Under the pieces are notes generated by a model. The model was not told the DNA's origin, did no database searches, and was given only the letters and a program-made list of their open reading frames with translations. Below are positions 1-64,000 of a stretch of DNA of 64,000 nucleotides, in pieces (the first letter of the stretch is position 1; every line of letters starts with the position of its first letter). The position numbers and the translations under genes were made by a program. Origin of the DNA: Veillonella caviae (lineage in GTDB: Bacteria > Bacillota > Negativicutes > Veillonellales > Veillonellaceae); NCBI RefSeq assembly GCF_003992125.1, contig NZ_RQUY01000006.1, forward strand, positions 1 to 64,000, written 5' to 3'.

Positions 1-75
1 TGGAATGAGCTACATATGTCTACAAATTTTCCAACTTATTGGGATTAGTCACACACACTTTTTGTCCTATAACCC

Positions 76-280
76 CGGATATAGCTTTTATAAAATGACC
101 GTAATGTGCAAGCGCATCAGCCGCTAGGGAAGTAAATTCATCTCGGATAGGGGATTTTTGTCTTTTCGTAGTAATTGCCGTTGGTGTTTTTAGTAATCGG
201 AACGTTGGGGAAGTAAATTCATCTTGTAGGACATGTTTTTTTATGCTGCGGATATAGCTTTTATAAAATGACCGTAATGT
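76..280. repeat. Pair of 32-bp direct repeats upstream of cooS
   Basis: Bases 76-107 and 249-280 are identical 32-mers (start CGGATATAGC, end CCGTAATGT), 173 bp apart in the same orientation. They enclose a second, shorter repeat pair, giving the order A-B-B-A with all copies direct. Neither copy lies in a convincing gene. The second copy ends just before the predicted cooS promoter. Confidence 0.9.
127..224. repeat. Pair of 17-bp direct repeats nested in the longer pair
   Basis: Bases 127-143 and 208-224 share GGGAAGTAAATTCATCT exactly. Weaker similarity continues some 15 bp downstream of each copy (a TAGG followed by AT and a T-run). No gene is visible in bases 1-298. Confidence 0.85.
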
Positions 281-298
281 TTTTGGTGTAAGTTGTAT

Positions 299-328
299 TT
301 GACAAATATCCGTTTTTTACAATATACT
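299..328 (+). promoter_or_regulatory. Predicted cooS promoter
   Basis: TTGACA (299-304) and TATACT (323-328) are separated by 18 bp, a near-consensus housekeeping promoter. The predicted start lies near base 335, giving a leader of about 85 nt before cooS. Confidence 0.65.
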
Positions 329-420
329 GAGTATTATTAAAGCATAGTTATATGATAGGTTTTAAATTCCCGAATGTATGAGGGAATAAGAATGCGCCTA
401 CAGTAGGCGAGGAGGTTAGT

Positions 421-2601
421 ATGAGCGATAATAAACAGAAAGAGCATCATTGTCAGTGTGGTCATCATCACCACGAGCATAATCATGAACATGGTCATCA
501 TCACGGACATAGTCATCATCACCATCATGAGCATGACCATCATCATGAGCACGGACATGACCATCATCACGAGCATGAGCATTCTCATGACCATAGTCAC
601 GGAAAAGCTATGCCAACTGATAAATGGGTACCACACACGCATGCGCCAGGTGAGGTGCATGAGCATGGTGTAAATGATTACATGCAAGCTGTTGCGGAAT
701 ATCGTAAAACATGGCCTACGAAACAAGATGTGATTGAGCAAACTCCAGATCCTGCTGTGCGTGAAATGATTCTTCGCATGGAGCAGCTTGGTTGTGATAC
801 TGTATTTGACCGTTTTGATAAACAACAACCGCAATGTACATTCGGTATTGCTGGCGTATGCTGCCGAATTTGTTTCATGGGTCCTTGTAAAATTACCCCT
901 AAGAGTCCTCGCGGCGTTTGTGGTGCTGATGCAGATCTCATTGTGGCTCGTAACTTAACACGTGCTGCTGCAGGTGGTTTAACGCAACATGGTGCGCATG
1001 CTCGTGAAATTTTGATTTCTTTGAAAGCTGCCGCTACTGGTGAATTAGATATTCCTATTATGGGGGAAGAAAAAATCCGCACTGTATGTAAAGCCTTTGA
1101 TATTCCAGAAGAAGGTCGTACAGTCCATGAAGTCGCAAACGATTTAGCAGACGTGCTATTGGAAGATTTGAGCCGTGCATTGCCTGGGGAATATAAAACA
1201 ATTTCGGCATTGGCACCAGCTGAGCGTCGCGAAGTGTGGAAAAACTTAGATATCTTACCGATTTCTGCATATAATGAGGCATTTGATGCATACCATCGTA
1301 CATGCGTAGGTACTGATGGGGATTGGAAAAGTAATATGCAACAATTCTTGCGTTGTGGTCTTGCTTTCACATTTACTGGCGTAGTAGCAGCAGATATCGC
1401 TACTGATGCATTGTTTGGTTTAGGTGGTCGCCGTACATCTAAGGTTAACATTGGTGCTTTGAAAAAAGGTTATGTTAATATTGCGGTTCATGGTCACTTG
1501 CCAACATTAGTATCTCAAATTTGTACTATCGGTAATTCCGAAGAATACCAAGAAAAAGCGAAAGCTATTGGTGCGAAAGGCATTCAATTCTATGGTATTT
1601 GTTGCTCTGGTTTGTCCAGTATGTATCGTTATGAAAATGTGATTCCATTGTGTAATGCTGTAGGTGCGGAGCTTGTTCTTGGTACTGGCGCCCTCGATTG
1701 CTGGGTTGCGGATGTACAAGATGTGTACCCTGCTATTATGGATGTAGCTCGTTGCTTTAATACAAAAGTAATTACTACTTCTGATGCAGCTCGTTTACCT
1801 GGGGCTGAACATATTGGTTATGACCATCACCACAGTAATTTGAGTGAAACAAAACAATTGGCTAGAACTATTCTTGATCGTGCGTTAGAAGCTCATGAAA
1901 AACGTAAAGGCATGCCAGTATACATTCCACCATATGAAATTTCCGCAGAAGTTGGTTTTTCTCCAGAATCTACAGTGAAACATTATGGTTCTTTTAAACC
2001 GTTGGCAGATGCCTTGAAATCTGGCAAAGTGCGGGGCATCGTAAATATCGTAGGCTGTTCTAACCCTCGTGTTATTTATGAAAAAGCTACTGTTGATATT
2101 TGTGAAGAACTCATCAAAAATGATTGCATCATTCTCACTAATGGTTGTGCATCCTTCCCATTGATGAAATTAGGCTACTGTAATACAGATGCTATTAAGA
2201 AATGCGGTAAAAACCTTCAAGAATTCCTTGGCGATGATCAACCACCTGTATGGCACGTAGGGGAGTGTGTGGATAATGCTCGCTCCTCCGGTATTTTCGC
2301 TGGTATTGCTGGTGAATTAGGTTTTAATTTGCCACAAATGCCGTTTGCTATGTCCAGCCCTGAATGGTCTAATGAAAAAGGCATCGATGCATCACTGGGA
2401 TTCCGTTTGATGGGGATTAACACATACCACTGCGTTGAGCCACCAACACAAGGTTCTGATGCGGTAACAAAATTCTTAAAAGAAGATACAAAAGAACTTC
2501 TTGGTTCCGTTATGTATGTTAACACTGATCCTGCTGTAGTGGCAGCAAAAATTATTGATGACATCAATAAAAAACGGGAAGCACTTGGTTGGCCAGTATA
2601 A
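421..2601 (+). CDS. cooS: Anaerobic Ni-CO dehydrogenase catalytic subunit with His-rich N-terminal extension
   Basis: The product (726 aa) should oxidise CO to CO2 at a nickel-iron-sulfur C-cluster in the cytoplasm. Cys139 and Cys147 fit the D-cluster and Cys148/151/156/167 the B-cluster. C-cluster ligands appear at His357 or His359, Cys394/395, Cys427, Cys546, Cys576 and Cys616, and Lys653 fits the catalytic lysine. Typical CooS proteins are about 630-640 aa; the excess is N-terminal, where 32 of the first 60 residues are His, plus a CxC at 11-13. Such a tract is known from nickel-storage proteins like CooJ, so a built-in Ni-binding tail is likely (inference). AGGAGG lies 5 nt before the ATG. 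No cooC, cooF or acsB is visible in the window. Long open frames on the other strand here are products of the His codons. Confidence 0.93.
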   Translation: MSDNKQKEHHCQCGHHHHEHNHEHGHHHGHSHHHHHEHDHHHEHGHDHHHEHEHSHDHSHGKAMPTDKWVPHTHAPGEVHEHGVNDYMQAVAEYRKTWPTKQDVIEQTPDPAVREMILRMEQLGCDTVFDRFDKQQPQCTFGIAGVCCRICFMGPCKITPKSPRGVCGADADLIVARNLTRAAAGGLTQHGAHAREILISLKAAATGELDIPIMGEEKIRTVCKAFDIPEEGRTVHEVANDLADVLLEDLSRALPGEYKTISALAPAERREVWKNLDILPISAYNEAFDAYHRTCVGTDGDWKSNMQQFLRCGLAFTFTGVVAADIATDALFGLGGRRTSKVNIGALKKGYVNIAVHGHLPTLVSQICTIGNSEEYQEKAKAIGAKGIQFYGICCSGLSSMYRYENVIPLCNAVGAELVLGTGALDCWVADVQDVYPAIMDVARCFNTKVITTSDAARLPGAEHIGYDHHHSNLSETKQLARTILDRALEAHEKRKGMPVYIPPYEISAEVGFSPESTVKHYGSFKPLADALKSGKVRGIVNIVGCSNPRVIYEKATVDICEELIKNDCIILTNGCASFPLMKLGYCNTDAIKKCGKNLQEFLGDDQPPVWHVGECVDNARSSGIFAGIAGELGFNLPQMPFAMSSPEWSNEKGIDASLGFRLMGINTYHCVEPPTQGSDAVTKFLKEDTKELLGSVMYVNTDPAVVAAKIIDDINKKREALGWPV

Positions 2602-2716
2602 TTATATATAACTGACTTATAGGTTTTGATTAGTATTGTTAATGGTGAAAGCAGTCTCCAGTGAGATAGCTTGTGGCTGTTTTGAATCTTAGAGATATAT
2701 TTAGAATATATAATTA

Positions 2717-2756
2717 AAAATAACCAATTCTTCTAATCGGAAGAATTGGTTATTTT
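2717..2756. terminator. Bidirectional terminator between cooS and narK
   Basis: A perfect 17-bp inverted repeat (2717-2733 with 2740-2756) has A-rich and T-rich ends and a 6-nt loop. It sits between two convergent genes and can stop transcription from both. Confidence 0.9.
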
Positions 2757-2773
2757 GGTGTATTTGTAAGTTT

Positions 2774-4102
2774 TTACACATTCATATTCGCGCCTTTACG
2801 AACGTAGAACCAGTAGCATACAGCTACGGTTACAATATTAAACGCGAGAAGGACAGCGAAGGCTGGGTGAATGTTACCAAATGTGGTGTAAGTGAAACCG
2901 AAGATTTTTGGTGTTATGAAGGCACCGTAAGCAGCTACGGCTGCGGTAAAGCCTGTTACGAGAGAACCTTGTAAGCCATCTGTGAAGATATGTGGAATCA
3001 TACGGAACGAAGCCCCTGTAATGAAACCGGTAAATACGAAGGTGATAACGGACATCGCGAAGAAGAATGGGAAGCTGTGTAAATCTACACCTACTGCGAT
3101 GAGAGCGGTGCTTACGCAGAGGCCGATGAGACCAAGGAAGGTAATTTTCGTACCGCTGTTGATTTTATCAGCTAACCAACCGCCTACAGGGCGAAGTCCA
3201 GCAGATACGAGGGGACCTACGAATGCAATGTAGGCGAATGGAATTTCAGGAAATTCTTTGCCTACCAATAAGCCGAGGGCGGCGGCATAGCCGGAGAATG
3301 CACCGAAGCCGCAAGTATAGATTAATGTCATTGCCCATGTATGTTTATTGCCGAAAATTTGAGCCAAGCTTTTAGGATTTGGTTTGGCTAATGGCAAATT
3401 ATCCATGAATTTCAAAATTAATGCTAATGTAATAATGAGCGGTATTACCCACATAAGGGCTGCATTGGCAAGATATACAGCATCGCCATTGATGATGGCT
3501 GGTGTAACGCCGAATACACTTCCTAGGGCTGCACTGCCCATGGCAAATGCTGCTAAGAAGTAGAGAATGGAAATGCCAAGGTTGCCGATACCACCGTTGA
3601 TGCCGAGGGCTGTACCTTTTTCCGATTTAGGAAAGAAGTTACCGATATTCGCCATCGATGCGGAGAAGTTGCCTCCCGCCAGACCGATAAGAGCGGTTAA
3701 AACCATAAATGTTTCATACGAGGTTGTTGGGTCTTGTACCGCTTGGCCTAACCACACTACTGGGATGAGAAGAATCAAAGTGGAGAAGAATGTCCAGTTT
3801 TTACCACCTACGAGGGCGGGCATATAGGTGTACACAAATCGCAAAGTGGCACCTACGAGTCCAGGAAAGGCGGCGAGGGTAAATAATTGATCTGTTGTAA
3901 AATTGAAGCCAGCTCCATTTAACTGTGATGCAATGGTACTCCATAAATACCAGACACAGAATGAAAGCGTGAGGGCCAACGTGGACACTACGAGGTTTTG
4001 TTTGGCGATTTTCTTGCCATAAGACTCCCAGAAATCCTTGTTGTCTGGTTGCCAATTTGCCACGATATCGCGGCGTGATGTAAATGTGGTACTTGAGCTC
4101 AT
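2774..4102 (-). CDS. narK: NarK-type nitrate/nitrite transporter (MFS)
   Basis: This 442-aa membrane protein of the major facilitator superfamily has about 12 membrane segments and moves nitrate in and/or nitrite out. The nitrate-nitrite porter signature (GLAGGNFSASMANIG, then FFP and GGIGNLG) runs over about residues 140-176. A second conserved stretch with GLRPVGGWLAD follows, and Arg88 fits the substrate arginine in helix 2. I start it at 4102, because AAGGAAA lies just before that ATG; the ATG 18 bp upstream has no ribosome binding site. It is divergent from the Crp-type regulator and next to narGHJI, so it likely feeds that nitrate reductase. Confidence 0.92.
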   Translation of the reverse strand: MSSSTTFTSRRDIVANWQPDNKDFWESYGKKIAKQNLVVSTLALTLSFCVWYLWSTIASQLNGAGFNFTTDQLFTLAAFPGLVGATLRFVYTYMPALVGGKNWTFFSTLILLIPVVWLGQAVQDPTTSYETFMVLTALIGLAGGNFSASMANIGNFFPKSEKGTALGINGGIGNLGISILYFLAAFAMGSAALGSVFGVTPAIINGDAVYLANAALMWVIPLIITLALILKFMDNLPLAKPNPKSLAQIFGNKHTWAMTLIYTCGFGAFSGYAAALGLLVGKEFPEIPFAYIAFVGPLVSAGLRPVGGWLADKINSGTKITFLGLIGLCVSTALIAVGVDLHSFPFFFAMSVITFVFTGFITGASFRMIPHIFTDGLQGSLVTGFTAAVAAYGAFITPKIFGFTYTTFGNIHPAFAVLLAFNIVTVAVCYWFYVRKGANMNV

Positions 4103-4203
4103 AAGAAATTTCCTTTCCATTCTTTATACTCATGATTACGGTTACTTTCACACATAGTAGAATCTATAGGCTAGTCATAGTATAATAAACTTATAAAATA
4201 TAT

Positions 4204-4229
4204 GGCTTTACTATATACGGCTTTACTAT
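4204..4229. repeat. Short direct repeat in the narK-crp intergenic region
   Basis: GGCTTTACTAT occurs at 4204-4214 and again at 4219-4229, 15 bp apart (about 1.5 helical turns). It lies upstream of narK, so it may be part of the narK control region, but no binding protein can be named. Confidence 0.6.
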
Positions 4230-4289
4230 GTGCACGGATTCTCAGTTAACATCGTTATCAAATGGATTAACATAATGAAGATATGCAGC

Positions 4290-4305
4290 TGTGATTAAAA
4301 TTACA
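4290..4305. promoter_or_regulatory. CRP-like box 1
   Basis: TGTGA-N6-TTACA differs at one base from the CRP palindrome TGTGA-N6-TCACA. It lies between divergent narK and the Crp-type gene. Its centre is 48 bp upstream of box 2. Confidence 0.6.
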
Positions 4306-4337
4306 CGTTTATCATACTAAAGATAATATAATATGAA

Positions 4338-4380
4338 TGTGAGAAATAGCACACTTATTTGAGAATAAATACGTTATAAT
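4338..4380 (+). promoter_or_regulatory. CRP-like box 2 and the promoter of the Crp-type gene
   Basis: TGTGA-N6-GCACA (4338-4353) is followed by TATAAT (4375-4380) without a good -35 hexamer. With a start site at 4387 the box centre (4345.5) falls at -41.5, the classical class II activator position. This suggests that a Crp/Fnr-family protein, plausibly the gene's own product, activates it. Confidence 0.65.
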
Positions 4381-4406
4381 ATGGATTAAGGATGCGCGGT
4401 GATGGT

Positions 4407-5093
4407 ATGAAGAAAGAATTGATAAACCAATTACTCGCTTTGCCAGGTGAAACAATTAATTTAGTAAAAGGTGAATTTTTGTTTCATGAAGGTGATATAG
4501 CAGAACATTTTTATATAGTTCTTTCCGGACGATTGAGTATAAAAAAATTTGAGGCTAGTGGTCATATTTTTGCACTTCGTCTCGTAGGTCCTCAAAATGT
4601 AATGGGTGAGATTCCGTTATATGAGGAAAAACAACGAACCTATGTGTTCAATGCTATTGCTCGGGAAAATAGTTCTGTTTATGCTATTCGCTATTCTGTA
4701 TTAGAGGGGGCTATTGCTAAGGACCATTCATTGGCTATTGCGATGATGAAGATTTATACACTTCATATGCGGCGGCAACAAGCTAAGTACAGAGATTTGC
4801 TGCTATATGGCAAAAAAGGCGCATTCTATTCTACATTATTGCGTTTAGCCAATAGCTATGGTATTCAGCGTGACGATGGTATATTCATCGATATCGCCTT
4901 GACGAATCAAGAGTTGGCTGAATTTGCAGCCACATCTCGGGAAAGTTTGAACCGTATGCTCAGTGAGTTGCGTAAATTGGGCTATGTTGCCTATGATAAT
5001 CACCACTTAGTCATTCGAGATTTCGATGCTCTTATTGCATTGTTAGATTTAGATGTTGATAGTATTGATTCTGATATTAGCAATATAGAATGA
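4407..5093 (+). CDS. Crp/Fnr-family transcription regulator without cysteines
   Basis: This 228-aa regulator has an N-terminal cyclic-nucleotide-binding-like beta barrel (about residues 10-105), a long dimer helix, and a C-terminal winged helix-turn-helix. The recognition helix reads SRESLNRML. Its Arg, Glu and Arg match the spacing of CRP Arg180/Glu181/Arg185, which read TGTGA, fitting the boxes upstream. There is no cysteine at all, so it cannot hold an FNR-type Fe-S cluster; the signal is unknown. I prefer the ATG at 4407 (GGTGAT before it) over the one at 4392, which is only 5 nt from the predicted transcription start. Position between narK and narGHJI suggests nitrate-respiration control. 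Confidence 0.88.
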   Translation: MKKELINQLLALPGETINLVKGEFLFHEGDIAEHFYIVLSGRLSIKKFEASGHIFALRLVGPQNVMGEIPLYEEKQRTYVFNAIARENSSVYAIRYSVLEGAIAKDHSLAIAMMKIYTLHMRRQQAKYRDLLLYGKKGAFYSTLLRLANSYGIQRDDGIFIDIALTNQELAEFAATSRESLNRMLSELRKLGYVAYDNHHLVIRDFDALIALLDLDVDSIDSDISNIE

Positions 5094-5097
5094 TGTA

Positions 5098-5137
5098 AGA
5101 CCCTTGTTGTTGGCTTTGCTAACGCAAGGGTCTTTTT
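5098..5137 (+). terminator. Terminator-like hairpin between crp-type gene and narG
   Basis: AGACCCTTG (5098-5106) pairs with CAAGGGTCT (5125-5133), extended inside by GTTGGC/GCTAAC, and is followed by a T-run. Only 66 bp separate the two genes and no separate narG promoter is obvious. Partial read-through may therefore set the narG level. Confidence 0.75.
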
Positions 5138-5159
5138 GTAGTTTGTAAGGAGGATTACG

Positions 5160-8100
5160 ATGAGCTTGTTATCACAGAAATTCAAGTTTCTTCGCAAAAA
5201 AGACGTATCTCGTAGTGGGCATCAAATCACAGAAGAAGGGGGGCGACAGTGGGAAAATTTTTACCGTGATCGCTGGTCTTATGATAAGGTGGTTCGCACT
5301 ACGCATGGCGTAAACTGTACTGGTTCTTGTAGTTGGAATATTTACGTTAAAAATGGTGTAGTAGCATGGGAAAACCAAGCTACTGACTATCCTGAAACTC
5401 CTGATGATATGCCGGATTATGAACCTCGTGGATGTCCTCGTGGAGCTACTTTCTCTTGGTATTTGTACAGTCCGTTGCGTGTGAAATATCCGTATGTGCG
5501 CGGTGAATTAGCTGAATTATGGCGTGAAGCGAAGAAAAACGCTAAAAACCCTATAGAAGCGTGGAAATCTATCGTTGAAGATCCTGAAAAATGTAAAAAA
5601 TACAAATCCGCTCGCGGTATGGGTGGTTTCGTGCGTTCCACATGGGATGAAGCTACAGAAATTACGGCTGCATCCTTACTCTATACAGCGAAAACATATG
5701 GACCTGACCGTAATGCAGGTTTTTCTGTAATTCCTGCTATGTCCATGTTGTCCTATGCGGCAGGTGCTCGTTTCCTCAATTTGATGGGTGGCACGCCCTT
5801 GTCCTTTTATGATTGGTATGCAGATTTACCGCCATCTAGCCCTCAAGTTTGGGGGGAACAAACGGATACACCTGAATCTGGTGATTGGTACAATGCTGGT
5901 TATATCATTACTTGGGGCTCCAATGTGCCGTTGACGCGTACTCCGGATGCTCATTTCTTGACAGAAGTGCGCTACAAAGGAACTAAGGTTGTCTCTGTAT
6001 CCCCTGATTATGCAGAATCGACGACGTCTTCTGATGCATGGCTTAATGTGAAAGCTGGTACTGATGCGGCTTTGGCGATGGCTATGGGTCACGTTATTTT
6101 GAAAGAATATTACGTTGATCAAGAAACGAAATTCTTCACTGACTATGCGAAAGCTTTCACGGACATGCCATTCCTTGTACGAGTAGAAAATATCAATGGT
6201 GCTGTACAACCAGGTCGTTTTCTCAATGCTAAAGACCTCGGCAGAAATGAGGAAGGCGCTGAATTCCAACATCTTCTCATCGATGACAATACGAATACCC
6301 TCGTTGTGCCAAATGGTACATTAGGAGATCGTCATAGCCATCCTGAAAAATGGAATTTGCGTTTAGAAAATCGAGATACTGGTGAAAACATCGCCCCTCG
6401 TTTGTCTGTATTCGACAATCGCCAAGATGTAGTGATGGTTAAATTGCCATATTTCGGTGACGAACAACACGAAGGTATTATTGAACGCGCTATTCCTACC
6501 ATTACGGTACAAACTGCAGAAGGGCCTGTACAAGTGACGACCGTATATGATTTGATTTTGGCGAATTACGGTATCGACCGCGGTATTGGCGGTGAAGCGG
6601 CTAGCAGCTATGAAGAAGATGCTCCATATACGCCAGCGTGGCAAGAAAAAATCACTGGTGTATCTGCTGCTATTGCTATTCGTACAGCTCGTGAATTTGC
6701 TGATAATGCAATCAAAACTAAAGGTCGTTCCATGATTATCATGGGCGGTGGAATTAACCATTGGTATCATGCAGACGTCATTTATCGCACCATTTTGAAC
6801 ATCATCATGTTCTGTGGCACAGAAGGTGTTAACGGCGGTGGTTGGGCTCACTATGTAGGGCAAGAAAAATTACGTCCTGTTGAAGGCTGGGCTGGTATTA
6901 TGACTGGTAATGACTGGAGTAAAGCGCCACGTTTACAAAATGGTACATCTTGGTTTTACTTTGCTACAGAACAATATCGTTCTGACTGTATCGATTTGGC
7001 AGATCGTACCTCTAAATTAGCTACACCTCGGTATCGCCATCCTGGTGACTACAATGTTATGGCTGCTCGCTTAGGTTGGTTACCATCGTATCCTACGTTC
7101 AATAAAGGAAGCCAAGAGCTCATCAACGAAGCTCGTGCTGCTGGTGCTGGTTCCGAAACGGAGATTAATCATTTCGTAGCTCAAGCGTTGAAGAATAAAG
7201 AATTACAATTTGCTATCGAAGATCCAGCAGCAAAAGAAAACCATCCGCGCAATCTATTTGTATGGCGTGCGAATCTTATCGGTTCTTCCTCTAAGGGGCA
7301 CGAATATTTTCTTAAACATTTACTTGGTACAAAACACGGCGTTTTAGAAGATGATGATGCATCAGTAAAACCAGAGGAAATTAAATGGCGTGAAGCTGAT
7401 GGAGCAGGTAAATTAGATCTTCTCATCGATATCGATTTCCGTATGGCATCTACAGCACTCTATTCTGATATCGTATTCCCAGCGGCAACTTGGTACGAAA
7501 AAGAAGACTTATCTTCTACAGATATGCATCCATATGTACACGTATTCCAAGCTGCTGTTGATTGCGCATGGGAAACTAAATCCGACTGGGATACATTCCG
7601 AACATTAGCTGAAACGGTATCTCGTGTAGCGAAGGAGTCTGGTTTTACTGAATACGAAGATATTGTAGCAGTACCATTGCAACATGATAGTCCTGGTGAA
7701 ATTGCGCAACCAGAAGGCAAGGTTCTCGACTGGAGTCGCGGTGAATGTGAGCCGATTCCTGGCAAAACTATGCCAAATTTAGTTCATGTAAAACGAGATT
7801 ACAGTAAAATTTTTGAAAAATTCATCGGCTTAGGTCCAAATATAGAACAAAAAATGGGTGCTCATGGTTTGTCTTGGGATGTATCCGATGCGTACCAATC
7901 CTTGTATGAACAAAATGGTACCATTGATAACCCAGAATTCGTATCTCATGGACGTCCGAGCATTTACGAAGCTCGAGAAGCATGTAATGTAGTATTAACA
8001 TTGTCATCTTGTACGAATGGTAAATTAGCCGTTCGTTCCTGGGAAGCGATGGAGCAGAAAACAGGCATTGAAGGGTTACAAAAAAATGCCATCGGTCGTG

Positions 8101-8834
8101 AACAAGAACAAATCACCTTTGATGATATGGTAAAACAACCACGCTTTATCATCAGCTCTGTAACAAGTACTGGCAAAAATGATAAAAACCGCCGTTACTC
8201 GCCGTTCACTACATCTACAGAAGATAAGGTACCATTCCGAACCGTTACAGGTCGTCAATCCTATTACTGTGATCATGAAATTATGCGCGATTACGGCGAG
8301 GCTATGGCCTTGTATAAACCTGTATTGTCCTATAAGCCAGTACAGAAGGATTACAAAATTGAAGGCGTTCCGGAAATTACATTGAAATACTTAACACCGC
8401 ATCATAAATGGTCTACTCATAGTATGTATTTTGATAGCCAACAATTGCTCACCTTATTCCGTGGTGGTCAAACTATTTGGCTTAATGAAGACGATGCAGC
8501 AGAAATTGATGTGAAGGACAATGATTGGGTGGAAGCTTTCAACAAAAATGGTGTCGTAGCAGCACGTGCCGTTGTATCACCACGTATTCCACGCGGCATT
8601 TCCTACATGTACCATTCCCAAGACCGTCACATTAATGTGCCAGGTGCACAAGTGAAAAAACAACGGGGCGGTACACATAATGCACCAACTCATATTCATA
8701 TGAAACCGACTCACATGATCGGCGGTTACGGTCAGTTGAGTTACGGATTTAACTATTATGGCCCTACTGGTAACCAACGGGATATGACCATTGTGGCTCG
8801 TAAATTGAAGGAGGTAGATTGGCTTGAAGATTAA
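5160..8834 (+). CDS. narG: Respiratory nitrate reductase alpha subunit
   Basis: This 1224-aa molybdenum enzyme reduces nitrate to nitrite on the cytoplasmic face of the membrane with electrons from NarH. His49, Cys53, Cys57 and Cys92 match the FS0 [4Fe-4S] ligands of E. coli NarG at identical positions. The WGEQTDTPESGDWYN stretch contains the aspartate that ligates Mo. Length is near the usual 1240-1250 aa. There is no twin-arginine signal, so the protein is the cytoplasm-facing type. AAGGAGG precedes the ATG. It overlaps the start of narH by 11 bp and heads a four-gene operon. Confidence 0.97.
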   Translation: MSLLSQKFKFLRKKDVSRSGHQITEEGGRQWENFYRDRWSYDKVVRTTHGVNCTGSCSWNIYVKNGVVAWENQATDYPETPDDMPDYEPRGCPRGATFSWYLYSPLRVKYPYVRGELAELWREAKKNAKNPIEAWKSIVEDPEKCKKYKSARGMGGFVRSTWDEATEITAASLLYTAKTYGPDRNAGFSVIPAMSMLSYAAGARFLNLMGGTPLSFYDWYADLPPSSPQVWGEQTDTPESGDWYNAGYIITWGSNVPLTRTPDAHFLTEVRYKGTKVVSVSPDYAESTTSSDAWLNVKAGTDAALAMAMGHVILKEYYVDQETKFFTDYAKAFTDMPFLVRVENINGAVQPGRFLNAKDLGRNEEGAEFQHLLIDDNTNTLVVPNGTLGDRHSHPEKWNLRLENRDTGENIAPRLSVFDNRQDVVMVKLPYFGDEQHEGIIERAIPTITVQTAEGPVQVTTVYDLILANYGIDRGIGGEAASSYEEDAPYTPAWQEKITGVSAAIAIRTAREFADNAIKTKGRSMIIMGGGINHWYHADVIYRTILNIIMFCGTEGVNGGGWAHYVGQEKLRPVEGWAGIMTGNDWSKAPRLQNGTSWFYFATEQYRSDCIDLADRTSKLATPRYRHPGDYNVMAARLGWLPSYPTFNKGSQELINEARAAGAGSETEINHFVAQALKNKELQFAIEDPAAKENHPRNLFVWRANLIGSSSKGHEYFLKHLLGTKHGVLEDDDASVKPEEIKWREADGAGKLDLLIDIDFRMASTALYSDIVFPAATWYEKEDLSSTDMHPYVHVFQAAVDCAWETKSDWDTFRTLAETVSRVAKESGFTEYEDIVAVPLQHDSPGEIAQPEGKVLDWSRGECEPIPGKTMPNLVHVKRDYSKIFEKFIGLGPNIEQKMGAHGLSWDVSDAYQSLYEQNGTIDNPEFVSHGRPSIYEAREACNVVLTLSSCTNGKLAVRSWEAMEQKTGIEGLQKNAIGREQEQITFDDMVKQPRFIISSVTSTGKNDKNRRYSPFTTSTEDKVPFRTVTGRQSYYCDHEIMRDYGEAMALYKPVLSYKPVQKDYKIEGVPEITLKYLTPHHKWSTHSMYFDSQQLLTLFRGGQTIWLNEDDAAEIDVKDNDWVEAFNKNGVVAARAVVSPRIPRGISYMYHSQDRHINVPGAQVKKQRGGTHNAPTHIHMKPTHMIGGYGQLSYGFNYYGPTGNQRDMTIVARKLKEVDWLED

Positions 8835-10251
8835 AGCTCAAATATCTATGGTCCTAAATTTGGACAAGTGCTTAGGCTGTCATACATGCTCTATTACTTG
8901 TAAAAATACATGGACGAACCGCGAGGGTGCAGAATACATGTATTTTAATAATGTAGAAACGCGTCCTGGTGTAGGATATCCTAAAAATTGGGAAAACCAA
9001 GAAAAATGGAAGGGTGGCTGGAGTCTCGACAAATCTGGTCATCTAGCGCTCGCGACAGGTTCTAAAACAAATCGTTTAATGAAATTGTTCTATCATCCAG
9101 AACAACCAGAATTGACCGATTATTTTGAACCTTGGACTTACGACTATGAAACATTGATTCATTCTGGTCGTAAAAATAATCAACCAGTAGCAAGACCTCG
9201 CTCTCTTGTGACGAAACAAAAAATGGAAGTCACTTGGGGACCTAATTGGGATGATGATTTGGCAGGTGGCGAACATGCTCGCGCTGACGTGAATCTCAAA
9301 AAAATGGGCGACCATATTGTATTTGATTACGAAGAGGTATTCATGCGTTATTTGCCACGTCTTTGTAATCACTGTTTAAATCCTGCTTGTGTAGCAGCGT
9401 GCCCATCTGGGGCTATCTATAAACGTGATGAAGACGGCGTAGTTCTCGTATCCCAAGACGTATGTCGCGGTTGGCGTCATTGCGTCCCTTCTTGCCCGTA
9501 CAAAAAAATCTTCTATAATTGGGAAACTAACAAAGCAGAAAAATGCGTGTTCTGCTATCCACGATTGGAAAATGGGTTACCTCAAATCTGTGCTGAAACT
9601 TGTGTAGGTCGTATGCGCTATGTAGGTGTTGTATTATACGATATGGACAAAGTAGAGGAAATGGCGAGCACTGTTAATGAGCAAGATATTTATGAACATA
9701 CAGTAGACTTGTTGTTAGATCCCAATAATCCAGCTGTGATTGATGCAGCTCGTGAAGCAGGAATATCAGAGGCTTGGCTCAAAGCGGCTCAAAAATCTCC
9801 AGTATATAAATTGGTAAAAGAATGGAAGGTGGCATTGCCATTGCATCCAGAATATCGTACATTACCAATGGTTTGGTATATACCACCGCTTAGCCCAATT
9901 TTGCAACGAGTTACATCTGATGTGTATTTACCAGATGCTCACGAAATGCGTGTACCTGTTCAATATTTGGCAAATATGTTTACTGCAGGCAATGTGGAAA
10001 CGTTGAGCAATACATTGCAACGGATTCTTGATATGCGTGAATATATGCGCCGTCGTGAAACGAATGATGAGCCAATCGCTCACGACGTAGATTTAACGGA
10101 AAAGCAAATGTATGCTATGTATAAATTATTAGCTCTTTCTAAATACAATGATCGCTTCGTTATCCCTACGGATATTGATATGTCTCAGGAAGGTCGTCAA
10201 CACATGCAACACAATCGTGGCTTTGCATGTCCTACAGGGGGATGTAAATAA
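8824..10251 (+). CDS. narH: Respiratory nitrate reductase beta subunit (TTG start)
   Basis: This 475-aa iron-sulfur subunit passes electrons from NarI haem to NarG. Four Cys groups are visible: CLGCHTCSITC near the N-terminus, CNHCLNPACVAACP, CRGWRHCVPSCP and CVFCYP...CAETC. In the third group Trp replaces a Cys, which gives the known [3Fe-4S] cluster of NarH. The start is TTG at 8824: GAAGGAGG lies 9 nt upstream, and the first residues match those of E. coli NarH. It overlaps narG by 11 bp and narJ by 1 bp, so translation is coupled. Confidence 0.96.
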   Translation: MKIKAQISMVLNLDKCLGCHTCSITCKNTWTNREGAEYMYFNNVETRPGVGYPKNWENQEKWKGGWSLDKSGHLALATGSKTNRLMKLFYHPEQPELTDYFEPWTYDYETLIHSGRKNNQPVARPRSLVTKQKMEVTWGPNWDDDLAGGEHARADVNLKKMGDHIVFDYEEVFMRYLPRLCNHCLNPACVAACPSGAIYKRDEDGVVLVSQDVCRGWRHCVPSCPYKKIFYNWETNKAEKCVFCYPRLENGLPQICAETCVGRMRYVGVVLYDMDKVEEMASTVNEQDIYEHTVDLLLDPNNPAVIDAAREAGISEAWLKAAQKSPVYKLVKEWKVALPLHPEYRTLPMVWYIPPLSPILQRVTSDVYLPDAHEMRVPVQYLANMFTAGNVETLSNTLQRILDMREYMRRRETNDEPIAHDVDLTEKQMYAMYKLLALSKYNDRFVIPTDIDMSQEGRQHMQHNRGFACPTGGCK

Positions 10252-10775
10252 TGAAAGATGCTCAAAAAATTGCTCTCATTGCATCCTTCTTGCTTCGATA
10301 TCCTGATGCAACCTGGTACGATGAGATTGGCGAATGGAAAGTGGATACTCACACTGTTGGACATCCGCAACTTCGACAAGGTCTTCTCGAATTCTTTGAT
10401 TACATTGAGGAAATGCCTAGGAAAGCATTTGAAGATCAATATGTCCGCACTTTTGATTTTAGTCAAAATACAACCATGTACTTGTCTACCTATGAATTGC
10501 AAGGTACAGGGGAACAAGCAGAAGAACTGGTAAAATTCAAAGCCTTTTTCCTTGAAAATGACTATGATTTGCCGAAAGAAATGCCTGACTATATTCCGGC
10601 TCTTCTCGAATTATGCGCCGTTATTGACGAAGAAAAAGCTCGTGAAATTTACGATTATTGTAAGCCAAAATTAGAATACATTCGGGAACGCTTTATTGAA
10701 GCTAAATTGCCTTATGCATTCTTGTTTGATATTATTTTATCTGTTGCTAATGGATTGGAGGACGATGGACGATGA
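10251..10775 (+). CDS. narJ: Nitrate reductase assembly chaperone
   Basis: This 174-aa soluble helical protein of the NarJ/TorD chaperone family helps insert molybdenum cofactor into NarG before membrane docking and is not part of the final enzyme. Assignment rests on size, on position between narH and narI, and on family-like residues such as the YLSTYELQGTGEQAEEL segment. Start and stop codons overlap those of its neighbours (TAATG with narH, ATGA with narI). Confidence 0.9.
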   Translation: MKDAQKIALIASFLLRYPDATWYDEIGEWKVDTHTVGHPQLRQGLLEFFDYIEEMPRKAFEDQYVRTFDFSQNTTMYLSTYELQGTGEQAEELVKFKAFFLENDYDLPKEMPDYIPALLELCAVIDEEKAREIYDYCKPKLEYIRERFIEAKLPYAFLFDIILSVANGLEDDGR

Positions 10776-11443
10776 ATCTATTTCTTTGGGGGGCATTGCC
10801 TTACATTGCTTTCACATTTCTCATCGTTGGGACTGTAGTTCGTTTTTTATATTTTGAAAGAAATTGGACTACTAAATCTAGCGAATTTTTAGAGAAGAAA
10901 CAATTGCGCATCGCCAATCCATTATTTCATTTTGGTTTGCTGTGCGTTATCGGTGGACACGTAGTGGGCGTGCTGATACCAAAAACATGGACTGCTATGA
11001 TGGGCATTGATGATCATATGTATCATCAAGGTGCCCTATACATGGGGGCCATAGCGGGTTTGCTGTTCATTGCAGGGTTCTTGTTACTCATGAAACGTCG
11101 TTTTACCGTGCCTGCTATGAAAGCTAACACATCTACCACGGATAAATGGTTATATCTGTTCCTAACTCTCGCTATTTTTAGCGGCATGGCAGGAACACTA
11201 TTAAATGCCTCTGGCTTCTTTGACTATCGTGTGTCTATTGGACCTTGGTTTAGGAGCTTATTATCCTTTATGCCTAATCCATCTTTGATGGAAGGTGTAC
11301 CATTTATGTTTAAATTCCATATGTTGGCATGGATGGCCGTGGCAATTTTATTCCCATTTACACGGCTCGTACATTGCCTCAGTGTACCGCTTAATTATCT
11401 AACACGTCCGTTTATTGTGTACAGAAAACGAGATAAGTTCTAG
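10772..11443 (+). CDS. narI: Respiratory nitrate reductase gamma subunit (cytochrome b)
   Basis: This 223-aa membrane protein has five predicted helices, oxidises quinol and passes electrons through two b haems to NarH. His53 and His63 (10 apart) and His183 and His201 (18 apart) match the spacing of the four haem ligands in E. coli NarI. The C-terminal motif FPFTRLVHCLSVP is typical. It is the last gene of narGHJI and overlaps narJ by 4 bp. Confidence 0.95.
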   Translation: MNLFLWGALPYIAFTFLIVGTVVRFLYFERNWTTKSSEFLEKKQLRIANPLFHFGLLCVIGGHVVGVLIPKTWTAMMGIDDHMYHQGALYMGAIAGLLFIAGFLLLMKRRFTVPAMKANTSTTDKWLYLFLTLAIFSGMAGTLLNASGFFDYRVSIGPWFRSLLSFMPNPSLMEGVPFMFKFHMLAWMAVAILFPFTRLVHCLSVPLNYLTRPFIVYRKRDKF

Positions 11444-11453
11444 TACAGTGTAC

Positions 11454-11527
11454 AAACCGCCACTGATTTCCACTACGCGTATGGCCTTTAGCCTACGTAA
11501 AGTTGAAAACAATCAGTGGCGGTTTTT
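11454..11527 (+). terminator. Terminator of the narGHJI operon
   Basis: A perfect 15-bp stem (11454-11468 with 11511-11525) encloses a 42-nt branched loop and ends in a T-run. It starts 10 bp after narI. Confidence 0.9.
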
Positions 11528-11666
11528 TCATTTTAACATCTCATTTTATGTTCTATATGGCGTAACTAATGACGCCTATAAAACGCATATTAATATAGGA
11601 AATGCCTAAATTTTAGGATACAATAGAGATATACAATTATATAGTTAATTTGAAAGTAGGTATATT

Positions 11667-12842
11667 ATGGATACATCGTGGAAACGATTGTTGTATTTAA
11701 TATGTGCCATTCAAATAGGTGCAGGTATTACCATTGTAGGCATCCTATCGTTTATACCTTTATATTTAGTTGAGTTAGGTCTACATGATCCTGGTGAGGC
11801 AGCTGTGTGGGCTGGGCTTGTGTCTGGTGTAACTCCTTTTATGGTAGCGCTTAGTGCACCTTACTGGTCTTTGCAGGCTAATAAACGAGGGCCACGCCCT
11901 GTTATGATGGCTATTTTAGCTACCTTGGCTACGGCAGTAGCGTTATCTGGTTTTGCACAAACACCGATGCAGTTATTAGTGTTGCGTACATTACAAGGCT
12001 TAGTTGGTGGATTTGTTCCTATAGGTTTGGCGATTATCGTTTTTGCCATACCAGAGGAAAAACATCCTTGGGCAATGGGACTATATCAGGCATCACTTGT
12101 GATGGGGCTTGTATTTGGACCATTATTAGGTGGTTTGGCTGCAGATGTATTTGGTTATCGCACACCATTCTTTATGTTCTCTGCTCTATCAGCAATATGT
12201 TGCTTAGGTGTATACAAGTGGATGCCTACGCTTAGTTTTCCACATAAAGAACAAGAGTCACAGTGGTCATTGTTGCGATATTTCTTAGGCATATCAAAGG
12301 TAAGAATGTTAGCCATATTGATGTTTTTATGTAATTTTGGCATTACTGGGATTGGTCCTATTTTGCCGCTGTATATTAAACATTACATGCCTGTCGACGA
12401 GTCTTATCTTGCTACTATAGTTGGTATTATTATTTTTGGAGCTGGTATATGTAGTGCATTAGCATCATTATCTATTGCAAAAATGACGAAACTGATGGGT
12501 ATGCATCGGATATTATTGATTGCTACCATCGGCGTATCAATCTTTTTTATTCTTCAATATATGATGCCCGATGTATGGAGTCTTGGTATTTGTCGTAGTA
12601 TAGCAGGTTTTTTTATGGGCCTCATTACGCCAGTAGCAAATACATTGATATCTTTATCGGTACCAGTAGAAAGAAAGGGGATTGTATTTGGCGCGCTATC
12701 TGGTTTTGTGATGATGGGCAATGTATTAGGTCCCATGATTAGTGGTATGGTTGCAAATTGGTTTGGCTATGGTATGGTTTTTTGGATGACTGCTGCTATA
12801 TTTGCAGTAGCTGCCATTTCGGTAGGACGTAAACAATCGTAA
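11667..12842 (+). CDS. MFS efflux transporter
   Basis: This 391-aa transporter has about 12 membrane segments in two halves. The loop between helices 2 and 3 carries NKRGPRPVM, a version of the MFS motif A, and the helix 5 region has GLVFGPLLGG, typical of proton-driven drug exporters (MdtG/TetA-like DHA1 group). The substrate cannot be told from the sequence. It stands alone after the nar terminator, with AAGTAGG before the ATG and a possible TACAAT -10 box near 11620. Its stop is 27 bp from the convergent lysE-like gene. Confidence 0.85.
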   Translation: MDTSWKRLLYLICAIQIGAGITIVGILSFIPLYLVELGLHDPGEAAVWAGLVSGVTPFMVALSAPYWSLQANKRGPRPVMMAILATLATAVALSGFAQTPMQLLVLRTLQGLVGGFVPIGLAIIVFAIPEEKHPWAMGLYQASLVMGLVFGPLLGGLAADVFGYRTPFFMFSALSAICCLGVYKWMPTLSFPHKEQESQWSLLRYFLGISKVRMLAILMFLCNFGITGIGPILPLYIKHYMPVDESYLATIVGIIIFGAGICSALASLSIAKMTKLMGMHRILLIATIGVSIFFILQYMMPDVWSLGICRSIAGFFMGLITPVANTLISLSVPVERKGIVFGALSGFVMMGNVLGPMISGMVANWFGYGMVFWMTAAIFAVAAISVGRKQS

Positions 12843-12869
12843 TATTATGATTGGATATAATTTTGATGA

Positions 12870-13484
12870 CTATATGATTGTTAATAATAACATGGTGCCG
12901 TCTATACATAATTTGATGCCATACATAATGAGTATAGTGCCACAGATGCGGTTAATCCAAATGAGATGGGATATTTTGATGTTCTTCGCTAATAGATAGA
13001 TAATAGTTGCTAATGAACAAAACCATATCGGTGTCATTGCAAGAAAACCAGCAAAAAAATGGTAAATGTATTCGCTAGGTATATTGGCACGAAAAGCACC
13101 GAGCATCATGGTGGCGTCAATGATGGCTTGGGGATTGCCCCAAGTGACGATGATGGACATAGTGATAATTTTTTTTATAGGAATATTGGTGTTCACCTTT
13201 TCTAGGGAGGCTTCATTGCGAATCACAGTATATCCCATATAGGTGACGATGGCGCCGCCTACTATGAGGATCACTAATTTTAACAGAGGCCACATTTCAA
13301 TAAGGGCACCGATACCAAAGAAAGCGGCAGTACTCAAGGTCATATCGAATAAACCAACGATAGCTATCGTTATCATAATGCGTGACCAAGGTTGGACTAA
13401 AGCGGTGTTAATAACAAATAAATTTTGCATCCCTATAGGCGCAAAGGTGGCGAGCCCGATGAGTAGGCCTTGTAAGAAATACAT
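12870..13484 (-). CDS. LysE/ArgO-family amino acid exporter
   Basis: This 204-aa protein has about six membrane helices and belongs to the LysE translocator family, which exports basic or other amino acids. The N-terminal FAPIGMQNLFV and the WGNPQAIIDAT motif (related to the NPHAYLD of LysE and ArgO) support this subfamily rather than RhtB. AAGGAG lies 6 nt before the ATG. It is monocistronic, convergent with the MFS gene and followed upstream by the yeiH-like gene on the same strand after a terminator. Confidence 0.87.
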   Translation of the reverse strand: MYFLQGLLIGLATFAPIGMQNLFVINTALVQPWSRIMITIAIVGLFDMTLSTAAFFGIGALIEMWPLLKLVILIVGGAIVTYMGYTVIRNEASLEKVNTNIPIKKIITMSIIVTWGNPQAIIDATMMLGAFRANIPSEYIYHFFAGFLAMTPIWFCSLATIIYLLAKNIKISHLIWINRICGTILIMYGIKLCIDGTMLLLTII

Positions 13485-13582
13485 AGAATCTCCTTATAAT
13501 TAACCTGTTTTAATTAATAAATGGCAGAACCCTTAATATATTGATAATTTATGGTAAATGATAAGTGAATAGTAGATATACG

Positions 13583-13617
13583 AAAATTACCCTCATATAT
13601 AGTGAGGGTAATTTTTT
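13583..13617. terminator. Terminator after the yeiH-like gene
   Basis: AAAATTACCCTCA (13583-13595) pairs perfectly with TGAGGGTAATTTT (13603-13615). It lies 15 bp past the stop of the minus-strand yeiH-like gene. Confidence 0.85.
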
Positions 13618-13629
13618 ATATATTCTATT

Positions 13630-14673
13630 TTACCATAAACCAATTATATGTTGTGCCACTAGGCTAACAATGGCGATGGCAATCCAGCAAGCAGCTCCTA
13701 AAGCAAGGGCAGAACCACCAGATTTGAGAAGTTTTACAATGTTGGTGTTTAAACCGATAGCTACCATTGCCATGGTGATAAAATACTTGGAAATAGTTTT
13801 AAATATATCGAGGAAGTGAATATCCACGTTCATATAGGATAAGATAGTTGTAATTAATGAGCAAATTACAAAATATAGTACGAATTTTGGGAATATAGAG
13901 GCTACATTGACGGAAGCGGCATCACCAGAGTTGGCAGCTACTTGTTTTGCCTTATATACTTGATAACTAGCAAGGCCTAAGCAAATTGGAATAATAGCCA
14001 ATGTACGGGTCAATTTAACGATGGTAGCGTATTCGAGAACTTGTGTGCCTGTTCCTTTCATACTATCCCAAACGGCAGCGGTAGCTGTTACCGATGATGT
14101 ATCGTTAACGGCGGTGCCTGCAAATAGACCAAATCCCATATTGGATAGATGCAATGCATCTCCAAGCGGTGGGAATACGAATGCGGCTACTACGTTGAAA
14201 AAGAATACTACAGAAATGGCTTGTGCAATATCTTGATCATCAGCATTGATAACAGGTGCTGCGGCAGCAATGGCAGAACCACCACAAATTGATGAACCAA
14301 CCCCGATGAGCACCGCTGTATTGGACTCTATATGAGTCATTTTGAAAATGATATAAGATACAATCAATGATGTAGCAATGGTGGAAATAATAACAGGTAA
14401 GGAAATCCAACCTACATGCAAAATTTGCGTAATATTGAGCCCGAAACCAAGTAAGATAACGGCCCATTGTAAGATTTTCTTCGATGTGAAAGCAATGCCT
14501 GCGCCTGTTTTTTCTCGTTTCCACGATGTAAATAGAGAACCTATTATTATACCTAGAATGATAGCAAAAATAGGACTCCCTATAAGATGAAATTGTTGTC
14601 CTAATAACCAGCAAGGAATGGCGAGAATAAAGCAAAGGGCAATGCCAGGAAATGTTTTTGTATTGATACCCAT
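13630..14673 (-). CDS. YeiH/UPF0324-family membrane protein
   Basis: This 347-aa protein of the Cons_hypoth698 (YeiH) family has about 10 membrane helices. Conserved glycine-rich segments include LLGFGLNITQI, GVGSSICGGSAIAAAAPV and GLFAGTAVNDTSSV. The family has been linked to sulfonate or sulfite export, but a biochemical role for this member is not established. I start it at the second of two adjacent ATGs (AGGAGG with 7-nt spacing); a longer frame to 14775 has no ribosome binding site. LysR-type regulators often accompany this family elsewhere; none is adjacent here. Confidence 0.88.
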   Translation of the reverse strand: MGINTKTFPGIALCFILAIPCWLLGQQFHLIGSPIFAIILGIIIGSLFTSWKREKTGAGIAFTSKKILQWAVILLGFGLNITQILHVGWISLPVIISTIATSLIVSYIIFKMTHIESNTAVLIGVGSSICGGSAIAAAAPVINADDQDIAQAISVVFFFNVVAAFVFPPLGDALHLSNMGFGLFAGTAVNDTSSVTATAAVWDSMKGTGTQVLEYATIVKLTRTLAIIPICLGLASYQVYKAKQVAANSGDAASVNVASIFPKFVLYFVICSLITTILSYMNVDIHFLDIFKTISKYFITMAMVAIGLNTNIVKLLKSGGSALALGAACWIAIAIVSLVAQHIIGLW

Positions 14674-14812
14674 CATAATACCTCCTATTGTACATACAGC
14701 ATCTCTGTGGTGTAACGCAGGGGTGCATTTATATTTATGAGTTAATAGTACCACATTCATGGGAATTAAATCCAATTGAAAAATTTCGATACATAGAATT
14801 TAGTATGAAAGT

Positions 14813-14842
14813 AAAGCTGTTATGTATACATAGCTTTTTTTT
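14813..14842 (+). terminator. Plus-strand terminator-like hairpin upstream of the carbonic anhydrase gene
   Basis: AAAGCT (14813-14818) and AGCTTT (14832-14837) flank ATG-TATA-CAT, and a run of eight T follows (14835-14842). No plus-strand gene precedes it, since the yeiH-like gene runs the other way. It may be an attenuator for the downstream gene or the end of an unannotated RNA. Confidence 0.5.
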
Positions 14843-14931
14843 ATGTATAGTTTTATAATCCATAGTGTAACTTATAAAAATAAATGCATAGTTTAGGGAA
14901 ATGCCAAAGCTGTGTAATTGCGAGGTGCTCT

Positions 14932-15477
14932 ATGATTAATATCAATAAAATGATTGAACATAATAAGGCGTATGTAGCTACGCATCCTGAATTGTCTATG
15001 AAAGGGCTTACAAGTCATCCTACGAAAAAGTTGGCTATAGTTACATGTATGGATACGCGTCTTGTGGGAATGTTGGAAGAGGCACTTGGATTTGAGCGTG
15101 GTGAAGTGATTGCTATTAAGACAGCTGGCAATAGTGTAACCCAACCGATTGATAATGTTGTACAAAGCCTTCTCGTTTCTACTTATGGTATGGGAATCGA
15201 AGATGTGCTCGTTATCGGTCATGAAAACTGTGGGATGATTGATTTTTCTGCAGAACAATTTATGGAATCTATGAAGGCGAAAGGCATTAGTGAAGATGCT
15301 ATTCGTATGATTGAACCTGGGCTTATCGATTGGATGGACCGTTTTCACATTTCCGAAGAAAATGTAAAATACACCGTACAGTTTTTACGTCATCATCCAT
15401 TATTTCCTAAGGGAATGGGGTTTTATGGGGGAATGATGGATCCTGATACAGGAGAGTTCCGATATATTGAGGTTTAA
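14932..15477 (+). CDS. Beta-class carbonic anhydrase
   Basis: This 181-aa zinc enzyme interconverts CO2 and bicarbonate. The zinc ligands are in CMDTR (Cys and Asp) and GHENCG (His and Cys). The sequence resembles the short beta-class group of B. subtilis YtiB. The ATG at 14932 follows GAGGTG; the frame extends upstream to 14884 but without a binding site. It is monocistronic. Bicarbonate for carboxylases, including biotin-dependent ones, is a plausible use given the bio genes next door (inference). Confidence 0.9.
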   Translation: MININKMIEHNKAYVATHPELSMKGLTSHPTKKLAIVTCMDTRLVGMLEEALGFERGEVIAIKTAGNSVTQPIDNVVQSLLVSTYGMGIEDVLVIGHENCGMIDFSAEQFMESMKAKGISEDAIRMIEPGLIDWMDRFHISEENVKYTVQFLRHHPLFPKGMGFYGGMMDPDTGEFRYIEV

Positions 15478-15495
15478 TAGATTTGTATTAATGTC

Positions 15496-15526
15496 CCCCA
15501 TACTATTTCGTAATTGATGTATGGGG
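15496..15526 (+). terminator. Hairpin after the carbonic anhydrase gene
   Basis: CCCCATAC (15496-15503) pairs with GTATGGGG (15519-15526). No T-run follows, so termination is uncertain. The rest of 15478-15591 holds nothing else that I can recognise. Confidence 0.45.
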
Positions 15527-15591
15527 AGCAATTCCCTTGTATTTGGCCATTATGGAGCATCCTTTTTGTTAAGCTGCATGATAAAATATAG

Positions 15592-15662
15592 TTGACTAAA
15601 TATCTGTGACGGCGGTATACTGCAATTAGATTGTTAACCTAGATGTGCAATATGGTTTTCAA
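15592..15662 (+). promoter_or_regulatory. bioD promoter with BirA-like operator
   Basis: TTGACT (15592-15597) and TATACT (15616-15621) are 18 bp apart and predict a start near 15628. Just downstream, TTGTTAACC (15631-15639) and GGTTTTCAA (15654-15662) form an inverted repeat with a 14-bp spacer, matching the BirA operator pattern. Repression by biotin-loaded BirA would block this promoter directly. Confidence 0.75.
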
Positions 15663-15723
15663 TGACGATGGTTTTACTGATGAGAAACAGCCTATAATTG
15701 ATGGTCAAATCACATTTTTGTAA
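15652..15723 (+). other. 23-codon open frame in the bioD leader
   Basis: An ATG inside the operator opens a 23-residue frame ending at TAA 15721-15723, within the 175-nt bioD leader. No ribosome binding site precedes it and the start overlaps the operator, so translation is doubtful. Confidence 0.15.
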
Positions 15724-15803
15724 TGATATGTGGAGAATAGTAGGCTGATGAATCGATTTCTATAAGACATATGTATTCTTAGGAGTGCTAGAGAGGAGCA
15801 GTT

Positions 15804-16571
15804 ATGAAAGGTTTAGCTTTGTCGGTCATTGGCACGGATACGGATGTAGGAAAAACGTTTGTTACAGGGTTGTTAGGGGCCTTGGCGGTGGCGGATGGCT
15901 TCGATGTGGGCATGGTTAAGCCCGTATCATCTAGTGCAGTGCCATTTCCTGAGTGTATATCCACAGATGAAGATAATTTAGCGATTCATTTAGAGAGCAA
16001 AGATGCTACGTATTTGATGCGTGCTGTGGGGATTCCTGAGTCACGTCGACATGAAGTGAATCCATATGCACTAGCAGGGGATTATTCACCACGCTTAGCT
16101 GCTGAATTAGCTGAGGTGGATATCGATTATGATGAGGTAGTTCATCATATTCAACATGTGGTGCCGAACTATGACATTACTTTCATAGAAGGAGCCGGAG
16201 GTATTACAACACCTCTCATTGGGGATTATACGTTTTCAGACCTTATGAAAGATATTGCCTATCCTGCATTAGTTGTTGCAGATGGACGTTTAGGGTCCAT
16301 TAATCGTGCCGTACTGACTTGTGCATATGCTAAGCAGCATAATATTGATGTAAAAGGCATTATTGTTAATGATACTACATTGGTAGACCCATTTTTGTTG
16401 AAAACGAATATAGCCGATATGGAACGATATACAGGCGTTCCTGTGCTTGGTGTGTTGCCACCTTATAAAGGACCAGACCAACAAAAAGTGCTCCTCGGCT
16501 GGGGGCGGTCTTTCTTGGATACAGAGCGTATTTGGACGGCTATTTGGGGCGATAATTTTAAAGGACAGTAA
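15804..16571 (+). CDS. bioD: Dethiobiotin synthetase
   Basis: This 255-aa enzyme makes dethiobiotin from 7,8-diaminopelargonate, CO2 and ATP. The P-loop GTDTDVGKTFVTG is at residues 10-22 and the EGAGGITTP substrate loop near residue 130. E. coli BioD is about 225 aa. GAGAGGAG precedes the ATG. bioA follows after 155 bp without a terminator, so the two are probably co-transcribed under the upstream BirA-like operator. Neither bioB nor bioF is in the window. Confidence 0.95.
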   Translation: MKGLALSVIGTDTDVGKTFVTGLLGALAVADGFDVGMVKPVSSSAVPFPECISTDEDNLAIHLESKDATYLMRAVGIPESRRHEVNPYALAGDYSPRLAAELAEVDIDYDEVVHHIQHVVPNYDITFIEGAGGITTPLIGDYTFSDLMKDIAYPALVVADGRLGSINRAVLTCAYAKQHNIDVKGIIVNDTTLVDPFLLKTNIADMERYTGVPVLGVLPPYKGPDQQKVLLGWGRSFLDTERIWTAIWGDNFKGQ

Positions 16572-16726
16572 TACATTAAGAGTAGGATGTTATTAGAGAG
16601 CTTAAATTTTGTACTTGCTATGTATGGATGAATAATAGTTAGTGGAGATTAATCGATAATAGTTGATATAGGTTGATAAATAACAATTAGTATAGTTTAG
16701 TGTGGGTTACTACATGAGGTGACAAA

Positions 16727-18115
16727 ATGGCGGAACGGAAACTTTCACAAGTAGCAAAATGGGATCATGAATTTGTATGGCATCCATTTACACAGATGCA
16801 AGACTGGTTGGCACAGGAGCCAGTGGTTATAGAACGTGGCGAAGGAGTTTATTTAATTGACGAAAATGGTAAACAGTATTATGATGGCGTATCGTCATTG
16901 TGGGTAAATATTCACGGTCATAATCACCCTACGTTAAACCGAGCATTGAAAGAGCAAGTCGATAAAATCGCGCATAGCACATTGTTAGGGCTCGTGAGCC
17001 CTCCGTCAGCACAATTGTGTAAAGAATTAGTAGAATTAGCACCAGAAGGGCTAAATAAAGTGTTCTTGTCTGATGATGGTAGTACGGCCATTGAAATTGC
17101 CATCAAAATGGCGTATCAGTATCGTCAACAAGTGGGGCAAACAGAAAAAACGAAATTTATATCTCTTAATGCAGGGTACCATGGCGATACATTAGGCACC
17201 GTGTCTGTAGGGGGTATCCAATTATTCCATCAAGTATTCCATAATTTATTATTCAAACCGATTACATTGCCGTCCCCAGGGGTATATCGGGATGTAGCAG
17301 ATCGGGAGGCGGCTTTTGAAGAATCCTTAGCAGAATTGGAACGTATACTTGATGAAGAAGGCCATCAAATCACAGCTCTCGTTATGGAGCCACTAGTGCA
17401 GGCCGCTGCAGGGATGCTTGTTATGCCTCATGGTTATTTGAAACGAGTTCGTGAACTCACTGCAGCCCACGATGTATTCCTCATCGTCGACGAAGTAGCT
17501 ACTGGCTTTGGACGGACCGGTACATTCTTTGCTTGTGAACAAGAAGGCGTGTCGCCTGATTTCATGACGCTATCTAAAGGGATTACTGGCGGTTATATGC
17601 CATTGGCGGCTACTTTGACAACACAACGCGTATTCGACGCATTCCTCGGTACCTTTGAAGAAAAGAAAACATTCTACCATGGTCACTCTTATACAGGGAA
17701 TGCGTTGGCCTGTGCTGTTGCATTAGCATCGTTACAAGTATTCCGCGATGAAAAGGTAATGGAAGGGCTTCCTCGCAAAATCGAGGCTTTTACCAATGCA
17801 TTGAAACCGATTGAACAATTGGAACATGTGAAAGAAGTGCGTCAACGAGGACTTATTGTTGGTATTGAATTGGAACAAGATGTAGCGACTCATACACCAT
17901 ATCGACCTAATGACGCAGTAGGCGCTAAAGTGGCCGTTCTCGCTCGTGAACGTGGTCTTATCTGCAGGCCTATCGGAGATGTAGTTATCCTCATGCCTCC
18001 ATTGGTATCTACGGTGGAACAAATAGAGGACATGGTGCGCATTGTTGGTGAAAGCATCCGCATTGCTACAGAAGAGGAACATGTGTTGGAAGGTATGAGG
18101 CCGATTATTTTGTAA
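16727..18115 (+). CDS. bioA: Adenosylmethionine-8-amino-7-oxononanoate aminotransferase
   Basis: This 462-aa PLP enzyme transfers an amino group from S-adenosylmethionine to 8-amino-7-oxononanoate, giving the BioD substrate. The N-terminal WHPFTQM is diagnostic of BioA. The PLP site shows VDEVATGFGRTG (Asp) and LSKGITGG (the Schiff-base Lys). GAGGTG precedes the ATG. It is the last gene of the bioD-bioA unit, with a strong terminator 50 bp beyond the stop. Confidence 0.95.
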   Translation: MAERKLSQVAKWDHEFVWHPFTQMQDWLAQEPVVIERGEGVYLIDENGKQYYDGVSSLWVNIHGHNHPTLNRALKEQVDKIAHSTLLGLVSPPSAQLCKELVELAPEGLNKVFLSDDGSTAIEIAIKMAYQYRQQVGQTEKTKFISLNAGYHGDTLGTVSVGGIQLFHQVFHNLLFKPITLPSPGVYRDVADREAAFEESLAELERILDEEGHQITALVMEPLVQAAAGMLVMPHGYLKRVRELTAAHDVFLIVDEVATGFGRTGTFFACEQEGVSPDFMTLSKGITGGYMPLAATLTTQRVFDAFLGTFEEKKTFYHGHSYTGNALACAVALASLQVFRDEKVMEGLPRKIEAFTNALKPIEQLEHVKEVRQRGLIVGIELEQDVATHTPYRPNDAVGAKVAVLARERGLICRPIGDVVILMPPLVSTVEQIEDMVRIVGESIRIATEEEHVLEGMRPIIL

Positions 18116-18165
18116 TTGGCAGATATTGTTATCTTATTTTACAAATAATATTAATATGTTGCTTT

Positions 18166-18206
18166 AAAGCCTTAATCTACTAGACTTGGTAGGTTAAGGC
18201 TTTATT
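18166..18206 (+). terminator. Terminator after bioA
   Basis: A near-perfect 15-bp stem starts AAAGCCTTAA (18166-18175) and closes TTAAGGCTTT (18194-18203), with CTAC/GTAG inside. The following TTTATTTT is T-rich. Confidence 0.85.
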
Positions 18207-18260
18207 TTCATGACTAACCTCCCTATATATGTTAAGATAGGTACATAAGGAGGTCATAGT

Positions 18261-19601
18261 ATGGACATTTATGTAATTATGCAAGTCGTCATTTTGTTTG
18301 GCGCTATTTTCCTCGGAGTACGTCTCGGCGGTATGGGTATTGGTTATGCTGGTGGCCTTGGCGTAGTGTTATTGAGTTTAGGTATGGGAATGTTCCCAGG
18401 GCAGATTCCGTGGGATGTTATTCTAGTCATCATGTCCGCTATTGCAGCCATTTGTGCATTACAATTGGCAGGAGGGCTAGATTACTTGGTACGGATTGCA
18501 GAAAATCTTTTACGCAAGAATCCAAAGCATATCAATTATTTAGCTCCAACGGTGACGTATTTCTTGACGATTTTAGCGGGCACAGGTCATACGGCGTTTT
18601 CCATGATTCCCGTTATTGTGGAAGTGGCAAAGAGCGAGAATATCAAGCCTTCGGTACCTTTATCCATTGCCGTAGTAGCTAGTCAAATCGGTATTACCGC
18701 CAGTCCTGTATCGGCAGCGGTAGTCGCAATGAGTGGATTTTTAGAACCTTTTGGCGTTAGTTATCCCATACTCCTTGCTATTTGTATTTCCACCACTTAT
18801 GTAGCAGTGCTCATTACAGCTTTTATCATGTCCAATCTTAGTAATAATGATTTATCTACTGACCCTGTGTATCGTGAACGTTTGGCTGCTGGTCATGTGT
18901 CGGTGCCACGCGAAAAAAACGGAGATTTTCAATTAAAACCACATGCGAAGACATCGGTATTAATCTTTCTCATCGGTGTTATAGCCATCGTATTTTATGC
19001 AACGGCTATCTCTAAAAATATTGGGCTCATTTCACCAGTTATTTTCGGCCGAAATGATGCCATTGTGGGCTTCATGATGACTATCGCCACAGCTATCACA
19101 TTATTCTGTCACATCGATACAGCGGATCTTGTGAATACTAGTACATTTAAATCTGGTTTGTCCGCTTGCGTCTGTGTGCTAGGTGTGGCATGGTTAGGGG
19201 ATACTTTTGTAAAAGGTCATATTCCTGAAATCAAAGCAGTAGCAGCTAATCTTGTAACTGCTTATCCATTTTTATTGGCAGTAGCGTTCTTTTTTGCTAG
19301 TACCTTACTGTACAGCCAAGCGGCTACTACACAAGCTTTAGTGCCAGCTGTTATCCTAGCTCTCGGCATTACACCAGAGCACACAGATAATGTGTATATT
19401 ATTATTGCATCTTTTGCAGCTGTGTCTGCATTATTCGTGTTGCCAACATATCCTACATTACTAGGGGCTGTACAAATGGACGATACAGGAACGACAAGGA
19501 TTGGTACATTTGTATTTAATCATCCATTCTTTATTCCTGGTGTATTGACAATTGCTATTGCAGTAGCTCTTGGGTTCGTTGTGGCGCCATTGCTGCTATA
19601 G
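18261..19601 (+). CDS. Anaerobic C4-dicarboxylate transporter (DcuA/DcuB family)
   Basis: This 446-aa inner-membrane protein has about 10-12 helices and exchanges or takes up fumarate, malate, aspartate or succinate under anaerobiosis. Family-like segments are ALQLAGGLDYLVRIAE, LAGTGHTAFSMIPVI and SQIGITASPVSAAVVAM. The length fits Dcu proteins (433-446 aa). AAGGAGG precedes the ATG. Monocistronic between two terminators. DcuA and DcuB cannot be separated from sequence alone. A succinate/malate exchanger fits a lactate- and dicarboxylate-fermenting anaerobe. Confidence 0.92.
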   Translation: MDIYVIMQVVILFGAIFLGVRLGGMGIGYAGGLGVVLLSLGMGMFPGQIPWDVILVIMSAIAAICALQLAGGLDYLVRIAENLLRKNPKHINYLAPTVTYFLTILAGTGHTAFSMIPVIVEVAKSENIKPSVPLSIAVVASQIGITASPVSAAVVAMSGFLEPFGVSYPILLAICISTTYVAVLITAFIMSNLSNNDLSTDPVYRERLAAGHVSVPREKNGDFQLKPHAKTSVLIFLIGVIAIVFYATAISKNIGLISPVIFGRNDAIVGFMMTIATAITLFCHIDTADLVNTSTFKSGLSACVCVLGVAWLGDTFVKGHIPEIKAVAANLVTAYPFLLAVAFFFASTLLYSQAATTQALVPAVILALGITPEHTDNVYIIIASFAAVSALFVLPTYPTLLGAVQMDDTGTTRIGTFVFNHPFFIPGVLTIAIAVALGFVVAPLLL

Positions 19602-19704
19602 AGGCAATGAAATAGCGATTATGATATAACAGTATATATCACGTTAGTACAGTAGTGATATTATATGAGTATAATAATGATACTATAGTAAAGATGATAT
19701 TATA

Positions 19705-19791
19705 AAAAAACGTAGCACCCTGTGTGGCATCTAATGATTAGCGTACAGATACGTCATCGTTAGGATGTATAACACAGGGCGCTACGTTTTT
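19705..19791. terminator. Large bidirectional terminator between dcu and lysR-type genes
   Basis: A 20-bp stem with one mismatch (19706-19725 with 19772-19791) encloses a 46-nt branched loop. Both ends are A/T-run flanked, so it can serve both convergent genes. The AT-rich stretch 19602-19704 shows no gene. Confidence 0.88.
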
Positions 19792-19851
19792 ATTTTTTTC
19801 TATTAAATTCTGTTGTAGCGCTTATTTTTTAGTACAGCTATTCTAGGGCAA

Positions 19852-20745
19852 CTATTGGGGGTAGTATTCTGCTGTAGCTACTTTTTCTGTTACTACATCG
19901 AGAAATTTTAACGCCACTTGGCTCATGGCACTGTCGCGACGCCATAATAATTGGAGTGGCAAAGAGATGGGATCTTCAATAGGGATAAACCGTAGATTGC
20001 TTTGGCTCGTATTGAGGATAGCATCCTTGCACAAGGCAATGCCTAATCCCGCTTGTACGAGACTAGATGCGGTGTACGGAAAGGTGTATACCGATGATAC
20101 ATTAAGCATCTCCAACGGCATGTTGAGCCAGCCTGCTACGATTTTGCGAATCATAGGGTGATTTGGCAAAATGAGCTGCTGTGTTTCAAAATCCTCGTGT
20201 TTTAAGACTTCTTTCAAATATAGTGGAGAGGAGTCCGGTACAAGGGCAGAGAATATATCCCACCATGGTAATGGCAAGGTGTTATATTTTTCCGTATCTA
20301 CAGGGCCTAAGATGATGGCGAAATCGATATCACCACTATCTAATCGTTTAAATGTGTCTTCTATAGTACCACTTAGGAAATTGAGATTAATCTGAGGATA
20401 TTCTTGGCGCAGTTGGTGAAAGGTTTTGAATAATTCTTCATTATATTGGCTATCTGTACCGCCTAAATACAATGTGCCATTGATTTCAGAAAAGCCTTCT
20501 AATGTTTCTCGCGTAAAATTGACGAGACCTAAAATTTCACGGGCTTTTTGATAAAAGAAATTGCCTTCTGTGGTTAAGGTAATATGTCTGTTACCGCGAT
20601 TCACTAATGGAGTACCCAGTTCTTCTTCTAAATCTTTTATCTGAATTGACAAAGCAGGCTGCGTCATATGTAACGCTTGGGCTGCTTTTGTAATATTGCC
20701 TTCTTTAACAACGGTTACAAAATATTGTAATGTGCGTAACTCCAT
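19852..20745 (-). CDS. LysR-family transcription regulator
   Basis: This 297-aa regulator has the LysR N-terminal helix-turn-helix (residues 1-60, with AAQALHMTQPALS as the core) followed by a periplasmic-binding-like effector domain (about 90-290). AAGGAGA precedes the ATG. It is divergent from the flavodoxin-fold oxidoreductase gene, so that gene and itself are the likely targets. The effector cannot be told from sequence. Confidence 0.9.
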   Translation of the reverse strand: MELRTLQYFVTVVKEGNITKAAQALHMTQPALSIQIKDLEEELGTPLVNRGNRHITLTTEGNFFYQKAREILGLVNFTRETLEGFSEINGTLYLGGTDSQYNEELFKTFHQLRQEYPQINLNFLSGTIEDTFKRLDSGDIDFAIILGPVDTEKYNTLPLPWWDIFSALVPDSSPLYLKEVLKHEDFETQQLILPNHPMIRKIVAGWLNMPLEMLNVSSVYTFPYTASSLVQAGLGIALCKDAILNTSQSNLRFIPIEDPISLPLQLLWRRDSAMSQVALKFLDVVTEKVATAEYYPQ

Positions 20746-21135
20746 AGTGTCTCCTTATACCTAGCTAAGTTGGGGGAATGTCATCACATCGATTTTTCCG
20801 ATAATTATTATACTAAAAAAAGCGATAATTTCGTGAGTATCTTTTAAACAAATTAATAGCATCAATTTATTGTTTTAAAAAGATACAAGTACTCTTTTCT
20901 ATTTGGAGATACAAGCTTTGTCATAAGTCTTTTAATCTAGTTAATATACTTATCAGCAGAGGTATCGAAGGCATATATAAATAAAATTTATACATGGCTA
21001 TAGATTTGATAAATTAGTGTTTTTAGATACAGATTGCTATACTAACATTATTAGGCAATAATATATGATGTAAATATTATATATTAGGCTTGAATGCTTA
21101 CTTTTACAAATGTAATGACATAAAGGAGTGTATGT
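20746..21135. other. 390-bp AT-rich divergent control region
   Basis: No gene is visible. CGATAATT occurs at 20799-20806 and 20823-20830 in direct orientation. An imperfect inverted repeat (about 20838-20853 with 20864-20884, arms starting TATCTTTT and ending AAAAGATA) lies next to it. Both are candidate sites for the divergent LysR regulator, without direct proof. AAGGAG precedes the downstream ATG. Confidence 0.5.
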
Positions 21136-21702
21136 ATGAAGAATGTATTAATTGTGTCTGGTCACACTAATTTACAAGACGATTCTTTTGCCAATAAATT
21201 GATTTTAGAAGATGTAGCTAAAGCATTGCCAAATGCAAGTTATGATTATTTAGATAGCCAGTATCCAGATTTCAAAATCGATGTAGCCGCTGAGCAAAAG
21301 AAATTGGAGACAGCCGATATTATCGTGTTGCAATTCCCTATTTTTTGGTACAGTATGCCAAGCATGATGGCTAAATGGATGGAAGATACATTCCAACATG
21401 GTTGGTCCCATGGTACTACAGGACACGCATTACAAGGTAAAAAATTGTTGATTTCTTTTACCACTGGTGCATCAGCAGATATGTACGTAGAAGGGGGCAT
21501 CCAAATGTTTCCAGTAGCAACTATGATGACTCGTTTTGAGCAAATAGCAAACCTTACAGGCATGGTATACGAAGGTTATGTATTTACTGGTGGCGTATCC
21601 TATGCAGGTCGTAAAGATTCTGAGCAAGTAGCTGCTATGAATGCTGCTTGTCACAATCATGCAAAACGCCTAGTGGCACGTATTGAAGAATTGGCTAAAT
21701 AA
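21136..21702 (+). CDS. NAD(P)H-dependent flavodoxin-fold oxidoreductase (KefF/MdaB-like)
   Basis: This 188-aa protein belongs to the Flavodoxin_2 group of FMN/FAD quinone or azo reductases. The N-terminal phosphate-binding region is VSGHTNL...DSFAN, and LQFPIFWYSMP is the conserved WY flavin loop. No signal peptide is seen, so it is cytoplasmic. The yciI-like gene starts 14 bp after its stop, so the two form an operon, probably under the divergent LysR regulator. Detoxification of quinones or electrophiles is a reasonable role (inference). Confidence 0.88.
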   Translation: MKNVLIVSGHTNLQDDSFANKLILEDVAKALPNASYDYLDSQYPDFKIDVAAEQKKLETADIIVLQFPIFWYSMPSMMAKWMEDTFQHGWSHGTTGHALQGKKLLISFTTGASADMYVEGGIQMFPVATMMTRFEQIANLTGMVYEGYVFTGGVSYAGRKDSEQVAAMNAACHNHAKRLVARIEELAK

Positions 21703-21716
21703 GAAAGAGTTACATT

Positions 21717-22016
21717 ATGTATACTATTTATATTGAAATTGATGTTAATAAAGTTCCTACAGGTAAAGCAGAAGAGATGTTAAATCAACATCGTGCATGG
21801 TTCAAAACATTTTTTGATGCAGGTAAATTTTTAATGCTCGGTCCATGTCCAGATGTGCCTGGTACAGGTCTCATCATTGCTCATGCTGAATCTCGTGAAG
21901 AAATTGAAGATATGCTTACATCCGATGCGTATTATGTAAATCAACTAGCTACTTACACCGTACATGAGTTTACAGTAACTATGTTCAACGAAAATATTAA
22001 GAATTACGTAGGTTAA
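21717..22016 (+). CDS. YciI-like (YCII domain) protein
   Basis: This 99-aa protein has the YCII fold: an N-terminal strand, HRAWFKTFFDAGKFLMLGP containing the conserved His, and AESREEIEDMLTSDAYY. The family is related to dechlorinating muconolactone-type enzymes, but most members have no known reaction. It follows the oxidoreductase gene at 14 bp, so a shared role in handling a reactive aromatic or quinone-like compound is possible. Confidence 0.82.
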   Translation: MYTIYIEIDVNKVPTGKAEEMLNQHRAWFKTFFDAGKFLMLGPCPDVPGTGLIIAHAESREEIEDMLTSDAYYVNQLATYTVHEFTVTMFNENIKNYVG

Positions 22017-22069
22017 TTGTATAGTCGTCCGAGGTCATATAATTTATATTGCAATTTAGGATTATAAGT

Positions 22070-22471
22070 TTATTTTTTGCAGTCTTTACAAATTCCTGCA
22101 ATTTCTAAATGGTGTTCTGTTACGGTAAACCCTGAGTCGATGAGTTCTTGTGGCATTTCCACAACAGGGCAATGGAGGAGGGGAATCATAGCACCGCATT
22201 CGGTACATACCGCGTAGTGGCGGTGTGTATGCGGTGTAATTTCATAGTATGCTATGTCGCTACCACGGAGTGTTGTTCGCGTTACGAGACCCTTAGTTTC
22301 TAGCATTTCCAAGGTACGATAGATAGTGGACATCCACGTTGTACTGCCAGTCCCTAATTGCTTTGCAATATCGATGGCAGTAATAGGTTTAGTGGATCTT
22401 GTTAAAACAGACCAAATGGCTTCGCGCTGTTTGGTCTTTTTTATGCCTTTTGGCCAATTGGGATGAGACAT
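22070..22471 (-). CDS. zur: Fur-family regulator, probably the zinc regulator Zur
   Basis: This 133-aa repressor has a winged helix (AIDIAKQLGTGSTTWMSTIYR...) and a C-terminal dimer domain with CTECG and CKDC, the structural zinc Cys pairs. The His-rich THRHY segment fits a regulatory metal site. Its place beside znuB, znuC and znuA points to Zur rather than Fur or PerR. I start it at 22471, where AAAGGAAA precedes the ATG; the frame extends upstream to 22528 without a binding site. Confidence 0.85.
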   Translation of the reverse strand: MSHPNWPKGIKKTKQREAIWSVLTRSTKPITAIDIAKQLGTGSTTWMSTIYRTLEMLETKGLVTRTTLRGSDIAYYEITPHTHRHYAVCTECGAMIPLLHCPVVEMPQELIDSGFTVTEHHLEIAGICKDCKK

Positions 22472-22558
22472 TGGTTTCCTTTCTATGATAATGTTACTTC
22501 TTAATGTATGTATTTTCGGTACTGGCATTGAGTGTTACACATCGATTGTGCATTGTAT

Positions 22559-23374
22559 TTATCTAACCCGTAATCGGCTCATGATAATTCGTATATTTTT
22601 AATCACTAATACTACTAACAAGATACCTACTGAGGTGAGTGACACAAAACCACCGGGTGCTACATTGAGGTAGTAGGATCCAAAGAGACCGATGACCATA
22701 GATAGTAAACTAAATCCAATGGAGCATAGTAAGGTGGTGCGAAATCCTTTTTCTAGTTGTAATGCAGAGGCCACTGGTAATGCAATCATAGCGCTCAACA
22801 CGAGGACTCCGACGATTTTGATGGAAATAGAGACAGCTGCTGCCATGAGAATGGCGAAAATATAGTTAATCAAATCCACCTTGACGCCAGCCACGCGGGC
22901 CGCTTCTTCGTCGTAAGCGATATAGAGAAGCGAGTTATATAAGAAATAGAGGGTCAGTATAGATAATACCGTAAGGGCTGCAATGCTAATCATATCGGTC
23001 GCATTTACAGTGAGGATGCTGCCAAAGAGAAATACATTGGCGTTAGCTTTCAGATGACCAGAACTAATCAATGTAATGGCCGTACCGATACTGAGGGATA
23101 AGATGATGGTGAGGATTAAATCGAGATGATGAGAGAAGTATTTTCTAAGAAATTCGATAAGGGCGCCACAGAGAGCAGTAAATAGGAAGGCTCCGATGAT
23201 GGGATTCGTATTTGTCAATAGTCCTAAGGTGATACCTGCTAGTGATGCATGGGACATAGTGTCACCAATCATACTGGATCTGCGGAGGACCATGAAAATA
23301 CCGATGCATGGGCAAATGAGGGAAATACAAATAGCTACAAAGAAGGCATTTTGCATAAAATCGTAATTAAACAT
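22559..23374 (-). CDS. znuB: Zinc ABC transporter permease
   Basis: This 271-aa membrane protein of the ABC-3 family has about eight or nine helices and moves Zn2+ (or Mn2+) across the membrane. Characteristic stretches include GDTMSHASLAGI and GVLVLSAMIALPVASA. I start it at 23374 with AAAGGAGG before the ATG; the start overlaps the end of znuC by 8 bp, so translation is coupled. Confidence 0.92.
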   Translation of the reverse strand: MFNYDFMQNAFFVAICISLICPCIGIFMVLRRSSMIGDTMSHASLAGITLGLLTNTNPIIGAFLFTALCGALIEFLRKYFSHHLDLILTIILSLSIGTAITLISSGHLKANANVFLFGSILTVNATDMISIAALTVLSILTLYFLYNSLLYIAYDEEAARVAGVKVDLINYIFAILMAAAVSISIKIVGVLVLSAMIALPVASALQLEKGFRTTLLCSIGFSLLSMVIGLFGSYYLNVAPGGFVSLTSVGILLVVLVIKNIRIIMSRLRVR

Positions 23375-24152
23375 GGTGCACCTCCTTTGTAGATACAGCA
23401 CTAGTGGGTGTACTGTTTTGGCAGACCTCGTTTGGTCCAGGTGTAGTACGATCTGACACATCAGTAAAGCATGAACAATTTGTATGTTCCGCCGAATTGG
23501 AGCGGTGCATGATTTCCTTCACATATTGTTCTGGCGAGCAAAGATGACCCTGGCCATTGGCAATGTGGTAAATACTTGTGGAGTTAGCGATAGCCATTTC
23601 AAGATTGTGTTCTACGGATAAAATAGCAATGCCGTACTTTATATTTAACTCTTTTAACAGACTATAGATACTTTCTTGGCTTTTTCTGTCAATGCCAGTG
23701 GACGGCTCGTCTAAAATGATGAGGTCTGGTTCACCGATGAGAGCGCGTGCAATAGATATGCGTTGTGCTTGGCCCCCCGATAATTTGCTAATGAGACGAT
23801 TTTTGTAATCTGCCATATTCGTAAGAGCAAGGACTCTGTCCACCTCGTTTTTATCTTTTATATGCAATAATTTGCGGTATGAATCTAGGATTTCTTGTAC
23901 AGTAATAGGAAATCCAGCGTGAGAAAAATCGTTTTTCTGTGATACATAGCGTAAATTATGGGTGCTCTTTGTAATGTGCCCTTTTATAGGTGTTAGGAAC
24001 CCTAGAATGAGGCGCAAGAGGGTGCTTTTACCACAACCGTTATCGCCGACGATGGAAATATAATCACCACGATGGACCGTGAGATTCATATCATTTAAGA
24101 TATACGGCGGTTCATTGTGATAGGAGAAATAAACGTGGTCTACAGTTAACAT
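23367..24152 (-). CDS. znuC: Zinc ABC transporter ATP-binding protein
   Basis: This 261-aa ATPase has Walker A GDNGCGKST (residues 36-44), signature LSGGQAQR and Walker B LIILDEPS. It powers ZnuB. The final 50 residues form a tail with several Cys, Thr and Ser (TNCSCFTD) that is longer than the core ATPase needs; it may bind metal, but this is a guess. First gene of the minus-strand znuC-znuB-zur unit, divergent from znuA. Confidence 0.92.
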   Translation of the reverse strand: MLTVDHVYFSYHNEPPYILNDMNLTVHRGDYISIVGDNGCGKSTLLRLILGFLTPIKGHITKSTHNLRYVSQKNDFSHAGFPITVQEILDSYRKLLHIKDKNEVDRVLALTNMADYKNRLISKLSGGQAQRISIARALIGEPDLIILDEPSTGIDRKSQESIYSLLKELNIKYGIAILSVEHNLEMAIANSTSIYHIANGQGHLCSPEQYVKEIMHRSNSAEHTNCSCFTDVSDRTTPGPNEVCQNSTPTSAVSTKEVHHV

Positions 24153-24168
24153 ACTATACTCTTTCTAA

Positions 24169-24239
24169 TTGACAAAATAATGGTAATGTTTATACTATAA
24201 CTATAATACAAATGCAACTGAGTCGCAAATGCAGTTGCG
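24169..24239. promoter_or_regulatory. Divergent znuA / znuCB promoters with candidate Zur operator
   Basis: Rightward: TTGACA (24169-24174), 16 bp, TATACT (24191-24196). Leftward: TTGCAT (24217-24212), 17 bp, TATAAA (24194-24189). The two -10 boxes overlap. GCAACTG (24214-24220) and CAGTTGC (24232-24238) form an inverted repeat, overlapping CGCAA-N6-TTGCG (24224-24239). These cover the leftward -35 box and lie just downstream of the rightward start, so one bound repressor would shut both. Confidence 0.6.
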
Positions 24240-24268
24240 GTTGTAGTATGTAAAGATAGGAGGTAACT

Positions 24269-25174
24269 ATGGTTAAAAAATTGGTAATGTTAATGATTGG
24301 TGTATTAGTGACTGCATGTCTAGCAGGATGCGGTGCGGATACATCGAAGAATGCAGGTAGTACGAAAGTTCAAGTAGTAACGAGTTTTAATGCCATGACG
24401 GAATTTGTAAAAGCTATTGGCGGTGATAAGGTAGAGGTATCTACAATCATTCCAGATGGTACAGAGCCACATGATTTTGAATTAAAACCGGAGAATATGA
24501 AACAATTAGCTAGTGCTAAAGTATTTGTCATGAATGGTCTTGGTATGGAACCGTGGGCAGAAAAAGCCATTGAGGCGGCAAAGAATAATCAACTTACTAC
24601 AGTTGTTGCTAGTGATGGCGTAGAGGCTATTAAAAATGAGGATCCAGAAGAAATTGAGGAACATGGTGATTACGACCCACACACATGGCTATCTTTAAAA
24701 AATGCAAAGGTAGAGGTTAAAAATATTAAGGATGCCCTTGTGAAAGCAGATCCTAATAATAAGGATTACTACGAAAAAAATTATAATGATTATGTAGCTA
24801 AACTAGATAATATGATTCAAACATATGAATCTCAATTTGCTAGTGTACCACATAAAAATTTTGTTACTGGACATGCTGCATTTGCATACCTTTGTCGTGA
24901 TTTTGGTTTAGCACAAAATAGCGTAGAAGATGTATTCGCTGAAGGGGAACCTAATGCGGCACAATTGGCAGAACTTGTGGCGTATTGCAAAGAGCATAAT
25001 ATTACTACTATCTTTGCCGAAGAGATGGCAAGCCCTGATGTATCTAAAACATTAGCTGATGAAGTAGGGGCAAAAGTAGAAACTATTTATACTATGGAAA
25101 GTAACGAAGATGATAAAACATACCTTGAAAGAATGGATGACAACTTGCGCAAAATTTTGGCAAGTTTAAAATAA
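24269..25174 (+). CDS. znuA: Zinc-binding lipoprotein of the ABC transporter
   Basis: This 301-aa substrate-binding protein (TroA/ZnuA family) is exported and lipid-anchored at Cys21 (lipobox LAGC). Metal-ligand motifs are visible: PHDFELKP, DPHTWLS, TGHAAFAYL and the EEMASPD region. An acidic, His-containing loop before DPHTW (EDPEEIEEHGDYD) is the typical zinc-collecting loop of ZnuA. TAGGAGG precedes the ATG. It is transcribed away from znuC-znuB-zur and should be zinc-repressed. Confidence 0.93.
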   Translation: MVKKLVMLMIGVLVTACLAGCGADTSKNAGSTKVQVVTSFNAMTEFVKAIGGDKVEVSTIIPDGTEPHDFELKPENMKQLASAKVFVMNGLGMEPWAEKAIEAAKNNQLTTVVASDGVEAIKNEDPEEIEEHGDYDPHTWLSLKNAKVEVKNIKDALVKADPNNKDYYEKNYNDYVAKLDNMIQTYESQFASVPHKNFVTGHAAFAYLCRDFGLAQNSVEDVFAEGEPNAAQLAELVAYCKEHNITTIFAEEMASPDVSKTLADEVGAKVETIYTMESNEDDKTYLERMDDNLRKILASLK

Positions 25175-25198
25175 TGTATTGCATTTATTCTTTAACTG

Positions 25199-26164
25199 CT
25201 ATGTGATTGTCTCATAATTAGTAAATAATAATTCTACATTATCTTCATCATATTCAATTTGTTCTGACCACCGTCTAATTTGCTCTGGCAAGTTATCATA
25301 CATACTAGCGGATAGAGTAATAAAGTGAGTAGCGTCTGTTGCATATTGGATTAATGCATATAAGGAATATTCGGACAACATATCAATTTGCCTATACATA
25401 ATATATTGATAGATTTTGTTTAGTTGTGATGCATGGGTTTTAATATATGATAACAAGTTTGACTTACATTTAGTGTCATTCGTTGCATGGGCAATTCTTG
25501 GAGTATCCATTTCACCGTTATATTCTGAGTCTTCTGTAGTGGTAAGATAATGTTTTAGATTTTCTAATTGCAGAGTCCATTGGTCATCGATGGGCTCTGT
25601 TTTGCTATACGTATTTATTAACTCTTGATAATATGTTAGTTCTAGTATAGGTTTAAAATTACAGAACTGAGGGTCTATGTCTAATGCCAATAATTGGAAT
25701 ATATTTTCTAGTATAGGCCTTTCATCGGCGTTGAATTCGCCATCGTCATCTTCGATGGTGAATGATAGATAATTATTCTCGTCGCTTAATAGACCTTCTA
25801 CAGAGGCTTCGCAGGATAGGCCAACGCCACATAACTCCAAGTCTTCCACATACTTATAAAAACGAGGATGCATATGGCAAGTCTGACACAAAGCATCTTC
25901 GCCTAGTTCTAATACAACGTGACAAAGACCGTCTTTGTTTAATAGAGCGCAAGAAGGCTGCTCATGGGAGAACACAAAATGGTGACCATCCTCATCAATA
26001 GTGATAGCTTTGCGAAGTGTATCACCTAAGGGTGTATTTAGCTGTTCATAGAATTCTGCCGTGTCCTTATCAATATCAATAGTCCATTTTTGACAACATG
26101 TATGATTACAATCACCTGCTTTGCATTGGAAGGTGTGATAAAAGGTGGGGTATAAGGAAATCAT
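25199..26164 (-). CDS. FliB-like Cys-cluster protein (lysine N-methylase family)
   Basis: This 321-aa protein shows the FliB/YkgJ-type cysteine cluster: CNHTCCQKW near residue 20, then CALL...GLCH and GEDALCQTCHMHPR around 75-105. FliB methylates flagellin lysines in Salmonella, probably using an iron-sulfur cluster. No flagellar gene is in this window, so the substrate here is unknown. It is monocistronic and ends 24 bp from the convergent znuA. Confidence 0.75.
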   Translation of the reverse strand: MISLYPTFYHTFQCKAGDCNHTCCQKWTIDIDKDTAEFYEQLNTPLGDTLRKAITIDEDGHHFVFSHEQPSCALLNKDGLCHVVLELGEDALCQTCHMHPRFYKYVEDLELCGVGLSCEASVEGLLSDENNYLSFTIEDDDGEFNADERPILENIFQLLALDIDPQFCNFKPILELTYYQELINTYSKTEPIDDQWTLQLENLKHYLTTTEDSEYNGEMDTPRIAHATNDTKCKSNLLSYIKTHASQLNKIYQYIMYRQIDMLSEYSLYALIQYATDATHFITLSASMYDNLPEQIRRWSEQIEYDEDNVELLFTNYETIT

Positions 26165-26241
26165 AGTATTTACTCACTTTATATAAACAATATATATGGT
26201 ACAAATTGTATCATAAGAATAGGTGTGTTGTGTATATACTA

Positions 26242-26280
26242 AGCCCCCTAATGGTATAGTTGTTATAGCATTAGGGGGCT
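26242..26280. terminator. Strong hairpin after alr
   Basis: AGCCCCCTAATG (26242-26253) pairs perfectly with CATTAGGGGGCT (26269-26280). It lies 5 bp past the alr stop. The T-run is poor on both sides, so it could also be an mRNA 3' stabiliser. Confidence 0.65.
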
Positions 26281-26285
26281 GTGTA

Positions 26286-27398
26286 TTATATATATTGTCG
26301 TGGTACTCGTTCTGAGAAACCGCAGAATATTTCATATGGAATCGTAGAGGCTAGTGCGGCGATTTCAAGGGCTGAAATGCTTTCGTGGCCTTGTGAACCT
26401 AAGAGGACTACTTTGTCACCTGGTTTCACAGTAATTGTACTCGGTACAGCTACCATAAACTGATCCATGCAAATACGCCCTACTACAGGGCAACGGGTGC
26501 CGTGTATGAGGACTGTTCCACGGTTGGATAAACTGCGTGGATAGCCATCAGCATAACCTACAGGGATAGTTGCTATGGTCATAGGTTCTGGTGTAACAAA
26601 GGTGCTTCCGTAACCAATTCCTTCTCCAGCAGGTAATTCTTGGACATGAACTACTTCGCTATGAAATGAGAGCACTGGTTTTAAACCAAGACGATTTGGC
26701 ACATCAAGGGAAGGCATGATGCCATATTGAATAATACCAGGTCGTGCATCGGTGAAGAGGCTGTCTTTTACAGACAGGAGCCCTGCACTATTAGCGAGGG
26801 AGAATCTATATTCATTATCTGGTCTGAATTGGCGAATATGGTCTACCATGGTGTGGAATTTCTCTGCTTGACCATGAGCATGGGTTTGATCTGCAGCATC
26901 TGCATTACTCATGTGAGAGAAAAAACCATCGATTTCAAGATATTCAAAGGATTCTACATATTGAATAAATTGGATTGCTTTTTCTGGTTGGATACCAATG
27001 CGATGCATACCTGTATCGACAGCAACGGCAACGGGAATCACCATATCGTGGTTGGCTGCTACTCGATTGAGCGCTTCTAAATCGGTAGATTCACATACAG
27101 CAGGGATGGAATTTGTATCTGCAACGAGTTCAAATGATTGAGGTCTTGTGAGTCCTAAGAGATAAATAGGCACCATAATCCCCGCATTGCGTAGAGGTAC
27201 TGCCTCTTCAGGAATGGCTACCGCTAAGGATTCGTAGCCTTCTTCGACGGCGATGCGACCCATCATGACGCTACCATGGCCGTAACCATTGGCTTTGATG
27301 ACTGCTGTCGATGTGCTCCATTCAGGGAGACTATCTTTAATTTTCCTCAGATTCTCGCGAACGAGGCTAGTATCTATAGTTAAATAGGTTGGTCTCAT
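26286..27398 (-). CDS. alr: Alanine racemase
   Basis: This 370-aa PLP enzyme interconverts L- and D-alanine for peptidoglycan. The PLP lysine is Lys35 in VIKANGYGHG and the second catalytic residue is Tyr263 in GIGYGST. GRICMDQFMV is the conserved substrate stretch. I start it at the ATG at 27398 with GAGGAG upstream; a GTG four codons earlier directly abuts that motif and is unlikely. Monocistronic, divergent from the hydroxyacid dehydrogenase gene. Confidence 0.95.
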   Translation of the reverse strand: MRPTYLTIDTSLVRENLRKIKDSLPEWSTSTAVIKANGYGHGSVMMGRIAVEEGYESLAVAIPEEAVPLRNAGIMVPIYLLGLTRPQSFELVADTNSIPAVCESTDLEALNRVAANHDMVIPVAVAVDTGMHRIGIQPEKAIQFIQYVESFEYLEIDGFFSHMSNADAADQTHAHGQAEKFHTMVDHIRQFRPDNEYRFSLANSAGLLSVKDSLFTDARPGIIQYGIMPSLDVPNRLGLKPVLSFHSEVVHVQELPAGEGIGYGSTFVTPEPMTIATIPVGYADGYPRSLSNRGTVLIHGTRCPVVGRICMDQFMVAVPSTITVKPGDKVVLLGSQGHESISALEIAALASTIPYEIFCGFSERVPRQYI

Positions 27399-27430
27399 GC
27401 TAGTATTCACTCCTCATATACATTATCTTT

Positions 27431-27478
27431 ATTGTATAACTTTTTCGAAAATACTCAATACTTTTGTGAAAGTTTCAC
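27431..27478 (-). promoter_or_regulatory. Predicted alr promoter and upstream palindrome
   Basis: On the minus strand TTGAGT (27458-27453) and TACAAT (27436-27431) are 16 bp apart. Directly upstream, GTGAAA-G-TTTCAC (27466-27478) is a perfect 13-bp palindrome, a plausible regulator site. Confidence 0.5.
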
Positions 27479-27655
27479 TTAAATTTTCAGATTTGCATGA
27501 TAAAAAATCATAAAAGCTATTCTCCTGAAGAGGATTAGGCAAAATTCATATAATAGGATGAGACTATGATGTATAAAATAATGGGAACGGTAGTATAATT
27601 AATATGTAAATTCTTTGATATGATATGGATATTTTGGGCTTGTAAGGAGGTTTTT

Positions 27656-28606
27656 ATGAACGAACGAGTTGTAGTAGTAAACGCAAAGAAAATGAATTAT
27701 GACCACTTATTAGATTTTTCTGTATTATCTCGTGATGTTGCAGTTTATGATGATAGCACCGATGAGGAAATCATTGAACGCATTCAAGGCGCTCGCGTAG
27801 TTGTAACTAAGGAATTGCCTGTAAGCGGAGAATTGATACATCGATTTCCTAAGTCTGTAGAACTTATCGTAGAGGCAGGCACAGGATACAATAATATTGA
27901 CCTTGATGCGGCTCGTGCAAAGGGAATTACCGTATGCAATATTCCAGCATATAGTACAGAGAGGGTAGCCCACACGGCGATTATGATGATCATGAATTTT
28001 GCGTCTACTATGCACCAGCAAATAGCTATGCTTGCTAGAGGTGACCGCAGTAACTTTACGAACCATTTGCAAGTACCCCACACTGAAATTAATGGTAAAA
28101 CATTAGGTATCATTGGTGCAGGTCATATCGGTATGGAAGTGGTGAAGGTAGCGAAAGCACTTGGCATGAATATTTTGATTTATACGCGGACACCAAAAGA
28201 GGATGGCGATGGTATTAGATATGTGAGCCTTGATGAATTACTCGCTCACAGTGATTATATTTCTTTGCACTGCCCGTTGAATGAACATACGAAATATATG
28301 ATTAATAAGGATACAATTGCTAAGATGAAACCGACAGCAGTCATTGTTAATACAGGTCGCGGTGCACTCATCAATGAAGCTGATTTGTGCGAAGCTTTGA
28401 AAGCACATAAGATTGGCGGTGCTGGTCTGGATGTACAAGAGGTAGAACCACCGAGAGAGGATAGTCCTTTGTACACTTTAGACAATGTAATTATTACACC
28501 ACATATGGGGTGGAAAGGATTAGAAACACGCCAACGCCTCGTAGGTATTATCAAAGATGATATTCATGGATTTTTCGCTGGTAAACCAATCAATGTTGTA
28601 TCTTAA
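27656..28606 (+). CDS. NAD-dependent D-2-hydroxyacid dehydrogenase
   Basis: This 316-aa enzyme reduces a 2-keto acid, or oxidises a D-2-hydroxy acid, with NAD(H). The Rossmann motif is GIIGAGHIGMEV (about residue 150). NTGRGALINE and ITPHMGW are the conserved stretches around the catalytic Arg, Glu and His. It resembles glycerate/hydroxypyruvate reductases, but the substrate cannot be fixed from sequence. AAGGAGG precedes the ATG at 27656; the frame upstream of that lacks a start signal. Confidence 0.88.
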   Translation: MNERVVVVNAKKMNYDHLLDFSVLSRDVAVYDDSTDEEIIERIQGARVVVTKELPVSGELIHRFPKSVELIVEAGTGYNNIDLDAARAKGITVCNIPAYSTERVAHTAIMMIMNFASTMHQQIAMLARGDRSNFTNHLQVPHTEINGKTLGIIGAGHIGMEVVKVAKALGMNILIYTRTPKEDGDGIRYVSLDELLAHSDYISLHCPLNEHTKYMINKDTIAKMKPTAVIVNTGRGALINEADLCEALKAHKIGGAGLDVQEVEPPREDSPLYTLDNVIITPHMGWKGLETRQRLVGIIKDDIHGFFAGKPINVVS

Positions 28607-28621
28607 TAGAATTACTTATTA

Positions 28622-28664
28622 AACAAAATAGCCCCTCCTGGTTGTAGGGAGGGGCTATTTTGTT
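28622..28664. terminator. Bidirectional terminator between hydroxyacid dehydrogenase gene and pflA
   Basis: A perfect 17-bp stem (28622-28638 with 28648-28664, GC core GCCCCTCC) has A and T flanks and serves the two convergent genes. Confidence 0.92.
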
Positions 28665-28713
28665 GTGCCTCGATTAGGGCCATAGTATAGATCGAGGCTT
28701 GATATACATACTA

Positions 28714-29517
28714 TTAAGAAGATAGTGATTTTAAAACTTGATTATGATTTGATTGTGTTTTGATGGGGCTCCACCAATGCCTACGATAGGCTTTGATGCC
28801 TTCGACTACTGTTTTCGTCGCCTTTGATGCTACATCTTTCGTAGCCGCAGGGACGCCTTCTAGTCGATAGGTAAGGCCTAATTCTTTATATTTTGATACG
28901 CCCATTATATGGTACGGTAAACAGTCGATGGCTTCTAAATTGTTCAGGGAACCTAAGAAAAATCCTAAACGATAATGATGTTCTGCATTATCCGTAATAG
29001 TGGGAACTACTACGTGGCGAACCCAAAGGGGAACGTTTTCGTTTGCTGTAAGACGAGCAAAGTTTAAGATTGGTTCTAAGGGCTGACCAGTAAGCCATTT
29101 ATGCACCGTTGGGTCTATATCTTTTATATCTAATATGACAAGGCTAGTCGCGCTGAGTAGCTTGCGGTAGGCCACCTCTTGGTGGGGATCAAAACAAATT
29201 CCACTTGTATCTAAACAGGTATGGACGTTTCTTTCACGGAAGTACATGAAAAGCTCGGTTACAAAATCGATTTGCAACAAAGCTTCCCCACCTGTCACGG
29301 TAAGACCACCGTTAGTGTAAAACTGACGGTTACGTTCGAATTGTTGCCATATGTCTTCAACGGTCATGAATTTTACATTATCTGAGTTTTCATTCCACGT
29401 ATCTGGATTATGGCAGTAAGCACAACGCATGGGGCATCCCTGAAGAAATACCACCATGCGCATGCCTGGACCATCAACCGTACCCATCGTTTCAATAGAA
29501 TGAATACGTCCAGTCAT
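28714..29517 (-). CDS. pflA: Pyruvate formate-lyase activating enzyme
   Basis: This 267-aa radical-SAM enzyme uses S-adenosylmethionine to place the glycyl radical on pyruvate formate-lyase. The cluster motif CPMRCAYC is at about residues 28-35, followed by GGLTVTGGEALLQ. GAGG precedes the ATG. It is the third gene of the unit pflB - glycyl-radical subunit - pflA, starting 12 bp after the small gene. Its target here should be the separate 79-residue subunit. Confidence 0.94.
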   Translation of the reverse strand: MTGRIHSIETMGTVDGPGMRMVVFLQGCPMRCAYCHNPDTWNENSDNVKFMTVEDIWQQFERNRQFYTNGGLTVTGGEALLQIDFVTELFMYFRERNVHTCLDTSGICFDPHQEVAYRKLLSATSLVILDIKDIDPTVHKWLTGQPLEPILNFARLTANENVPLWVRHVVVPTITDNAEHHYRLGFFLGSLNNLEAIDCLPYHIMGVSKYKELGLTYRLEGVPAATKDVASKATKTVVEGIKAYRRHWWSPIKTQSNHNQVLKSLSS

Positions 29518-29529
29518 AGGAAACCTCGA

Positions 29530-29769
29530 TTAGATTTGTTGATGGAATGTACGAGAAATAACTTCGTCCTGTTGTGCTTTAGTCAATTTGTTAAAGTGTA
29601 CAGCGTAGCCGGATACACGTACAGTTAATTGTGGATACAACTCAGGATGTTGTTGAGCGTCTAACAATGTTTCGCGAGTAAACACGTTAACGTTCAAATG
29701 ATGACCACCTTTTTGGGAGTAGCCGTCTAGTAATTCTACTAAATTATCAACTTGTTGTTGGTTGCTCAT
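29530..29769 (-). CDS. Separate glycyl-radical subunit of pyruvate formate-lyase
   Basis: This 79-aa protein corresponds to the C-terminal glycyl-radical domain of PflB and to GrcA/YfiD. It reads [20 protein letters not shown] and then [11 protein letters not shown], where Gly54 is the radical site. A complete ribosome binding site (AAAGGAGG, 6-7 nt) precedes its ATG at 29769, so it is a real gene and not a frameshift remnant. The upstream pflB lacks this domain, so both products are probably needed for activity. In E. coli GrcA only repairs an otherwise complete PflB; here the large subunit itself has no radical domain. Confidence 0.9.
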
Positions 29770-29800
29770 AGGTATCCTCCTTTCAACCAAAATAGATATT

Positions 29801-29830
29801 GTATCGGGGCTGGTGAAAGCCTTACGATAC
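29801..29830 (-). other. Intercistronic hairpin between pflB and the glycyl-radical gene
   Basis: GTATCG (29801-29806) pairs with CGATAC (29825-29830), with GGCT/AGCC inside. No T-run follows on the minus strand. It may block nucleases or mark an RNA cut, allowing different amounts of the two subunits. Confidence 0.55.
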
Positions 29831-29841
29831 GCTGGAAAATA

Positions 29842-31959
29842 CTATTTATCTTCCTCTATAGTAACATTTGGTTCACTGCATGCGAAGTTAGTATTGGAAT
29901 TAGGCAATTGAGAAGGGTCTAATTCAATATCAAAATCAGATACAGATACAAATGTTTCACCAGATTTACCTAATGCGTCAGGAACGATAGAGAAGGTATT
30001 AGAAATACCATCAGAACAATCACGCCATGGCATTTTAGCTACCGATGCTAACGAAGAAATGGCGCCGTGAGAATCACGACCATGCATAGGGTTTGCACCA
30101 GGAGCGAAAGCCTCACCAGCTTTACGACCATCTGGAGTAGAACCTGTAGCAGTACCATATACTACGTTAGAAGTAATAGTTAACAAACTCATAGTTGGCA
30201 CAGATTGACGGTATGTAGGATGTTTGCGGATTTTGTTCATGAATGTGGATACAACCATGGACGCTAACTCATCTACACGATCGTCATCATTGCCATATTT
30301 AGGGAAGTCACCTTCGATTTCGAAATCAACAGCGATGCCGTTTTCGTCACGAATCGGTTTTACTTTTGCATATTTAATAGCGGACAAAGAGTCAGCAACT
30401 ACGGAAAGACCTGCAATACCAGTTGCAAACCAACGAGTTACTTTGCGGTCATGCAATGCCATTTCAAGTTTTTCATAAGCGTATTTATCGTGCATGTAGT
30501 GAATGATATTTAATGCATTTACATATACGCCGGCAAGCCATTCCATCATATCATCAAATTTTTCCCATACTTCGTCATAATCGAGGTATTCCGATGTAAT
30601 AGGGCGATATTTTGGACCGATTTGTTTTTTCAATTTTTCGTCAATGCCACCATTGATTGCATAGAGTAAACATTTTGCAAGGTTGGAACGAGCGCCGAAG
30701 AACTGCATTTCTTTACCGATACGCATTGGGGATACGCAGCATGCAATAGCGTAGTCGTCGCCGGAATTAGGGCGCATTAACTCATCATTTTCATATTGAA
30801 TGGAAGATGTTTCGATGGATAATTTCGCACAGAAACGACGGAAGCCGATAGGCATACGTGGAGACCACAATACAGTGAGATTTGGTTCTGGAGCAGGCCC
30901 TAGGTTCGTTAATGTATGTAAATAACGGAAGGACATTTTGGAAACTAATGTACGACCGTCAGTGCCCATACCACCGATAGATTCAGTGGTCCAAACAGGG
31001 TCGCCAGTGAATAAGTTGTTGTACTCATGGATACGAGCAAAGCGAACCATGCGCAATTTCATGATGAAATGGTCAACGAATTCTTGGATTTGTTCTTCTG
31101 TGTATGTACCGTTACGCAAATCGCGTTCTGCATAAATATCGAGGAATGTAGAGTTACGACCGATGGACATGGCCGCACCGTTTTGTTCTTTAATAGCTCC
31201 AAGGTAACCGAAGTAAATCCATTGCATCGCTTCGCGTACGTCTTTTGCAGGGCCAGAAATATCATAGCCATAAGACGCTGCCATTTCTTTTAATTCTTTT
31301 AAAGATTTAATTTGTTCTTTTAACTCTTCTCGATCGCGAATGACATCTTCTAACATGTCGCCCATAGTGATGTTGAATTCTTGGTTCTTTTCTTCGATGA
31401 GATAATCAACACCATACAATGCGATACGACGATAGTCACCGATGATACGGCCACGACTGTATGCGTCTGGCAAACCTGTTACGATATGAGCTGTACGGGC
31501 TGCACGCATTTCTGGAGTATATACATCGAATACGCCATCATTATGTGTTTTGCGATGTTTTTTGAAGAAATCCTCTGTTTGTGGATCCATTTTGAATCCG
31601 TATTCTTCGATAGCAGATTTTGCAGTACGTAATCCACCATAGGGGAACATAGCGCGTTTTAATGGTTTATCAGTTTGTAAACCTACAATTGTTTCGAGGT
31701 CCTTGTCAATATATCCTGGCGCATGCGCAGTAATGTGTGTTGCTACAGAAGTATCAGCATCAAGCATGCCACCTTTTTCACGTTCTTCCTCATACAATTT
31801 CATAACTTGATCCCACAATTTTGTCGTTCTTTCAGTAGGACCAACTAGGAAGGAATCGTCCCCTTCATAAGGGACATAGTTTCTTTGGATAAAGTCACGT
31901 ACATCAATGGCTTTATCCCACACACCTGTGTTAAAATCTTTCCATGCAGTATGTTGCAT
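29842..31959 (-). CDS. pflB: Pyruvate formate-lyase large subunit lacking the glycyl-radical domain
   Basis: This 705-aa protein contains the catalytic barrel of formate C-acetyltransferase, which cleaves pyruvate with CoA into acetyl-CoA and formate. The paired catalytic cysteines are Cys407 and Cys408 (IACCVSPM). Usual PflB proteins are about 740-760 aa and end in the glycyl-radical domain. This one ends instead, after [16 protein letters not shown], with an unrelated acidic tail of about 40 residues. The missing domain is encoded 72 bp downstream. GGAGG precedes the ATG. First gene of a three-gene unit with pflA. Confidence 0.93.
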
Positions 31960-32351
31960 TTTGCACCTCCATAATTGGATATAACTATAGATTTTCTATG
32001 TCTATAGTGTACACAATCTATGACGATTATACAATGATTTAATGATATGTATTTTCAATAAATAGCATGCGAAATGCGTAACAATCATTGCGATGTTGAT
32101 ATGACTACATTCTTTTGTGATGCTTGTGAAAGTGTATCTACAGCTACATACGAGGAGTTATAGATATGTTATGATGAAGAAATGCTGTATACTCTGAAAA
32201 GCATATAAATGAAATTTAATATCAGTAATAAAATTCGGTATTAGAGATGAAAGGCAACTCGTGGTTGGCGTATGATGGATTGTGAACTTTGAGAAAGCTC
32301 TGATTTCAATTGTGTTGTAGTATTATATATATCGGAAGTGGACGTGATATG
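31960..32351. other. Divergent pflB / EamA intergenic region
   Basis: For pflB a TATAAT box on the minus strand lies at 32031-32026. The predicted leader contains CTATAGA (31985-31991) and TCTATAG (32001-32007), a 7-bp inverted repeat with 9-bp spacer that may be an operator or hairpin. No gene longer than about 10 codons with a start signal is visible in the rest. Confidence 0.45.
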
Positions 32352-33218
32352 ATGTCGAATAAAGCAAAAATGATTATAGGTGCCTTAGCTACCATTGCTG
32401 TATGGGCCACCGCATTTCCATTTAGTAAGGTAGCACTACTGTATATCGACCCATTGTCATTATCGGTGGCTAGGGTTTTGATAGGTGCTATATTTATGCT
32501 CATCATTGGTGTAGCCAAAGGATTACACATACCTACAACTTGGCGAGAATGGGGGCTATATATACTATTAGGGATAACAGGAAATTTCCTGTACCAAGTA
32601 GTTTTTAATGAAGGGTTACGCACGATTCCTGCTGCCACATCAAGCATTATTTTGGCATTGACGCCAATGACTACCGCGTTGTTGGCATTAATAGTATATA
32701 AGGACAAAATGCGCCCATTAGGGTGGGCATTTACTATGACTGCTTTCATAGGTGTTGCCATTATTATTTTATGGCATGGTGCGGTGTCGATTCCTATTGG
32801 AGCCTTGTGGACATTACTAGGTATGTCTATGTTTGCAGGATACAATATTATTAATCGTGGTCTTGCTATGAAAGGTCATAGCGCTATCACCATTGCCACT
32901 TGGTCCATGTTTACCGGTGCTGTTATGACACTGCCCTTTGTGAACCACGCGGTGGATACTATCATCGCTGCACCACCTACAGCATGGTTTGCCATTGCAT
33001 ACCTTGCTATTTGCTCTAGCGCCTTGGGATTTGTATTCTGGAGTTATGCTTTAGAACACGCCGAACGCGTATCTGACGTAACTAACTTTATGTACCTATC
33101 CCCTGTGGTAGCAGCCATCGTAGCTGCCCTCTTATTGGGCGAAATACCAGATTTAGGGTTGTATATTGGGTCGCCCATAATATTGGGGTCGCTGTATATG
33201 TTTAATAAATGCAGGTAG
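32352..33218 (+). CDS. EamA-family (DMT) transporter
   Basis: This 288-aa membrane protein has ten predicted helices in two EamA repeats, the layout of metabolite exporters such as RhaT/YdcZ-like proteins. The stretches ATVAVWATAFPFSKVAL-like near the N-terminus and AICSSALGFVFWSYALEHAE near the C-terminus are typical. Substrate unknown; amino acids are common for the family. GGACGTGAT precedes two adjacent ATGs; the second has the better spacing. Confidence 0.82.
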   Translation: MSNKAKMIIGALATIAVWATAFPFSKVALLYIDPLSLSVARVLIGAIFMLIIGVAKGLHIPTTWREWGLYILLGITGNFLYQVVFNEGLRTIPAATSSIILALTPMTTALLALIVYKDKMRPLGWAFTMTAFIGVAIIILWHGAVSIPIGALWTLLGMSMFAGYNIINRGLAMKGHSAITIATWSMFTGAVMTLPFVNHAVDTIIAAPPTAWFAIAYLAICSSALGFVFWSYALEHAERVSDVTNFMYLSPVVAAIVAALLLGEIPDLGLYIGSPIILGSLYMFNKCR

Positions 33219-33304
33219 ATTTATTAAACTCATGTTGTAATGCTAATAACGTTATGCTAATTAGCTTTACATATTTTGATGGGACTTATTTATAGCTACA
33301 GTAA

Positions 33305-33392
33305 AAACAAAAATCCTCCTACCTGTGAGTGACTTTACGTAGCACGAAGGTGCGTTAAACGTATGGAACGAACAGGTAGGGGGATTTTGTTT
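33305..33392. terminator. Terminator between EamA gene and ABC exporter genes
   Basis: The outer stem (about 33305-33326 with 33372-33392) has a GC-rich core and one G-T pair, with A and T runs outside. The loop holds a further GCAC/GTGC hairpin. It serves two convergent transcripts. Confidence 0.85.
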
Positions 33393-33456
33393 CATCTAAA
33401 TGTAGTTGTAATATTGTGGTCCCATCAAAATATATAGGAGTTAAATGGAATGGAAG

Positions 33457-35220
33457 TTAAACCGACATACCAGCTGCATAATTCGTGTACAGTTCTTTAT
33501 ATCTCCCATTAAGCTCAATGAGTTCGTGGTGGGTCCCTTTTTCTATAATAGTGCCGTTTTCTACGACTAGTAGGAAATCGGCATTTTTTATTGTTGAAAG
33601 GCGGTGAGCAATAACGATACTAGTACGACCTTGTAACAATGTGTTCATCGCTTTTTGTACTTCTACTTCTGTACGGGTATCGACGTTAGCGGTGGCTTCG
33701 TCGAGGATGAGAATTTTTGGATCCGCTAGGAAGGCGCGGGCAATGGTAATTAGTTGTCGTTGCCCTTGAGATAGGTCATCGCCACCTTGTTTGAGTACTG
33801 TATCATAGCCTTGAGGTAAGGTTCGGATAAAATGGTCTGCCATGGCTAATTTCGCAACGTATTCGATTTCTTCTCGCGTTGCATTCGCTTTACCATAACC
33901 GATATTTTCTGCAATAGTACCAGTGAAAATCCACGCATCTTGCAGTACCATGCCGATTTCCTTGTGTAAGCTTTCACGGGACATATTTCGAATATCAATG
34001 CCGTCGATGGTGATGCGGCCGCCGAGAACTTCGTAGAAACGCATGATGAGGTTTACCAAGGTGCTTTTACCAGCACCAGTAGGGCCTACGATGGCTGCCA
34101 TAGAACCGCCAGGGATATGAATGTTTAAATCCTTCATGAATACGTTGCTTTCAGAATAGCCAAAATCAACGTGCTCAAAATCGATAGTGCCGTTGTGTGT
34201 CGCTGTTGTGATAGCGCTGAGGGTGATGGTGCCGTCGTTCGATTCTGATGGTGTATCAAGGACTTCGTAAATACGACCGAGGGCAGCCGCTGTTTCTTGG
34301 AATTTCGTAATGATGTAGGAACTGCGGGCGATAGGGTCAGATACTTGTCCTACATAGAGGAAGAATGCTTGAATATCGCCGATACTGATAGCGCCGCGGA
34401 GCACCATGATTCCCCCTTGGATAGCGACGATGACATAGCTGATTTGGCTCAAAAATGTGACCAGCGGATAAATGAGTTGGCTCATAAATGAGGCAGAACG
34501 CATGCGTTTAAACAAGGTGGCGTTCAAATTATCCACAGTATGGGTAGTCTTTTTTTCCAAACCAAAAGCTTGGATAACAGATTTACCCACCACGATTTCT
34601 TCTACACCGCTATTGAAAGCGCCCAATGCTTCTTGGTTTTTTAAATACACTTGTCGCGCTCGTTTCGATGTCCAAACCAGACAAGCCATGCCTACTACAA
34701 CGATGCCGATAATGGAGAATCCCAATAGCGGGCTAATCCACAGCATCATGGCTACAGAACCGACGATTCCGATTATAGCGGAAATGATGCCAGGCACACC
34801 TTCTTGGACAGTTTCGCCGATAGCATCTAAATCTGATGTGAGGCGACTGAGGATATCACCTCGTTGGTGATTGTGAAAGTAGCCTACTGGCAATGTATAG
34901 AGATGAGCGCTCATGCGATTGCGCAAAGCTAATACCATAGAGGCGCCGATGGAGGCCATCATATACTCTCCAAAATAGGTGAATAATGCATGCCCTGCAT
35001 AGAGGCCGATGAGCCAGAAAATAATAGTATCTACAGAGCCCATGATGGTGGACATATCTTGGTTGTTCGTTAAACCTTGAATGATGGCATCTACGATTTT
35101 ACCTAATAGCACAGGAGCAGATACTTCAAATAGAGAGGCGCCGATAAGGGCCATGATGAGGAGGATTAACCAGCCCCATTGATTTCTTGATTCTATGAGG
35201 AATCGTCTTAATGGATTCAT
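33457..35220 (-). CDS. ABC exporter half-transporter with the consensus ATPase site residues
   Basis: This 587-aa protein has six membrane helices (about 15-300) followed by an ATPase domain with Walker A GPTGAGKST, Walker B ILILDEATA with the catalytic Glu, and H-loop IAHRLS. Its signature is altered to LSQGQ. That pattern fits the consensus partner of a heterodimeric drug or lipid exporter (YheH/LmrD/TM288 type). It overlaps the upstream partner by 4 bp (ATGA), so translation is coupled. Confidence 0.92.
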   Translation of the reverse strand: MNPLRRFLIESRNQWGWLILLIMALIGASLFEVSAPVLLGKIVDAIIQGLTNNQDMSTIMGSVDTIIFWLIGLYAGHALFTYFGEYMMASIGASMVLALRNRMSAHLYTLPVGYFHNHQRGDILSRLTSDLDAIGETVQEGVPGIISAIIGIVGSVAMMLWISPLLGFSIIGIVVVGMACLVWTSKRARQVYLKNQEALGAFNSGVEEIVVGKSVIQAFGLEKKTTHTVDNLNATLFKRMRSASFMSQLIYPLVTFLSQISYVIVAIQGGIMVLRGAISIGDIQAFFLYVGQVSDPIARSSYIITKFQETAAALGRIYEVLDTPSESNDGTITLSAITTATHNGTIDFEHVDFGYSESNVFMKDLNIHIPGGSMAAIVGPTGAGKSTLVNLIMRFYEVLGGRITIDGIDIRNMSRESLHKEIGMVLQDAWIFTGTIAENIGYGKANATREEIEYVAKLAMADHFIRTLPQGYDTVLKQGGDDLSQGQRQLITIARAFLADPKILILDEATANVDTRTEVEVQKAMNTLLQGRTSIVIAHRLSTIKNADFLLVVENGTIIEKGTHHELIELNGRYKELYTNYAAGMSV

Positions 35221-37037
35221 GGTGTTACCTCCTGGGATGCTAAGATTTGTTGATATACAAGGGATGTTTGGGATAATTCCTCGTGAGTGCCGTAACCGGC
35301 CACTTGGCCGCGACTGATGATTAAAATGTGATCTGCTTTTTTCGCAGCGCTTACTTTTTGCTCTATGCTGATAAGGGCTGGTCGATTGCCTTTTGAAAGC
35401 TCACCTTCTAATGCAGTGCGCACAGCTCGTTCTGTAGTGCCGTCTAAGGCGGAAAAACTGTCGTCAAAGATAAATAGTTCCGGCTGTCTTACCAAGGCGC
35501 GAGCCATAGCTAACCGTTGTCGTTGACCGCCAGATAGATTACTCCCACCTTGAGCTACCATGAATTGGTAGCCACCGTCTAGGCGTGGTATAAATTCGTC
35601 AGCTCGCGATAAACGGCATGCTTCTTCGATGCGGTCCATCGAAATATCTGGACTATCTGTGCCGAATACGCCGTAACGAATATTCATCTCTACGGTGCCC
35701 GTAAATAAATAGGCGCGCTGTGGTACATAACCGATGAGAGCGCGTAAAGCGTTAACGTTCCATTCGTAAATGGATTTGCCTTTGAACAGAATATCGCCGG
35801 ATTCAATGGAAAAAAGACGTGGAATCAGATTGGTAATAGTACTTTTACCAGAACCAATATCCCCCATGATGGCTAATGTTTCACCGTGGCGCACTGTAAA
35901 AGAAATATTTTCTAGCGCAGGTGCTTCTGCATTGTCATAGCGGAACGTAACATTGCGGAATTCTAATAGTGGGATATCGTCGGTTGTGTTTGTCAATGTC
36001 ATTTTAGCTATAGCTAGGATTGATGCGGATGTTGTGTTTGATGTGGTAGTTGTTATGGCGTTATTAGCTGCTGCACCTATACCATACACGTCAGTATTTT
36101 TATGTTCTAACAATTCGTGAATTCGTTGGTAGCATATCATGGCTTCTGGTACGTCGACGATGACGAAAACGGACATGAGCAAATTGAGAAGGATAAGGTT
36201 GGCATATTCGATAACTGCCATAATATCACCGATTTGAAATGTACCGATGCTGACATTGTAGCCGCCAACCCATAGAATACAAACAGAACTCATGTTAAAC
36301 ATGATAAGGATAGTAGGCAAACCGATGGCATAGGTTTGGCGCACCGATTTGGATAGACCTGCAGTTTCACCGAATAGTTCTTGCTCCTTATGGTTTTCAT
36401 CATGGCTGCGGTTGAAAGCGCGGATAACGGACATACCTACGATATGATCGCGTACCATATCGGCAATGTCATCTAATTTCAATTGCATTTTTTTTACTAA
36501 TGGTAATGCTTTTCGTTGTAATAGCATTATACAAATAACCATGAGTACCATTACGGTGAGAATGATGAATCCTAATTGCCAGCTTTTAAAAAATGTAAGA
36601 CCTAGCCCTAGGAGAATCATAAGAGGCGTAGGGAAAATCATATTGAGGCTTTCATCTATAACAGATTGAATTTTCTCTACATCACGGCTTGTGCGCATGA
36701 GAATTGTGCCAGTTCCAAAATAAGTGAAATCGCGTAGTGAAAAATTCTGTATGGCATGGACTAAATCATTGCGCATAGTTTCACCAATACGGGCTGAAAT
36801 ATGGGCACTTAAAGCAACACCTAATACGGCTGCTAATACTGTAATGAGTGCTGCAATGAGCATCGTTACGCTAGAGTGGGTAATAAAATCTAAATCCCCA
36901 CGCAACACTCCATCATTGATGATAGTTGCTGTAAGGGTAGGGATGTATAAAGACCCTACTACACTGATGAACGTAGTAAGCGATATGGCTATGATGGACC
37001 ATATATTCGGTTTTATATATGATATAAATGGTTTCAT
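35217..37037 (-). CDS. ABC exporter half-transporter with degenerate ATPase site
   Basis: This 606-aa partner has six membrane helices and an ATPase domain with Walker A GDIGSGKST and a normal signature LSGGQRQR. Walker B is FIFDDSFSALD, with Asp where the catalytic Glu should be, and the H-loop His is replaced (SIEQKVS). Degenerate sites of this kind are known in LmrC, YheI and TM287. Between the membrane and ATPase parts lies a low-complexity linker rich in Thr, Asn and Ala (residues about 320-350). AAGGAG precedes the ATG. Confidence 0.92.
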   Translation of the reverse strand: MKPFISYIKPNIWSIIAISLTTFISVVGSLYIPTLTATIINDGVLRGDLDFITHSSVTMLIAALITVLAAVLGVALSAHISARIGETMRNDLVHAIQNFSLRDFTYFGTGTILMRTSRDVEKIQSVIDESLNMIFPTPLMILLGLGLTFFKSWQLGFIILTVMVLMVICIMLLQRKALPLVKKMQLKLDDIADMVRDHIVGMSVIRAFNRSHDENHKEQELFGETAGLSKSVRQTYAIGLPTILIMFNMSSVCILWVGGYNVSIGTFQIGDIMAVIEYANLILLNLLMSVFVIVDVPEAMICYQRIHELLEHKNTDVYGIGAAANNAITTTTSNTTSASILAIAKMTLTNTTDDIPLLEFRNVTFRYDNAEAPALENISFTVRHGETLAIMGDIGSGKSTITNLIPRLFSIESGDILFKGKSIYEWNVNALRALIGYVPQRAYLFTGTVEMNIRYGVFGTDSPDISMDRIEEACRLSRADEFIPRLDGGYQFMVAQGGSNLSGGQRQRLAMARALVRQPELFIFDDSFSALDGTTERAVRTALEGELSKGNRPALISIEQKVSAAKKADHILIISRGQVAGYGTHEELSQTSLVYQQILASQEVTP

Positions 37038-37272
37038 TATAACTCCTTTCGTCTGAATATAATATTATATTGCATACAATCTTTGAAATCAATGATGGGA
37101 TTATTTATAGATTAAATATATACGCAGTATGTACATTGGAATGGAAACGATCAGCGTATTGAGCGGAGAAGAATGGATTTGTCAGTAAATTAATATACCT
37201 ATATCGATTTTTTTGGTATACTAGAAAAGCATTTTTATTGCAATTTTTTTCTTTAAGTAAGGAGAGTTTCTA

Positions 37273-38739
37273 ATGAAAGTAAATTGGAAATTATTTGCTC
37301 CGCTTATTGTGGCCATTCTTGTATGGCTCATTGGAGCACCTGAAGGGCTAAGCGCTGATGCTTGGGTTTATGTGAGTATCTTCGCAGGTCTCGTAGTTGG
37401 CTTGATTTTAGAACCAATGCCACCTGCATTTATCGGTATTATTGCTATTACTGTATCTGTTTTATTTAAAGTAGGCCCTGCTCCTGTCGTGGATAAGGCA
37501 ACAGGGGCCGTGAAAGCAATCACTGGTGCGCAAGCCATTAACTGGGGGTTAAGCGGTTTTTCTAATGCCATTGTGTGGTTGATTTTTGCAGCTTTTATGA
37601 TTGGTATTGGTTATGAAAACTCTGGTTTAGGTAAACGTATTGCGTTGTTCTTAGTTCAAAAACTTGGTAAATCCTCTTTGGGCTTAGGCTATGCTATCGC
37701 TATTACTGACCTCGTGTTAGCTCCGTTTATTCCAAGTAATGCGGCTCGTTCTGGCGGTACGATTTACCCTATCGTATCTAGTATTTGCCCGATGTTTGAT
37801 TCCTATCCAGATAAAAATCCTCGCCGTATTGGTTCCTATTTAAACTGGGTAGCATTGGCTACGACTTGTATATCTAGTTCTATTTTCTTAACAGGGCAAG
37901 CACCAAATCCATTGGCCCTAGAACTATCTGCTAAAGCTGGTATCGTAGCAGCTAACTGGGGAACTTGGTTCTTAGCATTTTTGCCAGTAGGCGTTATTTT
38001 GCTTGCCATTACTCCTTTGTTGGCATATTTGTTCTGCAAACCAGAAGTTAAAGGCTCTCCTGAAATAGCACAATGGGCAAAAGAAGAGTTTGCTAAATTA
38101 GGTGCTATGTCTGGTAGCGAAATTTTTATGGCCTTGATTTCTTTATTAGCACTTGTACTGTGGATTGGCGCTGATGCGTTGAAAGTAAATCCTACTACTA
38201 CAGCGCTTATCGTTATTATTTTAATGGTATTTTGCAAAATTATTACATGGCAAGATTTCCTTGGTAATAAACCAGCATGGAATGTGCTGACTTGGTTTGC
38301 TACATTGGTACCAATGGCAGCGGGGCTTAAAAATGTAGGTTTCCTTGATTGGTTGGCTAAATCTGCTGGTGGAGTGTTACTATCCTTGGACCCATTTATG
38401 GCTGTTATTGGATTATTGCTAGCATTTTGTTTGTTACGTTACTTCTTTGCATCTGGCACAGCTTATGTAACAGCAATGGTTGGTTTATTTGCTACATTGA
38501 TTCTTCAAATTCCTGGTGTAGATCCAGCTACAGTTATGCTCATTATTTTAACTCCTATGGGTATTATGGGGGTTCTCACACCATATGGTACAGGGCATAG
38601 TCCGATTTGGTTTGCTAGCGGATACAATAAAGGGCCTGAGTTTTGGAAACTGGGCGCTATTTTTGGTATTATCTACTTGGCTATCTTTATCCTTGTAGGC
38701 ATTCCTTGGATTGAGTATGTATTGCCGATGTTAGGCTAA
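37273..38739 (+). CDS. DASS-family anion:Na+ symporter or dicarboxylate antiporter
   Basis: This 488-aa transporter has about 12 helices and belongs to the divalent anion:sodium symporter group (CitT/SodiT1-like). The two substrate-binding hairpin motifs are FIPSNAARSGG (about residue 157) and FASGTAYVTAM (about 396). Likely substrates are malate, succinate, 2-oxoglutarate, citrate or tartrate. AAGGAG precedes the ATG, and a strong terminator follows the stop directly, so it is monocistronic. Confidence 0.9.
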   Translation: MKVNWKLFAPLIVAILVWLIGAPEGLSADAWVYVSIFAGLVVGLILEPMPPAFIGIIAITVSVLFKVGPAPVVDKATGAVKAITGAQAINWGLSGFSNAIVWLIFAAFMIGIGYENSGLGKRIALFLVQKLGKSSLGLGYAIAITDLVLAPFIPSNAARSGGTIYPIVSSICPMFDSYPDKNPRRIGSYLNWVALATTCISSSIFLTGQAPNPLALELSAKAGIVAANWGTWFLAFLPVGVILLAITPLLAYLFCKPEVKGSPEIAQWAKEEFAKLGAMSGSEIFMALISLLALVLWIGADALKVNPTTTALIVIILMVFCKIITWQDFLGNKPAWNVLTWFATLVPMAAGLKNVGFLDWLAKSAGGVLLSLDPFMAVIGLLLAFCLLRYFFASGTAYVTAMVGLFATLILQIPGVDPATVMLIILTPMGIMGVLTPYGTGHSPIWFASGYNKGPEFWKLGAIFGIIYLAIFILVGIPWIEYVLPMLG

Positions 38740-38743
38740 TAAT

Positions 38744-38779
38744 AAAAACTGGCTTATTTTATGATGAGCCAGTTTTTTT
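38744..38779 (+). terminator. Terminator after the DASS gene
   Basis: AAAAACTGGCT (38744-38754) pairs with AGCCAGTTTTT (38767-38777), followed by more T. Confidence 0.92.
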
Positions 38780-38892
38780 GTTTTACTAATGTATAAACTT
38801 GAGAGGAAAGTGTAGCTACAGATACAGACAGCGTAGCTTTCATTAGATACAATAAGCTCATGAAAATTGATGAAGTAGTTCTGGAGGTACCT

Positions 38893-40083
38893 ATGCGTAA
38901 ACATATTAAGAAAAATGTATCTTGGGTCGGCAAAATCGATTGGGAATTACAGGAGTTCCACGGATCTGACTACAGTATAAATAATGGTTCTAGCCAAAAT
39001 GCATATTTAATTGAAGAAGAGAAAACTGTTCTCATCGATACGGTATGGAAACCTCATTCTACGGAATTTATCGATAACCTAGAGTCTGAAATCGACTTGG
39101 ACAAAATTGATTTTATCGTATGTAATCACGGTGAAGTAGATCACAGCGGTTCTTTGCCAGCGTTGATGGAAAAAATTCCGAATACGCCGATTTATTGTAC
39201 GGAAAATGCGGTGAAGTCCTTGGTGGGTCAATATCATCATCCAGAATGGAATTTTAAAACTGTAAAAACAGGGGACTCTGTTGATATTGGGAACGGAAAA
39301 TCCTTAGTATTTGTAGAAATGCGAATGCTTCATTGGCCGGATTCTATGGCGACGTACATGACAGGAGATAATATCCTATTCTCCAACGATGCGTTTGGTC
39401 AACATTTTGCAGTAGAAGAATTGTGGGCGGATAAAGCTGATCAATGTCGTTTGTGGGAAGAGGCGATGAAATATTATGCCAATATTTTGAATCCTTTCTC
39501 TCCATTGGTGAAAGCTAAAGTTGAGGAAATTCAAAAACTCAATTTACCTATTGATATCATCGCTACTAGCCATGGGTGTATATGGCGCGAAAATCCATTG
39601 CAAATTGTAGAAAAATACTACGAATGGTCTCAAGCATATCAAGAAGACCAAATTACTATCGTGTACGATACTATGTGGGATGGCACTAAGAAATTGGCGC
39701 ACAAAATTGCTGAAGAAGTTTCTAAACAATCGCCCAATACACGGGTTAAAATTTTCAATATTAGTAAAACGAATAAAAATGATATTATGACGGAAGTATT
39801 TAAATCTAAAGCCATTGCAGTAGGGTCGCCTACTGTAGGTAATAGTGTGCTTTCTGCAGTGGCTGGATGGCTTGATTTTCTTCGAGAACTTAAGTTTAAA
39901 AATAAAAAAGCTGCTGTATTTGGTACATATGGTTGGTCTGGGGAATCTACAAAAGTGTTGCGCGAAGAATTGAATAAATTTGGGTTCTCTGTAGTAGAAC
40001 CAGAAATCAAATGCAATTGGAATCCTGAGGTGAGTGATTTAGATAAAGCAGAAGCATTAGTAGCTGCGCTGATTGCAAAATAA
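38893..40083 (+). CDS. Flavodiiron protein (A-type)
   Basis: This 396-aa cytoplasmic enzyme reduces O2 to water and/or NO to N2O and protects anaerobes. The N-terminal metallo-beta-lactamase-like domain has the diiron ligands in HGEVDHSG, a His in MLHWPDS, Asp in NDAFGQH and His in TSHGCIW. The C-terminal flavodoxin domain (about 245-396) has YDTMWDGTKK and GSPTVGN for FMN. No rubredoxin domain is fused. I start it at 38893, where GGAGG precedes the ATG. NO from nitrite metabolism would be a natural substrate in a nitrate-reducing cell. Confidence 0.93.
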   Translation: MRKHIKKNVSWVGKIDWELQEFHGSDYSINNGSSQNAYLIEEEKTVLIDTVWKPHSTEFIDNLESEIDLDKIDFIVCNHGEVDHSGSLPALMEKIPNTPIYCTENAVKSLVGQYHHPEWNFKTVKTGDSVDIGNGKSLVFVEMRMLHWPDSMATYMTGDNILFSNDAFGQHFAVEELWADKADQCRLWEEAMKYYANILNPFSPLVKAKVEEIQKLNLPIDIIATSHGCIWRENPLQIVEKYYEWSQAYQEDQITIVYDTMWDGTKKLAHKIAEEVSKQSPNTRVKIFNISKTNKNDIMTEVFKSKAIAVGSPTVGNSVLSAVAGWLDFLRELKFKNKKAAVFGTYGWSGESTKVLREELNKFGFSVVEPEIKCNWNPEVSDLDKAEALVAALIAK

Positions 40084-40116
40084 CAGATAAAGCTCGTATT
40101 ATAAAAGAATTATAAG

Positions 40117-40157
40117 AAAAACAGCACTGAACTCGTAATGAGTAGTGCTGTTTTTTT
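40117..40157 (+). terminator. Terminator after the flavodiiron gene
   Basis: AAAAACAGCACT (40117-40128) pairs with AGTGCTGTTTTT (40144-40155), loop extended by ACTC/GAGT, followed by a T-run. Confidence 0.9.
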
Positions 40158-40212
40158 GTATTGTTAAATTTATTTTCTATGATTTGGTAGAGCAGGAGGA
40201 AGAATCTTTTTA

Positions 40213-41214
40213 TTATTGAATGGTAATGCCGTGAATTTCTTCCGCTAATCGTTTAAGTGCTTCTACAGTACGTACGCCAGGTGTGATTTCAGAAAGTTTT
40301 ACACGTATGAAATGGTTTTCTTTAATCGCCGTAATGTCTTGTAATTGTGGATTTGATTTCAATTTAGCAATTTTTTGTTGGAAATCGTCATCGTTTCGGA
40401 TGGAGTTGCCATAGTCTGCAATGATGATATAATCAGGATTTTGGGCGATAACCGTTTCCCAAGAGCCTTTAGCCCATGTTTTATCGACGCCAAGACCGCT
40501 CATAACATTATCGGCACCGATAAGGCGAAGTATATTCGTAGTGTAACCTTCAAATGCTGTAAATGGTTGACCGTCCTCGGAGTCGTAAATGAATACGCGT
40601 TTGCGTGGCAAGTCTTTTAATTGTGTTTGGATTTGTGTTAATGTATTACGTTGGTTTTGTACCCATTCATTGGCTTTGTTTTCGACGCCAAAGATTTTAC
40701 CGAGCATAATCATATCTTGGAAATTAGTTTCCAAATCTGCTTTTGTGGACCGCATGGATTCAGGAACCCAAATATTAACCTTTTGAGCGATCATTTTGTC
40801 CGCAGGAATAGCACGCTTGCTGAAAGAATCAGGCCAGCCAGTAGCAAAATCTGGTTTAGCAGACATAAACACTTCGTAAGATGGCCATTTCTCAGCTAAT
40901 ATTTTTACTTTGTCGTATTCTGCTTGAAGCGGTAGATAGATTTCTTCTTCTTTGAATGCAGTACCTGCCATTTTATCAGCAAGGCCTAATTGTAACATCA
41001 TTTCTGTAGTAGCCTGTGACATAGATACAGCATGTGTTGGTGGTGTTTGGACAGAGAAGTTTGTTGTAGTACCATCGAATGTTTCGCTCCAATTAGCGAT
41101 AGCTTGTTGGCTTTGTGTAGTCGCTTGGTGGTCAGCACCACAACCGGTGATGGCGAATACAGATCCTGTTACGAGAAGGCCGAGAATAGTAAATTTTTTG
41201 ATTTTGTTTAACAT
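40213..41214 (-). CDS. Metal-chelate ABC transporter binding lipoprotein (FecB/BtuF-like)
   Basis: This 333-aa exported lipoprotein has a lipobox at Cys25 (ITGC) and the two-lobed helical-backbone fold of siderophore, haem and cobalamin binders. Recognisable stretches are HAVSMSQATTEMMLQLGLADKMAG-like at the first lobe and WETVIAQNPDYIIIADYG at the second. The ligand cannot be chosen between Fe(III)-siderophore, haem and corrinoid. Last gene of a permease - ATPase - binding protein series on the minus strand. Confidence 0.86.
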   Translation of the reverse strand: MLNKIKKFTILGLLVTGSVFAITGCGADHQATTQSQQAIANWSETFDGTTTNFSVQTPPTHAVSMSQATTEMMLQLGLADKMAGTAFKEEEIYLPLQAEYDKVKILAEKWPSYEVFMSAKPDFATGWPDSFSKRAIPADKMIAQKVNIWVPESMRSTKADLETNFQDMIMLGKIFGVENKANEWVQNQRNTLTQIQTQLKDLPRKRVFIYDSEDGQPFTAFEGYTTNILRLIGADNVMSGLGVDKTWAKGSWETVIAQNPDYIIIADYGNSIRNDDDFQQKIAKLKSNPQLQDITAIKENHFIRVKLSEITPGVRTVEALKRLAEEIHGITIQ

Positions 41215-41300
41215 GATAATTCCTTTCTATACATATGCACATAGGGTGCTAATAAAAAACTAAATTCTCTTCAAATATGAGCTTTTCTTGATATAGGACA

Positions 41301-42020
41301 TTACATAACTAATTCAAAAGGTACTTCAAAGACTGGTTCTAGTAGCTCTGGTGTTAACACCTTTTGTGGGGTCCCATGAGCTACTATTTTGCCATGATTC
41401 ATTAATACGATGTAATCGCAATAGTTAGCAGCTAGTTTGATATCATGTAATATGGTGATGACCGTACCTTTGAATTCTTGAAGTAAGTTCATGAGTCCCA
41501 TTTTATGTTTTAAATCTAGATGATTGGTTGGTTCGTCTAATAGTAAAATAGAGGGCTCTTGTGTTAATGCTTTGGCAATAAATACACGCTGTAGTTCGCC
41601 ACCAGAGAGATGTTGTATCTCTTCATTTGCTAAGTGCTCAATACCGACTTTGTTCATATATTTAGCGGCAATAGCGTAGTCTTTTTCGGTATAGTTGCCA
41701 AATCGTGTTTTATGTGGGTAACGTCCTATGAGAACAATATCCTTTACAAGGAAATCGTCAATCATAGAATCACGTATTTGGGATAATATGGATACAGACT
41801 TTGCAAAATCTGATGATGGAATTGATTCGAGTGGTATATTTCCTAAAGTAATATGTCCTTTTGTAGGGAGCGCGCGGGACAAATGTTTCAATGTTGTTGA
41901 TTTGCCGCATCCATTGGGACCGATAATAGCAGTCATGGTATCCTTTGGAAATGTGATAGATATATCTTGTAAGACGTCCTTATTAGGATATCCGAAACTG
42001 AGATGTTGTATAGTAAACAT
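41301..42020 (-). CDS. Metal-chelate ABC transporter ATPase (FecE/BtuD-like)
   Basis: This 239-aa ATPase has Walker A GPNGCGKST (about residue 33), signature LSGGELQR and Walker B LLLDEPTNHLD, the typical sequence of the iron-siderophore/cobalamin ATPase group. It powers the FecCD-type permease encoded 86 bp upstream; the binding-protein gene lies 86 bp downstream. All three are probably one transcript. Confidence 0.92.
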   Translation of the reverse strand: MFTIQHLSFGYPNKDVLQDISITFPKDTMTAIIGPNGCGKSTTLKHLSRALPTKGHITLGNIPLESIPSSDFAKSVSILSQIRDSMIDDFLVKDIVLIGRYPHKTRFGNYTEKDYAIAAKYMNKVGIEHLANEEIQHLSGGELQRVFIAKALTQEPSILLLDEPTNHLDLKHKMGLMNLLQEFKGTVITILHDIKLAANYCDYIVLMNHGKIVAHGTPQKVLTPELLEPVFEVPFELVM

Positions 42021-42106
42021 AAAACTCCTATATACAATGACTCATATTGTGTAATTAAACTGGTACTTTCTGAATGTTATGGAGGTTGATGTATGACTTG
42101 ATGAAA

Positions 42107-43120
42107 TTAGTTGTTGTATTGGTAGCGTTTCATAATAATCCATATAAATAGAGGCGCTCCTAATAAGGATGTGAGGACCCCAATTGGAATTTCCTCTGGA
42201 CTATAGAGAAATCTGGATAGTACATCAGCCCAAATCATGACGATGCTACCGATAAGTATACTAAATGATAATGTATGACTGTGTTTTGGCCCGCCTGTTA
42301 TTCTCGCTAAATGAGGAATGATGAGCCCAATAAAGCCTACAACACTGACCTTTGATACTAAGGTGGCAATGACAATAGATGATGAAATAACGATGGATAA
42401 TTGTAATGTTTTTACAGAGAGCCCCATATTAGTAGCTTCTTGGTTACCTAAAAGGAGTAGGTCTAGATCTTGTTTATAGATGTAAATAAATAAAGCGAAT
42501 AGTGTGACGATACAAGTAGATAATGGTAAATCGGACCATTGTATACCGGCAAAACTACCTAATAGCCAAAACATGGCGCTCCGAACTTGGGCTTCGTGTT
42601 TTGCACCATAGATAATCATCATCGTAAGGGAGGAAAAGATGCCAGTCATCCCCATACCAATGAGTACCAATTTTACAGGGCTACTACTTTTACCCACACA
42701 GAGCAATACGGCGATAATTGAGAGCGCAGCACCTAAGGTTGCGAAAAATGGTGTATTATATGTGCCTAAGAATGATAGACCGCCACCTATGATGGCGAAC
42801 ACCGCACCTGTACTGGCCCCTGATGAAACTCCTAGAATATACGGGTCTGCCAGTGGATTACGAGTTACCGTTTGCATTAATAGACCTACCAAAGACAGGC
42901 CGATACCTGTTATAATGGAATACAACAATCGAGGTAATCGTATATCCCATAGGATAGTGTCTGTCATATGTGGAACTTTTAATGTTTCTAGCCCTATGTG
43001 GTATCCTAAGCTACTGAATACTTGGTTTAGGGGAATATAGGTAGAACCGAATTGTAGTGATGACACCAAAGATAAAAATAAAATGATACATAAAAAAATT
43101 ATTTTGATGGTGATATGCAT
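42107..43120 (-). CDS. Metal-chelate ABC transporter permease (FecCD family)
   Basis: This 337-aa membrane protein has about nine or ten helices. Diagnostic stretches are RLPRLLYSIITGIGLSLVG, NPLADPYILGVSSGASTGA and GFIGLIIPHLARI, all typical of BtuC/FhuB/FecCD permeases. I start it at 43120, where TGAGGA lies 5 nt before the ATG; a longer frame upstream has no start signal. First gene of the transport unit, divergent from the ECF S-component gene. Confidence 0.92.
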   Translation of the reverse strand: MHITIKIIFLCIILFLSLVSSLQFGSTYIPLNQVFSSLGYHIGLETLKVPHMTDTILWDIRLPRLLYSIITGIGLSLVGLLMQTVTRNPLADPYILGVSSGASTGAVFAIIGGGLSFLGTYNTPFFATLGAALSIIAVLLCVGKSSSPVKLVLIGMGMTGIFSSLTMMIIYGAKHEAQVRSAMFWLLGSFAGIQWSDLPLSTCIVTLFALFIYIYKQDLDLLLLGNQEATNMGLSVKTLQLSIVISSSIVIATLVSKVSVVGFIGLIIPHLARITGGPKHSHTLSFSILIGSIVMIWADVLSRFLYSPEEIPIGVLTSLLGAPLFIWIIMKRYQYNN

Positions 43121-43156
43121 AGTATCCTCATGACAAACTAGAAAGTACATTATCAT

Positions 43157-43304
43157 TAAGTATAAGAAAAAATTCTGTATTCTTCAATATTTATACTAGT
43201 ATAGGTATGGTGGAACCCGCATTTATTAGTGCGTGTAGGGCTTGTCAGTTCAGTATAGGGACGTTGTAATAGTATTCGTAGTAATATATGCAAAAGGAGT
43301 TTTT
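43157..43304. other. Divergent intergenic region with a GC-rich fold
   Basis: Within AT-rich sequence, bases 43209-43250 can fold (CCCGCA with TGCG and GGG). The GGTGGAACC at 43209-43217 recalls the T-box core, but there is no room for a full T-box leader. I see no known riboswitch. Confidence 0.3.
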
Positions 43305-43349
43305 ATGTCGGTTTTTGAAAGAATTATGCAATCGATTGTATTTAAATGA
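43305..43349 (+). CDS. 14-residue leader frame before the ECF gene
   Basis: ATG at 43305 follows AAAAGGAG with good spacing and opens a 14-residue frame (MSVFERIMQSIVFK) that ends 14 bp before the ECF S-component start. It could be a regulatory leader peptide or a translational coupling device. The strong binding site is the only evidence. Confidence 0.35.
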   Translation: MSVFERIMQSIVFK

Positions 43350-43363
43350 ACGAGGGAGGGTAT

Positions 43364-43867
43364 ATGAATATAAAAGCTTTGACAGGTACAGCTATGCTAT
43401 TAGCCATAGCTTTAGTAGCGCAAAGTTTGCGTCTCTTATTTCCATTTATACCACCTCAAGTGAGTGTGTTTGTAATCGGTTCTGTCGTTTCTGCTACTTA
43501 TGTATTAGCTACATGGCGATTTGGTGTTAAATATGGGCTCCTTCTTGCTTGGATTACGCCTATCGTAGCATATCTGCAAGGGATGTTGCCTATAGCACCA
43601 CTTATTCTTATAACCGGTTTAGGTACATCGGTGTATGTTGTGTTGGTATATGTATTGCGTCATAAGCTGTTGTGGTTATTAGTAGGTGTATCGGCGTTGT
43701 GCCGTATGGTGGTTCTCTATGTTGGCGCATTGTTGTTGTTACAATTTTTACATATTACAGGTCCTAAAACGGTGCCCATTCTTATGGCTTTTAGCTGGCC
43801 CCAACTAGTAACATCTAGATTGGGTATTGGTATGGCTATGGTAGTTATGAAACGATATACAAACTAA
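43364..43867 (+). CDS. Probable ECF-transporter S-component (vitamin uptake)
   Basis: This 167-aa very hydrophobic protein has five or six helices and the look of an energy-coupling-factor S-component: an N-terminal Ala/Leu-rich helix (TAMLLAIALVAQSLRL), a PP-containing loop and a GLGT-type segment. S-components bind a vitamin or metal and work with shared EcfA, EcfA' and EcfT proteins encoded elsewhere. The ligand is not known. GGGAGGG precedes the ATG at 43364. It lies opposite a metal-chelate ABC system, so a corrinoid-related ligand is thinkable but unsupported. Confidence 0.62.
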   Translation: MNIKALTGTAMLLAIALVAQSLRLLFPFIPPQVSVFVIGSVVSATYVLATWRFGVKYGLLLAWITPIVAYLQGMLPIAPLILITGLGTSVYVVLVYVLRHKLLWLLVGVSALCRMVVLYVGALLLLQFLHITGPKTVPILMAFSWPQLVTSRLGIGMAMVVMKRYTN

Positions 43868-43944
43868 AACTTCATAGATGATAATTATATGATGGTTAAA
43901 ACTTAAAGCTATGGCAAACCATGCGAAATACATATGACGAAACA

Positions 43945-43975
43945 GGGCTTCTCACCGCTGGTGAGAGGCCCTTTT
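43945..43975 (+). terminator. Terminator after the ECF gene
   Basis: GGGCTTCTCACC (43945-43956) pairs with GGTGAGAGGCCC (43960-43971) with one G-T pair, then TTTT. Confidence 0.88.
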
Positions 43976-43977
43976 AA

Positions 43978-44007
43978 TTGACTAATTATAAACGTCTTAT
44001 CTATAAT
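43978..44007 (+). promoter_or_regulatory. Predicted promoter of the methionine gene block
   Basis: TTGACT (43978-43983) and TATAAT (44002-44007) are 18 bp apart. The predicted start near 44013 leaves a leader of about 160 nt before the metB-like gene. This leader contains an imperfect stem-loop (about 44088-44120) but no S-box or T-box that I can recognise. Confidence 0.7.
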
Positions 44008-44172
44008 GAATGTATTGCATTATAGGATAGTTTAATAGTAGGTATAGAATAGCCTTTATCAAGGTAGGATTTTGTATGTAGAGGATTGTTATTGTCTGTG
44101 GAACCGATAGCAATAATAACACTACATTAATAATAGATAATTATACCTATGTAATAGAGAAGGAGACATATA

Positions 44173-45306
44173 ATGAAATTTAATACAAAATGCGTACACG
44201 GTAGTGGTAAACCAGACAGTACAGGAGCGATTTCGCCGGCTATTTATATGTCTAGCACATTCTCTCACCCAAGTCTTGGTGATACATCGGGGTATCAATA
44301 TACCCGTGAATCCAATCCGACTCGTGACAGGTTGGAACAATTGATAGCAGGGCTTGAGGAAGGTACTGATGCATTGGCATTTTCCTCTGGTATGGCGGCT
44401 GTTGATGCGGTGTTCCATTTGTTCTCTCCTGGAGATCACATCATTTTAGGCGATGATTTGTACGGTGGTTCTATCCGTATGTTTACCAATATTTATGAAC
44501 AGAATGGCATTGAGTTTACTTATGTAGGTACATCTGATTTAGATGCTGTGAAAGCAGCTTTCAAAGCAAATACAAAGGCTGTATATATTGAGACACCTAC
44601 TAATCCAATGATGGAAATCACTGATATTCGCGCATTGGTAGGGATCGCTCATGAACGCAATGCGTTGGTGATTATTGATAATACATTCTTGTCCCCATAT
44701 TTTCAAAAACCATTGACACTAGGTGCTGATATCGTTGTTCATAGCGGTACGAAATTTATCGGTGGTCATCATGACGTCATTTCTGGTTTCACTATTGTAA
44801 AAGATGTAGATATAGCAGCTAAATTACGTTTAACTTATAAAACAGTAGGCGCTTGTTTATCTGCTATGGATAGCTGGCTTGTAATTCGCGGCGTGAAAAC
44901 ATTAGCTCTTCGTATGGAGCAACATCAAAAGAACGCTATTGCTCTAGCGGAGTGGTTGAAAACACAACCGAAAGTAACTAAAGTATTGTTCCCAGGCTTG
45001 CCAGAACATCCAGGTTATGAAGTGAACAAATCGCAAACTACAGGTTTTGGCGGTATGCTGTCTTTTGAAGTAGATAGCGAAGAAACGGCAAAGAAAGTCT
45101 TGGAAGGTATTGAATTAATCCAATTTGCAGAAAGCCTTGGTGGTACAGAGTCTTTGTTAACATACCCTGTGACACAAACGCATCCAGATTTAAAACCAGA
45201 AGATGCTGAACGCAAAGGTATTACACGCCGTTTGTTGCGTTTATCTGTAGGAATTGAAGACACAGACGATTTAATTGCTGATTTAGATCAAGCTTTCAGT
45301 AAATAA
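44173..45306 (+). CDS. metB: Cystathionine gamma-synthase/lyase-type PLP enzyme
   Basis: This 377-aa Cys/Met-metabolism PLP enzyme has the PLP lysine in HSGTKFIGGH and the conserved SSGMAAVDAV. It probably joins O-acetylhomoserine and cysteine into cystathionine, though gamma-lyase activity (cystathionine to cysteine) cannot be excluded. AAGGAG precedes the ATG. A patB-like cystathionine beta-lyase gene follows 73 bp later, which would complete transsulfuration to homocysteine. Confidence 0.85.
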   Translation: MKFNTKCVHGSGKPDSTGAISPAIYMSSTFSHPSLGDTSGYQYTRESNPTRDRLEQLIAGLEEGTDALAFSSGMAAVDAVFHLFSPGDHIILGDDLYGGSIRMFTNIYEQNGIEFTYVGTSDLDAVKAAFKANTKAVYIETPTNPMMEITDIRALVGIAHERNALVIIDNTFLSPYFQKPLTLGADIVVHSGTKFIGGHHDVISGFTIVKDVDIAAKLRLTYKTVGACLSAMDSWLVIRGVKTLALRMEQHQKNAIALAEWLKTQPKVTKVLFPGLPEHPGYEVNKSQTTGFGGMLSFEVDSEETAKKVLEGIELIQFAESLGGTESLLTYPVTQTHPDLKPEDAERKGITRRLLRLSVGIEDTDDLIADLDQAFSK

Positions 45307-45308
45307 AA

Positions 45309-45355
45309 CAATTAACGATTCCCTCATATTGCTAGTTAAAGTGATTCGTTAATTG
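45309..45355 (+). other. Intercistronic hairpin between metB-like and patB-like genes
   Basis: CAATTAACGATTC (45309-45321) pairs with GATTCGTTAATTG (45343-45355) with one mismatch and no T-run. Likely an RNA stability or processing element rather than a terminator. Confidence 0.55.
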
Positions 45356-45379
45356 GTGATGAAGTAGAAAGGTGCCTAT

Positions 45380-46564
45380 ATGGGACATTATAATTTTGAC
45401 AAAATCATTGATAGAAAACATACGAAATCCTTAAAATACGATTTTGCAGCGGAGCGAGGTAAACCAGAGGCTGTATTGCCATTTTGGGTGGCAGATATGG
45501 ATTTTGAAATTCCTCAGGAATTGAAAGAAATTCTTTTAAATCGCGTAAATCATGGTATTTTTGGATATACAGAGTCTGATGATGCCTATTTCAATGCTCT
45601 TCATAACTGGTTCAAATCTCGTTTTAACTGGAACATTGAGAAACGATGGGTCGTGAAAACTCCGGGTATTGTATTTGCCTTGGCCATGGCAGTACGTGCT
45701 TTCACAAAAGAAGGTGATGGGGTTCTCATCAATCAGCCTGTGTACTATCCATTTAGCATGGTAATTGATGACAATAATCGCAAATTGGTAAATGTACCTC
45801 TCGTCTGTGGTGAGGATACATATACTATCGATTTTGAGGGAATTGAAAAAGCCATTGTGGAACAGAATGTTACATTATTCCTATTGTGTAATCCACATAA
45901 TCCGGTGGGGCGCGTGTGGACTCGAGATGAGTTGAAACGCTTAGGTGATATTTGTATTAAACACAATGTGCTCGTTGTTAGCGATGAAATTCACGCCGAT
46001 TTTGTATGGCGTGGTCATGAGCACACAGTTTTTGCCGCTCTTGGTGAAAGCTACGCAGACCATTCTGTTATCTGCACAGCGCCGAGCAAAACCTTTAATA
46101 TTGCAGGCCTTCAAGTATCGAATATCTTCATTCCAAATGATTCCTTGCGCCGCCGTTTTGTAAAAGAAATCGACAGAGTAGGGTATAGTCAACTTAATAC
46201 CATGGGCCTCGTTGGCTGCCAAGGGGCTTACGAAGTAGGTGGGCGTTGGTTGGATGAATTGAAGGAGTATATTCAAGATAATATTCAATTTACTATTGAC
46301 TATTTTAGAGAATATTTGCCTAAACTGCGCATGTATCGGCCAGAAGGAACGTACTTGATGTGGTTTGACTGTTCTGAATTGCCGTTAACACCACAAGAAC
46401 GGGAACAATGGTTGTTGAATGATGCTAAACTTTGGCTTGACAGCGGTTCTATGTTTGGCAAAGATGGTGAAAATTTTGAACGTATTAATGTAGCCTGCCC
46501 TCGTGCTACATTAGTGAATGGATTAGAAGCATTGCGCAGCGCATATGAAGCAAAAGGGTTTTAA
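45380..46564 (+). CDS. MalY/PatB-type cystathionine beta-lyase (aminotransferase fold)
   Basis: This 394-aa PLP enzyme of the class I/II aminotransferase fold belongs to the MalY/PatB group, which splits cystathionine or cysteine into homocysteine or sulfide plus pyruvate and ammonia. The PLP lysine is in APSKTFN, preceded by VSDEIHADF. LPFWVADMDF near the N-terminus is typical of this group. AAAGGTG precedes the ATG. Encoded between metB-like and metA genes, so homocysteine formation is the natural role. Confidence 0.88.
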   Translation: MGHYNFDKIIDRKHTKSLKYDFAAERGKPEAVLPFWVADMDFEIPQELKEILLNRVNHGIFGYTESDDAYFNALHNWFKSRFNWNIEKRWVVKTPGIVFALAMAVRAFTKEGDGVLINQPVYYPFSMVIDDNNRKLVNVPLVCGEDTYTIDFEGIEKAIVEQNVTLFLLCNPHNPVGRVWTRDELKRLGDICIKHNVLVVSDEIHADFVWRGHEHTVFAALGESYADHSVICTAPSKTFNIAGLQVSNIFIPNDSLRRRFVKEIDRVGYSQLNTMGLVGCQGAYEVGGRWLDELKEYIQDNIQFTIDYFREYLPKLRMYRPEGTYLMWFDCSELPLTPQEREQWLLNDAKLWLDSGSMFGKDGENFERINVACPRATLVNGLEALRSAYEAKGF

Positions 46565-46672
46565 GCCCTTTTGGCTAGTATTACAATATGGCTTGATTGA
46601 TATGTACATATAAGTTATATATTGGGTGTATTTAGAGATGTAATTAAATTCAATCAAAGATGAGGTGATGAG

Positions 46673-47632
46673 ATGCCTATTAAAGTTATAAAAAATTTAC
46701 CGGCCATTACAAAATTGGCGCAAGAAAATATCTTTGTTATGGATACAGAGCGGGCGGAAAATCAACAAATTCGACCACTCCATATTTTATTAGTTAATTT
46801 GATGCCTACCAAAGAAATTACGGAGACACAAATTTTACGGGCTCTTAGTAATAGCCCATTGCAAGTGAATTTAACCTTGTTGCATACCGCATCTCGGAAA
46901 TCTAAAAATACAGATGAACAATATTTAGAAACATTCTACCGTACTTTTGATGAGGTGAAAGACGAGTTCTTTGACGGCATGATTATCACTGGTGCCCCTG
47001 TAGAATTAATGCCTTTTGAAGAAGTGGACTATTGGGATGAGCTCGTAAAAATCATGGATTGGAGCGAAGAACATGTATATTCTACGTTCTACATTTGTTG
47101 GGGGGCACAAGCTGGTTTATATCATCATTTTGGTATTAACAAAACGATTATGGATTCCAAGTTATTTGGTGTTTATGAACATGATATTTATAATGATAGA
47201 CCTGTTTTACTGAGGGGATTTGACGAAAAATTTTGGATGCCTCATTCTCGACATACTACTGTATCACAGCAGCAAATCCTTGATAATAAGCAATTGGAAT
47301 TATTGGCTGGATCAGAACCAAGCGGTGCGGCCATTGTACGTAGCTTAGACAATAAACACATTTTTGTATTTGGTCATGCTGAATATGATTGGGATACATT
47401 GAACCGTGAATATGTGCGAGATATTGCTAAAGGGGATGACATTGCCGTACCAGAAAACTATTTTCCTGATGATGATCCAAAACAACGTCCTATTGTAAGA
47501 TGGCGATCTGTTAGTACCTTACTATTTACTAACTGGTTAAACTACTACGTATATCAAGAAACACCATATATTATCGAACAAATTCAAAAAATGAAATTTG
47601 AAAGAGATAAAAATTTGGGGGCTTATATTTAA
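46673..47632 (+). CDS. metA: Homoserine O-acetyltransferase (MetA fold)
   Basis: This 319-aa enzyme activates homoserine for methionine synthesis. Catalytic Cys142 lies in FYICWGAQAG and the His/Glu pair in FGHAEYDW. Residue 111 is Glu (TGAPVELMPF); in this family Glu111 goes with acetyl-CoA and Gly111 (as in E. coli) with succinyl-CoA. The product is therefore predicted to be O-acetylhomoserine, which fits the metY gene downstream. AGGTGAT precedes the ATG. Confidence 0.94.
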   Translation: MPIKVIKNLPAITKLAQENIFVMDTERAENQQIRPLHILLVNLMPTKEITETQILRALSNSPLQVNLTLLHTASRKSKNTDEQYLETFYRTFDEVKDEFFDGMIITGAPVELMPFEEVDYWDELVKIMDWSEEHVYSTFYICWGAQAGLYHHFGINKTIMDSKLFGVYEHDIYNDRPVLLRGFDEKFWMPHSRHTTVSQQQILDNKQLELLAGSEPSGAAIVRSLDNKHIFVFGHAEYDWDTLNREYVRDIAKGDDIAVPENYFPDDDPKQRPIVRWRSVSTLLFTNWLNYYVYQETPYIIEQIQKMKFERDKNLGAYI

Positions 47633-47656
47633 TACACAAATTTATATCCATTCCTT

Positions 47657-47685
47657 CTTAGCCATAACCTCAAGCTATGGCTAAG
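47657..47685 (+). other. Hairpin in the metA-metY gap
   Basis: CTTAGCCATA (47657-47666) pairs perfectly with TATGGCTAAG (47676-47685); only weak T content follows. A possible metY promoter (TGGACA at 47702-47707, 17 bp, TAGTAT at 47725-47730) lies just after, so metY may have its own transcript. Confidence 0.5.
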
Positions 47686-47783
47686 TCCATTAAAAATATA
47701 GTGGACATAGTTTTTAAAGCATAGTAGTATACTAGGTATAACAAATGAGGTTTATTCCCTTTAGAAAAAAGGAGTTGGATAGA

Positions 47784-49055
47784 ATGAGCAAACAATACAA
47801 ATTTGAAACATTACAATTACATGCTGGTCATACAGTAGATCCTACAGGTTCTCGTGCAGTGCCTATTTACCAAACTACATCTTTCGTTTTTAAAGATGCG
47901 GAAGAAGCTGCAGGTCGTTTTGCGTTGACAAATCTTGGCCCGATTTATTCTCGTTTAGGCAATCCTACTGTTGATGTACTAGAAGCTCGTGTAGCACAAT
48001 TAGAAGGTGGTGCAGGTGCTGTTGCTACTGCATCTGGTTCTGCAGCAATCACCTATTCCGTTCTAAATGTTGCTAGTGCCGGGGATAATATCGTATCTGC
48101 TTCTACATTATATGGCGGTACTTACAATTTATTTACTGCTACATTGCCACGTTTCGGCATTGAAACAAAATTTGTTAACCCTGACAAATTAGAAGAATTT
48201 GAAGCTGCTATTGATGATAATACAAAAGCAATTTACATCGAAACTATCGGCAACCCTGGTATCAACCTTATCGATGTGCAAGCAGTGGCAGATATTGCTC
48301 ATAAACATGGCATCATCTTGATTGTAGATAATACATTCGGTTCTCCATATTTGTTCCGTCCTTTTGAACATGGTGCTGACGTAGTTGTTCATTCCGCTAC
48401 AAAATATCTTGGTGGTCATGGTACTACATTGGCAGGCATCGTTGTAGAATCTGGTAAATTCGATTATGCTGCATCTGGTAAATACCCTGGATTTACAGAA
48501 GGTGATGAACATTACAATGGTTTGCAATATGTAAACTTACCAATTCCGTTCACTGTAAAAGTTCGTGCTCAATTGTTGCGTGATACTGGTGCGTGCCTCA
48601 CTCCGTTGGCAGCATGGCAAATCTTGCAAGGTATTGAAACATTGTCTTTGCGCGTAGAACGTCATGTTGAAAATACACGTAAAGTAGTGGAATTCTTAAA
48701 TAATCATCCAAAAGTAGCATGGGTAAGCTATCCAGAACTACCAACTAGCCCATATAAAGCATTGGCAGATAAATATTTCTCTAAAGGTGTTGGTGCTGTA
48801 TTTACATTTGGCGTACAAGGTGGTAAAGAAGCAGGTATCAAACTTGTTGATGCTCTTGAAATCTTCTCTAACCTTGCCAATGTAGCAGATGCTAAATCTC
48901 TTGTTATTCATCCTGCATCTACTACACATGCACAGTTAAACGAAGAACAACAAAAATCTGCTGGTGTAACACCAGATATGATTCGTTTGTCCGTAGGCAT
49001 CGAAAATGTAGACGACATCATTGCAGATCTTGCACAAGCATTGGATAAAGCATAA
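47784..49055 (+). CDS. metY: O-acetylhomoserine sulfhydrylase
   Basis: This 423-aa PLP enzyme makes homocysteine directly from O-acetylhomoserine and sulfide. It has the PLP lysine in [13 protein letters not shown] and an insertion around residue 220-250 ([17 protein letters not shown]) that is typical of OAH sulfhydrylases and absent from MetB. I start it at 47784, where AAAAGGAG lies 9 nt upstream. It gives the cell a direct route besides the transsulfuration pair encoded upstream. Confidence 0.93.
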
Positions 49056-49359
49056 CCGCAACTTCTAATTCTACTTATCCATAGGCATATAACTACAGAT
49101 ATAGAAATTTTATAGATGATGGTTGCTAGCAAATAGATAATCATCATCACCCTTAGTGGGTTATGAGCCACTAGGTAAAAAGGAAACCTTATACATAAAA
49201 GACCTTGCATTCATTGATGCAAGGTCTTTTTAGTGTGTGTTATGTGTAAGAAAGGGTATCAAATGATGATACGCATGTTATGTTGTATGTAGTAATAAGA
49301 GTGTATATTGTACGTATTTACGGTTTCTTCATGGTGTGAGTCCATGTAAGGAAGGGCAT
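49056..49359. other. Gap after metY
   Basis: No gene is seen. A hairpin (CCTTAGTGG 49152-49160 with CCACTAGG 49169-49176, one bulged T) is followed by the metY terminator. The stretch 49232-49359 shows nothing recognisable. Confidence 0.5.
49197..49231 (+). terminator. Terminator of metY
   Basis: AAAAGACCTTGCAT (49197-49210) pairs perfectly with ATGCAAGGTCTTTT (49217-49230), with a T-run. Confidence 0.92.
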
Positions 49360-49995
49360 TTAGCGTTTAGTATTTTTAACTTTTGCGCTTAATACTTTAC
49401 CAGACATAGCGTCCACTTTCACGTCTGCTTCTTTGTCGGCACCATCGGTCATTTCCAGTTCGTAAACAACCTTGTTACTTTCTGTTTTTAATTCCCATTC
49501 CATAGTTTGGAATTCGGTACCTACTCGCTTAATCGCTTTCGTTTCAGCGCTTTCAGGAATTATAGTATTTTGTGGATTGAAGCTACGCAGTTTTTTTATG
49601 CTCTTCATATCGATCATTTTTACTTTGTTAGAAACAACTTGCCCCGTAGCTTCGTCGATTTTCATTTCAATTTTTTGTCTTTTGGTGAAAGCTTCTACTT
49701 CGTATGTTGGGTGATGTTTTGCATCGTAGGAAATAGATGTAACCATAGCATTTGGATAGTAGCGTTGCAAAGTTGTTACTGCACCTACATAATCTACTTG
49801 ACTAGATTGAATGCCAGGCATTACGCTGCCAACGCCAGTTCCCATGCCTGGCATCATCATGCTATGTTTATTTATGCCGTTTATTGGCATAGCGTTTACT
49901 GGTTGTATATTTTCGGCGCTTGCAATCCCTGTAAGTAGGATAGTACTTACACCAAGAGCACATAATACTTTTGACAAATTATAATGTGTTTTCAT
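49360..49995 (-). CDS. Exported protein with two PepSY-like domains
   Basis: This 211-aa protein has a signal peptide (MKTHYNLSKVL core, predicted cut after IASA, about residue 27). A Met-rich stretch with one His follows (HSMMMPGMGTGVGSVMPG, about residues 44-61). Two PepSY-like repeats then cover about 70-135 and 155-210, each with a YEVEAFTK- or YELEMTDG-type strand and a DEATGQVVS or DAMSGKVLS turn. PepSY proteins often inhibit proteases or act near metal or cell-wall processes; the role here is unknown. Start at 49995 chosen for GGAGG. Confidence 0.72.
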   Translation of the reverse strand: MKTHYNLSKVLCALGVSTILLTGIASAENIQPVNAMPINGINKHSMMMPGMGTGVGSVMPGIQSSQVDYVGAVTTLQRYYPNAMVTSISYDAKHHPTYEVEAFTKRQKIEMKIDEATGQVVSNKVKMIDMKSIKKLRSFNPQNTIIPESAETKAIKRVGTEFQTMEWELKTESNKVVYELEMTDGADKEADVKVDAMSGKVLSAKVKNTKR

Positions 49996-50193
49996 TGTTA
50001 CCTCCATAAAGGGAAAGTGTAAAAATATTGCCTAATAGATTTTATCAATGTAGATTTTTCTCAATCTACTTGTAAATAATTTAATATATATAAATGAATA
50101 TGGAGTGAGAGTTGAGATGATAATGTACAACATAGAAAGGAGATATTGTACATTATATATTTAACTATAGCATACTATTACTATACTTGTGCA
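49996..50193. promoter_or_regulatory. Region with two inverted repeats between PepSY gene and bioY
   Basis: GTAGATT-N6-AATCTAC (50050-50069) is a perfect 7-bp inverted repeat. ATAATGTACAA (50120-50130) and TTGTACATTAT (50146-50156) form a perfect 11-bp inverted repeat with a 15-bp spacer that contains AAAGGAG. Neither resembles a terminator. They are candidate operators for the minus-strand PepSY gene or for bioY. Confidence 0.55.
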
Positions 50194-50249
50194 TTGTTAA
50201 CTTCTTAAAATGCAAATATGTTGACATTATAAACGCGAAGTGATTTAAT
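50194..50249 (+). promoter_or_regulatory. bioY promoter with possible BirA half-sites
   Basis: TTGACA (50221-50226) and TTTAAT (50244-50249) are 17 bp apart. TTGTTAAC (50194-50201) and GTTGACAT (50220-50227) form an imperfect inverted repeat covering the -35 box. The left half equals that of the bioD operator, but the spacer is 2 bp longer, so BirA control is only suggested. Confidence 0.45.
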
Positions 50250-50303
50250 AAACATAGAATTATTTCTGTAAATGGCTGTATATACATCTGATGGAGGGAT
50301 ACC

Positions 50304-50861
50304 ATGAGCACCATGTCAAAGAAGCGTATTAGTACAAGAGAATTAACAATGACGGCATTATTTGTAACCTTAATTACGGTAGGGGCATTTATCCGAATAC
50401 CATTGCCGAATTGTCCATTTACATTGCAAATTTTATTTACTACTTTGGCAGGTATTATCTTAGGTAGCCGTCTTGGGGCCGTCAGCGTTGGAATTTACAT
50501 CATTCTTGGCCTTATTGGTGTGCCTGTATTCACCTCTGGCGGTGGTCCTGGCTATATCTTGCAACCTACTTTTGGTTATCTTGTGGGCTTTATGGTTGGT
50601 GCCTATGTGGTAGGTCGATTTAGCGAAGCATCGCCTAATCATTCTTTTAAACAATTGCTTATCGGTTCTATCCTAAACCTTCTCGTCGTTTATGGCTTTG
50701 GCATGGTTTATTTGTACATGATTATGAATGTTTACCTTGCTACACCGATTGGATGGTGGCCTGTGGTTGTATCTTGTTTTCTTATTCCTGTAGGGCCAGA
50801 TATCTTTTTATGTACTGTTGCTGCTATGTTAGGTAGACGCATTATAGCACAATTACGGTAA
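50304..50861 (+). CDS. bioY: Biotin transporter S-component
   Basis: This 185-aa membrane protein has six helices and the BioY hallmarks NCPFTLQILF and SGGGPGYILQPTFGYLVGF. It imports biotin, alone or with EcfAA'T. GGAGGG precedes the ATG. It is monocistronic and followed by a terminator. With only bioD and bioA seen in this window, uptake may supplement synthesis. Confidence 0.94.
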   Translation: MSTMSKKRISTRELTMTALFVTLITVGAFIRIPLPNCPFTLQILFTTLAGIILGSRLGAVSVGIYIILGLIGVPVFTSGGGPGYILQPTFGYLVGFMVGAYVVGRFSEASPNHSFKQLLIGSILNLLVVYGFGMVYLYMIMNVYLATPIGWWPVVVSCFLIPVGPDIFLCTVAAMLGRRIIAQLR

Positions 50862-50921
50862 TAATCGTATGTACTAATATTTGTTATAACATATATTATC
50901 AAAACTAAATATGGCGATTAG

Positions 50922-50951
50922 AATCCCAGCATATAACGGCTGGGATTTTTT
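50922..50951 (+). terminator. Terminator after bioY
   Basis: AATCCCAGC (50922-50930) pairs with GCTGGGATT (50939-50947), followed by a T-run. Confidence 0.9.
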
Positions 50952-51012
50952 ATAATTAGGATGATGGTAGCTACAATTTTGAGGCATAATGGTTAGAGAA
51001 TCGTATCACATA

Positions 51013-51786
51013 TTAAGGGTAGACATATCCTAAGACTGGTTCCGCATTTTTTATTTTCTGTACCTCAATATATGGTTGTTGTCGCCCATGAAAGTTCCGT
51101 GTTGATACGGACCCTTCTATGGTTACCCATTCGTCGTTGGAGATGGTGTCACCATTGTCTTTGTGCATGGTCATGCCGATAGGGGCGACGTCGGCAATAC
51201 AGCAGGACATAGCCATACGGGACACGGTGAATTCATTAGCTTTTAACGTGTTATCGTCGCGATTGACATAGCCTGTCATGTAGAGTTTGTAACCTATATA
51301 TTCTTCTGGATGGGAACCCATAGTAATGATGGTTTGGTAGTAATTGTCGGAGTTTAATACAATTTCTTTTTTTGATTTTGAAATGCCTGGTTCTTTTGCG
51401 GCATTGTTGATAGTGATGACTTCGCTAATATCATCTTGGGAAAAATTAAAATCGTTGCGATCTTCTGTCACAGCGCCAACGCCCTGTACTTGTATGGTGT
51501 TAGGTACGAGAATCGGTGGTACTACTAACAATACGATGGGCAATAGAATAGGTATGATAGATTTCCAAATGTGTTTATATTGTTTTGGCGGCGCCCAGGC
51601 AATAGTGAGAATGCCCATGCACAAGGTGGCGATACCGGCGAGGAGTAAAAATAACTCATATCGAGGCGATACATATAATTTGTATTGATTCGTAACGATG
51701 AGATAGAGAATACAAATTCCTAAGGTGCTATATAAGGCTCCTTTTACAAGACATAATAAATCCTTTGATTTCAGCTCTATTAACAT
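51013..51786 (-). CDS. COG3689/TIGR03943-family protein (DUF1980)
   Basis: This 257-aa protein has three N-terminal membrane helices (about 15-95) and a C-terminal soluble domain with the family motif SRMAMSCCIADVAPIG. The family (B. subtilis YcgQ type) is nearly always encoded with a COG0701 permease and often with a COG0523 GTPase, as here. It is therefore thought to be part of a metal-related membrane complex; no reaction is established. AAGGAG lies 8 nt before the ATG. Last gene of the three-gene cluster. Confidence 0.83.
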   Translation of the reverse strand: MLIELKSKDLLCLVKGALYSTLGICILYLIVTNQYKLYVSPRYELFLLLAGIATLCMGILTIAWAPPKQYKHIWKSIIPILLPIVLLVVPPILVPNTIQVQGVGAVTEDRNDFNFSQDDISEVITINNAAKEPGISKSKKEIVLNSDNYYQTIITMGSHPEEYIGYKLYMTGYVNRDDNTLKANEFTVSRMAMSCCIADVAPIGMTMHKDNGDTISNDEWVTIEGSVSTRNFHGRQQPYIEVQKIKNAEPVLGYVYP

Positions 51787-51898
51787 ATGCTCATCTCCTT
51801 AATTCTTGGGGAACTGAAATATTTATCACTAAAAATAAGGTTTGATAGTATTGGGATGTGTAATATATACATCATATAAACATATTGAGAGTATGTAC

Positions 51899-53464
51899 TC
51901 AATATGGTGAAAATATTTGAAATACTATAATTGTTATAAGTGTAACGATACTAATGGTAAAAGCGAGCCGTCGTGTAAAGGCAGGTCCTATATATTGATT
52001 TAATATATAAGCATTTTTTATATCCATCATAGGCCCAAGTATGAGAAATCCTAGTACCGAAGAAAGGGGGAACAGGTTGGTCAAGGAGCGTCCGATGATA
52101 GCGTCCGATGTGGAGCAAAGGGAGAAGATGAAGGCAAAACCTAATAATAAAATATTATCAGCCCAAATGGGTAGTGCCCAATTTTGGGTTAGAATGAGTG
52201 GTTTTAACCATACTTGGAACATAGCGATAACAAAGGCCGCTATGGAGAAATAAGAGAGTAATTGCAGAAATTCTCTCTCTGTGTGAAATAGAACGAGACG
52301 TTTTTTTGTGCTTACCAAGGCTACACTATTATAGATATAATTGTTTTCATTTACAGAATTATTGTGATTTTTGGTAAAAGTAAATGGGCGAAATTTAAAA
52401 GTAAGCGACACTATGAGGGACACCAATAGACCTAATACTATGCGCCATAGAACGATGCTTTCATCATTAGGAAAGGCATAATAGGTAGCGAGTATGGCAA
52501 TAGGGTTCATAATGGGGCTAGTCAACATAAAAAGCAAGGCTATATGTTGAGGAACACCCTTGTCTAATAAGGCCTTGAACATGGGGATAGTAGCGCAGTC
52601 GCAGACTGGTAAAGCGAGGCCACTACCCATGGCGAGGGCATAGCTTTTACAAGAATTTCCTTGTAAATGGTGCAATATCCAGCGTTCAGGCATGAATAGG
52701 CGAATAGCAGTGGTCACGATGGTGCCTAGCAAGAGGAAGGGGATACCCTCCAATATAAGGCCTAACGTAACAGCTAACACTTGATGATACTCATATGGAA
52801 TGTCATGGCGGCATATGGTGGCTAACAGGATATACGCTGTCAATACAGCGATAATGCTGTATACCGTCCAAGGTAAACGAGGTTTACTTAATATATGGTG
52901 AAGCTCCTTTGCTGTTGGTGTTTGGAAATGACAGCTATCGGTATTGTAGGAAATATTATGCTCTACGTCGTTAGGATTATTGCTAGCATTATTCGGATTG
53001 TTAGGGAATGGTTGTTGATTCCTTACAACTACATCGGCACTGTATAGTTGTGAACGCAATATATCACCCATTCCCGGCAGTAATGTGTTCAGATGATAGT
53101 CGGTAGCGACGAAAATAACTCGCTCTATTCGGCAGTTTTCACTGAGAAGAGGATTGTAGAGAATAGATTCTAGTTGTGGGAATGGTAGTGTGCCGTTCCA
53201 TTCAATCCAAATCTCTTTGGGATGGTGTTGTTCTATATAATTAGCTATCCTCTCCGGTATTGTTATACAATTTACTTCATCGATATTAGTACAATCTATT
53301 TCATTGATACTAAATGACATGATCAAATTTTGTAATGCTGTAGTGCCTTCTTCAAAGGCAAATACTGCAGTGGATGCCATTTTTTGGCGCAAGCGCAATT
53401 GTTCGTTGATGAGGGTGCTTTTACCAGCTCCTAAAAATCCACATACTACATAAATGGGAATCAT
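51899..53464 (-). CDS. Fusion of a CobW-like GTPase domain and a COG0701 permease
   Basis: Residues 1-150 of this 521-aa protein form a CobW/G3E-like P-loop domain (GFLGAGKST at 9-17). It lacks the CxCC motif, and the guanine-specificity motif is degenerate (VVVRNQ). An Asn/Pro-rich linker (about 150-190) leads to a permease of the ArsP_1/DUF318 family (about 195-521, eight or so helices). The permease has LPVCDCAT (Cys288, Cys290) and TSPIMNPIA. Separate GTPase and permease genes are the usual arrangement, so the fusion is unusual. Its own ribosome binding site is weak; its ATG overlaps the stop of a 12-codon leader frame (TATGA). Confidence 0.88.
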   Translation of the reverse strand: MIPIYVVCGFLGAGKSTLINEQLRLRQKMASTAVFAFEEGTTALQNLIMSFSINEIDCTNIDEVNCITIPERIANYIEQHHPKEIWIEWNGTLPFPQLESILYNPLLSENCRIERVIFVATDYHLNTLLPGMGDILRSQLYSADVVVRNQQPFPNNPNNASNNPNDVEHNISYNTDSCHFQTPTAKELHHILSKPRLPWTVYSIIAVLTAYILLATICRHDIPYEYHQVLAVTLGLILEGIPFLLLGTIVTTAIRLFMPERWILHHLQGNSCKSYALAMGSGLALPVCDCATIPMFKALLDKGVPQHIALLFMLTSPIMNPIAILATYYAFPNDESIVLWRIVLGLLVSLIVSLTFKFRPFTFTKNHNNSVNENNYIYNSVALVSTKKRLVLFHTEREFLQLLSYFSIAAFVIAMFQVWLKPLILTQNWALPIWADNILLLGFAFIFSLCSTSDAIIGRSLTNLFPLSSVLGFLILGPMMDIKNAYILNQYIGPAFTRRLAFTISIVTLITIIVFQIFSPY

Positions 53465-53499
53465 AGGAACATCATCTCAACATTCAGTAGTATTGTCAT
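53461..53499 (-). CDS. 12-residue leader frame coupled to the fusion gene
   Basis: An ATG at 53499 behind a strong AGGAGG opens a 12-residue frame (MTILLNVEMMFL). Its TGA overlaps the ATG of the GTPase-permease gene. The fusion gene has only a weak binding site of its own, so it is probably translated by re-initiation after this leader. Confidence 0.45.
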   Translation of the reverse strand: MTILLNVEMMFL

Positions 53500-53571
53500 C
53501 GATATACCTCCTAATGTACATAATCATATAATTAGTAACTAGTAATGATACCTGTTTGAGATAAAAGCGGC

Positions 53572-54438
53572 CTACGAATTACAGACTTCGTTGGCAATGA
53601 GGGGAATATCAAACTCCGTGCCAATCATGATGAGATTGTAATCTGTTAGCGTCGTTGGTGTTATGTGGCAATGATGTGTTGTATATTGCACCTCACGAGG
53701 ACCATCAGTGGTGGGGATAATCCCTTTAGCTCGAAGCACTGTAAAAGGGAGGCCTTTTAGAATAGTGACCCATTGATTTGGTGTTAAGGTGCGTAAATCT
53801 CTAAAGGTATGACTTATAAATGGATTGTCATCGTGCAGGGTAGTTTCATCACAATGATATAGCCGTTTAATATAGTTACGTAAAGAAATAGTATCCCATG
53901 GTTCTTTGTGAATCGGTGTGTGCGGTGCAATGGATTGAATCATGGAAACCGCTAAATCTTGTTGCTGTACATCCTCGATATGGCTGAGGAAAATAGCGTC
54001 ACAATGAGAGATCTGATCCTTGAAAAATGAGCTGAAATTGCGAATTCCTATAGGTGCTTGCATGGTATCTACGATGGTGATAGCTCCTTGAATATAAGCC
54101 TTCTTAGCTATTTCCTCATCTTCACAAGTATGGATGATTTCGCTTAATTTGCTAATTCCTGAAGGTTCGATGTAGATGGTATCTACATTTTGGGTGTTTA
54201 AAATTTCTAATAGTGTATTTTTAAAATTACCTTGTAAACTACAGCAAATACAGCCAGCCGTTACTTCTCGCACGGCTGCGCCGCGCTCTTGTAGTTGCAT
54301 AGCATCTAGACTCGTTTCACCAAAATCATTTTCGATAATCAATACACGGTCATCTGGGCCGTGTTCTTCTAATAGGTGTTGTAAGAATGTTGTTTTACCA
54401 GCCCCTAGAAAACCGGATATAATAACGATAGGAATCAT
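53572..54438 (-). CDS. COG0523 (CobW/G3E-family) GTPase, putative metal chaperone
   Basis: This 288-aa GTPase has Walker A GFLGAGKTT (residues 9-17), the metal-binding GCICC (Cys63, Cys65, Cys66) and EPSG (91-94). The guanine motif is altered to SHIED. Family members deliver or sense Zn2+, Co2+ or related metals, often during metal shortage. It opens the cluster GTPase - GTPase-permease - COG3689. Its first 17 residues closely resemble those of the fusion protein, which suggests a duplication of the GTPase domain. TAGGAGG precedes the ATG. Confidence 0.9.
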   Translation of the reverse strand: MIPIVIISGFLGAGKTTFLQHLLEEHGPDDRVLIIENDFGETSLDAMQLQERGAAVREVTAGCICCSLQGNFKNTLLEILNTQNVDTIYIEPSGISKLSEIIHTCEDEEIAKKAYIQGAITIVDTMQAPIGIRNFSSFFKDQISHCDAIFLSHIEDVQQQDLAVSMIQSIAPHTPIHKEPWDTISLRNYIKRLYHCDETTLHDDNPFISHTFRDLRTLTPNQWVTILKGLPFTVLRAKGIIPTTDGPREVQYTTHHCHITPTTLTDYNLIMIGTEFDIPLIANEVCNS

Positions 54439-54853
54439 AGTATACCTCCTAAAGCAAATAGAATATTTCCATTCATTTTTATATATAAATATTCGTGGGT
54501 CATGTAAAAACAGTATACACCTATAAGCTAACAGATTAAATACATCTATGGGTATATGTATAGTTATGAATATACTGTAGATTTTGTGTAGGCAGAGTAG
54601 AATGTGGAGTGTATTCTATATGTGAGTATAATTTCATACATATTATGGTGTTAGATATTTAATGCGGAAAAGGCGTATGCCCTCATAGTGATATATGAGG
54701 GCATACAGTTTTATGTATAAAATTTACTTTCTTAGAGATGGTAAATTTTATATGTAATTTTTCGAAGCCTATAGGTCCGTCTCAAAATATATTATGCCAT
54801 TCCACTAAAACCAACATTAGGTGTCTATTAAATAAATAGTATGATTGGTTGTA
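54439..54853. other. AT-rich gap with two hairpins between GTPase gene and pepD
   Basis: GTATGCCCTCATA (54675-54687) pairs perfectly with TATGAGGGCATAC (54694-54706) and probably ends the minus-strand pepD transcript. AAAATTTAC (54719-54727) with GTAAATTTT (54741-54749) forms a second, AT-rich stem. No gene is visible, and I found no match to the znu operator. Confidence 0.6.
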
Positions 54854-56302
54854 TTAGTGTAATTTTTGCAACAGCGCTTTAAGGTATACATACACTCGTT
54901 CTACTGATGGCAAATGAACTCGCTCCGTCGGTGTATGTGGACTCACGATGGTAGGACCAAAGCTAATCATTTGTGTATTTGGTAAAATACCTTTTAGTAA
55001 ACCGCATTCGAGGCCTGCGTGAACGGCATTCACCTTAGCAGGTACGTCGAACATTTCATTGTGCAATGCGATAGCTTGCTCTTCTAATTTGGAACCTTTG
55101 TCGTATTCCCATGCAGGATAACCGCCAGTACGTATTGCAGAGACACCTAATGTATCTGCTAATAGCAATAGTTTTTTAGACAAATACTCAAGGCTATTCA
55201 TGTTGGAACTACGAACAGATACGAGAATGTTAATAGTGTGTGTGCCTTCGGAAACGATGGCGAGGTTGTTCGATGTTTCCACTAGATTGTCGATGGTTTG
55301 GCTCATGGAATGAACGCCATCTTCTGCAAGGTATAGATAAGAGATGAGGGCTTCTGCTGTATCATCTGCATACACTACGTCAGGTGTATCGATATCTTCA
55401 ACGACGAAGACGAGGCCTGGATCTTGAACGGCATATTCGTATTGGAATTGTTTTTCGTAGAAAGCAATTAATGTTTTGATGGCTTCTACATCTTCAGTGC
55501 GTACCGACATGGTGGCTACTGCTTTAGACGGTACTGCGTTATGCTTTACGCCACCATCAAAGGAGGCAAGATTGTAAGCATATTGTTTATTTAAATCGTA
55601 TAATACACGAGCTAATACTTGGTTTGCATTAGCTCGTTGCTCGATGATTTCAATGCCGGAGTGACCTCCTTTGAGACCTTTTACCGTAATTGATAGGCCT
55701 GCATTGTAACCTGGTAAATTGTTTTCGCGCAATAGGGGAATGCTCACCTCGACGTGGCAACCACCAGCGCAGCTCACTGTGAAATCGTGCTCGACTTCTG
55801 TGTCGAGATTGATGAGATAATCGCCAGTTACATCGCCTTCTTTGAGGGCTGCAGCACCATCCATACCAGTTTCCTCATTAGTAGTGAACAATGCTTCTAA
55901 TGGACCGTGTTGTTGGTTTGAGTCTTCGAGGATGGCTAAAATCATAGCGCCCCCTATACCATTGTCAGCGCCCAATGTAGTGTGGTCCGCGTGCATCCAT
56001 TCGCCTTCAATGATGTTGGCAATAGGGTCCTTTGTAAAATCGTGATTCGAATCGTGATCTTTTACGCATACCATGTCGATGTGGCCTTGTAAAATTACGG
56101 TAGGGCAATCTTCGTACCCTGGGGTAGCTGGTTTTTTGATAATAACGTTCCAAATATCATCTTGAATTACTTCGAGGCCTAAATTGTTGGCAAAATTCAC
56201 GATGTAATCACTAATGGCTTTTTCATTGCCAGACTCGCGGGGAATTTGGCTCATGTGGTTAAAAATTTCTAATACGCGTTTTGCTTGAACGATTGTGTCC
56301 AT
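54854..56302 (-). CDS. pepD: Cytosolic non-specific dipeptidase (M20 family)
   Basis: This 482-aa zinc peptidase (Xaa-His dipeptidase type) cleaves dipeptides. Metal ligands are visible in GHIDMVC (His, Asp), LGADNGIG (Asp), NEETGMDG (catalytic Glu-Glu) and LDTE (Asp). The lid domain contains GLKGGHSGIEI. AGAGGT precedes the ATG at 56302; the upstream in-frame ATG has no binding site. Monocistronic. It supplies amino acids, useful to an anaerobe living on peptides and organic acids. Confidence 0.93.
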   Translation of the reverse strand: MDTIVQAKRVLEIFNHMSQIPRESGNEKAISDYIVNFANNLGLEVIQDDIWNVIIKKPATPGYEDCPTVILQGHIDMVCVKDHDSNHDFTKDPIANIIEGEWMHADHTTLGADNGIGGAMILAILEDSNQQHGPLEALFTTNEETGMDGAAALKEGDVTGDYLINLDTEVEHDFTVSCAGGCHVEVSIPLLRENNLPGYNAGLSITVKGLKGGHSGIEIIEQRANANQVLARVLYDLNKQYAYNLASFDGGVKHNAVPSKAVATMSVRTEDVEAIKTLIAFYEKQFQYEYAVQDPGLVFVVEDIDTPDVVYADDTAEALISYLYLAEDGVHSMSQTIDNLVETSNNLAIVSEGTHTINILVSVRSSNMNSLEYLSKKLLLLADTLGVSAIRTGGYPAWEYDKGSKLEEQAIALHNEMFDVPAKVNAVHAGLECGLLKGILPNTQMISFGPTIVSPHTPTERVHLPSVERVYVYLKALLQKLH

Positions 56303-56526
56303 AGGGTACCTCTCATTCTTAATCGTCATGCTTTTACGATTGGTGAAAGCATTTTTAACTATAATTGATTATTATAGTGGATAAACTCTATACTATAGTT
56401 ATAACACATGTACTATGAATAGAAAAGACAGGCTACATAGTTTATAATGTTAACTACAGGCAATGAATAACGAACGTACTGTATAATAAATATTTATGTT
56501 TAAGTATGTTTAAGGATGGTGAAAGT

Positions 56527-57978
56527 ATGCAACATGATGGACGCAATATTAGCATGCTCATGGATCTTTATGAGATGACCATGGCTCATGGGTACTTTAC
56601 AAAGCAAGAGAATACAGATCGCGTTGCGTTTGATGTATTTTATCGTAAAAATCCAGACAAAGGTGGGTTTGCCATTTTTGGCGGATTAGAACAGATTTTG
56701 GATTATATTACTAATCTCCATTTCGATGAGGTGGACATTGGGTATTTTAAATCATTACATCTATTTAGCGATGAGTTTCTCGATTATTTGCGAGATTTTA
56801 CATTCACTGGGGATGTATATGCTTTCAAAGAAGGCAGTATTATCTATCCAAACGAACCAATTATGACTATCGTGGCGCCTCTCATTGATGCACAAATCGT
56901 AGAAACAGCAGTGCTGGCCATGATGAATCACCAGTCCTTGATTGCTACGAAGGCGAATCGCATTGTTCGTGCTGCAGAAGGTCGTGTAGTATCTGATTTT
57001 GGAGCTCGTCGCGCCCACAATGTAGATGCTGCCGTTTATGGAGCTCGCGCTGCATATATTGGTGGTGTTTGTTCTACGGCTACTGTTATGGCAGGTCAAT
57101 TATTTAATATTCCTGTAAGCGGTACTATGGCACACAGTTGGGTGATGTATCACGATTCAGAATACGAGGCGTTTAAAGCGTATGCCGAAGTCTATCCTGA
57201 CAATGCCGTATTTTTAGTGGATACCTATGATGTTATTAATTCTGGTGTACCGAATGCTATTAAGGTTGCCAAAGAGGTGTTAGAACCAAAGGGATACCGA
57301 TTGCAAGGTATTCGTCTTGACTCTGGTGATTTGGCATATTTAGCAAAACATGCACGTCGCATGCTAGATGAAGCGGGATTAGGAGATTGCAAAATTATTG
57401 CCTCTAATAGCCTTGATGAATATACTATTACATCTTTGATTAGCCAAGAAGGGCCTATCGATGGTTTTGGTGTGGGAGAACGACTTATTACTTCGAAATC
57501 GGATCCTGTATTTGGGGCGGTATATAAAATCGCAGGCATTGAAAAAAATGGGATTTGGGAACCGCGTATTAAAATTTCTGAGTCGGCTGTGAAAATTACG
57601 AACCCAGGTCTTAAAAAGGTATATCGGGTATACAGTAAGGAAGGCAAGGCTATTGCGGAACTTATAACATTACCGCATGAAACACCTTTTACGACGGAAC
57701 CATATCGCTATATTGACCCAGAAAAACCATGGCGTGAATTGTATTTTGAGGATTGTACCTTTAAAAATATGCAGGAATTGGTTATCAGTAGAGGCACACA
57801 AATTGTAGAGTCCCCATCGTTAGAAGACATTCGTAAGTATGTGTCTTATCAATTAGACAATGAAATTTGGGAAGAAGAACAACGCTTTGAAAATCCGCAT
57901 GGTCATTATTTAGATATGAGTCCAGACTATTATCGTATGAAGATGGACTTGCTTAATAAATTGGGACGAAAAAAATAG
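56527..57978 (+). CDS. pncB: Nicotinate phosphoribosyltransferase
   Basis: This 483-aa enzyme joins nicotinate and PRPP to nicotinate mononucleotide. Conserved stretches are DLYEMTMAHGYF at the N-terminus, FGARRAHNVDAAVYGARAA and GTMAHSWVM (catalytic His region). GGTGAAAG precedes the ATG at 56527. nadE follows 94 bp later and then an asparaginase gene, forming an NAD block. Confidence 0.93.
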   Translation: MQHDGRNISMLMDLYEMTMAHGYFTKQENTDRVAFDVFYRKNPDKGGFAIFGGLEQILDYITNLHFDEVDIGYFKSLHLFSDEFLDYLRDFTFTGDVYAFKEGSIIYPNEPIMTIVAPLIDAQIVETAVLAMMNHQSLIATKANRIVRAAEGRVVSDFGARRAHNVDAAVYGARAAYIGGVCSTATVMAGQLFNIPVSGTMAHSWVMYHDSEYEAFKAYAEVYPDNAVFLVDTYDVINSGVPNAIKVAKEVLEPKGYRLQGIRLDSGDLAYLAKHARRMLDEAGLGDCKIIASNSLDEYTITSLISQEGPIDGFGVGERLITSKSDPVFGAVYKIAGIEKNGIWEPRIKISESAVKITNPGLKKVYRVYSKEGKAIAELITLPHETPFTTEPYRYIDPEKPWRELYFEDCTFKNMQELVISRGTQIVESPSLEDIRKYVSYQLDNEIWEEEQRFENPHGHYLDMSPDYYRMKMDLLNKLGRKK

Positions 57979-58072
57979 CACTAGTTTACTTTGTGTTGCT
58001 ACTGTTTCGATAGTAATACAACATTATAGCGTGCCGTGGTTCTCAGTGACTGCATATAATAGAGGAGGGCTT

Positions 58073-58846
58073 ATGTTAGTGAATCCAGAACAGACAAAAG
58101 AAGCATTAATTCAGTGGATACAACAGTATTTTGAGGTCAATGGCCCGAAATGCTCCGCTGTAGTGGGCATATCGGGTGGCAAGGATTCTACCATTGTAGC
58201 AGCCCTTTGCAAAGAAGCGCTCGGTGCAGACCGCGTCGTTGGTGTTCTCATGCCTAATGATATACAATCGGATATAGACGATGCTAAAGCCGTTGTAGCA
58301 CATTTAGGTATTCCTCATATAATCGTTAATATCGGCTCTGCATACCGCGCGTTAACATCTGCTATTGTTAATGCTGAAGGTTTTACAGCTGTTACAGGTC
58401 GCAGGGATTTGAGCAGTGATGCAGCCATTAATACGCCGCCTCGCCTTAGAATGGCTACTTTGTACGGAGTAGGGCAAAATTTGCCAAACGGCGCTCGTGT
58501 AGCTAATACATGTAATGGTTCTGAAGATTATGTAGGGTACTCTACAAAATTCGGCGATGCAGCTGGTGATTTTAGCCCTTTGGCTAATCTCGTTGTAGAA
58601 GAAGTGCGTCAAATCGGTAGATTGCTTGATATTCCACAGTACTTGGTAGATAAAACGCCTAGTGATGGGTTGAGTGGACAATCTGACGAAACTAAATTAG
58701 GATTTACCTATGCCGTACTAGATAGATATATTCGCACTGGGGAAATTGATGATAAAACTACGAAACAGAAAATTGATCATTTGCAACGTATCAATCGTCA
58801 TAAATTAGAATTGATGCCTGCTTTCATTCCCGCAGGCGTAAAATAG
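58073..58846 (+). CDS. nadE: NAD+ synthetase
   Basis: This 257-aa enzyme amidates nicotinate adenine dinucleotide to NAD+. The PP-loop SGGKDST is at residues 34-40 and VANTCNGSEDYVGY carries the substrate contacts. It has no glutaminase domain, so it uses free ammonia. GAGGAGG precedes the ATG at 58073. An ammonia-producing asparaginase gene starts 10 bp after its stop. Confidence 0.94.
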   Translation: MLVNPEQTKEALIQWIQQYFEVNGPKCSAVVGISGGKDSTIVAALCKEALGADRVVGVLMPNDIQSDIDDAKAVVAHLGIPHIIVNIGSAYRALTSAIVNAEGFTAVTGRRDLSSDAAINTPPRLRMATLYGVGQNLPNGARVANTCNGSEDYVGYSTKFGDAAGDFSPLANLVVEEVRQIGRLLDIPQYLVDKTPSDGLSGQSDETKLGFTYAVLDRYIRTGEIDDKTTKQKIDHLQRINRHKLELMPAFIPAGVK

Positions 58847-58855
58847 GAGGCTCAT

Positions 58856-59827
58856 ATGGATACAAAAATTGCCCTCATCGGCACTGGTGGGACTATTGCT
58901 GGACAAGGTGCATCGGATACGGACTTAACAGGTTATACTCCTGGAATATTGTCTTTGCAAGACATCGTTGCAGATATTCCTGGCATGCGCGATTATGGGC
59001 CTTATGCGGCTACACAATTTGCTAATATTGAAAGCTCTGATATTACGGTGTACCAATGGATTAAATTGGCGAAAACAGTACAAAAATGTGTAGATAAAGA
59101 TGATATTGGTGCTGTTGTTATTACTCATGGCACTGATAGCATGGAAGAAACAGCATATTTTTTGCATCTTACGGTACATACAGATAAACCAATTATTATT
59201 ACTGGATCCATGAGACCAGCTGGCGCCATTAGTGCCGACGGACCACTAAATCTGTTACAAGCTGTACAAGTAGCGAGGACTCCAGAATCTCATGGTAAAG
59301 GTGTATTAGTTGTATTAAATGGATATATTGATGGTGCTCGTGATGTGACGAAAATGAATACTACTAATGTAGCCACCTTTGGCAGTCCTAATACAGGTCA
59401 TATGGGCATTGTTCAAGATGGAATGGCGCATTTCTATTCTGTTCCTGTGCGAAAGCATACGATGGATTCTGAATTTGGAGTGGAACAGGATTTACCTCGT
59501 GTAGATATTCTTACTTGCTATGCTGGCATCGAAGAAGTAATGGGGCTTGCCATATTGGCGACAAATCCAGCGGGCCTTATCTTGACTGGTTTGGGACATG
59601 GCACAATTCCACAAGTCATACGCAACATAACTAAAAATCTATCAATTCCTGTAGTGAGAGCCTCTCGTACAGGTAGTGGTATTGTTTCAAAAGTTCCACA
59701 AGACGAAGATGCAGGTTACTATGTAAGCGATTCCTTGAGTCCGCAAAAGGCGCGCATACTGTTGATGTTGGCACTACAAAAAGAACGGACTGCTAATGAT
59801 TTAGAACGGATTTTTAAAGAATACTAA
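58856..59827 (+). CDS. L-asparaginase, cytoplasmic
   Basis: This 323-aa hydrolase converts asparagine to aspartate and ammonia. The first catalytic Thr13 lies in GTGGTIAG; the second motif THGTDSMEET (Thr93, Asp94) is present, and the SMRPAGAISADG segment follows. No signal peptide, so it is cytoplasmic. It starts 10 bp after nadE (AGGAGG at the junction). Ammonia for NadE and aspartate for NAD synthesis both come from this reaction, so a metabolic link is plausible. Confidence 0.92.
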   Translation: MDTKIALIGTGGTIAGQGASDTDLTGYTPGILSLQDIVADIPGMRDYGPYAATQFANIESSDITVYQWIKLAKTVQKCVDKDDIGAVVITHGTDSMEETAYFLHLTVHTDKPIIITGSMRPAGAISADGPLNLLQAVQVARTPESHGKGVLVVLNGYIDGARDVTKMNTTNVATFGSPNTGHMGIVQDGMAHFYSVPVRKHTMDSEFGVEQDLPRVDILTCYAGIEEVMGLAILATNPAGLILTGLGHGTIPQVIRNITKNLSIPVVRASRTGSGIVSKVPQDEDAGYYVSDSLSPQKARILLMLALQKERTANDLERIFKEY

Positions 59828-59897
59828 TCGTTATATGATAATTCAGTAAGATAGGCTTATAGGCGAAAAACAACACTTTGGGGTCCTATAAACCACT

Positions 59898-59961
59898 TTT
59901 TATCTTATAAGTTATAAGATAAAAGATAGCTCCTACAGTATATTCTGCGGGAGCTATCTTT
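59898..59961. terminator. Two overlapping hairpins between asparaginase gene and cbiZ
   Basis: TTTTATCTTATA (59898-59909) pairs with TATAAGATAAAA (59913-59924). AAAGATAGCTCC (59922-59933) pairs with GGAGCTATCTTT (59950-59961). The arms share three bases, so the stems compete slightly. The second stem is a good bidirectional terminator for the two convergent genes. Confidence 0.85.
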
Positions 59962-59981
59962 ATTGTTATATTATTTGGTTG

Positions 59982-60755
59982 TTACGCATAAATCCCATTA
60001 GCTAATGCTCTTTGCACCCCCATGTACACGGCTTTGGCTAATGTATCGCCAAAGAGAGAGAAGGTTCCTGCGTCTGTTAGCACATCACCATTGGTGTCGA
60101 TGGTGATGATGATCCCGTCGGTGGCAGTTCCTGTAGCGGAAGTATGAACAGACTTAGCGAGGTTGTGGTCTAGTTCGGTAGCATAGGTAGTGTGGTGATT
60201 GGTACCTTCAATATTCCAATCTTGTAAAGCCGAAGTTTTCGCCTCCGTAATGGTCATAATAGCTTTCACCATAGCGCTGTCAGTTAGCGCCTTATTAGTA
60301 AATACAAGGATATTGATGGTTCCTGGTGTTTGGAATTGCCCCTGCTTTTCTTCGTAGCAATAGCCGGTACCAGCGCGATGAGCGGTTTCGTCAACACCAG
60401 CGGTGATAATGGTCTCAATAATAGTATCCCCTTCTTCGACAATGGTGTAGGCAGCACGGTCCATCGTTGCCGATGTTAACAGGGCTGTGCTAAAATGGAC
60501 GGGAACATCAATGTGCTCGAATTCTTGGGCTAAATAGTTTGCCACTGAACCACCAGGCAAATCGGACTCTGTTTCGATTTGATACGTTAACTGTTGGTTG
60601 CGTACACCTAAGGTGTGATGAAAACCGCCATTTAATTGGCCACTACTCAAAGAGTAGTGAATATCGTCAAATAAGATGGTGACCGATGTGGATTCGGCCA
60701 TAATATGACCGCCACAGGCAAGTTCTAATGGCGGTGCGTATGGATTGGTAAACAT
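59982..60755 (-). CDS. cbiZ: Adenosylcobinamide amidohydrolase (CbiZ family)
   Basis: This 257-aa enzyme removes the aminopropanol tail from adenosylcobinamide, letting scavenged corrinoids enter B12 synthesis. Family motifs are NGGFHHTLGVRN, ITAGVDETAHRAG, ITEAKTSAL and SATGTATDGI. I start it at 60755 with AGGGAG upstream; a longer frame to 60785 lacks a binding site. No other cobalamin genes are adjacent, though a corrinoid-type ABC system lies at 40-43 kb. Confidence 0.85.
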   Translation of the reverse strand: MFTNPYAPPLELACGGHIMAESTSVTILFDDIHYSLSSGQLNGGFHHTLGVRNQQLTYQIETESDLPGGSVANYLAQEFEHIDVPVHFSTALLTSATMDRAAYTIVEEGDTIIETIITAGVDETAHRAGTGYCYEEKQGQFQTPGTINILVFTNKALTDSAMVKAIMTITEAKTSALQDWNIEGTNHHTTYATELDHNLAKSVHTSATGTATDGIIITIDTNGDVLTDAGTFSLFGDTLAKAVYMGVQRALANGIYA

Positions 60756-60903
60756 AATAGGGCTCCCTATGAATTTATATCGCATTCGTAACAGGGCAAT
60801 AGATAGTAGTTAAAACGTTCTTGCTACAGCCTGTTGTGATAGTTATGATATATATGAACATATTACGAATATATATGGAAAATTATAACATAGAAAGGTG
60901 TAT

Positions 60904-61830
60904 ATGAATATTAATGAATTCATTGCTTCCGCGTCAGAATTGATTTTTAATGACGCTCACATGCTCTTAAAATTACGAGATTGGTTTTTTAGTCAAGCTG
61001 GTAATATTTTGCTGGCACTTATTATCTTTTGGATAGGACGTCGTATTATTGGGTGGATCAAAAATGTGGCAATCCGCATTATGACTAAGGCACAGTATGA
61101 TTCGGCAGCCATGAGTTTTGTGGCACAAATTATTAATTATGTACTCTTGGCAGGGTTGGTTTTGATTTGCTTGAATCAAATTGGTGTGCCTACTACATCT
61201 TTTGTGGCTGCTTTTGGTGCTTTTGGCTTAGGTATTGGATTAGCTCTGCAAAACAACTTGGCGAATTTGGCATCTGGTTTGCTCATCCTTATTTTCAAGC
61301 CTTTTAAGGCGGGGCACTATATTTCTACTGGGGCCATTGAAGGTAATGTACATGCGATTCAATTTATGAACACTATCGTTATTACAAAGGATCAAAAACG
61401 CGTATATATTCCAAATTCTCAGCTCACATCACAGCCGGTGACGAATTTTTCGTATATGAAAGAACGCGCCATTCCTTTTGTATTTGATATTGGATACAAT
61501 AATGATCATCATCAAGCGATAGCGATTTTAAAGGATATTTTTGATAAGGAGCCGCGTGTTCTCAATGTAAAAAATATGGAAATTGGCATTACTGAATTTG
61601 GCGATAATTCTGTGCGTATTGCGGCTTTTGCGAGGGTGAAAACGTCGGAATATGTAGATGTGCGCTATACCATTATGTCTAAGGTGAAGGATGCATTTGA
61701 TGCTCATGGCATCGACATCCCATATCCTCAACGGGTGGTGTATGTACACAATGAAACGCGTATGGACACTGATGCTAATGTCGGTGCTCATGAATGTAAA
61801 CCAACAAGTACTGACAGTACAACTAAATAG
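60904..61830 (+). CDS. Small-conductance mechanosensitive channel (MscS family)
   Basis: This 308-aa channel releases solutes during osmotic downshift. Three membrane helices lie in the first 125 residues; the pore helix carries the Gly/Ala pattern AAFGAFGLGIGLALQNNLAN, and LILIFKPF follows. The beta domain with NSQLTSQPVTNFS and a C-terminal alpha/beta domain complete it. AAAGGTG precedes the ATG at 60904; an earlier in-frame GTG is part of that motif. Monocistronic. Confidence 0.93.
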   Translation: MNINEFIASASELIFNDAHMLLKLRDWFFSQAGNILLALIIFWIGRRIIGWIKNVAIRIMTKAQYDSAAMSFVAQIINYVLLAGLVLICLNQIGVPTTSFVAAFGAFGLGIGLALQNNLANLASGLLILIFKPFKAGHYISTGAIEGNVHAIQFMNTIVITKDQKRVYIPNSQLTSQPVTNFSYMKERAIPFVFDIGYNNDHHQAIAILKDIFDKEPRVLNVKNMEIGITEFGDNSVRIAAFARVKTSEYVDVRYTIMSKVKDAFDAHGIDIPYPQRVVYVHNETRMDTDANVGAHECKPTSTDSTTK

Positions 61831-61943
61831 GTTTGACTAGATTGTAATTAGAGTGTTTACTTGAAAGCGTAGAAATTAAAAATGTACATAAGTTAATAAA
61901 ACGTATAAATTAGTAGAGTGTATATATTAAGAAAGAGAAATAC

Positions 61944-62801
61944 ATGATAGTAAAACATACTAATAATTTGAGGAAATGGGCGTACACAATTATTGCATTT
62001 GTAGCACTGTGCGTGGCTTTCACCATGAATAATATGGTAAACGCCGCAGTATTGACACCGCCATCTACTATTGGGGAAGCGGTGGTTCTCATTGATGCAG
62101 ATACGAAAGAGATTTTGTTCGCCAAGAATCCAGATAAATGGATGCATCCGGCTAGCACTACGAAGATGGTTACATTGTTGACTGCCCTTGAATTAAAGGG
62201 GACGCAGTTAGATGAGTTAGCAACCATTAGTCCTTATGCGACCAGTATGGAAGAATCTAACCTCGGCGTTCGTGTAGGTGACCAAATTACATTGGAAGGT
62301 GTCATTGAAGGTATGATGGTGGCTAGCGGTAATGATGCAGCCGTTGTGGTGGCGGAAAATGTGAGCGGATCTGTAGCGAATTTTGCAAAGGATATGGATC
62401 GCATTGCTGCCAAGGCAGGAGCGAAGAATAGTAAGTTTCTCAATCCTCATGGGCTCACTCAAATGGGTCATCATTCGACAGCCCGTGATTTGGCGCTCAT
62501 CGCTGCATATGGTATGAAATATGATATGTTCCGTGATAAGGTGGCCAATGATTATTATAAGGTGCCGTATCAGAATCGGATGCCTGAAACGATTCGTACC
62601 ACTAATCATTTTATTCGTAACAAGTACCCTGGTGCCAATGGCTTAAAAACTGGATTTACCAATGCTGCAGGGGAATGCTTAATCGCATCAGCCACTCGGG
62701 ATGGGCACACCATGATTGTGGTTATGCTCAATGATGATAATCGCTGGGAGGAAGCAGTACAATTCTTAGATTATGGATTTAAATTGCGCGGTGTAATTTA
62801 G
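61944..62801 (+). CDS. D-alanyl-D-alanine carboxypeptidase (S11, DacF-like)
   Basis: This 285-aa exported enzyme trims the terminal D-Ala of peptidoglycan stem peptides. It has an N-terminal signal (cut near residue 34), the nucleophile motif STTK (Ser71, Lys74), SGN (128-130) and KTG (235-237). It ends after the catalytic domain, without the C-terminal PBP5-type domain and membrane helix, so it is shorter than PBP5 (about 380-400 aa) and possibly soluble or signal-anchored. AAGAAAGAG lies upstream of the ATG. Confidence 0.92.
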   Translation: MIVKHTNNLRKWAYTIIAFVALCVAFTMNNMVNAAVLTPPSTIGEAVVLIDADTKEILFAKNPDKWMHPASTTKMVTLLTALELKGTQLDELATISPYATSMEESNLGVRVGDQITLEGVIEGMMVASGNDAAVVVAENVSGSVANFAKDMDRIAAKAGAKNSKFLNPHGLTQMGHHSTARDLALIAAYGMKYDMFRDKVANDYYKVPYQNRMPETIRTTNHFIRNKYPGANGLKTGFTNAAGECLIASATRDGHTMIVVMLNDDNRWEEAVQFLDYGFKLRGVI

Positions 62802-62855
62802 AGTACTCTGTTTCTACGGTTGCATAGTGTATCTGTAATTGATGTATATATGTAA

Positions 62856-62883
62856 AAAGGTCCTACTTGGGTAGGACCTTTGT
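62856..62883 (+). terminator. Terminator after the carboxypeptidase gene
   Basis: AAAGGTCCTAC (62856-62866) pairs with GTAGGACCTTT (62871-62881). The T-run is short and the next gene starts 16 bp on, so read-through is possible. Confidence 0.75.
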
Positions 62884-62896
62884 TATAGGAGAATGT

Positions 62897-63484
62897 ATGA
62901 GTTCATTTTTTGCTTTTTTAAAACGTATGCGTTTCATTAATCGCTGGAGTTTGATGCGTAATACGGAAACGGAAAATATTCAAGAACATAGTTTAGAGGT
63001 AGCCATGATTGCCCACAATTTAGGGGCCCTAAGAAATGAATATTTCGGTGGTTCTGTGGACATGAACAAGGTAGCTGTTATTGCCATGTTTCACGAAGTG
63101 AGTGAGATTTTTACAGGTGATATGCCGACTCCCATTAAATATTTTGATCCCAAATTACGATCCCTGTACGGTGAAATTGAAACCTTGGCACAAGAAAAAA
63201 TGCTTACCACCTTGCCAGAGAGATTACAGTCTGTGTATCGCTCTCTCATCGTCGATGCGGAACAATCAGAAGAATGGCCACTTGTAAAAGCGGCGGACAC
63301 ATTGTCGGCGTATATGAAATGCGTCAATGAATTAAAGGCAGGCAATGACGAATTCAAAGAAGCTCATGATACTATTTTGGCAAAACTACAAGGATTACAT
63401 ATGCCAGAAGTAGACATGTTTATAGAGGAGTACATACCAGCGTTGAGTAAATCACTAGATGAATTAAACTATTACGATATGTAG
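62897..63484 (+). CDS. YfbR-like HD-domain 5'-deoxynucleotidase
   Basis: This 195-aa protein resembles E. coli YfbR, which dephosphorylates deoxynucleoside monophosphates. It has EHSLEVAMIAHNL (first His), FHEVSEIFTGDMPTP and VKAADTLSAYMKC (final Asp). The usual HD pair is HE here (His-Glu). AGGAGA precedes the ATG at 62897. It converges on queG with a 3-bp gap and no terminator between. Confidence 0.85.
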   Translation: MSSFFAFLKRMRFINRWSLMRNTETENIQEHSLEVAMIAHNLGALRNEYFGGSVDMNKVAVIAMFHEVSEIFTGDMPTPIKYFDPKLRSLYGEIETLAQEKMLTTLPERLQSVYRSLIVDAEQSEEWPLVKAADTLSAYMKCVNELKAGNDEFKEAHDTILAKLQGLHMPEVDMFIEEYIPALSKSLDELNYYDM

Positions 63485-63487
63485 AGT

Positions 63488-64000
63488 TTATAAGTTGTTG
63501 ATGTAATCGTGATTTCGTAATAATATAGACTTCCCTCGCCAAGCAAATGCTCGTTTGCCGTATTTCGCTTTGAACTCTCTATTGGTCATGGTTTCTAATT
63601 CAGATGCGTCTAGTAGCGGTTCGATATGTTGAAATTCAACGATGGGGGTTATAGGTATGTTGTGATTGTGTGGGCATACTTCTTGGCATTGGTCACAGCC
63701 GAATAGCAATGGTGATTTCCCGATGATGATTCGTTCGTCGTCTGTGAGGTCACCTTTTTTTTGCGTTAGATAGCTTTTGCATGTTTCAAATTGGAAGCGG
63801 TTTGTGCTGAGGCAGTTACCGAGACAGGTGTGGATACATTGATTGCAGCCTAGACATGTTTCTGTGTTTGGTTGGTTCGGTTCAAAAGGGATGGTGGTGA
63901 GGATGGTTCCGATAACTACATAAGAACCCCAAGTGGGATTGATAAAACATTTATTTTTACCGTAGAAACCGAGTCCTGCCAGATATGCCATGTATCGGTC
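63488..64000 (-). CDS. queG: Epoxyqueuosine reductase, C-terminal part (cut by window edge)
   Basis: At least 170 residues are visible and the frame runs off the right edge (DRYMAYLAGLGFYGKN is internal, not a start). QueG reduces epoxyqueuosine to queuosine in tRNA with a corrinoid and two [4Fe-4S] clusters. The ferredoxin motifs CLGCNQCIHTC and CDQCQEVCPHN are present, and the C-terminal WRGKSILLRN is typical. Need for a corrinoid cofactor fits the cbiZ gene nearby. Confidence 0.93.
   Translation of the reverse strand, partial: DRYMAYLAGLGFYGKNKCFINPTWGSYVVIGTILTTIPFEPNQPNTETCLGCNQCIHTCLGNCLSTNRFQFETCKSYLTQKKGDLTDDERIIIGKSPLLFGCDQCQEVCPHNHNIPITPIVEFQHIEPLLDASELETMTNREFKAKYGKRAFAWRGKSILLRNHDYINNL

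Follow-up and report, generated by a model that had tools for sequence, protein, structure and literature searches.

A CxCC motif is stated for all members of the COG0523 family of GTPases (PMC2770081, PMC7895991), of which YeiR and YjiA prefer Zn(II) (PMC7895991). In B. anthracis, Zur binds upstream of the gene for an unfused ArsP_1 permease (BAS1632), a neighbor of yciC (BAS1633), and the Zur boxes of both genes are bound (PMC6336718). For YcgR–YcgQ (ScfA–ScfB), a function has not been established (PMC5584981). Here, we describe a locus of Veillonella caviae, within a window of 64,000 nucleotides (the whole stretch of DNA analyzed), in which a CobW-like GTPase domain is covalently joined to an ArsP_1 permease. 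No description of this fusion was found in the library of papers searched.

By sequence, Pfam, and NCBIfam, the minus strand carries three consecutive genes (54438 to 51013): a soluble CobW-type (COG0523-like) GTPase of 288 aa (53572–54438; Pfam cobW, 3.2e-39), a GTPase–permease fusion of 521 aa (51899–53464), and a TIGR03943/DUF1980 protein of 257 aa (51013–51786; TIGR03943, 5.7e-39). Residues 3–149 of the fusion match cobW (PF02492, 2e-8), the G3E-type domain being set at residues 1–150 (53015–53464, minus strand) by motifs, Foldseek, and profile match, while residues 227–516 (51917–52786, minus strand) match ArsP_1 (PF03773, COG0701; 1.8e-46) at 159 bits, against a gathering cut-off of 32.3. 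The third protein scores 133.8 bits against TIGR03943 (curated NCBIfam cut-off 88.8). The coordinates and family matches thus bear out the first-pass annotation of this DNA, which had described a COG0523-type GTPase, a CobW-like GTPase domain joined to a COG0701 permease, and a third protein (there called COG3689) encoded in series. The same annotation had named a frameshift or assembly error as grounds for abandoning its reading; this is ruled out, since relatives are colinear along their full length and the 521-aa frame is open, with no internal stop. A leader ORF of 12 codons (MTILLNVEMMFL, then a stop codon; 53461–53499, minus strand) lies behind an AGGAGG sequence, and its TGA overlaps the ATG of the fusion (ATGA), an overlap that is likely a device for translational coupling. 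Relatives mostly have no such arrangement, and in them the GTPase gene itself overlaps or abuts the fusion.

The fusion is present in 25 genomes of the order (its own genome possibly counted), in most at full length, and the gene order is the same in the contexts checked within the order. A genome scan with the single protein as query returned no relatives; 204 related loci emerged from an alignment-based scan in which each species was represented by one genome. The 80 best of these 204, from which the context counts are drawn, nearly all aligned end to end and come from Veillonella, Megasphaera, many Clostridia, and MAGs of Synergistaceae and Anaerolineaceae. This reach into Clostridia, Synergistaceae, and Anaerolineaceae overturns a confinement of the fusion to the order, and the same domain order, for which a search of other genomes had been proposed, was found colinear in nearly all of the best 80. 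The order GTPase–fusion–DUF1980 is kept in 68 of the best 80 loci, the others being contig edges or having one neighbor missing; in 71, the gene just ahead of the fusion encodes a CxCC GTPase, and six have no adjacent upstream free GTPase. The permease and the DUF1980 protein occur as an unfused pair in the class, outside the order, and such pairs and CobW proteins are each also found apart. Because many genomes encode the permease and DUF1980 protein without the fused GTPase, the permease family does not depend on nucleotide coupling.

The fused domain of the window protein has the P-loop GFLGAGKS, E38xG40, and E88-W-N-G91. A P-loop of the form GxxxxGK[ST] is present in 100 of 100 fused domains (the fourth residue often being D, S, Y, or E in place of G) and E[WY]NG in 96 of 100, and K15, E38, G40, E88, N90, and G91 are kept without exception in 98 of 98 fused proteins, so that the nucleotide site is under strong selective constraint. 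None of the 100 sequences, that of the window included, has CxCC; the domain is not accompanied by CobW_C, and no NKxD guanine motif occurs at the equivalent region among the variants listed. Since CxCC is present in all COG0523 members by the published criterion, we regard the fused domain as related to COG0523 but not as a member, and the loss of CxCC suggests that it is not itself a metal carrier. An AlphaFold2 model of the fusion (mean pLDDT 78, pTM 0.61) predicts a P-loop fold of the G3E/SIMIBI type for this domain, for which the top Foldseek matches are YjiA (5.8e-4), HypB (2.4e-3), UreG (3.3e-3), and SRP GTPases, including FtsY and Ffh. The possibility raised beforehand that the domain might not fold as a P-loop GTPase is thus countered by the matches of the model to YjiA, HypB, and UreG. 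YjiA is the top match by profile as well as by structure (1.6e-9 for the profile of the fused domain), whereas single-protein phmmer against the PDB gave no match.

The free GTPase of the window has the P-loop GFLGAGKT, GCICC, EPSG, and a degenerate G4 (SHIED), and its CobW_C match is weak (3e-4) and under the Pfam cut-off. P-loop, CxCC, and E[PA]SG are present in 93 of the 93 free GTPases with a readable P-loop, so that the distinction drawn in the first-pass annotation between a free GTPase with CxCC and a fused domain without it extends to the relatives (93/93 vs. 0/100). In the window's free GTPase the guanine motif is neither NKxD nor [ST]KxD (SHIE), and among the free GTPases G4 is mostly [S/T][H/R]x[E/D]-like, with NKxD in about 4 of 93 (NKCD). 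The guanine motif of the fused domain is weak, as had been noted, but this is not peculiar to it; with G4 degenerate in fused and free proteins, the use of GTP is putative. The near-identical N-termini and the domain duplication (as a recent event) that had been proposed for the two GTPases do not stand. Around the P-loop, 13 of the first 24–25 residues match; across the domain in full, identity amounts to 30 of 146 aligned positions (21%). In the GTPase tree, the fused domains and stand-alone short GTPases lie opposite all free GTPases across a branch with support of 100/96, each side of which spans several phyla; the branches are long, and the tree is treated as unrooted because the HypB outgroup, whose branch is very long, grouped within the clade of free GTPases. 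This identity and the tree rule out a recent duplication from the neighboring GTPase, and the sequences place the fused domain as an ancient separate lineage, with the signature ExNG rather than the ExSG of free GTPases.

In the permease domain, C288, C290, C450, D481, and N484 are invariant (98 sequences). The domain matches the SO_0444 model at 1.9e-11 (43.7 bits; NCBIfam cut-off 300) and the SaoE model at 4.7e-10 (39.2 bits; cut-off 325), in both cases below the cut-off. Its named relatives, SO_0444 (Cu/Zn), SaoE, and ArsP, are exporters, an observation that runs against import. An extra transmembrane helix (TM0) is assigned from model and hydropathy to residues 199–218 (52811–52870, minus strand; helix 199–217 in the model), and a counterpart is missing from several unfused permeases and seen in some. 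By hydropathy comparison, TM0 sits where stand-alone short GTPases bear a C-terminal TM anchor, and this position suggests that the fusion arose by the joining of an already membrane-anchored GTPase to a permease. Such a short GTPase relative (about 213 aa) is encoded unfused, directly downstream of the CxCC GTPase, in five Negativicutes genomes; the three that were tallied have EVNG, no CxCC, and a C-terminal TM helix at around residue 190. At locus L056, the short GTPase is followed by a NikA-like SBP gene and then by the permease and DUF1980. In the model of the DUF1980 protein (pLDDT 83.7), TM helices at the N-terminus are combined with an OB-fold domain, which has Foldseek matches to the OB-folds of SSB/PriB proteins. 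This domain, with invariant C195–C196 and D199, is probably outside the membrane, where these residues would form a plausible extracytoplasmic metal site.

Zinc is indicated by the frequent position of the triplet inside clostridial zur-znuABC operons with a common Zur-box-like element. Neighboring genes in the best 80 loci include ZnuC-like (45), ZnuB (43), ZnuA (39), and Fur-family regulator (37) genes, mostly immediately upstream and on the same strand, and both znuB and znuC lie no more than six genes upstream in at least 37 of the 80. At one locus checked by Pfam, the ZnuA, ABC-3 (ZnuB), and Fur-family assignments were supported; no NCBIfam model reached its cut-off for those ABC genes, so that their zinc specificity rests on family and context. 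Many of the clostridial operons are preceded by a recurrent Zur-box-like palindrome, ATGCGAATGATACGCATTTGCA. In the window, a znuA/znuC-znuB-Fur-family (Zur-like) cluster (22070–25174) is separate from the fusion operon; its counterpart is contiguous with the GTPase–fusion operon in many Clostridia. A Zur-like matrix built from clostridial loci, with the window left out, has its best window match between znuA and znuC (24212–24233, plus strand) at 21.5 bits, the next distinct site scoring 14.2. As 60 first-order Markov windows gave a mean best score of 15.1 and a maximum of 23.4, this score alone is moderate evidence, to which the znuA-znuC location adds. Zinc as the likely context of the fusion module is well supported, and the zur-znu linkage agrees with the metal context that the first-pass annotation had assigned to the GTPase–permease fusion. 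Its verdict that the substrate is unknown can be refined, in that the clostridial linkage indicates zinc.

With the clostridial matrix, neither the window nor its relatives showed a Zur-box-like site ahead of the GTPase operon, and Zur control of the Veillonella operon was set aside for want of a box upstream, although a Zur-like box exists at znuA. The operon promoter has a candidate operator, ATACCC-N6-GTATTT (54538–54555, minus strand), that is conserved in the genus: ATACCC-N6-GTAT is present in 9 of 9 inspected promoters of the main branch and missing from the divergent Veillonella member L038. Perfect relatives of the operator read ATACCC-N4-GGGTAT, a motif found genus-wide. Elsewhere in the same genome, the motif stands ahead of a P1B-ATPase gene, as two tandem sites, and ahead of a NikA-like SBP gene; in relatives, it is found before Nik-type ABC permease operons. 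The absence of a Zur box, together with a motif common to NikA-like and P1B-ATPase genes, means that the metal in Veillonella may differ. NikR was rejected as the reader of the motif, being absent. We take the shape of ATACCC-N4-GGGTAT to resemble CsoR-type operators; CsoR is a possible reader, but its gene occurs in all 15 genomes, including two without the motif, and so does not discriminate.

Our leading reading, held tentatively, is a membrane module for zinc starvation, whose tethered domain would control the permease and provide a docking site for the soluble chaperone. The membrane part would be built from the ArsP_1 permease, in which the CxC and SxCS sites are invariant, and from the TIGR03943 subunit, whose OB-fold domain bears the Cys-Cys pair. 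The CxCC-less G3E domain, held by TM0 and by the fusion, would bind nucleotide and set the state of the permease, and would also serve as the docking partner of the soluble CxCC GTPase, which would take metal from the permease or deliver metal there. Several SIMIBI GTPases act as dimers. The reading draws on the gene order in 68 of 80 loci, the znu and Fur neighbors, the Zur-box-like palindrome, and the B. anthracis Zur precedent, as well as on the Zn(II) preference of YeiR and YjiA, the constrained CxCC-less domain, the SIMIBI matches, and the short GTPases in five genomes. The domain architecture, its genomic setting, and the constraint on the nucleotide site are thereby shown, while we infer that zinc is the ligand in Veillonella, that transport runs inward, that the fused domain binds and hydrolyzes nucleotide, and that docking is physical; direct energy coupling between GTPase and permease is hypothetical. 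Observations that run against a zinc module are the Veillonella operon without a Zur box, the unfused permease and DUF1980, and the six loci without an adjacent GTPase. By analogy with the SRP receptor, a hand-off is conceivable, though doubtful, in which the soluble CxCC GTPase would carry zinc, the membrane-tethered CxCC-less paralogue would be its receptor, and their nucleotide-dependent pairing would couple transport to chaperone loading; if so, the short GTPase with its TM anchor, encoded separately in five Negativicutes genomes, would represent the unfused form.

Linkage to zur-znuABC uptake genes, and the expression expected at zinc scarcity, speak against metal export as the main task of the permease, but its nearest named families are efflux systems (SO_0444 and SaoE, with scores under curated cut-offs) and its TIGR03943 partner has an OB-fold with an invariant Cys-Cys. 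An export or exchange role for the permease, co-regulated with uptake and with the fused domain allowing export only with a loaded chaperone, seems somewhat unlikely to us. Such a permease might move zinc or a metal–ligand complex outward, metalating extracytoplasmic proteins via the OB-fold subunit, or export a zincophore. It is also unlikely that the fused domain regulates its own permease only, as a nucleotide sensor or as a structural element, with the soluble GTPase independently serving other clients and the operon reflecting only common zinc control. The separate occurrence of permease–DUF1980 pairs and CobW proteins, and the six fusion loci without an adjacent upstream free GTPase, agree with such a division, whereas the CxCC GTPase immediately before the fusion in 71 of the best 80 loci and the unfused recurrence of the pairing in five genomes do not.

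That the module in Veillonella has been reassigned to nickel, cobalt, or copper, or has joined a general metal-stress regulon, appears improbable. Such a change is favored by the motif common to the NikA-like SBP gene, the Nik-type ABC operons, and the P1B-ATPase gene, by the operon without a Zur box despite the Zur-like box of znuA, and by the NikA-like SBP gene between short GTPase and permease in L056; NikR is absent, however, the distribution of CsoR does not follow the motif, and the putative SBP and P1B specificities could both concern zinc. The fused domain scores weakly in Pfam, which might suggest an artefact (frameshift or assembly join) or a non-functional, degenerate domain, but with the fusion colinear in some 80 loci or more from several phyla and the nucleotide-site residues invariant in 98 of 98, we give this almost no credence. 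A conserved covalent link within zinc-uptake operons ties two questions together, namely the metal and nucleotide role of COG0523 and the substrate of YcgR/YcgQ (ScfA/ScfB). As the fusion is widespread in anaerobic bacteria and often placed in operons for zinc uptake, a direct link between metal GTPase and transporter becomes testable, the residues of note being K15, E88, N90, C288/C290, and C450, and C195–C196 of the partner.

Among described systems, the COG0523/G3E GTPases (YjiA, YeiR, YciC, and CobW) share with the fused domain the P-loop, the Walker-B-type glutamate (ExxG), and the predicted fold; the fused domain differs in having no CxCC, NKxD, or CobW_C, in having ExNG for ExSG, and in being joined to a membrane permease. 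YcgR–YcgQ and ScfA–ScfB, which we take to consist of an ArsP_1 permease and a TIGR03943 protein, correspond to the membrane pair, of which unfused versions exist in related genomes, but they have no GTPase domain. At BAS1632/BAS1633 of B. anthracis, an ArsP_1 permease likewise adjoins a COG0523 GTPase (YciC), but the two are unfused and only one GTPase is described at that locus. SO_0444 (Cu/Zn efflux), SaoE, and ArsP belong to the same ArsP_1 fold family; the scores against SO_0444 and SaoE are far under the family cut-offs, and those permeases have no nucleotide domain. SRP (Ffh) and FtsY are alike by analogy only, as a soluble SIMIBI GTPase with a membrane-bound paralogue: theirs is a pairing for protein targeting, whereas the putative pairing here would serve metal handling.

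The palindrome ATACCC-N4-GGGTAT occurs genus-wide upstream of the GTPase-fusion operon, a P1B-ATPase gene, and a gene for a NikA-like SBP; its sites in the genome of the window (G000) lie at 54538-54555 of the window (reading ATACCC-N6-GTATTT), G000:C17:30463-30516, and G000:C7:98102-98119. The P1B-ATPase gene is preceded by two sites in tandem (spacing 34 bp). A Fur-box-like sequence, ATGATAATGATTC, adjoins the ATACCC motif upstream of the Nik-type ABC permease operon in related loci L095, L097, L102, and L103. Within the genus, the motif also precedes relatives of the gene for a 262-aa membrane protein (L133:6698-7486 and its genus relatives), which resembles the TM part of P1B-ATPases, lacks the catalytic domains, and has no match in Pfam or NCBIfam. 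A conserved small membrane protein (~100 aa) with the His/Cys motif HNCVGDTCQIC (L194:1097-1402 and 22 other loci) is encoded close to a Fur-family gene and znuA, and has no Pfam match.

The free GTPase of this operon type (window 53572-54438, compared with 92 relatives) mostly carries S[H/R]x[E/D]-like residues at the G4 position in place of NKxD, as it does in the window; thus, its nucleotide preference is uncertain. At ~505 aa, the ORF for the CxCC-type GTPase that precedes the fusion in loci L166 and L191 is far longer than usual, possibly reflecting an extra domain or an overcalled start site. In five loci (L238-L242; genomes G140, G349, G365, G142, and G133), a CxCC GTPase is directly followed by a short, stand-alone GTPase relative, an apparently undescribed pairing; the three short GTPases tallied lack CxCC and have EVNG and a C-terminal TM anchor.

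The fusion gene is preceded by a 12-codon leader ORF (window 53461-53499) with a strong Shine-Dalgarno sequence, the stop codon of which overlaps the fusion start codon, whereas in most relatives the GTPase and fusion genes directly overlap or abut at this position.
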